Part shown: piece by piece, positions 1 to 40,388 of the stretch
Layout of the letters: the number at the start of each line of letters is the position of its first letter
Numbering within the stretch: the stretch's first letter is position 1
Origin: Colwelliaceae bacterium
GTDB taxonomy: Bacteria > Pseudomonadota > Gammaproteobacteria > Enterobacterales > Alteromonadaceae
Length of the DNA: 40,388 nucleotides
Assembly: GCA_023954655.1 (NCBI GenBank)
Contig: JAGSHH010000006.1
Location: forward strand, 1 to 40,388
Direction of reading: 5' to 3'
The notes under the pieces: generated by a model
Databases searched by the model: none
What the model saw: only the letters and a program-made list of their open reading frames with translations
What the model was told of the DNA's origin: nothing
Made by a program: the position numbers and the translations under genes

Positions 1-139
1 AAAAAATGATTTGATGAATATTTTCAAAGGAGAAATGATCTTTATTTAATAGATACTAACTATGTTAATGTTTTTATAATAAAAGTACAGTTATCCCGCA
101 AACAATAACTGAAAAGGTTAGTCATAATGATTACTAAGT

Positions 140-730
140 TTAACAATCACAAAGGTCCCAATAAATTTTTCTATTGAACATTTTAGATAAGTTTATGTTT
201 AAGTCTTTAAACGTAGTTACATTCTCATCACCTAATTTAAAACACTGCCAAACAAATTGATGACAATTATTGTCAATAACATGGTAATCACGTAATTGAA
301 AAATTTGTTCTAACGCTCTTTGAGCTGCCTTTTCACACGCTAACGGTTTTGCGTTAGAGTCACAGGCCATAAAAATTTGTTTACCCGAACGTTCTTTAGT
401 AAATCGATTAACTGAAATAGGTTTAATCAAGCCCTCGCCGTCTAATTCAACGATAGTATTATCATCTACCCAAATACCAGTGTGATCTAACACCCCCCCA
501 ATTCCACAACAAACTATTGCGCCAACGGCGGGTCTTACTAGTTGCTCAGTAGACATCATATCAGAGGGATATATAGCAATAGGTGATTCATGACGCTCTA
601 AATCAGATAAAGTTTGAACTTTACGATAGCGGCCACGCTTACTTTGTTGAGACTTTCGATCATCAGATAAACCTTTAACAGCCAATGCTGATACTGCTGC
701 TGCACCAATCCATAACAGTGGTAATGGCAT
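140..730 (-). CDS. LRAT / NlpC-P60-like domain protein with N-terminal hydrophobic segment
   Basis: 196-aa ORF; hydrophobic N-terminus (MPLPLLWIGAAAVSALAV), DHTGIWV H-box-like motif and NNCHQFV (NCxxFV-like) motif typical of LRAT-type papain-fold proteins. Confidence 0.6.
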   Translation of the reverse strand: MPLPLLWIGAAAVSALAVKGLSDDRKSQQSKRGRYRKVQTLSDLERHESPIAIYPSDMMSTEQLVRPAVGAIVCCGIGGVLDHTGIWVDDNTIVELDGEGLIKPISVNRFTKERSGKQIFMACDSNAKPLACEKAAQRALEQIFQLRDYHVIDNNCHQFVWQCFKLGDENVTTFKDLNINLSKMFNRKIYWDLCDC

Positions 731-904
731 AACTCCCCCTAAATTAGTTTATTTTCGACCTCTTAATAACAAGATTATCGATATTTTCAATTAAAGCTAT
801 AAAAAAGTTGCAAGTAACTGTTTCAAAAACATTGATAATTGGCAACAATGGTGTTGTATAAATGATATAGCCCATTAACCGATAGTCGTCAAAAGTAGTA
901 AATT

Positions 905-2119
905 ATGAAAAGCGTAAAAAAATCATCAAAGCTCAATAATGTCTGTTACGAAATTCGTGGACAAATTGCAGCAGAAGCCCGTCGATTAGAAGACGAAGGG
1001 CATAAAATTTTAAAACTAAATATTGGCAATCCAGCCCCATTTGGTTTTGAAGCCCCTGATGACATATTAAAAGACGTTATTCATAATCTTCCAACAGCGC
1101 AAGGTTATTGTGAATCAAAAGGCATTTACCCTGCACGTGTCGCTGTGATGCAATATTTTCAACAAAATGGCATTCTAGATGTCAGCATTGATGATATTTA
1201 TATTGGTAATGGTGTTAGTGAACTCATCGTTATGGCTATGCAAGGTTTATTAAATAACGATGATGAAGTACTAATCCCTGCTCCAGATTATCCTTTATGG
1301 ACTGCAGCCACTGCACTTTCTGGTGGAAAACCTGTTCATTATAGATGTGATGAAGAAAATCAATGGTTTCCAGATTTAGCTGATATTGAAAGTAAAATCA
1401 CTAACAAAACTAAAGCTATTGTATTGATCAATCCAAATAATCCAACTGGAGCAGTATATTCTGAAGAAATACTTCAAGGAGTTATCGCTTTAGCTAGAAA
1501 GCATCAATTAATTATTTTTAGTGATGAGATTTACGATAAAATTTTATATAACGAAGCCAAACATATACCAACAGCAAGTTTAGCTAATGATGTGTTAGTC
1601 ATAACTATGGGTGGTCTTTCAAAAAATTATCGGATTGCTGGTTTTAGAGCTGGCTGGATGGTGATAACCGGTCCCAAAATTCATGCTGAAGATTTTTTGG
1701 AAGGTTTAAATATTTTATCTTCAATGAGACTATGTGCAAACGTTCCCTGCCAACATGCCATTCAAACAGCATTAGGTGGTTATCAGAGCATTAATGAATT
1801 GATAAAAGATGACGGTCGTTTGATCAAACAACGCAATTTAGCTCATAAAATGCTTAATGACATTGATGGGTTATCCTGTAACCCTGCGATGGGAGCTTTA
1901 TATTTATTTGTTAAAGTTGATGCGAAAAAATTCAACATTACTAATGACGAAAAAATGGTCTTAGACTTATTAAAACAAGAAAAAATACTTGTTGTTCATG
2001 GTAGTGCTTTTAATATCGCGGAAAAAAACTACTTTCGTTTAGTATTCTTACCACATGTAGATGAATTAGTACCAGCAATAGAGAAAATTGAAAACTTTTT
2101 TAAAAACTACCGTCAATAA
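905..2119 (+). CDS. alaA: PLP-dependent aminotransferase, AlaA-like (alanine/glutamate-pyruvate transaminase)
   Basis: 404-aa ORF; class I aminotransferase motifs (INPNNPTGAVY, GGLSKNYRIAGFRAGW); next to yfbR as in E. coli. Confidence 0.85.
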   Translation: MKSVKKSSKLNNVCYEIRGQIAAEARRLEDEGHKILKLNIGNPAPFGFEAPDDILKDVIHNLPTAQGYCESKGIYPARVAVMQYFQQNGILDVSIDDIYIGNGVSELIVMAMQGLLNNDDEVLIPAPDYPLWTAATALSGGKPVHYRCDEENQWFPDLADIESKITNKTKAIVLINPNNPTGAVYSEEILQGVIALARKHQLIIFSDEIYDKILYNEAKHIPTASLANDVLVITMGGLSKNYRIAGFRAGWMVITGPKIHAEDFLEGLNILSSMRLCANVPCQHAIQTALGGYQSINELIKDDGRLIKQRNLAHKMLNDIDGLSCNPAMGALYLFVKVDAKKFNITNDEKMVLDLLKQEKILVVHGSAFNIAEKNYFRLVFLPHVDELVPAIEKIENFFKNYRQ

Positions 2120-2153
2120 TAAAACATAACAAATAAAGTCATGAGGAGTAATA

Positions 2154-2768
2154 ATGGCAACTGAGCATAAGACTACACAAAGCACTTTTTTAGCCTGGAT
2201 GTTTAGAATGCCATTAATTAAACGATGGGCATTAATGTTTTGTGTAAAACCTGAAAACGTTGCTGAACATTCCCACCAGGTTGCTATTGTTGCTCATTTA
2301 CTGGCAATCATAAAAAATAAAAAGTTTAACGGTAATATCAATGCAGATCGTGTCGCTACCATTGCCTTATATCACGAAGCCAGCGAAACGCGGTACGGCG
2401 ATATAGTTAGTCCTACAAAGTATGCTAATAAAGAAATAGCACGTGAATTTAAAAAAATTGAAACTTTAGCTGAGCAAGAGTGTTTAGCTTCGCTTCCTGA
2501 AGAGTTCCAAGAGTTATTTAGTGATATTATTGTCCAAGATCATGTTGATACAGAATATAAAAAAATAGTCAAAGCAGCTGATATTTTAGTAGCTTACATA
2601 AAAGCATTAGACGAATTAAACCATCATAACCATGAATTTGATCATGTAGAAGAACGCCTAGGAAATAAGCTTGATATTATGAAATCAGAAATGCCAGAAG
2701 TTGATTACTTTCTTAATACGTTTTTAAAAGCTTGTTCTTCGACGGTAGATAAACTAGCAAAACTTTAA
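2154..2768 (+). CDS. yfbR: 5'-deoxynucleotidase YfbR (HD domain)
   Basis: 204-aa ORF; HD-domain motifs (AEHSHQVA, YHEASETRYGDI), downstream of alaA. Confidence 0.88.
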   Translation: MATEHKTTQSTFLAWMFRMPLIKRWALMFCVKPENVAEHSHQVAIVAHLLAIIKNKKFNGNINADRVATIALYHEASETRYGDIVSPTKYANKEIAREFKKIETLAEQECLASLPEEFQELFSDIIVQDHVDTEYKKIVKAADILVAYIKALDELNHHNHEFDHVEERLGNKLDIMKSEMPEVDYFLNTFLKACSSTVDKLAKL

Positions 2769-3304
2769 GCCGTTGTTTTCAGTAATGGCGCTTTAACTAT
2801 CGCTGTTTGTACTGCTTTTAGCCATGAATTTACATTAAATGGCAATCTATCTTCAGAAGATAATTCAGATTGTTTTTTTCGTTGATACTCTTGCTGACAA
2901 TATAAGCGAGTATTTGATAAAACAGTTGAAGATATATGGTTTTTATCATCCCTAAAAGCAAGAGGTTTGGGCATTAAAGCTTGTGATAAATGAAGTGCAG
3001 TTAACTGTTGTGATTCAATCAAATGAGCTTGAGAAAACTCATTTATATCCTCTAAGGTATCCATAGCTAAGCGTTGCTTATCTGGCAATTCAAACTCTTT
3101 TCGTAACAAGTCTTCAGAAGTAATACTTTTAGGATGCTCAGTTTCTGGTAACTTAAATTGACTATGTGCTAAAACATTATCAGTTAGCATCGATAACATT
3201 AATGCAAAGTCTGAACGTCTATCACTATGTACACAGTGATTAAGTTGCTCTCCTAGCTGTAATTCTTCAACTAATAAGTTGGAATTTAATGACTGGGTAT
3301 TCAA
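2765..3304 (-). CDS. VC2046/SO_2500-family protein of unknown function
   Basis: 179-aa ORF; resembles the conserved gammaproteobacterial VC2046/SO_2500 family from memory. Confidence 0.5.
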   Translation of the reverse strand: MNTQSLNSNLLVEELQLGEQLNHCVHSDRRSDFALMLSMLTDNVLAHSQFKLPETEHPKSITSEDLLRKEFELPDKQRLAMDTLEDINEFSQAHLIESQQLTALHLSQALMPKPLAFRDDKNHISSTVLSNTRLYCQQEYQRKKQSELSSEDRLPFNVNSWLKAVQTAIVKAPLLKTTA

Positions 3305-3363
3305 TAGTTAATGACTTTATTGATAGGCTTACACCTTATATCGTCACAACATATCAAACCTTT

Positions 3364-3396
3364 AGTGATAATTAGCATAAAGTTCTAATTATCACT
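3364..3396. repeat. Perfect 12-bp inverted repeat (AGTGATAATTAG-N9-CTAATTATCACT) between deoA and the VC2046-like gene
   Basis: Direct reading; perfect arms, 9-nt loop. Confidence 0.8.
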
Positions 3397-3406
3397 GATA
3401 TTTCTC

Positions 3407-4717
3407 TTATATTATTTTATGAATAACAGGTTGTATTTCAGGTTGAGAATCACTAAGAGTACACGCTTGTTCATATTGAATTTTTGCATTGTTTGCAGTG
3501 TTTTTATCATTAGCATGAACTCTTGCGATAACGTCACCTTTATTCACCAAAGTGCCTAAAGGTAAAATTCGATCAAAACCAACACTATGATCAATTTTCT
3601 GACCATTCGCTATTCGTCCACCTTTCATCCCTACAACAGCCATACCGATATCACGCGTTTGCATAGCGCTAATATAACCATGTTCTGAGGCAAGAACATC
3701 TTCAATAACACTAGCTTTAGTCATAGATTCCCACGGGTTATCGATAAAATCTGTAGGCCCTCCAAGTTCAGCAATCATCTGATTAAAGAGTTCAGCTGCT
3801 TTTCCTGATGTTAAAACATGGTCAATTTTTTCCATGGCACTTTCGTGACTATTAGCAATATTAGTGTTTATCAACATTGCACTTGCCAATTGACAAGTTA
3901 CTTGGTGAAGCCTAGGTTCTCGTTGTTTACCGGTTAAGTAATCAACGGTTTCTTTCATTTCAAGCGCATTACCTGCGGTTGAGCCTAGTACCTGATTCAT
4001 ATCAGTAATAATTGCTTGTGTATTTACACCTGCATCATTTGCAACATTCACAATAGATTTAGCAAGTGCTGTAGCATCATCAATATTTTGCATCATAGCG
4101 CCATTGCCAACTTTGACGTCCATGACTAAAGCGTCTAAACCTGCGGCTAGTTTTTTAGATAATATAGAAGCGGTGATCAACGGAATAGACTCAACTGTTG
4201 CAGTAACATCTCTTATGCCATATAAGCGTTTATCTGCCGGTGCTAAATTATCTGTTTGAGAAATAATTGCAACGCCTAACTCTTTAGTAATTCTTTTAAA
4301 GTCACTGATGGACGGTTGAACATTAAAACCATTTATACTTTCTAATTTATCTGAAGTACCACCTGTATGTCCTAAGCCCCTACCAGAAATCATTGGTACA
4401 TAGGCGCCACAACTGGCAACAATAGCAGCAAGCATAAAACTTACTTTATCACCAACACCACCAGTTGAATGTTTATCAACAACAGGCTTATCTAGTTCTG
4501 GCCATGAAATAACATCCCCAGAATTCATCATTGCGTGAGTTAACTGAACAATCTCTTCGGTATGCATGCCTTGTTGAAAAATAGCCATTGCCATTGAACC
4601 CACTTGAGCATCATTAAATTTTCCTGTGACTAAACCATCAACGAAGTTTAATATTTGTTGTTCACTTAATTTTTTTCCATCTCGTTTAGCACGAATAATT
4701 TCTTGTGGAATATACAT
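3407..4717 (-). CDS. deoA: Thymidine phosphorylase
   Basis: 436-aa ORF; DKHSTGGVGDKVS and GRGLGHTGGTSDKLESI signatures. Confidence 0.95.
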   Translation of the reverse strand: MYIPQEIIRAKRDGKKLSEQQILNFVDGLVTGKFNDAQVGSMAMAIFQQGMHTEEIVQLTHAMMNSGDVISWPELDKPVVDKHSTGGVGDKVSFMLAAIVASCGAYVPMISGRGLGHTGGTSDKLESINGFNVQPSISDFKRITKELGVAIISQTDNLAPADKRLYGIRDVTATVESIPLITASILSKKLAAGLDALVMDVKVGNGAMMQNIDDATALAKSIVNVANDAGVNTQAIITDMNQVLGSTAGNALEMKETVDYLTGKQREPRLHQVTCQLASAMLINTNIANSHESAMEKIDHVLTSGKAAELFNQMIAELGGPTDFIDNPWESMTKASVIEDVLASEHGYISAMQTRDIGMAVVGMKGGRIANGQKIDHSVGFDRILPLGTLVNKGDVIARVHANDKNTANNAKIQYEQACTLSDSQPEIQPVIHKII

Positions 4718-4731
4718 AATAAGCCTTTCTA

Positions 4732-5148
4732 TTATTTATTTCGGTTCAAATCTTTTGGTGTAAAAGCATTAGGTAAAAGTTCTTCTACAGTCCATGCTTT
4801 TGAGTTATCGAGATGATTCACAGCCATAACAATTGCTTGAGGTTCAAAAAATTCAACAATCACCTGACGACATGCTCCACAAGGTGGTGTTAGTTTTTCT
4901 TCTTCAGTATAAATAACAATTGTTTTAAATGACTGCTCACCTTGAATAACAGCTTGCGCGATACAGTTTCTTTCAGCACACACCGTTAGTCCATATGATG
5001 CATTTTCAACATTACAGCCACTCACTATATTATTATCTTTTGTTAAAGCTGCAGCTCCCACATGAAATTGACTGTAAGGTGCATACGCTTTATTAAAAGC
5101 CGCTTTAGCTTGTTGGCTTAATTGACTAAATTGTTCTTCACTTATCAT
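4732..5148 (-). CDS. cdd: Cytidine deaminase
   Basis: 138-aa ORF; zinc-site motifs NVENASYGLTVCAERNC and PPCGACRQ; 14 bp upstream of deoA, likely operon. Confidence 0.93.
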   Translation of the reverse strand: MISEEQFSQLSQQAKAAFNKAYAPYSQFHVGAAALTKDNNIVSGCNVENASYGLTVCAERNCIAQAVIQGEQSFKTIVIYTEEEKLTPPCGACRQVIVEFFEPQAIVMAVNHLDNSKAWTVEELLPNAFTPKDLNRNK

Positions 5149-5170
5149 TATTTCTTTTTACCACTAAAAC

Positions 5171-5186
5171 CTAACCATATGGTCAA
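5171..5186. promoter_or_regulatory. Candidate RutR-like operator upstream of cdd-deoA
   Basis: CTAACCATATGGTCAA matches 12 of 14 specified positions of TTGACCAnnTGGTCAA; lies just upstream of the cdd start. Confidence 0.5.
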
Positions 5187-5231
5187 CTATATAATATTAA
5201 TCATGATGAGTATATGATTTACTGGAAATAA

Positions 5232-5258
5232 AAAAGCCGAGCATTAGCCCGGCTTTTA
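5232..5258 (-). terminator. Intrinsic terminator downstream of TonB-dependent receptor
   Basis: AAAAGCCGAGCATTAGCCCGGCTTTT: GC-rich stem with A/T flanks, just 3' of the minus-strand ORF. Confidence 0.8.
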
Positions 5259-5278
5259 TATTCAGTTAAATGAAAATT

Positions 5279-8200
5279 TTAGAACGTATATCTAACACCT
5301 ACACGCATTTCCCACAAAGAGGCATCATTGTATATTTCTTGCTCTTCATTACCTTCATTAAATTCTTCATAAACATATTGACCAGCATCATTCATACTCA
5401 TCTCAACCATACGGTTACCAACGAATTGACCTTGCTTCATCACACCCCAATCGTCGTTCAAAAAGTTTCCAACATTTTTGATGATAAAGAACGCGCTACC
5501 TTTTTGACCTTCGTATAAACCTGGGATTTCTTGGCTAATCTTTAAATCAAATTTAACATGCCAATCAGCATTTTGTGCGTTACGACCAACGGTTGCACCA
5601 CGAGCTAAACTTTCTGATTCAACAAAAGCATCAAATGCTGCTTTATCAAAGCCATCATCGTAAACTACGTTAGCATCATTTGCTGCTGGTACGTACAATA
5701 ACTGACGTGAACCATTCCAGTTTGAATCGCCCCACTCTCTGTCTGAACTATCAAACGTAAATGTATAAGGCTGACCTTCACTTGCTGAACCAAATAAGCT
5801 AAAACGCGTGTCTAAGTTATCAATAATTTGAGTAACATAGCTTAAGTTCAACGTAAAGCGATGAGGAACTTCATAGTTTGAGGTAGCCATTGGCGGCTGA
5901 TCAGGAATAGTAGTTGCGATATTACCGTAATTTGAACCAGCAACAGAACTCGTCATTGGGTTAGTATCATTTGATTCAGTGTAAGAATATGCAAATGTAG
6001 CACTTAAGCCAAAATCAAAATCTTTATTAACTGCGAAAGATAAGATTGTAGATTCGCCATCTTTATCACTGTTTGTTAATACAAAATCACCCGAACGCCA
6101 GCCTTCTTTATTTTCAAATAAAGGACGACCGTCGAAAGACTGTTCACCAGTACGTTGTAACGCATAGTCTTTAATGGTAGCTGTATTACGCTTTTTGTTA
6201 TGCAAGAAATCTAATGCAACAATTACATCGTTTTCAAATGTATAAGTAGCACCTAATGCATATTTCATTTCTGATGGAATTTCAAAATCAGGGTCAATAG
6301 CATTTACTGCACCATCACCACCACCTACAGGGTAGTTTTGAATTTCATCGTACATTGATTGTGGAATACCAAAACCAGGACCATCGCCATCTGTCATTGG
6401 GGTATTAAATAAATCAACCCCATTCTCACGAAGTCCAATTTGTACGATACCATCATTTGAATAAGCATTAGAAATCCAAACATTAGGGTTACCACCAGAA
6501 TATAGACCGAAACCACCGCGCAATTCTAAATTATCTTCAACAGCCCAATTAAATCCAACACGAGGTTGTAATAAGTTTTTATCGTCCATGTTGCCGTCAT
6601 TTGCAAAACCGTATCTATCAACAAAGTTTTGGTTATAACGAGGTTTGTCATCACTAGTGTACATGTCATATCGTAGACCAACCATTAGTGTCATATCAAT
6701 ATCAGTAAATGTATATTCATCTTGTATATACATTGTATGTTGCTGATATGAAAACTCTTGGCTTGCATCAGACGGAACGTTAGTGCCAGCAGAGTTATTA
6801 TAATAAACTCTATCGGCCATACCTGCTTCGAAATCATCAATTGATCTAAAACGGAATTCACCTTGAGTATGTTGCATAAACAAGTTGAATGCAGTTATAT
6901 CTTGGTATTCATAACCCGCAGTGATTGTATGTTCATCAAGGTAATAAGTACCTGAAAATCTAAAATCAAACGTTTCGGTACTCATTTCATTAGATTGACG
7001 AGAATCATCAGGTCCAATAAATATTGTAGAACCACCGTGACGAATTTGTACTTCACCAAAACCACTTGCTGCATCCAAAGAGTTTTGACGATTATCCAAC
7101 TCTGAGCGACTTATTCTCATTTCAGTAGAGAAATTATCTGTCCAATCGGAATAAAGTGAACCAATTAATGAATTAAACTCAGCACCAGACTCATAAAAAT
7201 GGCTATCTAATGTTAACGCCCATTCATCTGATTGATCTAATTTAAAACCATCATTGTAGTTATAAATTAAGCTAGCTCGATGATCATCATTTATATTCCA
7301 GTCTAATTTAACCAAAACTTTTTCATCATCTACTGGCATACTTCCCGGCATACCACCTGCATCATAACCATAAACATCACGAGTAATTTGAGTAATACGA
7401 TCTAAGTCTGCTTGACTGAAGTTGTCACCAAAAGGGTTATATTCAAAAAGCTGAACACCATCTAATTTTTCATATGAAACAAACATGAAAAGTTTATCTT
7501 CTAATAATGGGAAACCAACATTAAAGCCGTAACGCTTTTCGTCATAATCACCATTATCAATATCTTCACCTTCAATCGAATCACCTTTCATCGAATCGTT
7601 GGTGTAATCATAGAAGACGCTACCATGAACTTCATTGCCGCCTGATTTAGTTACAGCATTTACATTACATGAAGTGAAACCACCATATTTAACATCAAAA
7701 GGAGCTAATTCAACAGCAACCTGTTCTATTGAGTCGTAAGAGAATGGAATACGTGTTGTTGGATAACCATTACTATTCAACCCAAAGCTATCATTCATTC
7801 TAACGCCATCTAGCGTTAAACTATTAAAGCGCGGATTACCACCACCACATTGAATAGCACCTTCTCTACTTTCGTCGATATAAATTCGAGGATCTACTCG
7901 AACGATATCTTTAATATCACGATTAATTGCTGGAGCATTTTCTAAATCTTCCAAACCAAAATTAGCGGCAGGGCCAGTTCCACCAATATAACGGTTAATC
8001 GAACGTCCAGTAACAACAATAGTTTCTACCGACTTTTCATCTAAGCTAACGTTAACAGGAAATGTTTCACCTAAAGTAAGATAAATATCATTTACAGTTT
8101 TATCACTAAAAGTATCTGAATCAATAGTGACTTTATATGGACCGCCAACACGTAAACCTTTTGCGGTAAATAAACCCGCTTGGTTTACTACGGCAGTTTT

Positions 8201-8377
8201 GATAGTGCCAGAAGGTACATGTTCAATTGTAATAGCAGTGCCGGCAGCTGGATTACCTTGAGGTCCTTGAATTTGACCTTTAATAGCTGATGTAGTGGTA
8301 TTTGCTAAGGCTGAAGTTGATAATCCCAGTGCAAGTATAACTGCACCTGAAATTAACGAGAGGCGTTGGGTTTTCAT
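5279..8377 (-). CDS. TonB-dependent receptor with N-terminal carboxypeptidase-regulatory-like domain (Oar-like)
   Basis: 1032-aa ORF; signal peptide, Ig/CarboxypepD_reg-like N-terminus, plug (TLDGVRMNDSFGL), beta-barrel ending in ...RVGVRYTF. Confidence 0.9.
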   Translation of the reverse strand: MKTQRLSLISGAVILALGLSTSALANTTTSAIKGQIQGPQGNPAAGTAITIEHVPSGTIKTAVVNQAGLFTAKGLRVGGPYKVTIDSDTFSDKTVNDIYLTLGETFPVNVSLDEKSVETIVVTGRSINRYIGGTGPAANFGLEDLENAPAINRDIKDIVRVDPRIYIDESREGAIQCGGGNPRFNSLTLDGVRMNDSFGLNSNGYPTTRIPFSYDSIEQVAVELAPFDVKYGGFTSCNVNAVTKSGGNEVHGSVFYDYTNDSMKGDSIEGEDIDNGDYDEKRYGFNVGFPLLEDKLFMFVSYEKLDGVQLFEYNPFGDNFSQADLDRITQITRDVYGYDAGGMPGSMPVDDEKVLVKLDWNINDDHRASLIYNYNDGFKLDQSDEWALTLDSHFYESGAEFNSLIGSLYSDWTDNFSTEMRISRSELDNRQNSLDAASGFGEVQIRHGGSTIFIGPDDSRQSNEMSTETFDFRFSGTYYLDEHTITAGYEYQDITAFNLFMQHTQGEFRFRSIDDFEAGMADRVYYNNSAGTNVPSDASQEFSYQQHTMYIQDEYTFTDIDMTLMVGLRYDMYTSDDKPRYNQNFVDRYGFANDGNMDDKNLLQPRVGFNWAVEDNLELRGGFGLYSGGNPNVWISNAYSNDGIVQIGLRENGVDLFNTPMTDGDGPGFGIPQSMYDEIQNYPVGGGDGAVNAIDPDFEIPSEMKYALGATYTFENDVIVALDFLHNKKRNTATIKDYALQRTGEQSFDGRPLFENKEGWRSGDFVLTNSDKDGESTILSFAVNKDFDFGLSATFAYSYTESNDTNPMTSSVAGSNYGNIATTIPDQPPMATSNYEVPHRFTLNLSYVTQIIDNLDTRFSLFGSASEGQPYTFTFDSSDREWGDSNWNGSRQLLYVPAANDANVVYDDGFDKAAFDAFVESESLARGATVGRNAQNADWHVKFDLKISQEIPGLYEGQKGSAFFIIKNVGNFLNDDWGVMKQGQFVGNRMVEMSMNDAGQYVYEEFNEGNEEQEIYNDASLWEMRVGVRYTF

Positions 8378-8697
8378 CGTTTATTGTTCCCTTGGTGTAT
8401 GTTTTATTTTTATAGTGTGACTTACGTCAATTCAATCATAGTCAAAATAATAACAAATGCTTTTTTTGTCTTTTATTTGTCTTAATTAGACCAGACAATT
8501 CTTACATTTTTATTACAATATTTCACAACAGATTAAAACACAAGTTTAAAAATTTAATGCGTTAATACTGAAAACACAAATAAAACCATTTAATCAATAT
8601 AATACAAAGAGTTAAAATAAAAGCATGAAATAACAAAATTATAAAAAAACTTTAATTATTACAAAAACCATTTAAACAAATACTCTTTACCAAAAAA

Positions 8698-8713
8698 AAG
8701 ACCACGTGGTCAA
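8698..8713. promoter_or_regulatory. Candidate RutR-like operator in the receptor/TetR divergent intergenic region
   Basis: AAGACCACGTGGTCAA contains the perfect 12-bp palindrome GACCACGTGGTC; 12 of 14 matches to TTGACCAnnTGGTCAA. Confidence 0.5.
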
Positions 8714-9082
8714 GTTTATATATTTAACAAACAGAACCACTAAAAACAAAGGCTATAACAAAAGGTATTTTAACAACCAAAGAATCAAGAAATATAAAAT
8801 AAAAAAACCAACAAACAAGATAACACTAATTTTTATCTCCTAAACAATAAAATAGTTATCAACCAGTTATATAAGGTAATAAACATTAGAAAAATGAATG
8901 CGATAACATTAAATACTCACTTAATTTCTCTTAATATATATTATTCTCAACTTAATAAAAAAACACATTCCTGACCAATAGAACAATAAATGATAGACAA
9001 ATTAGTGACATTTATACCGCATACTGCTAAAAAGACACTCCCAGTATACTTTTTAAAAACTTTATAAATAAAAAGATCAAAA

Positions 9083-9703
9083 ATGACTGACAAAAAACAA
9101 GGTAAAATAAGAATACAAAGCCAAGAAAAAATTCTACTTGCAGCACAAGATGAATTCATTACTAATGGCTATAAAGGCGCAACAGTTCAATCAATCGCTG
9201 ATCTTGCAGGATTACCAAAAGCCAATGTTCTCTATTACTTTAAAAACAAAGAAAATATCTACCATGCAGTATTAGAACAAACATTAGATATGTGGGATCA
9301 AGGTATTGGCGATATTGAATATAAAGATGGTCCAAAAATCGCAATTGAAAAATTTGTCTCCTCTAAAGTTCTAATGTCTTTCAATCATCCAAAATCTTCA
9401 AAAATATATGCGATGGAGATTATTCAGGGCGCTCAGCATTTAAAAGAGTTTACTCGAACATATTTAAGAAAATGGGTTCGAGAAAAATCTAAAATATTCC
9501 AACAATGGATCGACGAAGATAGAATGCTCAATGTTGATCCTATTAACCTAATTTTTCTCATTTGGTCTTCTACCCAACATTATGCTGATTTTGATAATCA
9601 GATTTTAACTGTCATGAATCGAGCTGATTATGAAGAAGAAGACATTGAACATGTTACTCAATTTCTCACTCAATTTATTTTACGTGGCTTAGAGATTAAA
9701 TAG
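9083..9703 (+). CDS. TetR/AcrR-family regulator, RutR-like
   Basis: 206-aa ORF; TetR HTH plus C-terminal motifs shared with E. coli RutR (KANVLYYFKNKENIYHAVLEQTLDMW; FLIWSSTQHYADF). Confidence 0.85.
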   Translation: MTDKKQGKIRIQSQEKILLAAQDEFITNGYKGATVQSIADLAGLPKANVLYYFKNKENIYHAVLEQTLDMWDQGIGDIEYKDGPKIAIEKFVSSKVLMSFNHPKSSKIYAMEIIQGAQHLKEFTRTYLRKWVREKSKIFQQWIDEDRMLNVDPINLIFLIWSSTQHYADFDNQILTVMNRADYEEEDIEHVTQFLTQFILRGLEIK

Positions 9704-9706
9704 TTT

Positions 9707-10894
9707 ATGAAATTTTTTATTGTTTTATTTTTATCAACACTTGGGCTTAATGTTATGGCAGAAAACAAACAGCAAGATAACCCAATAAGAATAGCTACCT
9801 TTAATGTCAGTATGGAAGCACTAAACTATACGACTAGAAGTAAAGGAAAACCATCAAAAGTAACAGGTAACGAGCTGAACAAAGCACTTAAAAGTAATCA
9901 TCAACAAATTAAGAATATTGCTGAAATTATTCAACGAGTTAATCCTGACATTATTCTGCTCAATGAATTTGACTATTCAAGAGGTGGTAAAGAAATTCAG
10001 CTATTTATTAATCAATACTTGAATGAAGAGCAACAAGGGCAAAATAAAGTATACTTTCCTTACTTTTATCAAAGTAGTGTTAATACAGGAGTGCCTACTC
10101 CCTTTGATTTAAATAATGACAATAAAATTGAATCTCCAACTGATACCTATGGTTTTGGTCACTTCCCAGGTCATTTTGGTATGGTATTACTATCAAAGTT
10201 TCCCATTGATACCGAGCAGATTAGAACATTTCAACATTTTAAATGGAATGATATGCCTGGAGCACTGCAACCCTATGATCCTTCTACTAATAAACCTTGG
10301 TATAGTGATGCTGCTTGGCAGGGTTTACGCTTATCTTCAAAATCGCATTGGGATATCCCAATTACCGTCAATGGTAAAAACATACATATATTAGCTAGTC
10401 ACCCTACTCCACCAGTTTTCGATGGTCCAGAAGATAGAAACGGCAAACGAAATCATGATGAAATTCGTTTTTGGGGAGATTATATTTCAGCCCAAAATAA
10501 CCAATATATTTATGATGATAATAAACAATTAGGTGGGTTAAAAGCGAATGCTCCTTTTGTAATACTTGGTGACTTAAATGCTTCTGCAACTGAAGGTGAT
10601 GCTATAAATTCAAGTATAGAATCACTTATCAACCATGAAAAGATTCAAGATCCAATGCCTAAAAGCATTGGAGCCAAAAACCACAGTAGCGATAATCCTC
10701 TCGCAGAACATCATACTGCTTATTGGCGAATGAGAGCCGATTATGTTCTCCCATCAAAACAACATTTCACTCTCATTGATTCAGGTGTTTTCTGGCCTGA
10801 AAAAAATACAGATGAATTTCGATTAATTAAAGATCGTCAAGCATCATCAGACCATCGCCTTGTATGGGTTGATGTGAAAATAACTCAGAAGTAA
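9707..10894 (+). CDS. Secreted endonuclease/exonuclease/phosphatase (EEP) superfamily protein
   Basis: 395-aa ORF; signal peptide, RIATFNVS, LLNEFD, ILGDLNAS, SSDHRLVWVDV motifs; starts 3 bp after the TetR stop. Confidence 0.88.
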   Translation: MKFFIVLFLSTLGLNVMAENKQQDNPIRIATFNVSMEALNYTTRSKGKPSKVTGNELNKALKSNHQQIKNIAEIIQRVNPDIILLNEFDYSRGGKEIQLFINQYLNEEQQGQNKVYFPYFYQSSVNTGVPTPFDLNNDNKIESPTDTYGFGHFPGHFGMVLLSKFPIDTEQIRTFQHFKWNDMPGALQPYDPSTNKPWYSDAAWQGLRLSSKSHWDIPITVNGKNIHILASHPTPPVFDGPEDRNGKRNHDEIRFWGDYISAQNNQYIYDDNKQLGGLKANAPFVILGDLNASATEGDAINSSIESLINHEKIQDPMPKSIGAKNHSSDNPLAEHHTAYWRMRADYVLPSKQHFTLIDSGVFWPEKNTDEFRLIKDRQASSDHRLVWVDVKITQK

Positions 10895-10923
10895 TCATAA
10901 AAGAACAATTTTAGAGTAGATTT

Positions 10924-12309
10924 ATGAAAAAGATTTTACCAACATTAATCGTTTCAGCGTTACTAACAAGTTGTAATAGCACTCAAATTCAAATTGATGA
11001 AACACCAGCAAAACCTAATGTAAAAAATATCATTATGATAATTGCAGATGGGATGGGGCCTGCTTATACCAGTGCCTATCGATATTATGCTGATGATCCC
11101 AAAACTGAAGAAATTGAAACAACTATTTTTGATAAGTATTTAGTTGGAAGTTCTACTACATACCCCGCATCAGTTTCAGGCTATGTAACAGACTCTGCAG
11201 CTTCTGCAACAGCACTAGCTAGTGGCATTAAAACCTATAATGGTGCTATTGGAGTAGATACAAATAAAAACAAATTAGAAACGGTATTACACCGTGCAAA
11301 GAAACTTGGTAAAAAAACTGGGGTAGTTGTTACATCACAAGTGAATCATGCAACTCCTGCTTCTTATATTAGTCACAATGAATACAGAAGAAATTATAAT
11401 GAACTTGCCGATAGTTATATTGATAATGGTATAAATACCGATGTACTTTTAGGTGGAGGTTGGAAGTATTTTATTCGTAAAGACAGAAACTTAGTCAATG
11501 AATATAAAGCACAGAGTGTACATTACATCGATTCGTATCAAGAATTAAATAACTTGCCAAAGAATAAAGCAATTCTTGGCTTATTTGCCGATGAAGGTTT
11601 AGTAGAAGCTATCGATGATGTTGATAAATATCGTTTATCTACAATGACAAAAGCAGCAATACCTCAACTTGAAAATTCAAAAGGTTTTTTCATGTTAATT
11701 GAAGCAAGTCAAATAGATTGGGCTGGTCATGGCAATGATATCAATTCAGCAATGGCAGAGATGACAGATCTAGAGAAAACATTGGAGTACCTTGAAGTAT
11801 TTGTTGAGAAAAATCCAGATACTTTAGTTGTTCTAACAGCGGACCATAGCACTGGTGGTTTAACGGTTGCTGCTAACGGAATTTATGAATGGAAACCCCA
11901 ATTAATTAGAGATTTACAGCAATCATCTAATTCAATAGCAAAATACTTTAATAAGCATGAGTTGTCTCCTTCAGCTTTATCTGAAAAGTTAGCAGGCATA
12001 GAAGTATCAAAAATTGAAGCTGACAATATAGCGTCAATAAAAACGATAGCGAAAAAGAAACTATCTACTTATTTATCTTTATCTCAAGAACAGAAAAAAG
12101 GGCAATATAAACCGAACGTGATTAAAGAAATCAATATCGCTATTAAGAAACTCATAGATAAAAAAACAAATACCGGATGGACGAGTGGTGGTCACACCGC
12201 AATTGATGTACCAGTATTTGCATTTGGCACAGAAAAGCATCGTTTTTCAGGGGCTATTGATAACACAGATATTGCGAAAACCATTTTCAAATTATTAGAA
12301 GAAAAATAA
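10924..12309 (+). CDS. Alkaline phosphatase (PhoA-type), predicted lipoprotein
   Basis: 461-aa ORF; lipobox SALLTSC, IIADGMGP, VTDSAASATALASG, LTADHSTGG; 29-bp gap to the EEP gene. Confidence 0.9.
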   Translation: MKKILPTLIVSALLTSCNSTQIQIDETPAKPNVKNIIMIIADGMGPAYTSAYRYYADDPKTEEIETTIFDKYLVGSSTTYPASVSGYVTDSAASATALASGIKTYNGAIGVDTNKNKLETVLHRAKKLGKKTGVVVTSQVNHATPASYISHNEYRRNYNELADSYIDNGINTDVLLGGGWKYFIRKDRNLVNEYKAQSVHYIDSYQELNNLPKNKAILGLFADEGLVEAIDDVDKYRLSTMTKAAIPQLENSKGFFMLIEASQIDWAGHGNDINSAMAEMTDLEKTLEYLEVFVEKNPDTLVVLTADHSTGGLTVAANGIYEWKPQLIRDLQQSSNSIAKYFNKHELSPSALSEKLAGIEVSKIEADNIASIKTIAKKKLSTYLSLSQEQKKGQYKPNVIKEINIAIKKLIDKKTNTGWTSGGHTAIDVPVFAFGTEKHRFSGAIDNTDIAKTIFKLLEEK

Positions 12310-12350
12310 TAAGCAGTCGTCCTATACTTAGAATTTGAAAGAAAATATAT

Positions 12351-12377
12351 AAAGGCTAAATATTATATTTAGCCTTT
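12351..12377 (+). terminator. Intrinsic terminator of the TetR-EEP-phosphatase unit
   Basis: AAAGGCTAAATATTATATTTAGCCTTTTT hairpin plus T tract. Confidence 0.85.
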
Positions 12378-12498
12378 TTCTTTACACTATTATCTCAATC
12401 TTTGTATTTTAAAAGAGCAAGTTCAGTCAGGTAATGAAAAATAAAATGGCATAAACTCACTTCATAACAAGTTTAAGAAACATTTACGTATAAAAAAC

Positions 12499-13386
12499 AT
12501 GCACTATTATCATCAACGCTTTAAAAGCATAATTGAATATATTGATAAGAATTTAGAACAACCTATTTCTATTCGTACATTAAGTGAAATATCTTGTTTC
12601 TCAGAATATCATTTTCATCGTCAGTTTAGTGCTTATCTTGGTCAACCTATTAAAAAATATATTCAGTTAAAACGATTAAATAAAGCAGCTTATCAATTAA
12701 TCTTTCGTCAACATCTATCGATCAGTGAAATATCTTTTCAAGCGACATATGAGAATAGTGAATCTTTTTCTCGAGCATTTAAAAAAGCTTTTGGCCAAAG
12801 CCCGAGTGATTATAAAAAATGTCCTCAATCTAAGCCGTGGCAGGATGTTCAAACTGAAACTAGAAAACTTAAAGAGAGACAAGAGCATATGCTTAAAAAT
12901 GAAAATCAATCAAATGAATTTAATGCTATTTCGATTGTTAAATTCCCTGAAACCAAACTTGCTGTTTATCAACATCAAGGGCCAGCTAACCAGATCATGA
13001 GTAGTGTACAGCACTTCATAAAATGGCGTAAATTGAATAACTTACCACCAAGTAAGTCGAAAACATATAATTTAATTTATAGCGACCCTTCGAATACACC
13101 TGAAGATGAATTTAAGTTTGATATTTGTGCTCAAGTAAAACATGACATCGAAGATAATGAATTTGACGTTATTAATAAAACTATTCCTGAGGGTAGATGC
13201 GCCAAATATCGACACATTGGTTCTGACCGATTTTTAGATGAAAGTATGAATTTTTTGTATGGTACTTGGCTACCCGAATCAGGGGAAACGTTAAGAGACT
13301 ATCCTTGTATTTTGGAACGAGTTAAAATGTACCCCGATGTTGCTGAATCAGAAGCAATCATCGATATTTATTTACCTATAGAGTAA
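12499..13386 (+). CDS. AraC-family regulator with C-terminal GyrI-like effector domain
   Basis: 295-aa ORF; AraC double HTH at the N-terminus and GyrI-like domain (KFPETKLAVYQHQGP...). Confidence 0.88.
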   Translation: MHYYHQRFKSIIEYIDKNLEQPISIRTLSEISCFSEYHFHRQFSAYLGQPIKKYIQLKRLNKAAYQLIFRQHLSISEISFQATYENSESFSRAFKKAFGQSPSDYKKCPQSKPWQDVQTETRKLKERQEHMLKNENQSNEFNAISIVKFPETKLAVYQHQGPANQIMSSVQHFIKWRKLNNLPPSKSKTYNLIYSDPSNTPEDEFKFDICAQVKHDIEDNEFDVINKTIPEGRCAKYRHIGSDRFLDESMNFLYGTWLPESGETLRDYPCILERVKMYPDVAESEAIIDIYLPIE

Positions 13387-13416
13387 CGACTTCAATAATT
13401 TATCTTAAAATAAATA

Positions 13417-13445
13417 AAGGCTTAGCTACTACGTAACTAAGCCTT
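13417..13445. terminator. Bidirectional terminator between AraC-GyrI gene and second TonB receptor
   Basis: AAGGCTTAG...CTAAGCCTT hairpin with A/T flanks between convergent genes. Confidence 0.75.
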
Positions 13446-13474
13446 CTTAATATAAAATAAATTATATCATTTAA

Positions 13475-16400
13475 CTAAAAACGATATGAAGCATTTAGGA
13501 AATAGCCTCGTCCTAAAAGATCATAACCTGAAGATGTCACCATATTACCTCGGTTAGAACCAGCAGATATATCTACCATATCTGGTTCTTTATCAAGTAA
13601 GTTTGTAATCCCGAATGTTACTGCAAAATCTTCCGCACTATATGTTAATGAAGTATCAACATAAATTGCAGCATCAGCATCACAAACAGGAACAGTCAAA
13701 GGTTTTCCAACTAACTCTTCATTGATAATAAAGTTATCACAGTTTGCGGTATCACGAACATCATCAGCAGCGTGTGTTTCAGAGAAATAATTAGCCATAA
13801 CCATTAAATTCCAATCGCCACTAACAAAGTTAAAGGTTGAAATCAAACGATGCTCAGGTGTCCCAAAATCTTCTAATAGGTCTTCAGATTCTTCTCCTTT
13901 GAAGATAGTTAACTCACGTTCAGTTTGAAGTGTATATTGGTTAGTCCATACCATATGAACAGGCATACCTAATACATCACCTAAGCCAGTAGAAAAATGT
14001 GTATTAACATCTATCCCCTTTGAAGTTTCTTCACCAATATTTAAAAATGAATTATCAACTAAGTTAGGAAAGTTAATTACTGCGGCATTCCCGCTATCTC
14101 GTCTGATTCTAGGACAGAAAGGACTATCCATGTTAGGGGCATCAAAACAACGTTTTAAAATTGTTGCTGCACTTACCGTACGAATAGTATCTTCAACTTC
14201 TAAACTCCAGTAAGTAATCCCCAAATCAAACTCATAATCGCCATCTAACTCTGGCGTCCATTTGAATGATGCAGTAATATTTTCAGAAGTTTCTGGTTTA
14301 AGATCTTTTGCATTACCACTTGCTGAAGTTGGAATCGTTGGTACGCCACTTAAACCAATTTGAGTATAATCCGCACCTTGAGCTGTACAGTTATCTAAAA
14401 TAGTTTGTGAACGGTTCTCTTTACTCGGATCATATGCACTGTTGGTTTGTAATGCTTCGGGGACAGAACAAGGATCAGCACTACCACTTACACCACCAAA
14501 TTGATTAGCAAGAAATTGCTCACGTAAGTTAGGTGCACGAAATGATGTTCCGTAAGATGTACTAAATAGTAATGATTCAGTTGGTTTATACGTTACTCGT
14601 GCACGGTTTGTTAATTCACTGCCAAAATTTTCTTCATCGGTATAACGAACAGCTGCTTCAACTTCAAATAGTTCCGCCCAGCTTTGATCAACAGCTATAG
14701 GTAATGATATTTCAGCAAATACGTCAGAAACATCACGAGAACCAATAGTCGCACCTTCTGTCAAAGGGTTTTCTGCGGCAACTAAACCAGTTGCACCTAA
14801 CATATCCCCTGCTGATTTAATACGATCACGTCTAAATTCAGCTCCAATTGCAGCAGTAACGACACCACCATCATCGAAATCGAATAAATCACCAGTGGCA
14901 AATGCAGAAGCCATAATTTGTTCTACAGTAGTTGTATTTACTCGAGTACCAATAAGGAAGTCTTTTTCAGCTTGTGTTGCAAAAGTTCCTCCACCATATT
15001 CACCACCATTAAATATTGATGGGGCTAAAAAGTTAACAGGCACACATTCATTGGGGGTTATAAAACCAATTCCTGCAGGTGCATTGACACCACATATTGG
15101 GTTGCCATTATTGTCTAATCGCAATGTACCTAAAGTAAGTGCCAAATTAGACTCATTCATAATAGGTTGAGTTTGTTCACCTACACCACGATCGTACGAA
15201 GCAAATAGCTCATAAGTCCATCCTTTATCTGACAAGACATCACTAGTGAAGTCGCCTCGTAATCCTGTTACAAATCTAAAATGATTTAACTCAACTTCAC
15301 GTTTTTGTTGTAAATCTTCCAATGTAATTATATTTGATACATCAACAGGAAAAGGGCTTAAAGGATTTTGTACTAGATCTAAGTTACCATCTGCATCTAG
15401 AACTAAATTACCTTGTTCATTTTCATGAGGGATCATTCCAGGAATCGTTGGGTAAATTTGTTCAGAAGATGCCAAACTAGTTAAATGACGATGAAAATAA
15501 TAAGCTTCATAAAAAATTTCTTCATCTCCACCCCAGAAATCAGGCATGTATGAGCCATTAGCCGCAACAGAAAAACGAGTTACCGGTTGTACTAAATCCG
15601 CTTGCATCCTATCTACAGCATCACTATGCAATGGAGAGAATATACGACGATTACGTTGATTTGCACTAGTGATCTCTACATTAGGATCACTCGGAATAGG
15701 TAAACCATATGCCGAACTAAAATCCATGATGCCAATATCTGTTTGACCTGGTGTTGAGAATATTGCTATGTCGCCTGTAGTATTAGCATTTACTGTACCG
15801 GTTAGATCTAACATGGTGTTATCCCAAAACCTACTGGTACAAACTGACGTTTTTTTACCAGAATCATCTCTGAAAATCTTACGAATACAATCGGTACGAT
15901 CTTTTACCGCAACGCGTTCTCGTTCATAATATGATGCAGAAAAAGCAAATTTCGCCTTATCTCCTTCAAAGCCTGTAATAAATGAAAAATCTTTTTCACT
16001 ACCTCCACCTTCAGCCGTATCAGAAACTGCAGCTGAAACTTCAAAACCATCATAACTTTCTTTTAAAATAACGTTGATAACGCCAGCAACAGCATCAGCA
16101 CCATAAATTGATGATGCACCCTCAGTAATAACTTCAACACGTTCAACCATATTAACTGGTAATAAACTTAAATCAGGCTGAGATGGAGCACCACGTACAC
16201 CTGAAGCACCTAATCGGCGACCATTAATCAAAATTAATGTACGTTCGGCGCCTAAACCACGAAGACCAACATTAGATGAACCAACACCACCACTTGGAGG
16301 TGGCTCAGAGGCATTTGAATTACCTGAGTTTGAGTTAAAAGAAGCATCAAACTGCTGACCATTAGCCATTGATGTATTTTGTAGTAGCTCCGCAACGGTT

Positions 16401-16618
16401 CGAATTCCTGATTTTAAAGCATCTTCAGCTTTAATTACATGGATAGGAGCTGCATTTGAAAACTCTGCTTTTTTGATTCGTGAACCAGTTACCGCAATTC
16501 TTTCAACTTCTTCTTCCGCAGTTTCTTCAGAAAATACAGGGGTCGAAAAAAACGAAGCAGATACACTAGTAACTAAAGCAATTTTGATAGCTTTAGAAAG
16601 TTTGGATGACTTAATCAT
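13475..16618 (-). CDS. TonB-dependent receptor
   Basis: Start reassigned from 16657 to the Met at 16618 (MIKSSKLSKAIKIALVTSVSASFFSTPVFS) with AGGAAA upstream; TonB-box/plug VERIAVTGSRI..., INGRRLG, C-terminal aromatic ASYRF. Confidence 0.9.
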   Translation of the reverse strand: MIKSSKLSKAIKIALVTSVSASFFSTPVFSEETAEEEVERIAVTGSRIKKAEFSNAAPIHVIKAEDALKSGIRTVAELLQNTSMANGQQFDASFNSNSGNSNASEPPPSGGVGSSNVGLRGLGAERTLILINGRRLGASGVRGAPSQPDLSLLPVNMVERVEVITEGASSIYGADAVAGVINVILKESYDGFEVSAAVSDTAEGGGSEKDFSFITGFEGDKAKFAFSASYYERERVAVKDRTDCIRKIFRDDSGKKTSVCTSRFWDNTMLDLTGTVNANTTGDIAIFSTPGQTDIGIMDFSSAYGLPIPSDPNVEITSANQRNRRIFSPLHSDAVDRMQADLVQPVTRFSVAANGSYMPDFWGGDEEIFYEAYYFHRHLTSLASSEQIYPTIPGMIPHENEQGNLVLDADGNLDLVQNPLSPFPVDVSNIITLEDLQQKREVELNHFRFVTGLRGDFTSDVLSDKGWTYELFASYDRGVGEQTQPIMNESNLALTLGTLRLDNNGNPICGVNAPAGIGFITPNECVPVNFLAPSIFNGGEYGGGTFATQAEKDFLIGTRVNTTTVEQIMASAFATGDLFDFDDGGVVTAAIGAEFRRDRIKSAGDMLGATGLVAAENPLTEGATIGSRDVSDVFAEISLPIAVDQSWAELFEVEAAVRYTDEENFGSELTNRARVTYKPTESLLFSTSYGTSFRAPNLREQFLANQFGGVSGSADPCSVPEALQTNSAYDPSKENRSQTILDNCTAQGADYTQIGLSGVPTIPTSASGNAKDLKPETSENITASFKWTPELDGDYEFDLGITYWSLEVEDTIRTVSAATILKRCFDAPNMDSPFCPRIRRDSGNAAVINFPNLVDNSFLNIGEETSKGIDVNTHFSTGLGDVLGMPVHMVWTNQYTLQTERELTIFKGEESEDLLEDFGTPEHRLISTFNFVSGDWNLMVMANYFSETHAADDVRDTANCDNFIINEELVGKPLTVPVCDADAAIYVDTSLTYSAEDFAVTFGITNLLDKEPDMVDISAGSNRGNMVTSSGYDLLGRGYFLNASYRF

Positions 16619-16905
16619 GTTTATTTCCTCATTATTTATTATAATTTGACTACTCAATTTCCATTTAATAAGCTTGAACTCAACTACAAATATTCCTTTT
16701 ATTTATCTAGTCAAACTTACAGTAGACTTTTCTAGACTACGTTTTAGAGTCACAAAATAAAATCAATTCCGGCAATCAAAATTGTTACAAACTTTTAACT
16801 TGTAAACTATTTTTCACAATATTATTAACAGAAAGTTAACGTCTTGACTGGTAACAATAGATTTAAATACTAAGGGTTTAGTAGTCATTTATTACTTATC
16901 CCTTG

Positions 16906-16940
16906 AAATACTTAACACGTAGGTCAACTAGTAAGTATTT
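16906..16940. repeat. Inverted repeat AAATACTTA-N17-TAAGTATTT upstream of second TonB receptor
   Basis: Direct reading; perfect 9-bp arms. Confidence 0.7.
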
Positions 16941-17288
16941 AAATTGTAGGAGTAAATATTAAATTTTTAAAATAATTATCCAGATTCAATTTAAAATGAT
17001 TAAAAATACTTCCCAAAAAAAATCATTTAAAAATTAATATATTGTTAATTTGTTCTTAAACTTGGCAGAGTAAATATAAAAAATTAAATAAAAGGGTCAT
17101 CATGAATCATTCCATTAAAATAGAAATACAAGAAAAAGTATTACTACTAGATTACTTAATGAACTAATAATAATTTTAAATGATAAATTTATTACTTAAC
17201 TTAATAAATTACATTTTTTAAAAAGCAAATTCATAAAATAAGCTCTATAATACAAATAAATCTAGCTGTTATTGCAAGGAAGCAATGT

Positions 17289-17474
17289 ATGAAAACTTTA
17301 TCCCCATCCATGATCGAAACTTGGGTGTTCTTAGCTCAATCGAGTGATCAAAAATTAGCCAGAGCAAAATTTCTTGCTTACCGAAAAATTAAAATGACAT
17401 TTGGCTCTATCGAATTAGCAAAACTATACATAGAGCAAAAAAAAGATAATCAAATTGAAGTAGTTGTTATTTAG
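17289..17474 (+). CDS. Small hypothetical protein (61 aa)
   Basis: Intergenic ORF with ATG and AAGGAAG Shine-Dalgarno-like sequence, followed by a hairpin; no recognised family. Confidence 0.55.
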   Translation: MKTLSPSMIETWVFLAQSSDQKLARAKFLAYRKIKMTFGSIELAKLYIEQKKDNQIEVVVI

Positions 17475-17520
17475 CTAAAATGTAAATCTAACTTTATAAA
17501 CAAATCTTTAAACAAAAACA

Positions 17521-17557
17521 TCAGCTTATTAATGAACTTAAAACATTAACAAGCTGA
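17521..17557. terminator. Hairpin terminator between small ORF and S9 peptidase
   Basis: TCAGCTTATTAAT-N11-ATTAACAAGCTGA (12 of 13 pairs) with a T-rich tract on the minus strand. Confidence 0.7.
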
Positions 17558-17583
17558 CGTACAGTTTTACAATTTTTGATGAT

Positions 17584-20130
17584 TTATAAAGTATTTTCAA
17601 ACAACTTATAAATTCTTCGATACTCATCTAACCAAGAACTTGGCTGAATAAAACCATGAGGTTCAACTGGGTAAATAGCCGTTTCAAAGTCTTGTTTTTC
17701 TAACTCGATTAACCGTTGTACTAATCGGACAGTATCTTCAAAAAAAACATTATCATCCACCATTGGTGCATTAATTAATAATGGTTTCTCAAGACCTTGA
17801 GCAAAATATATCGGTGAGCTACGCTCATAAGCAATAGCATCATCTTCAGGCGTATTTAGAATGTTAGCCGTATAGCCGTGATTATAATATGCCCAATCAG
17901 ACACTAATCTGATTGCTGCACCTGACTCAAATAAATCAGGTTCGGTAAACATTGACATTAAAGTTAAAAACCCGCCATATGATCCACCATAAGTACCAAC
18001 ACGTCTGCGGTCAACATTTGCATTGTCAATCAACCATTCAATGCCATCTCGCATGTCTTGCACTTCTGGTTTTCCCATGTGACGATAAATAGCTGTACGC
18101 CATTCACGACCGTAGCCCTTTGATGCACGATAGTCCATATCGATCACTACGTATCCTTGTTGCACTAGCATGCTATTAAACATAAATTCACGAAAGTAAT
18201 ATGACCAACCTAAATGTGAACTTTGTGCATAACCTGAACCATGAGTAAACATTACTGCTTTATTTTTCTCTTTCTTTTTATCGTAGGCTTTAGGTAAATA
18301 CACCCGAGAATAAACTGGCTCATCTTGATAAGAAGAAGGTACAGCAACTACCGTAGGAGCAGTCCAAGGCATTTCTAAAAATTCCTCAGACACCGTATGA
18401 GTTATACGAATGGCATCAGTGCTTTCTTTTAAGTTTTTAACATATAATTCTGGTGGCGTAGTTACCGTAGAATGTTGAATGAGTAACTTGCTTTCATCAG
18501 GACTTAACGCATAGTCATTCATTCCACCTAAATCAGTTAATGCTGACATTTCACCTGATTTGACATCAACTTGATAAATTTCATAAATACCAGGGTGCTT
18601 TTTATTCGCTTTAAAAATAAAACGATTATTATCTTCACTAAGCGTTACATTACTAACTTCAAATGAACCACTAGTCAGTTTTTTAGCTTTACCTTTTAAT
18701 GATTTAGTATAAAGGTGAGAATATCCCGACTCTTCAGATAAATAATATAGGTTATCGTTTATCCAACCAAATTCGTTAAAAGTATAATTAACCCAAGCGT
18801 CATCATGTAAACGATGTTGGCTAACCAATTGGTTTTCTAACAAATTAACCGATGCTAACCAACGATCTTTGTTATCCCAAGCTTCTAAAAACAAAGCAAC
18901 GTTTTTACCATCTTTGTGCCATTGAATAGCTTTTGAAGTTCTCATAACATGAATATTACGAGGAGATTTCTTGCTCTGGTATTCTTTACCTTCACGTTTA
19001 TAATTTTCAGTTTTTACACTTGCTAATACATCCTCATCAAAACCAGGCAATGATTCATAAGACAACGGGAATTTTTGCCCCGTTTTTAAATCAAGTAAGA
19101 ATAACTCTTGGCTATATTTACGATTATCTGCAACTCTACTCCTGACTTTTTCAGCATTTATATTCCCATCTTCAGTAATATAATTTGGCATAATATCACT
19201 ACTAGAGCGGCTTGATTTTTTATCAGTAAGACTAACAATCATCTTATCACCAGAAGGAGATAAACTTGCATTAACTACCTTTCTATCAGCACCAAAATAA
19301 AATTCACTTTTAGTTAAAGTCTTATTTTGTGCTTTAAGTTTTTCCTTTTTATCTTCTTTTAAAGAGTTATTTCTCTGCTTAAGTGCAATATATTTAATTA
19401 ATTTACTTTGCTCTTTTGCTAAATAAGAAGAAGACTTTTTCTTTGTATTCGGTTTTTCTAGCATTTTCAAACTAGCCAACTCAACAATTCTGTTATTACT
19501 TAAATCATGTTCAAAAAATTTATTTCCCACACGATAAGCAACATTGCCGTTGTTTAAAAACATCGCTGAACGCTCTATATCAGAGGTATAAGTTAATTGT
19601 TGAACATTTTTATCAGCAAGATTTTTTAGAAAAACATTACCTTCAAATATATAAATTTCATGTGTGCCTTTATTATTTTTTTGTGCATATTTATCAGCTG
19701 TAACATGTAATTCACTTAATTTAACTATTCCCCCGTTACCTTTCTCTAAAAGTGATTTTCTAACCAAATCACGTAATGGGTTACCTATTTGTTTTTGTTT
19801 ATAAAAAACTGTTTGGCTGTCATCTCCCCAATACCAGCTTTCAGGTGAACGTCCTATCCAATCAGGATCAGACATTATTTTTTCTAAGGTAATAACGTCA
19901 TGATTATCAACGGACTTTTCTATAATAGGCTTAACAACCTCAGCAACTTTTAATTTAGGTTCTTTTTTATCAAAAGTAGGCGTGGTATTCGGTTTGATTG
20001 GTTCTTTTTGTTCTACAACTGAAGGTTCGAATTCATTATCTAAAATGGCTTCAGCCGTTTGTTCACCTGTTGTTGTCACACAACCTAAAAGAGAAAAACT
20101 AATTGCAGCAGAAATAATTTTGATTTTCAT
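17584..20130 (-). CDS. S9 family (prolyl oligopeptidase-type) peptidase, predicted lipoprotein
   Basis: 848-aa ORF; lipobox SLLGC; catalytic GTYGGSYGGF; C-terminal Asp and His region (MVDDNV, PHGF). Confidence 0.88.
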   Translation of the reverse strand: MKIKIISAAISFSLLGCVTTTGEQTAEAILDNEFEPSVVEQKEPIKPNTTPTFDKKEPKLKVAEVVKPIIEKSVDNHDVITLEKIMSDPDWIGRSPESWYWGDDSQTVFYKQKQIGNPLRDLVRKSLLEKGNGGIVKLSELHVTADKYAQKNNKGTHEIYIFEGNVFLKNLADKNVQQLTYTSDIERSAMFLNNGNVAYRVGNKFFEHDLSNNRIVELASLKMLEKPNTKKKSSSYLAKEQSKLIKYIALKQRNNSLKEDKKEKLKAQNKTLTKSEFYFGADRKVVNASLSPSGDKMIVSLTDKKSSRSSSDIMPNYITEDGNINAEKVRSRVADNRKYSQELFLLDLKTGQKFPLSYESLPGFDEDVLASVKTENYKREGKEYQSKKSPRNIHVMRTSKAIQWHKDGKNVALFLEAWDNKDRWLASVNLLENQLVSQHRLHDDAWVNYTFNEFGWINDNLYYLSEESGYSHLYTKSLKGKAKKLTSGSFEVSNVTLSEDNNRFIFKANKKHPGIYEIYQVDVKSGEMSALTDLGGMNDYALSPDESKLLIQHSTVTTPPELYVKNLKESTDAIRITHTVSEEFLEMPWTAPTVVAVPSSYQDEPVYSRVYLPKAYDKKKEKNKAVMFTHGSGYAQSSHLGWSYYFREFMFNSMLVQQGYVVIDMDYRASKGYGREWRTAIYRHMGKPEVQDMRDGIEWLIDNANVDRRRVGTYGGSYGGFLTLMSMFTEPDLFESGAAIRLVSDWAYYNHGYTANILNTPEDDAIAYERSSPIYFAQGLEKPLLINAPMVDDNVFFEDTVRLVQRLIELEKQDFETAIYPVEPHGFIQPSSWLDEYRRIYKLFENTL

Positions 20131-20370
20131 AATAATTTAAAACTTATTGTTAGAGTAATTAATACAAACCGATAAAGTTGATTTTGCTACGGTCTGAAAA
20201 CTATTTTATAGCAGCCTATATTTTATCCGTCACTAAAAGCAAGTTTTTGCGTCTAAATAACAAAGTTTTACGTCAATTTGTTAATTGTTTATCATGCAAT
20301 AATTACTCTTTATAACTTAGCTGCAAAATATAAGATAATCGAATTATCTGCTATTCCATTAAAAAATTGC

Positions 20371-20383
20371 TATAATCGCGCGC
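20371..20383 (+). promoter_or_regulatory. Putative -10 element with GC-rich discriminator, TATAATCGCGCGC
   Basis: Perfect TATAAT ~87 bp upstream of the YgiQ-like CDS; same 13-mer at 24849. Confidence 0.5.
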
Positions 20384-20457
20384 CCGTTCATTCGTATGTG
20401 TGTATGAATAATTTAAGGATGGGGCTTAGAGGTCATTATCAAAAGAGTCAGTAAATT

Positions 20458-22788
20458 ATGTCGCAACTAACATCACAACATTCAAAACTTTTACCTGAAA
20501 AGTCTACTCAGCATTTGTTTGAATACCCTAAATACTGGGCCGAGTGTTATGGTTCTGCACCCTTTTTACCTATGTCTAGATCAGAAATGGACGAGCTAGG
20601 TTGGGATAGTTGCGATATTATTTTGGTAACAGGTGATGCATATGTTGACCATCCAAGCTTTGGTATGGCAATTATCGGTAGAATGCTTGAATCACAAGGA
20701 TTTCGTGTTGGAATAATAGCTCAGCCTGATTGGCATTCAAAAGACGCTTTTATGACATTAGGTAAACCCAATTTATTCTTTGGCGTTACCGCAGGTAACA
20801 TGGACTCAATGATCAACCGTTATACTGCAGAAAGAAGAATACGTCATGACGATGCTTACACACCAAACGATGAAGGCGGAAAGCGCCCTGATCGGGCAGT
20901 AACAGCATATACACAACGTTGTAAAGAAGCTTATAAAGGTGTCCCTATTATCATAGGTGGTATTGAAGCTAGCTTACGTCGAATTGCCCATTATGATTAT
21001 TGGTCAGATAAAGTTAGACAATCTGTATTATTTGATTCTAAAGCAGATTTACTCGTATTTGGTAATGCAGAACGTCCATTAGTAGAAATAGCGCATAGAA
21101 TTGCAAACGGTGAAGACGTCAAAAATATAACCAATGTTAGGGGGAGTGCGTTTTTAGCAAAGCAAGCTCTACCTGGCTGGCACGGAATAGATTCTCGCAA
21201 TATTGATAAACCGGGGAAAATAGATCCTATTCACAGCCCATATCAAGAAATAGACGAAAAAACTTGTAGTGAAGAAAAATCTAATCAAAATATTGATAAT
21301 AATAAAGACATTACACAACAGGCTCAAACCGTACAGATAATTGATTTTAAAGCTAAAGACCATCAAAACAAATCATGGGTTGATAAAAAGAAACCATGGT
21401 TAACCACTTATATTAACTTGCCAACTTTTGAACAAGTTAAAGATAATAAAGTTTTATATGCTCATGCCTCACGAATTTTTCATCAAGAAGTTAACCCTAC
21501 TTCTGCCAAGCCGTTAGTTCAAAAACATGGAAATAGAATTATTTGGTTAAATCCTCCTGCAACACCATTAACTGAATCAGAAATGGATGGTGTATTTGGT
21601 TTACCTTATCAACGCGTTCCGCACCCAAGTTATGGTAAAGCTAAAATTCCTGCTTACGACATGATAAAAACTTCTATTAATATTATGCGAGGTTGTTTTG
21701 GTGGTTGTACTTTCTGTTCTATAACAGAACATGAAGGCCGGATTATTCAAAGTAGAAGTGAAGACTCTATCATTAATGAAATAGAGGATATTAAATTAAA
21801 AGTTCCTGGTTTTACGGGCGTGATTTCAGATCTTGGTGGCCCAACTGCCAATATGTATCAACTTAACTGTAAAAGTGAAAAAGCAGAAGCTACCTGTAGA
21901 AAGCCTTCATGTGTATGGCCGACTATTTGTGGTCATTTAGATACGGATCATACGCCAACTATTAACCTTTATCGCCGAGCAAGAAAAGTTAAAGGTATAA
22001 AAAAAGTACTCATTGCTTCGGGTGTCCGCTACGACTTAGCGATTCAAGACCCTGAATATGTTAAAGAATTAGCCAGTCATCATGTAGGTGGTTATTTGAA
22101 AATAGCACCTGAACATACCGAAGACGGTCCGCTCAAAAAAATGATGAAGCCTGGAATGGGGAGCTATAACAAGTTTAAAGAAATGTTTGATCACTATTCT
22201 AAACAAGCTGGCAAAAAGCAATATTTGATCCCATATTTTATTTCTGCCCACCCAGGGACCACCGATATGGATATGGTAAACCTTGCTTTATGGCTAAAAG
22301 AAAATGACTTTAAACTCGACCAAGTTCAAAATTTTTACCCATCACCGTTAGCTAATGCAACTACGCTTTATCACACGGAGATTGACTCTTTAAGAAAAGT
22401 TAAAAAAGATAGCGAGTCGGTTCCAATTCCTAAAGGAACAATTCAACGTCGTTTGCATAAAGCAATCTTACGTTATCATGATCCTGCCAATTGGGCATTA
22501 ATAAGAGCAGCGTTAACAAAAATGGGGCTGGCAAGAAAGCTTATTGGCTCTAAACCTGAATGTTTGGTGCCTCATGAAACTCGTAATGAAAAAGAGCAGC
22601 AACATTATAAAAATAATGGTAAAGGCAAAAATAATGCATCAGGAAATAAAACATCTCCAGGGCAAAAGAAAAACTCTTCTAATAAATTTGGGAAAAAACC
22701 GAATACTAAAGGTAAACAAGGGTTAACTCGTTTTAGCGAAAACCAATTTGATGATAGAAAGCCGAATAAAAAACGTTTTAAAAAGTAA
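20458..22788 (+). CDS. ygiQ: YgiQ-family radical SAM protein
   Basis: 776-aa [22 protein letters not shown] cluster motif, conserved YgiQ N-terminus, Lys/Asn-rich tail. Confidence 0.9.
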
Positions 22789-22810
22789 ACTATCAATTCG
22801 TTGTAATGAA

Positions 22811-22845
22811 TAAAAAAGGGATACAAATATTTGTATCCCTTTTGT
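22811..22845 (+). terminator. Intrinsic terminator (bidirectional) between ygiQ and amtB
   Basis: AAAAGGGATACAAATATTTGTATCCCTTTTGTTTTTT: perfect palindrome plus T tract. Confidence 0.88.
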
Positions 22846-22888
22846 TTTTTCTAATTCGAAAAGTTAATTCAACTAATCTCTTTGCATA

Positions 22889-24181
22889 TTACAAGTTATA
22901 ACCAGACTCATCATGCTCATTCAAATCTAATCCTGTAGTTTCTTGCTCTTCAGAAACTCTCAGTCCATTTGTCATAACAGCAACTAACTTAAATAATAAA
23001 TATGAAACTACCGCAGTATAAATTATCGTTGAGAATATCCCCGTTAACTGAACTGCTACTTGTTCTGCCATTGTAGTAATGCCCTCTGCAAAACCAAAAC
23101 CACTAAAAGCACCAAGCTCTGCTGATGAGAATACACCCGCTAATAATGTTCCTAAAATACCACCCACCCCATGAACTGGGAAAACATCCAAGGAATCATC
23201 AATTCTAAGTTTTTGTTTGATATAAACGGTAGCATAAAAACAAACAATACCAGCAGACAAACCTATAATAAGAGCGCCACCAGGGCCAACAAAACCAGAA
23301 GCTGGGGTAATTGTCCCTAAGCCTGCAACCATACCGGTTACCGCACCAAGCACACTCGCCTTACCAAATTTTTTCCACTCTATAGCCGCCCAAGTTAAAG
23401 CCCCCATTGAAGCAGAAATATGTGTTACTAACATTGCCATTGCAGCATCGCCATTAGCAGCTAAAGCTGAGCCACCGTTAAAACCAAACCAACCAACCCA
23501 TAACAGACCTGCACCCGTAACTGTCATGGTTAAATTATGTGGCATCATAGGAGTTTTAGGAAAGCCTCTACGAGGTCCTAATACAACGGCAGCAACAAGC
23601 GCAGCAACACCAGCTGTAATATGAACAACAGTACCACCTGCATAGTCATACAAACCCATTTGGCTTAACCAACCGCCACCCCAAACCCAATGGGTAATAG
23701 GTGAATATACCGCTAATAACCATAATGCTGAAAACAACAAAACAGCTGAAAACTTCATACGCTCAGCAAATGCACCAATAATTAATGCAGGGGTGATCAC
23801 GGCAAATGTCATTTGAAAAAGCATAAATAAGCTTTCAGGTATATCACCAGACAGGGTATCTTTTGTAACACCAATCATTAACACTTTACTAAAGTCACCT
23901 ATCCAAGCATTACCTTCACCGAACGCTAAGCTGTAACCGACAACTAACCATAGTACCGATGAAATACTCGCAATAGCGAAACATTGCATTAAGATAGATA
24001 GAATATTTTTACGACGAACTAAACCACCATAAAAAAGCGCTAAACCTGGTAAAGTCATTAATAAAACTAACGCGGTTGAAGTCAGTATCCACGCTGTATT
24101 AGCACCATTTAAACCTGTATCATCTGCAAAACTTGAAAATGACATTAAAGATAGAAATGATAATATAATAATTTTTAACAT
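22889..24181 (-). CDS. amtB: Ammonium transporter
   Basis: 430-aa ORF; Amt signatures (DYAGGTVVHITAGVAALVAA); directly downstream of P-II. Confidence 0.95.
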   Translation of the reverse strand: MLKIIILSFLSLMSFSSFADDTGLNGANTAWILTSTALVLLMTLPGLALFYGGLVRRKNILSILMQCFAIASISSVLWLVVGYSLAFGEGNAWIGDFSKVLMIGVTKDTLSGDIPESLFMLFQMTFAVITPALIIGAFAERMKFSAVLLFSALWLLAVYSPITHWVWGGGWLSQMGLYDYAGGTVVHITAGVAALVAAVVLGPRRGFPKTPMMPHNLTMTVTGAGLLWVGWFGFNGGSALAANGDAAMAMLVTHISASMGALTWAAIEWKKFGKASVLGAVTGMVAGLGTITPASGFVGPGGALIIGLSAGIVCFYATVYIKQKLRIDDSLDVFPVHGVGGILGTLLAGVFSSAELGAFSGFGFAEGITTMAEQVAVQLTGIFSTIIYTAVVSYLLFKLVAVMTNGLRVSEEQETTGLDLNEHDESGYNL

Positions 24182-24201
24182 AAATTTTCCAATACGATTA
24201 A

Positions 24202-24573
<372 letters not shown>

Positions 24574-24631
24574 TTATTATTTGAGTATTTATAAGCACGA
24601 TTTAAGCCCAAATTTATTTTAGCTATTAATC

Positions 24632-24647
24632 AGCAAGTTAAGTGCAA
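24632..24647 (-). promoter_or_regulatory. Candidate sigma54 (-24/-12) promoter of glnK-amtB
   Basis: Minus strand TTGCACTTAACTTGCT versus TGGCACrnnnnTTGCw: one mismatch in the -24 GG, spacing conserved. Confidence 0.5.
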
Positions 24648-24671
24648 ACTCTTTTGTAAATACACAAGAAA

Positions 24672-24688
24672 AGCACCATAAGGGTGCA
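24672..24688. promoter_or_regulatory. Candidate NtrC-binding site upstream of glnK
   Basis: AGCACC-ATAAG-GGTGCA, near-perfect to TGCACC-N5-GGTGCA. Confidence 0.55.
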
Positions 24689-24848
24689 AAACTAAAAACA
24701 ATAAAGTCCAATTTAGTGCGAAATATCACAAATGCGCAGCTTTGGTGAAAAGTGTTGGTTAAATTGTGACTTAGAATTAACGCTTAGAATGTTTTACTAA
24801 AACCTTTCAAAATACTTTATATCTAATGACTTAATTAATTGCCCTCTG

Positions 24849-24861
24849 TATAATCGCGCGC
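24849..24861 (+). promoter_or_regulatory. Putative -10 element with GC-rich discriminator, TATAATCGCGCGC
   Basis: Perfect TATAAT ~39 bp upstream of the ABC-F CDS. Confidence 0.5.
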
Positions 24862-24887
24862 ACAAAAGTTCGATAGGTAGATTTAAC

Positions 24888-26495
24888 ATGCTCAGCGCAA
24901 ACAACATTACGCAACAGTTCGGTGCAAAACCTTTATTTGAAAACATTTCACAAAAATTTGGTGGTGGAAATCGCTACGGTTTAATCGGTGCAAACGGCTG
25001 TGGTAAATCAACCTTGATGAAAATCTTAGGTAATGATTTAGAGCAAACTAGCGGAAATGTAAGTTTAGATCCTAATGAACGTATTGGTAAACTACGTCAA
25101 GATCAATTTGGCTTTGAAGAATATTCAGTTGTAGATACAGTGATCATGGGCCATACAGAACTTTGGGCTGTAAAAGAAGAGCGTGACCGTATTTATGCAT
25201 TGCCAGAAATGAGCGAAGAAGATGGCATGCGTGCTGGTGATTTAGAGTCTGAATACGCAGAAATGGACGGTTATAGTGCAGAAAGTCGCGCTGGTGAGCT
25301 ATTAATGGGTGTTGGTATTCCAGTAGAACAACATTTCGGCTTAATGAGTGAAGTTGCTCCAGGGTGGAAATTGCGTGTTCTTCTTGCCCAGGCTCTTTTT
25401 TCAGATCCTGATATTTTATTACTTGATGAACCCACCAACAACTTAGATATACATACTATTCAATGGCTAGAAGAAACGCTAAATGAACGTGATTCAACCA
25501 TGATTATTATCTCGCATGATCGTCATTTCTTAAATAGTGTTTGTACTCACATGGCTGATTTAGACTATGGAGAATTACGTGTATTTCCTGGTAATTATGA
25601 TGAATACATGCTGGCGGCAACTCAAGCTCGTGCACAATTAATTTCTGACAACGCAAAGAAAAAAGCACAAATAGGTGAATTACAAGCATTCGTTGCCAGA
25701 TTCTCTGCAAACGCTTCTAAAGCTAAACAAGCAACATCACGGGCAAAACAAATAGACAAAATCCAATTAGCTGAAGTAAAAGCTTCTAGTCGAGTGAACC
25801 CTTTTATTCGTTTCGATCAAGAAAAGAAGTTATTTCGAAATGCATTAGTTATCGAACAAATGAATAAAAGTTTTGACGTATCAGATACTGAAAAAAACCA
25901 TGTCTTAAAAAATATTGATTTAATGATTGAAGTTGGAGAGCGTGTTGCTGTTATCGGTGAAAATGGTATTGGTAAAACGACATTTTTACGTACATTAATG
26001 AATGAAGTTAATTACGCACCAACATCAGGTGAATTTACTTGGTCAGAAAATATGAACATTGGTTATTACGCACAAGATCATGCACATGAATTTGAAAATG
26101 ATATGACTTTATTTGAATGGATGAGCCAATGGCGCCAACCGACAGATGATGAACAAGCGGTAAGAGGCTATTTAGGTCGATTATTATTTTCAGCTGACGA
26201 TATTAAAAAATCGGTAAAAGTACTTTCCGGTGGAGAACAAGGCAGAATGTTATTTGGAAAAATAATGATGCAACGTCCTAATATATTAATTATGGACGAG
26301 CCTACTAACCATATGGATATGGAGTCTATCGAGTCATTAAATATGGCGATGGAAAAGTTTGAAGGCACTATCATTTTTGTCAGCCATGATCGTGAATTTG
26401 TATCAAGTATTGCCACACGTGTTATCGAATTAAAAAATAATAGTTATATAGATTTTGCTGGTACATATGATGAGTATTTAGCAAGCCAAGAATAG
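24888..26495 (+). CDS. ybiT: ABC-F family ATPase, YbiT-like
   Basis: 535-aa ORF; two ABC domains ([20 protein letters not shown]), [11 protein letters not shown], no transmembrane domain. Confidence 0.9.
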
Positions 26496-26572
26496 TCATA
26501 TTTGCACTTTTATTTTATCCATTATTACTTTAAAAGAGTTTAATGCATTTTTATATTATTTAAGGAAGTCCT

Positions 26573-27412
26573 TTGCTTAGTTATCGCCATGCGTTTCATG
26601 CAGGAAATTTTGCTGATGTTTTAAAGCACTCTGTACTGACTTTAGTACTTGAATATATGACGCGTAAAGAAAAGGGCTTTTATTATATTGATAGCCACTC
26701 TGGAGCTGGAATGTATTCATTAGAAGATGAATATGCTCAAAAAACAGGTGAATATAAAGATGGTATTGCTAAATTAATTGATTTACAAAATATTCCTGAT
26801 GAATTATCTCCTTATATAGAACTAATTAAATCATTAAATTCTGAGAAAGAGCTTAATATTTACCCAGGCTCTCCTGCTATAGCAAAATATTTTGATCGTC
26901 GCCAAGATAGCGCTCATTTGTTTGAGTTACATCCAACAGATATTCAGCACTTAAGTGAGTTTTGCCATCGTTGGAATAAGTCACATGTTAGTCAATCAGA
27001 TGGTTACCAGGGGGTTCTGGGGTTATTACCTCCGCCTAATCGTCGGGGTGTTGTATTAATAGATCCTCCTTATGAACTAAAAGAAGATTATAAAAAAGCT
27101 GTAAATACGATTATTAAAGCCTATAAAAAGTTTGCAACCGGTACTTATATTCTTTGGTATCCCGTTGTTAAACGAGAGTTAGTCGAAAAAATGCAAAAGC
27201 AATTTATTGATAGCGATGTTAAAAATTTATTACAGGTGGAGTATTGTCAAGAAGCTGATACTGAAGAATATGGCATGACGGGAACTGGCCTATTTATTGT
27301 CAATCCTCCTTGGCAATTACAAAGTCAATTACACAAAAATTTACCTTATATAAAAGAGCAATTAGGCAATAATCAAAGTCATTATTTAATATCTCAACTT
27401 ATTGATGAATAG
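26573..27412 (+). CDS. rlmJ: 23S rRNA (adenine(2030)-N(6))-methyltransferase RlmJ
   Basis: 279-aa ORF; MLSYRHAFHAGNFADVLKH N-terminus, IDPPYE motif; TTG start with AAGGAAG upstream. Confidence 0.92.
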   Translation: MLSYRHAFHAGNFADVLKHSVLTLVLEYMTRKEKGFYYIDSHSGAGMYSLEDEYAQKTGEYKDGIAKLIDLQNIPDELSPYIELIKSLNSEKELNIYPGSPAIAKYFDRRQDSAHLFELHPTDIQHLSEFCHRWNKSHVSQSDGYQGVLGLLPPPNRRGVVLIDPPYELKEDYKKAVNTIIKAYKKFATGTYILWYPVVKRELVEKMQKQFIDSDVKNLLQVEYCQEADTEEYGMTGTGLFIVNPPWQLQSQLHKNLPYIKEQLGNNQSHYLISQLIDE

Positions 27413-28276
27413 CTAATGAAGATTTATCCAAAATGATTTTTCGTCCAGAGGGGTTAACGCAGGTAAAAAAGGGTTATCTAGTTTTAATACCTTTTTATTC
27501 TTCCATTTAGACAAAGGAAACAAAGAAGAAGTTAATGCATTGTTTTTCATGAAAGTAATGAAACTTCCATCTTTAATAGACCTTCTTAAACCAAATGCAA
27601 GCTGGTCAGCTAACTGCTCATTTTCTTTATTTACGAAGAAATATAAAGGAAATTTGTAATGAAGAATCACTTTATCAAACATGATTAAATCAGGATATTT
27701 TTCTTGAGCAACCTTCAACTCATTATACCCCTCATAAATTGCTCGTGGAAAATAATCACATCGACCTTTATTTAACATTTTGAACATTAAATCAAATCTA
27801 GCTACTCGTATTACACTAAATTTATTAGCTTCAAGAATGTCTGTATCTCCCCAATCAGCACCTTGACAAGCAACTAGGTTTTGAAGTTCTTCTTTCGTTA
27901 TATTTTGAAATTTTGAAAATTTATTTTTATGAATAATAAATATTCGATTACCCAACAACCCTTGCAGTAATGGAATTTTAACGGGTAATAATTCTTTCTC
28001 TAATTCAATACTTGTACCCGCCCACGATAAATCAATTAAACCTTCACGAATAAAGTGTAGTGTTATTTCATGAGTAATATTTTTTTCTTTTAGAATGAGT
28101 AAATCTACAGGTTCAAATTCAGGTTGAGATTTATTAATGACGAAGCGTAAAAGATCAACAAAGTATTGATGTGTGGCATCCTCCACATACGGAGAATCTA
28201 GGATAGTAATAGATTTCGCCTGTAAACTGGTTGAAAAAAGAAAACATAAAAAAATAAACGAGCGAACTTTTATCAA
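27413..28276 (-). CDS. Periplasmic solute-binding-like protein
   Basis: 287-aa ORF; signal peptide and SBP-like fold features (DLSWAGTSIELEKELLPVKIPL, FVNKENEQLADQLAFGLRR). Confidence 0.6.
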   Translation of the reverse strand: MIKVRSFIFLCFLFSTSLQAKSITILDSPYVEDATHQYFVDLLRFVINKSQPEFEPVDLLILKEKNITHEITLHFIREGLIDLSWAGTSIELEKELLPVKIPLLQGLLGNRIFIIHKNKFSKFQNITKEELQNLVACQGADWGDTDILEANKFSVIRVARFDLMFKMLNKGRCDYFPRAIYEGYNELKVAQEKYPDLIMFDKVILHYKFPLYFFVNKENEQLADQLAFGLRRSIKDGSFITFMKNNALTSSLFPLSKWKNKKVLKLDNPFLPALTPLDEKSFWINLH

Positions 28277-28371
28277 TTACTTTAATTCCAAAGTTAACAT
28301 TAACCTCATGAACAAACTTAGTATAGAATCAGCCGATATACACTTTTAGCTCATAATGATTTACGGTTAGT

Positions 28372-28779
28372 TTATTCTCTAAAAGCCAAGTGTTGGGAGA
28401 TATTATCGGTAATTTCTATCCATTCAACTTTTGATTGAGTAAATATATGCGCATCAGGCTTGGCATCTACTTTAGTATCAAAAGCAGCCAAAGCTATTTC
28501 AATGGTAGAAGCTTTTCGATTATATTTTGATTCAAAAATAAGACTTGAACCACAATTTTGGCAAAACTTTCTCACCGTCTTATTTTCTGCCTGAAATGAC
28601 TTTAGTAATTCTTTTCCACGTAACCAATGTAAATCAGACACTTTTACTTCAACAAAAGTAGAAAATGCAGCACCATGAAATTTTTGGCACATTTTACAAT
28701 GGCAATGTGCAATAGAAGGTAATAAATTATCTACAGAAAACGATATTTTTCCACATAAACAGCTACCTGTATTTTTCAT
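28372..28779 (-). CDS. GFA (glutathione-dependent formaldehyde-activating enzyme-like) family protein
   Basis: 135-aa ORF; CLCGKISF, HCHCKMCQKFHGAAFSTF, FCQNCGSSL zinc-binding motifs. Confidence 0.85.
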   Translation of the reverse strand: MKNTGSCLCGKISFSVDNLLPSIAHCHCKMCQKFHGAAFSTFVEVKVSDLHWLRGKELLKSFQAENKTVRKFCQNCGSSLIFESKYNRKASTIEIALAAFDTKVDAKPDAHIFTQSKVEWIEITDNISQHLAFRE

Positions 28780-28785
28780 ATACGC

Positions 28786-29079
28786 TTAGCCGGTTTGTTG
28801 GTCATTATATAAATCTATTTCATTTTCTTGGCTAATTTCTACCACAGAGACAGCCACTTCCATACCGTCTACCATCCATTTTTTTGTGTAGCTGTTATAT
28901 AAAACTCTAGCAATTAACGTTTTTAATGAATCATCACTGTAACTTACTATCATATTACAAATGTGGTTATGGACTTCTTGGTAATCAGGAATTGCGACAT
29001 GAACAGGTTCAATTTTTTTACCTGTTAAGCTTCGTTTTGTATACCAATCTTTGGGAATTATTTTAAACATCCTTGCCAT
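28786..29079 (-). CDS. Hypothetical protein (97 aa)
   Basis: ORF with no overlap with a better ORF, 6 bp upstream of the GFA gene. Confidence 0.5.
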   Translation of the reverse strand: MARMFKIIPKDWYTKRSLTGKKIEPVHVAIPDYQEVHNHICNMIVSYSDDSLKTLIARVLYNSYTKKWMVDGMEVAVSVVEISQENEIDLYNDQQTG

Positions 29080-29175
29080 GAAACATCCTTATTAAAACAA
29101 TACAACATCCTTTATCATTATAAATAATAGATGAAGATTTTAAAAATCACATTATTATTTATATAATTTTTATTA

Positions 29176-29949
29176 TTACTGGTTATTTAATACGCCTTGA
29201 TAACTGTTAGGGTTATTATGTTGATTGATAATTGACATTATTTCATTTATGTCATGCTTTTGAGAAAATTTTAATGAAAAAGCAAGATAAGATGGTTCTG
29301 CTGTTTTAGATATTTCCATGATTGTTGCTTTATTTTCTATCTTCATACTTTTTATTGCAGAGGCTGCGGCATATGCATCTGAAATCACTAAGTCGACTCG
29401 ATCAAGCAACAACATATTTAAGGCATCTTCAAGTTTTGTTACTTCAACTACATTGACAATATTTTTGCTTTTTGCTCTTTCAAATGGTTTCCCTAGTAAT
29501 ACCGCTCTAACCTTTGCAACAGATTTTTTAGATTTTATGTCATCAAAACCAGTGAATTCAAAGTTATCACTTTTTCTTTTTATTAATACTGAACCATTAA
29601 AGTTAACTAAAGGCTTTCGTGGGAAAGCTAAAACTTGTGAACGCTCTTTTGTATATAGTGCAGGCATAATGCCATCAGCTTGGCCAATTATCACTTGTTT
29701 CATAGCTCTGGCCCAAGGCAATATAGTCACTTTAACATTTAAAATAGAATCTTCATTAACTTGATTTAGCATATCAATAATTAATCCAGAACTTTTATCT
29801 TCTGAGTTTCGATAAATTAATGGCTTCAATTCAGGCGCAACGATATTTATTTGTATTTCATTAATGGCAGTACTGTCATCTTGAGCAAATACATTTGGAC
29901 AGCCCAATAAAATCACTAATAATAGAAAAATTGGTCTCTTAAAAGTCAT
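29176..29949 (-). CDS. Periplasmic substrate-binding (SBP_bac_3-like) protein
   Basis: 257-aa ORF; signal peptide; LKPLIYRNSEDKSSGLIIDMLNQV, WARAMKQVIIGQADGIMPALYTKER. Confidence 0.7.
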   Translation of the reverse strand: MTFKRPIFLLLVILLGCPNVFAQDDSTAINEIQINIVAPELKPLIYRNSEDKSSGLIIDMLNQVNEDSILNVKVTILPWARAMKQVIIGQADGIMPALYTKERSQVLAFPRKPLVNFNGSVLIKRKSDNFEFTGFDDIKSKKSVAKVRAVLLGKPFERAKSKNIVNVVEVTKLEDALNMLLLDRVDLVISDAYAAASAIKSMKIENKATIMEISKTAEPSYLAFSLKFSQKHDINEIMSIINQHNNPNSYQGVLNNQ

Positions 29950-29950
29950 C

Positions 29951-31303
29951 TTATTCTACTTCAGGCTTATTATCGGCATCAATTTCATCAAGTGGTTTTA
30001 GTTTTTTCTTTCTCATAACTGGCATGTCCCCTACATCTTGGGAAAAAAACGTTTTCTTTTGGGGTTTGTTCATTTTAGTTTTTTTCTTAACTGAAGTATT
30101 TTTCTTTTTATGGACATTTTCTGCTTTTGAGTGTTTCGGCTTTTTAGGTTTTATTCCGGTAAATTTAGCCTTGAGTCCTTCAATATAATCAAAAGTAAAT
30201 TGTTGTTGTAAAAAAGCTTCAATATTTTTAAAGCTTAACCAATCTTTTGGACCAACTAGGGAGATAGATTCTCCTTTGTTTCCTGCCCTACCTGTTCGTC
30301 CTATACGATGAACAAATTCTTCAGTGTGTTTAGGTAAGTCGAAGTTAATTACATGTGAAACATTAACTAAATCTAAACCACGTGAAGCTAAATCTGTTGT
30401 AATTAAAATCTTCTGCTGACCTTTGGCAAAACCATCCATAATTTGATTTCGCTGGCTTTGATTTAAATCACCACTTAATGCAACAGTACTTAAACCTTCG
30501 GATGTTAACTTATTAGATAATCGTTCTGTATCAGCCCTTGTTGCGGTAAAAATTATTAATTGCTGATAAGTTTCTGTTGATAAAAAGTGCTCAAGTAATG
30601 CTTCTTTATGATCTAAATTATCTGAAAAATAAAAACGTTTGCTGATGTCTTTATGCTCTGTATGTGCCGCACCTATAGCAATTCGCTTAGGTTTAGTTAA
30701 TAACTCCATCGCAAAGTCATTTACTTGTGCATGATCTAACGTTGCAGAAAACATCAATGTTTGTCTTTTACGATGATCCGCAGCGTTATTAATCAGTTTA
30801 AGTTCTTTAGAAAAACCTAAATCAAGCATACGATCTGCCTCATCTAAAATTAACAGCTCTAAGCCTTTTAGATAGAAGTGACCTTTTGTTAAATGATCGG
30901 CTAAGCGCCCTGGTGTAGCAACAAGAAAATGGGGATCTTTCTCCAAAGTTTTAACTTGATCATTAAAATTTTCACCACCTAGAATGAGTACAGCTTTAAA
31001 TTGCGTCCCGGCAGTAAATAAACGTAATTGCGTAAATACTTGTTTTGCCAATTCACGTGTTGGCGTCAGAATTACAACACGAGGATCTCGTTTACTTAAA
31101 GGGCGGTTTTTCATTAAACGTTGTAAAGCTGGAAGGATAAAGGCTAAGGTTTTTCCTGATCCCGTTTTTGAAGATGCGATAAGATCTTGCCCTGTCATGG
31201 CAACAGGTATTGCCTGTTGTTGAATATCTGTCGGTTCGATAAAACCTAAATGTTCAATTGTAGACATCAAACGTTTATCTAATCCAAAATCGCTAAATGG
31301 CAA
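29951..31303 (-). CDS. DEAD/DEAH-box RNA helicase
   Basis: 450-aa ORF; Q-motif, ASSKTGSGKT, PTRELA, LDEADRMLD, HRIGRTGR; basic C-terminal tail. Confidence 0.92.
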   Translation of the reverse strand: MPFSDFGLDKRLMSTIEHLGFIEPTDIQQQAIPVAMTGQDLIASSKTGSGKTLAFILPALQRLMKNRPLSKRDPRVVILTPTRELAKQVFTQLRLFTAGTQFKAVLILGGENFNDQVKTLEKDPHFLVATPGRLADHLTKGHFYLKGLELLILDEADRMLDLGFSKELKLINNAADHRKRQTLMFSATLDHAQVNDFAMELLTKPKRIAIGAAHTEHKDISKRFYFSDNLDHKEALLEHFLSTETYQQLIIFTATRADTERLSNKLTSEGLSTVALSGDLNQSQRNQIMDGFAKGQQKILITTDLASRGLDLVNVSHVINFDLPKHTEEFVHRIGRTGRAGNKGESISLVGPKDWLSFKNIEAFLQQQFTFDYIEGLKAKFTGIKPKKPKHSKAENVHKKKNTSVKKKTKMNKPQKKTFFSQDVGDMPVMRKKKLKPLDEIDADNKPEVE

Positions 31304-31447
31304 AGCTCACTCCTAACCTTTAATAAAATGAAAAATAAAAATTTTAAACAACCATTATTATAACCTGTTACGAATAACTTTGGGTTAACTATTTACCTTT
31401 GAGTAAAAAGGTTATAAAAATAACAAACCTATTTTGAATGAACCATA

Positions 31448-31918
31448 ATGATGAAAAATACTAAAATACTCCTTGTTCTTTTACTAACCTTCACTTTCAA
31501 TTGTTTTGCTTTCGAAAACAGCCAAGTAATGACGCCAATTAACAATATGTTTGATGCGATGCGCGAGCATAACGGCAAAAAGCTTTTACAACAATTTACC
31601 GAAGAAGCAATACTAGAAAGAGTGAATAAAAAAAATGAAGTAAAAAAATCAGATTTAAGTAAGTTTGCTGAATTTGTTGATAAATCACCCAAACATTTAG
31701 ATGAGCAACTTTTTAATATCACTATCCAAGAAAGTGGAAATTTAGCTAGTGCTTGGACTCCTTTTGCTTTTTACCTTGATGGAAAGCTGAGTCATTGTGG
31801 TATCAATAGCTTCCAACTAATAAAGCAAAACGAACAATGGAAAATACGATATTTAATGGACAATGCTTTTCAAGGAGATTGTCAAAAGTTTATTAAAATG
31901 CATAAAAATAGCCTTTGA
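31448..31918 (+). CDS. Small secreted NTF2/SnoaL-like protein
   Basis: 156-aa ORF; signal peptide (ILLVLLLTFTFNCFA) and NTF2-like pattern. Confidence 0.5.
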   Translation: MMKNTKILLVLLLTFTFNCFAFENSQVMTPINNMFDAMREHNGKKLLQQFTEEAILERVNKKNEVKKSDLSKFAEFVDKSPKHLDEQLFNITIQESGNLASAWTPFAFYLDGKLSHCGINSFQLIKQNEQWKIRYLMDNAFQGDCQKFIKMHKNSL

Positions 31919-31929
31919 ATAAATTTTAA

Positions 31930-32051
31930 CCGTTCTTCCTGAACATAAACGCTCTTTCACATCCGTGTGATCGCGTAATACCGTTCTTCCTGAACATAAA
32001 CGCTCTTTCACATCCATGTGATCGCGTAATACCGTTCTTCCTGAACATAAA
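31930..32051. repeat. 51-bp tandem direct repeat, 2 full copies plus a 20-bp third copy
   Basis: CCGTTCTTCCTGAACATAAACGCTCTTTCACATCC(G/A)TGTGATCGCGTAATA starts at 31930, 31981 and 32032. Confidence 0.95.
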
Positions 32052-32073
32052 AAAAGCCGCTAAAGCGGCTTTT
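32052..32073. terminator. Intrinsic terminator (bidirectional) between SnoaL-like gene and peroxiredoxin
   Basis: AAAAGCCGCTAAAGCGGCTTTT. Confidence 0.88.
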
Positions 32074-32092
32074 GTTCAAATAACATTAATAA

Positions 32093-32698
32093 TTATAAAG
32101 TATCAGCGTTATCCGTTAAGTATGAAGCAACACCTTCTGGAGAAGCAGTCATACCTTTATCACCTTTATTCCAACCAGCAGGACAAACTTCACCGTGGTC
32201 TTGGTGGAATTGTAAAGCATCAACCATACGTAACATTTCATCAACGTTACGACCTAAAGGAAGATCGTTAACTACTTGATGACGAACATTGCCTTCTTCA
32301 TCGATTAGGAATGAACCACGAAATGCAACACCAGCTTCAGGATGCTCAACATCATAAGCTTGGCAAATAGCATGTTTAGTATCAGCAACTAAAGTATATT
32401 GTACTGGACCAATACCACCTTCGTTTACTGGAGTGTTACGCCATGCATTATGAGAAAATTGTGAATCAATAGAAACACCAATTACTTCTACGCCACGGCT
32501 TTTGAATTCTTCAATTCGATGATCAAATGCTAATAATTCTGAAGGACAAACAAATGTAAAGTCTAAAGGATAGAAAAACACTACCGCTTTTTTGCCTTTA
32601 ATTGCTTCAGATAAAGTATAGCTATCTACGATTTCACCACTTCCTAGAACTGCTGCGGCTGTAAAGTCCGGAGCTGGACGACCAACTAATACACTCAT
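32093..32698 (-). CDS. 2-Cys peroxiredoxin
   Basis: Start reassigned from TTG 32710 to ATG 32698 (MSVLVGRPAPDF); FYPLDFTFVCPSE and EVCPAGW motifs. Confidence 0.93.
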   Translation of the reverse strand: MSVLVGRPAPDFTAAAVLGSGEIVDSYTLSEAIKGKKAVVFFYPLDFTFVCPSELLAFDHRIEEFKSRGVEVIGVSIDSQFSHNAWRNTPVNEGGIGPVQYTLVADTKHAICQAYDVEHPEAGVAFRGSFLIDEEGNVRHQVVNDLPLGRNVDEMLRMVDALQFHQDHGEVCPAGWNKGDKGMTASPEGVASYLTDNADTL

Positions 32699-32801
32699 TT
32701 TTTTCTCCAATGATTTTGTATGTAAAATTAATTTGTTAACACCCCAAATATTATTGAGACAATAACGAGTTTTTCAATAATTTTTTATAAATATAGAAAA
32801 A

Positions 32802-33134
32802 TTATTCTTCAGAAACTTGTTTTGCAGCGGCTTCTTTAATAAGCGACTGTAATTCACCTTGTTGATACATTTCCATAATAATGTCACAACCACCTACTAA
32901 TTCACCATCAACCCATAACTGTGGGAATGTTGGCCAATCAGCATATTTTGGTAGTTCAGCGCGAATATCTGGATTTTGTAAAATGTCCACAAAAGCGAAT
33001 TTTTCACCACACCCCATTAAAGCTTGTGATGCTTGTGAAGAAAAGCCACAACTTGGCAATTTAGGTGAACCTTTCATATATAACAATATGCCATTGTCAG
33101 CGATTTGTTCTTTAATACGTTCAATAGTATCCAT
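32802..33134 (-). CDS. grxD: Grx4-family monothiol glutaredoxin
   Basis: Start reassigned from 33188 to the Met at 33134 (MDTIERIKEQI); KGSPKLPSCGFSSQA, WPTFPQLWVDGELVGGCDI. Confidence 0.93.
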   Translation of the reverse strand: MDTIERIKEQIADNGILLYMKGSPKLPSCGFSSQASQALMGCGEKFAFVDILQNPDIRAELPKYADWPTFPQLWVDGELVGGCDIIMEMYQQGELQSLIKEAAAKQVSEE

Positions 33135-33392
33135 ATCGACCTCTAGTTTAATACTTATTGTGTTAATTAATGGTGACGAGAGCATCAATATTCAACACAA
33201 TAAATACTAATTATTAAAATGTTCTAAGTTAAAACTATTTACCTTGATAAATCCTCTGGCAAAACCTATTTTTTTGGGTAAACTATGCAGAGTTTTTAAT
33301 ACCTGAGTATTTTACTCGGTTTTTACTAAAAGCAAACAACTTCTTTATTTTTGGGCAAAATAAATATTTCTAATTAATTCCTGGAGAATATA

Positions 33393-33974
33393 ATGGCTAT
33401 CGAATTACCAGCTTTACCTTATGCACAAGACGCATTAGCACCACACATTTCAGCTGAAACTTTAGAGTATCACTACGGCAAACATCATAATACTTATGTA
33501 GTAAAACTAAACGGTTTAATTGAAGGAACTGAATTTGAAGGTAAATCTTTAGAAGATATCGTTAAAACATCTTCTGCAGGCGTTTTTAACAATGCCGCTC
33601 AAATCTGGAACCATACTTTTTATTGGAACAGCTTAAGCCCTAATGGCGGTGGCGAACCAACGGGTGCTTTAGCTGATGCAATTAATGCGAGCTTTGGATC
33701 ATTTGAAGAATTTAAAGCAAAATTTACAGACAGTGCAATTAACAACTTTGGTTCAAGTTGGACTTGGTTAGTAAAAAATGCTGATGGTAGCCTTGCCATT
33801 GTAAATACTTCAAATGCAGCAACACCATTAACAGATGAAGATATTACACCAGTAATAACTGTAGATTTATGGGAACATGCTTATTACATTGATTACCGCA
33901 ATTTACGTCCTAGCTATATGAATGCTTTCTGGGCATTAGCAAACTGGGATTTTGCTTCAGCAAATTTTGCATAA
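33393..33974 (+). CDS. sodB: Superoxide dismutase [Fe]
   Basis: 193-aa [27 protein letters not shown]. Confidence 0.95.
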
Positions 33975-34044
33975 AAAACACTCAAATAAATGATATTTGT
34001 TAAATATATTGCTTAAGTGCTAGGTAATTAACAATTCATTATAG

Positions 34045-34073
34045 AAAAGCTAGGGATTTTCTCTGGCTTTTTT
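34045..34073 (+). terminator. sodB intrinsic terminator
   Basis: AAAAGCTAGGGATTTTCTCTGGCTTTTTT hairpin plus T tract. Confidence 0.75.
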
Positions 34074-34200
34074 ATACCTAAATTTCATTATCAAAATACT
34101 GTTCAATAAAAAGTTCAGTTACAAATAAATTCGTAGTTTTACTCCCACCTGAACAAAAAAAGACTAAACTTAAAAATAGTTAATGTAAATTCTCGGTCTT

Positions 34201-34206
34201 TATAAT
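34201..34206 (+). promoter_or_regulatory. Putative -10 element of prkA operon (TATAAT)
   Basis: Perfect TATAAT ~6 bp before the leader hairpin. Confidence 0.45.
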
Positions 34207-34211
34207 ATGTA

Positions 34212-34274
34212 AAGCTGAGCGAGTAAATAACAACGCCTTGTTGTTACTCTCTCTATCTGTCATTTGCTCAGCTT
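34212..34274 (+). promoter_or_regulatory. Composite hairpin in predicted prkA 5' leader
   Basis: Outer AAGCTGAGC/GCTCAGCTT (9 bp); inner GAGTAA/TTACTC (6 bp) and AACAA/TTGTT (5 bp), loop CGCC. Confidence 0.7.
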
Positions 34275-34305
34275 GATATGTTTATCAATTTTTTTGGGGG
34301 CAGTT

Positions 34306-36240
34306 ATGGGTATTTTTAAACACTACCAATCTCGTTACGATGAATCAAAAGAAGAAACGTATTCCGTTCAAGAGTTTTTAACCATTTGTCAAAAAGACAA
34401 CTCTGCCTACGCCAGTGCTTCAGAACGTTTGTTAAATGCCATTGGTGAACCAGAAATGATTGATACATCTTCAGAACCTAGGCTAAGTCGAATATTTTCT
34501 AATCGTGTTATTGCTCGATACCCTGCTTTTAAAGAGTTTTATGGCATGGAAGAAGCTATTGAACAAATTGTGTCCTACCTTACACATGCTTCCCAAGGGC
34601 TTGAAGAACAAAAACAAATTCTTTATTTATTAGGACCTGTAGGAGGTGGTAAATCATCACTTGCTGAAAAGTTAAAAGCATTAATGCAAAAAGAACCTGT
34701 ATACGTATTAAGTGTCGATGGTGAACGAAGTCCTGTAAACGACCACCCTTTTTGTCTTTTTGACAAAAATGCTGACGGGAAAATTTTATTAGATGAATAC
34801 AATATCCCCGAACGTTATCTAAAAACCATCATGTCACCTTGGGTTGCTAAACGTTTACATGAGTTTCAAGGGGATATAAGTAAATTTGAAGTAGTAAAAA
34901 TTTACCCCTCAATTTTAGACCAAATAGCTATCGCAAAAACTGAACCTGGTGATGATAATAATCAAGATATTTCAGCACTAGTAGGTAAAGTTGATATCCG
35001 TCAGTTAGAGCACTTTGCTCAAAATGATCCTGACGCATATAGTTATTCTGGTGCCTTATGCCGAGCCAATCAAGGCATGATGGAATTTGTCGAAATGTTT
35101 AAAGCGCCAATCAAAGTGCTTCATCCTTTGTTAACAGCTACTCAAGAAGGTAATTACAACCCAACAGAGGGTTTATCAGCTTTACCATTTGACGGGATTT
35201 TATTAGCTCATTCAAATGAATCCGAATGGCAAACATTCAGAAATAATAAAAATAATGAAGCATTTTTAGACCGAGTTTATATTGTAAAAGTTCCTTACTG
35301 TATGCGGGTATCTGAAGAGGTCAAAATTTATAAAAAACTATTGCAAAATAGTGAGCTAGCTGAGGCACAGTGCGCACCTGACACTTTGGAAACACTTGCA
35401 CAATTTTCAGTATTATCAAGATTAAAAGATCCTGAAAATTCCAGTATTTATTCAAAAATGCGTGTCTATGATGGAGAAAGTTTAAAAGATACCGATCCTA
35501 AAGCTAAATCTTATCAAGAATATACAGATTACGCTGGTATAGACGAAGGTATGTCTGGTCTATCTACCCGTTTTGCTTTTAAAATTCTTTCAAGAGTGTT
35601 TAATTTTGACCATATGGAAGTTGCGGCTAACCCAGTGCATTTATTTTATGTGCTTGAGCAACAAATTGAACGTGAACAATTACCTCAAGAATTAGCCGAT
35701 AGATATCTAGAATTTATAAAAGGTTATTTATCGCCTCAATATATTGAATTTATTGGTAAAGAAATTCAAACCGCTTATCTAGAGTCATACTCTGAATACG
35801 GACAAAACATATTTGACCGCTATGTCACTTATGCTGATTTTTGGATACAGGATCAAGAATATCGAGATGCAGAAACCGGTCAGTTGTTTAACCGAGAAGC
35901 ATTAAATAATGAACTAGAAAAAATAGAAAAACCTGCAGGTATAAGCAACCCGAAAGATTTTCGAAACGAAATAGTTAATTTTGTATTAAGAGCAAAAGCC
36001 AACAACAATGGCAAAAATCCAATCTGGACTAGTTATGAAAAATTAAGAACAGTCATTGAGAAAAAAATGTTCTCAAACACGGAAGACTTATTACCTGTTA
36101 TTTCTTTTAATTCAAAAACTTCTACAGATGATCAACAAAAGCATGATGACTTTGTTGAACGAATGATGAGCAAAGGCTACACCAAAAAACAGGTTCGTTT
36201 ATTATCTGAGTGGTATTTACGCGTTAGAAAATCTTCTTAA
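34306..36240 (+). CDS. prkA: PrkA family serine protein kinase / AAA+ protein (YeaG)
   Basis: Start reassigned from TTG 34264 to ATG 34306 (MGIFKHYQSRYD) with GGGGG upstream; Walker A LLGPVGGGKSSLAEKL. Confidence 0.93.
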   Translation: MGIFKHYQSRYDESKEETYSVQEFLTICQKDNSAYASASERLLNAIGEPEMIDTSSEPRLSRIFSNRVIARYPAFKEFYGMEEAIEQIVSYLTHASQGLEEQKQILYLLGPVGGGKSSLAEKLKALMQKEPVYVLSVDGERSPVNDHPFCLFDKNADGKILLDEYNIPERYLKTIMSPWVAKRLHEFQGDISKFEVVKIYPSILDQIAIAKTEPGDDNNQDISALVGKVDIRQLEHFAQNDPDAYSYSGALCRANQGMMEFVEMFKAPIKVLHPLLTATQEGNYNPTEGLSALPFDGILLAHSNESEWQTFRNNKNNEAFLDRVYIVKVPYCMRVSEEVKIYKKLLQNSELAEAQCAPDTLETLAQFSVLSRLKDPENSSIYSKMRVYDGESLKDTDPKAKSYQEYTDYAGIDEGMSGLSTRFAFKILSRVFNFDHMEVAANPVHLFYVLEQQIEREQLPQELADRYLEFIKGYLSPQYIEFIGKEIQTAYLESYSEYGQNIFDRYVTYADFWIQDQEYRDAETGQLFNREALNNELEKIEKPAGISNPKDFRNEIVNFVLRAKANNNGKNPIWTSYEKLRTVIEKKMFSNTEDLLPVISFNSKTSTDDQQKHDDFVERMMSKGYTKKQVRLLSEWYLRVRKSS

Positions 36241-36273
36241 TATAAGATTTTAAAAGCATGTAGAGGTGGTTTT

Positions 36274-37551
36274 ATGGCGAACTTTATCGATAGAAGGCTC
36301 AATAGTAAGAATAAAAGCACTGTCAATAGACAGCGCTTTATTCGCAGGTATAAATCACAAATTAAAAAGTCAGTTGAACAAACCGTTAACAAGCGAGGTG
36401 TTACTGATGTTGATAAAGGTGAAAATATAACAATTACTAAAAAAGATCTTAGTGAGCCTATATTTCATCAAGGCAAAGGAGGGATTAAAGATAGAGTTCA
36501 CCCAGGAAATGATCAATATAATGAAGGTGATCAAATAAAACGCCCTCCTCAGCAATCAGGTCAGGGAAATGGTCAAGGGGAAGCAAGTAACTCAGGGGAA
36601 GGCGAAGATGACTTTGTTTTTTCTATTTCTAAAGATGAATACCTAAACTTACTATTTGAAGATTTAGAGCTCCCTAACCTTGAGGAAAATCAATTAGATA
36701 AGCTAATTGACTATAAAACTGTGCGTTCTGGTTACTGTGCAGAAGGAGTCCCTTCAAATATTGATATTGTTAAATCATTGCAAGGTTCTATCGCTAGACG
36801 TATAGCAATGACCTCAACAAAACGTAAATCATTAAAAGCACTTGAAGAAGAACTTACTGAATTAAAACAAGATAAACATGAGCACATAAAAAGAATTAAA
36901 GCGATTACATTAGAGATCAAACAACTTAAAGCAAAGATTGCTAAAGTTCCATTTATTGACACCTTCGATTTACGTTTTAGAAATTATGCAAAAGAAGCTG
37001 TACCAACATCAAAAGCTGTGATGTTTTGTTTAATGGATGTATCTGGTTCAATGGATCAAGCAACTAAAGATATCGCTAAGCGATTCTATATTTTATTGTA
37101 TTTATTCCTTACCCGTACTTATAAAACTATCGATGTGGTCTATATACGACACCATACTCAAGCAAAAGAAGTTGACGAACAAGAATTTTTCTACTCACAA
37201 GAAACGGGGGGGACAATTGCATCAAGTGCTCTCGAATTAATGATTAAAGTAATTAATGATCGTTATAATCCTCGTGAGTGGAATATTTATGGTGCACAAG
37301 CTTCTGACGGCGATAACTGGGCCGACGACTCACCTCATTGTCGTCAATTAATGAGCAAAAAAATACTACCGATATCTCGCTACTTTGCCTATATTGAAAT
37401 CACACAACGCCCCCATCAAACACTTTGGCAACAATACATTCAAGTTCAGGAACAAAATAGCCATTTTGCCATGCAGCACATCAAGACAGTTGAAGATATA
37501 TATCCCGTATTTAGAGAGTTATTTAAGAAAAACATAAAGCAAGTAGCGTAG
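36274..37551 (+). CDS. yeaH: YeaH/YhbH family protein (VWA-like)
   Basis: 425-aa [36 protein letters not shown]; between prkA and spoVR. Confidence 0.93.
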
Positions 37552-37588
37552 TTTCAATTACCGTTAGTATTAAAACGGAGTAAAGAAA

Positions 37589-39118
37589 ATGGCAAAGAAA
37601 AAAATGTTATCCGATGGACCTGATTGGACATTCAGTTTACTTGAACAATATCAGTTCGAGATTGATCGTATTGCTAAAAGCTTTCGAATAGACACTTATA
37701 CTAATCAAATTGAAGTAATAACCGCAGAACAAATGATGGATGCCTATGCAAGTGTGGGTATGCCTATTGGTTACAACCATTGGACATTTGGCAAAAAATT
37801 CATTCAAACAGAGCAAACTTATAAGCGTGGGCAAATGGGTTTAGCCTATGAAATTGTGATTAATTCTGATCCATGTATTTCATATTTAATGGAAGAAAAC
37901 TCCATTACTATGCAAGCATTAGTTATTGCTCATGCATGTTACGGTCATAATTCATTTTTTAAAGGTAACTACTTATTTAAAGCTTGGACCGACGCCAGCT
38001 CAATAATTGATTATTTATTGTTTGCCAAAAACTATATTGCGGAATGTGAACATAAATATGGAATTGATGAAGTTGAAGCGTGTTTAGATGCTTGCCATGC
38101 ATTGATGAACCATGGTGTAGATCGTTACAAACGCCCACAAAAGATTTCTTTAGAACAGGAATTAGAGCGTCAAAAGTCTCGTGAAGAATATTTACAATCA
38201 CAAGTGAATACTTTATGGCGAACAATTCCTGAACACAAAGATAATGAAACGAATAGAGCTCCCAAATTTCCTAGCGAACCTCAAGAAAACTTACTTTACT
38301 TCATAGAAAAAAATGCTCCCTTGCTTAAACCTTGGCAACGAGAAATAGTCCGTATTGTTCGCAAAGTTTCACAGTATTTTTACCCTCAAAAACAAACACA
38401 GGTAATGAATGAAGGCTGGGCATGTTTTTGGCATTACACAATATTAAATACGATGTTTGATGAAGGACTTGTCAGTGAAAAATTTATGATGGAATTTCTT
38501 CACAATCATACCAATGTTGTTGCACAACCTGAGTACAACAGCCCTTATTATTCAGGAATAAACCCTTACGCTTTAGGGTTCAACATGTTTATAGACATAA
38601 AAAGAATTTGCGAAAACCCAACTGAAGAAGACAAACAATGGTTTCCTGAAATAGCAGGCAGTAATTGGTTAGACACATTACACTTTGCCATGGAAAACTT
38701 TAAAGATGAAAGCTTTATTAGCCAATTTCTATCGCCAAAATTAATGCGGGATTTTAAACTTTTTCATATCCATGACGATGAACAAGAAAGCTACGTTGAA
38801 ATTGGCGCTATTCATAATGAAAAAGGTTACAAAAAAATAAGATCCGAACTTTCAAATCAATATAATTTAAGTAATCTTGAAGCAAACATTCAAATAACTA
38901 ATGCTAACATTACAGGTGATCGTTCTTTGACATTAAAATATACCCCGCATCAAGCGGTACCTTTGGCAGATTCAAAAAATGAAGTATTAAAACACTTGTA
39001 TTATCTATGGCAATTTGATGTAAAACTAATTCAAGAAGATTCAAATGGAGAGGGTAAAATTATTGCTCAGTGTCCTCCATCGAGAAAAAATAATACAGAT
39101 ATAGAAAAGGCAAGCTAA
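37589..39118 (+). CDS. ycgB: SpoVR family protein (YcgB)
   Basis: 509-aa ORF; NEGWACFWHYTI, HNTNVVAQP-like region, downstream of yeaH. Confidence 0.93.
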   Translation: MAKKKMLSDGPDWTFSLLEQYQFEIDRIAKSFRIDTYTNQIEVITAEQMMDAYASVGMPIGYNHWTFGKKFIQTEQTYKRGQMGLAYEIVINSDPCISYLMEENSITMQALVIAHACYGHNSFFKGNYLFKAWTDASSIIDYLLFAKNYIAECEHKYGIDEVEACLDACHALMNHGVDRYKRPQKISLEQELERQKSREEYLQSQVNTLWRTIPEHKDNETNRAPKFPSEPQENLLYFIEKNAPLLKPWQREIVRIVRKVSQYFYPQKQTQVMNEGWACFWHYTILNTMFDEGLVSEKFMMEFLHNHTNVVAQPEYNSPYYSGINPYALGFNMFIDIKRICENPTEEDKQWFPEIAGSNWLDTLHFAMENFKDESFISQFLSPKLMRDFKLFHIHDDEQESYVEIGAIHNEKGYKKIRSELSNQYNLSNLEANIQITNANITGDRSLTLKYTPHQAVPLADSKNEVLKHLYYLWQFDVKLIQEDSNGEGKIIAQCPPSRKNNTDIEKAS

Positions 39119-39128
39119 TGCTTGCCTT
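39107..39128 (-). terminator. Hairpin overlapping spoVR stop codon; likely fadR terminator
   Basis: AAGGCAAGC-TAAT-GCTTGCCTT, perfect 9-bp stem; followed by TTCTAT on the minus strand. Confidence 0.6.
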
Positions 39129-39151
39129 GTATAAAGAAGAGAATTTGTAGG

Positions 39152-39862
39152 TTATTCTGCTAATTCTTTTAATACGTCATCTTTTAAATCAGACCATAAT
39201 TTTCCTGACTCAATACCATATTTACGCACGGTATACACAGATTCATCATGCTTACCTTCACTAGCAAGTTCAATTAATTTTTGATAATAAACTCTAGAAA
39301 TTTCACGTCCCTTTGGGTGAGCAAAATATAAACTCCCTAAACGTGAATAAAGACCTCTAAAGCCATTCAATATAAGTAAATATATTGAATTCCCTGAAGC
39401 AACTACTAATTCTTTATTGATTCGATAATCAAATTCAGCAAATGCCTCACCAGAATCTTCAATTGTTTCGTACTCTTTAAGTAATTCTATTGCTTTTTCA
39501 GGATTATTTTTAATTGCGCCACGGACATAAATAGCACTTATATTCGTTCGGGCAGACATTAAATTATCAACTAAATCGGGAATGCCATCTTGGTCAAGCT
39601 GAGCTAAGGTTTCTAAAATATTTAAGCTAGAAGTTTCCCAAAAGTTATTTACTTTAGTAGGTTTGCCATGTTTTATCGTTAACCAACCATCACGCGCTAG
39701 CCTTTGAAGTACCTCACGTAGCGTTGTTCTAGTAACACCAATAAGCTCCGACAATTCTCTTTCAGCTGGAAGAATTGATCCGGGAGGAAATCCACCATTC
39801 CAGATAGATTCAACAATATATTGCTCTGCAAATCCTGCCGGACTGTGTGCTTTAATAACCAT
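39152..39862 (-). CDS. fadR: Fatty acid metabolism transcriptional regulator FadR (GntR family)
   Basis: 236-aa [53 protein letters not shown]; divergent from nhaB as in E. coli. Confidence 0.94.
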
Positions 39863-39894
39863 GAGTCTCCACGCAACTTTATATAATTAATTGA

Positions 39895-39911
39895 AACTGA
39901 TTGTACCAGAA
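39895..39911. promoter_or_regulatory. Candidate FadR-type operator in the fadR/nhaB divergent region
   Basis: AACTGATTGTACCAGAA partly matches AACTGGTCnGACCAGTT. Confidence 0.3.
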
Positions 39912-40071
39912 GATTTTTTTGGTACAAGAAAGTTATAAGAAAGTTGCAGTGATTCTAATTTACAAGCTATAGATTAATGCTTAAACTACTGGAAGTTTTT
40001 TAATATTTTATAATAACTACAAATAATTAACACCTTGTGAATATTTGTAATAACTAATTAAAAGGTTCATT

Positions 40072-40388
40072 ATGCAACAATCTTCTACGAGTGCTTTTTA
40101 TAAGAACTTTCTTGGTAACTCACCTGAGTGGTATAAATTAGCTATCGTTGCTTTTTTAGTTATCAACCCAATCCTCTTTTTCTTTATTAATCCTTATGTT
40201 GCTGGCTGGGCATTAGTTATAGAGTTTATTTTCACTCTAGCTATGGCATTAAAGTGCTACCCCTTACAACCAGGAGGATTATTAGCCATAGAAGCAGTGG
40301 CCATGGGCATGACTACACCTAGTCAGGTGATGCATGAAATGGTCCTTAATTTTGAAGTAATATTACTATTGATTTTTATGGTAGCTGG
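40072..40388 (+). CDS. nhaB: Na+/H+ antiporter NhaB, N-terminal part (truncated by window end)
   Basis: Open frame from ATG 40072 ([33 protein letters not shown]...) to the window edge; divergent from fadR. Confidence 0.88.

Follow-up and report, generated by a model that had tools for sequence, protein, structure and literature searches.

A RutR-like regulator predicted to govern nucleic-acid and nucleoside scavenging in Colwelliaceae, at a locus with a variable TonB-type receptor

Comparative analysis of a 40,388-nucleotide stretch of DNA from a Colwelliaceae bacterium (GCA_023954655.1, contig JAGSHH010000006.1; hereafter the window) indicated that a TetR-family gene in it very likely encodes a repressor of the RutR subfamily that acts on nucleic-acid and nucleoside scavenging, probably freed from its operators by a base that DeoA and Cdd release. 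The window corresponds to one of the 220 contigs of a 3.0-Mb genome whose estimated completeness is 81%. In it deoA, cdd and a TonB-type receptor gene lie in this order on one strand, and tetR, a nuclease-family gene and a phosphatase gene follow on the other (Table 1). The full order is kept in 27 of the 35 relatives compared (three of the 27 have a second receptor copy, and some of the other relatives are short contigs) and in most named loci, and the locus is syntenic throughout the Colwelliaceae. Among named records, the closest carriers of the regulator belong to Colwellia and Thalassotalea. The tetR and nuclease genes of Colwellia maritima MSW7 (L299) each appear split in two, through sequencing error or decay.

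Table 1. Coordinates of genes and predicted regulatory features in the window
Feature	Position	Strand	Remarks
deoA, thymidine phosphorylase	3407..4717	-	
cdd, cytidine deaminase	4732..5148	-	
Operator 1, CTAACCATATGGTCAA	5171..5186		Between cdd and the receptor stop codon, 23 bp 5' of the cdd start
Terminator-like hairpin	5232..5257	-	Between the receptor unit and cdd-deoA
TonB-type outer-membrane receptor	5279..8377	-	CarboxypepD_reg, weak plug, OMP_b-brl_4; alleles swapped in relatives
Conserved block, ATTAGACCAGACAATTCTTACATTTTTATTACA	8485..8517	n/a	5' of the receptor
Operator 2, AAGACCACGTGGTCAA	8698..8713		Divergent receptor/tetR region; about 320 bp to the receptor start, about 370 bp to tetR
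Degenerate third box, TGACCAATAGAACA	8972..8985		About 100 bp 5' of tetR
tetR, RutR-subfamily TetR regulator	9083..9703	+	206 aa; TetR_C_3
Endonuclease/exonuclease/phosphatase-family protein	9707..10894	+	PF03372; signal-peptide-like N-terminus; 3 bp past tetR
Alkaline phosphatase family protein	10924..12309	+	PF00245; lipoprotein-like signal (LTSC)

Operators and their conservation

The two boxes reported in the first-pass annotation are both present, each agreeing with TTGACCANNTGGTCAA at 12 of 14 specified positions (two mismatches), and operator 1 does stand upstream of cdd, close to its start codon. Taken by itself the window would allow these to be chance near-matches: three matches with three or fewer mismatches were observed and 2.4 are expected in shuffles, and we rejected significance from the 40-kb window alone. 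The operators are significant because of comparative data. When the window was scored with a matrix built purely from the cdd boxes of other genomes, the two operators ranked first and second (20.6 and 16.5), and the third-best site scored 8.1.

Conservation in orthologous promoters had been set beforehand as the refuting test of the proposed regulon, and the boxes proved to be conserved, with most of about 35 related loci carrying them at orthologous positions. Of 28 loci, 14 have a perfect cdd box and 23 a cdd box with at most one mismatch, compared with none in 100 shuffles; the one-mismatch limit also holds for the cdd box in 46 of 52 named loci. The box between receptor and tetR is the weaker of the two, with at most one mismatch in 14 of 35 loci and at most two in 28 of 35 (shuffles, 0.01 and 0.29). 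The half-site TGACCA came out on top of 180 permuted half-sites in both regions, with 23 loci in the cdd region and 3 for the runner-up. Counts of palindromes found de novo exceed those of AT-rich shuffles in the cdd regions; the receptor/tetR regions gave no excess over such shuffles. The closest relatives of the window have less symmetrical boxes (TAACCA..TGGTCA). Conservation and co-occurrence with the regulator, described below, refute chance resemblance for operator 1, and support is weaker at operator 2; with the matrix ranks and the number of perfect sites in carrier genomes also speaking against it, we consider coincidence extremely improbable.

The positions of the boxes suggest how they might be used. 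Operator 1 is predicted to control cdd-deoA, which needs an operator of its own because a terminator-like hairpin lies 3' of the receptor gene; as this hairpin falls between operator 1 and the receptor gene, the two boxes would serve two transcription units. Operator 2 is more than 320 bp from both of its neighbouring genes, and which promoter it controls is thus uncertain. Across relatives, boxes recur at two places in the receptor/tetR region. One is 300-400 bp away from the receptor; the other, at a distance of about 100-150 bp from tetR, corresponds to the degenerate third box of the window, and relatives carry stronger boxes there. The box near tetR probably serves autoregulation.

Regulon content and the regulator

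Perfect TGACCANNTGGTCA sites, summed from per-genome counts, numbered 68 in 35 genomes carrying the regulator versus 9 for a reversed control, and 10 in 20 genomes without it versus 9, which is no enrichment. In the genome of the window, a pattern scan at one mismatch found no excess (75 matches, 91 for the reversed control). Twenty-eight of its one-mismatch matches outside the two boxes were inspected; 25 fall inside open reading frames, and the informative one, upstream of deoB, had come up earlier in the blind scan for the pattern. This site, ACTTGACTAATTGGTCATGA, lies between udk and deoB next to a nupC-type transporter gene. Its contig (C116, L175) carries a second nucleoside cluster bearing the same box, in which the transporter gene, udk and deoB are grouped with genes for another TonB receptor, for a nucleoside phosphorylase and for adenosine deaminase.

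A deoB/udk box with at most one mismatch occurs in 22 of 25 carriers and 0 of 4 non-carriers. Likewise, the cdd-deoA box is absent from 17 of 19 loci in genomes without the regulator, and the two exceptions are genomes that are 84-85% complete. Further sites in relatives lie upstream of or inside add, and upstream of the glucose-6-phosphate isomerase gene (pgi), a secreted endonuclease I fusion and another nuclease-family protein. The adenosine deaminase genes of three relatives contain a perfect box at the same relative position, about 700 bp past the gene start (L148 6753, L149 6342, L164 6954). The proposal that regulator, receptor and salvage genes form a single regulon is supported by the conserved boxes, by enrichment in carriers only, by co-occurrence of the cdd and deoB/udk boxes with the regulator, and by a base-contact lysine and most of a uracil pocket kept in the regulator itself; the regulon predicted here is larger than that set. 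Its content points to nucleic-acid and nucleoside scavenging and not to pyrimidine-ring degradation, genes for which were not found at the locus.

Some of these sites might belong to other proteins. Paralogous TetRs adjoin similar boxes in some relatives, so a share of the sites counted in carriers may be theirs, and the adjoining TetR could on this account be a bystander to boxes owned by another RutR-like regulator. We regard such a bystander role as very improbable, since the regulator is the only full-length homologue found in its own genome (81% complete), box presence tracks presence of the TetR, and genomes missing it show no enrichment of perfect sites. In L303 and L304, a box-like site separates a paralogous RutR-like TetR gene from the divergent gene for glucose-6-phosphate isomerase, which suggests a related regulator for sugar-phosphate flux.

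The TetR protein belongs to the regulators with a YcdC-like C-terminal region (PF08362), with scores of 148.4 bits for TetR_C_3 (cut-off 25) and 39.1 for TetR_N (cut-off 24). Its closest solved relative by sequence is RutR in a structure with uracil bound (E 1.4e-35), and the closest by fold is RutR 4jyk (TM 0.79/0.83, from a predicted model with pLDDT 81). The reported hallmark IWSSTQHYADF was found; its counterpart in E. coli RutR is IWASTQHYADF. RutR contacts uracil through W77, Y97 via water, W167, Q171 and Q179', and DNA through K52 and K62 (PMC10891134). In RutR numbering, K52, K62, W77, Q171 and Q179 are conserved in all 36 orthologues, and W167 is kept except for F in 2 of 36. Y97 is replaced in every one, by F in 33 of them and by I in the other 3; the window's protein has F and retains the other four of the five uracil-site residues. 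The description of this protein as RutR-like holds for the operator type, TTGACCANNTGGTCAA, which sequence comparison finds shared with RutR, but it scores below the curated cut-offs of the RutR models (161.5 against 368 and 138.8 against 230; TIGR03613 / PRK15008) and groups apart: in a midpoint-rooted tree with a long RutR branch, E. coli RutR pairs with L169, a true RutR-like protein in one relative (support 100/100), away from the clade of the window. We interpret the TetR as RutR-like in its predicted working, yet not a RutR equivalog.

We envisage a TetR dimer that would bind TTGACCANNTGGTCAA-type operators directly, 5' of cdd-deoA, in the receptor/tetR region and between udk and deoB, and weakly also close to tetR, acting as a repressor rather than an activator. 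When nucleic acids become available, secreted nucleases and the phosphatase would yield nucleotides and nucleosides, and the TonB-type receptor might import these or nucleic-acid fragments. Cdd and DeoA would then release uracil and thymine, and the free base could fill the pocket (W71, W161, Q165 and Q173) and release the repressor. The inducer is probably the base released by DeoA. A less likely possibility is that the TetR binds the same boxes but responds to another product of nucleic-acid breakdown, which might be a nucleoside, a purine base or a sugar phosphate. In its favour, replacement of Y97 by F could alter which ligand is bound, purine and sugar-phosphate metabolism is represented among the candidate targets (add, deoB, pgi), and a dihydropyrimidinase query matched in 3 of 34 carriers, with the other 31 and the genome of the window giving no match. 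Against it, the uracil site retains its two stacking tryptophans and its two glutamines.

Exchange of the receptor gene

The barrel of the receptor is assigned to OMP_b-brl_4 with 156.8 bits (cut-off 30), and its plug scores 20.9, below the cut-off of 23.9. A sequence search of solved structures returned no resembling entry for the receptor or for the nuclease-family protein. Across relatives, the identities of receptor and TetR show no correlation (r -0.03), whereas those of the nuclease, phosphatase, deoA and cdd follow TetR identity, with values of 0.54-0.61. The clearest case is L066 and L067, where flanks are 99.3-99.5% identical over 16 kb, receptors are about 38% identical, and the breakpoints fall at the ends of the receptor coding sequence. 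The pattern recurs in L269/L271, L251/L295 and L243/L247, with neighbouring genes at 94-98% and receptors at 38-48%. Another TonB receptor, encoded at 13475-16657 of the window, has 77-79% identity in L063-L065, compared with 35-42% for the swapped receptor in the same relatives. The receptors fall into nine classes scattered through the family, which change 28 times on the tree of neighbouring genes versus a shuffled mean of 33.9 (minimum 28).

It appears about equally likely as not that these patterns reflect a RutR-type repressor redirected to DNA and nucleoside scavenging, with operators and enzymes fixed and the receptor replaced gene-for-gene by deep interspecies alleles. Receptor copies occur in tandem in three relatives (L072, L084 and L088), and recombination between such copies, or loss of one, is an alternative to interspecies transfer. 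Were gene-for-gene replacement true, it would fit selection by phages or bacteriocins, or by changing substrates, against receptor types that have become common. The block upstream of the receptor is kept in close relatives despite the swapped receptor, and it is probably an element of the receptor promoter. A role as a general TonB-receptor promoter is unsupported, the block being unique in its own genome.

Relation to known systems

The nearest known system is RutR of E. coli, a uracil-responsive TetR-family regulator of rutA-G, with which the window's TetR shares fold, K52, K62, W77/W167/Q171/Q179 and operator type. It differs in being 34% identical and below the equivalog cut-off, in having F at Y97, and in its predicted targets, which concern nucleoside and nucleic-acid scavenging, with no adjoining rut genes; it may be a relative of RutR that has taken on another metabolic role. 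In E. coli, cdd, deoA, deoB and nucleoside uptake are controlled by CytR and DeoR, which belong to the LacI and DeoR families, use other operators and involve no TonB-type receptor. A comparative study predicted RutR regulons for 13 groups of Proteobacteria, 68 genomes in all, at 10.9 genes per genome and with taxon-specific motif changes (PMC5343134). The main text of that study does not include this locus, its receptor, or deoB, udk and nuclease targets; part of the regulon may already be listed in its supplement or in RegPrecise.

A literature search on this regulon found nothing specific to it. The analysis names a regulator, operators and targets with which one can test how common marine bacteria turn on the use of dissolved DNA and nucleosides as sources of phosphorus, nitrogen and carbon. 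The variable receptor recalls the ferripyoverdine receptor (FpvA) of Pseudomonas, a TonB receptor whose locus is conserved while the receptor itself exists as deep allele classes. Here, in contrast, the locus is one of predicted nucleoside scavenging, and exchange is limited to the coding sequence while regulator, operators and enzymes stay constant, such that near-identical loci differing in the receptor alone offer a natural experiment for substrate range and for sensitivity to phages and bacteriocins.
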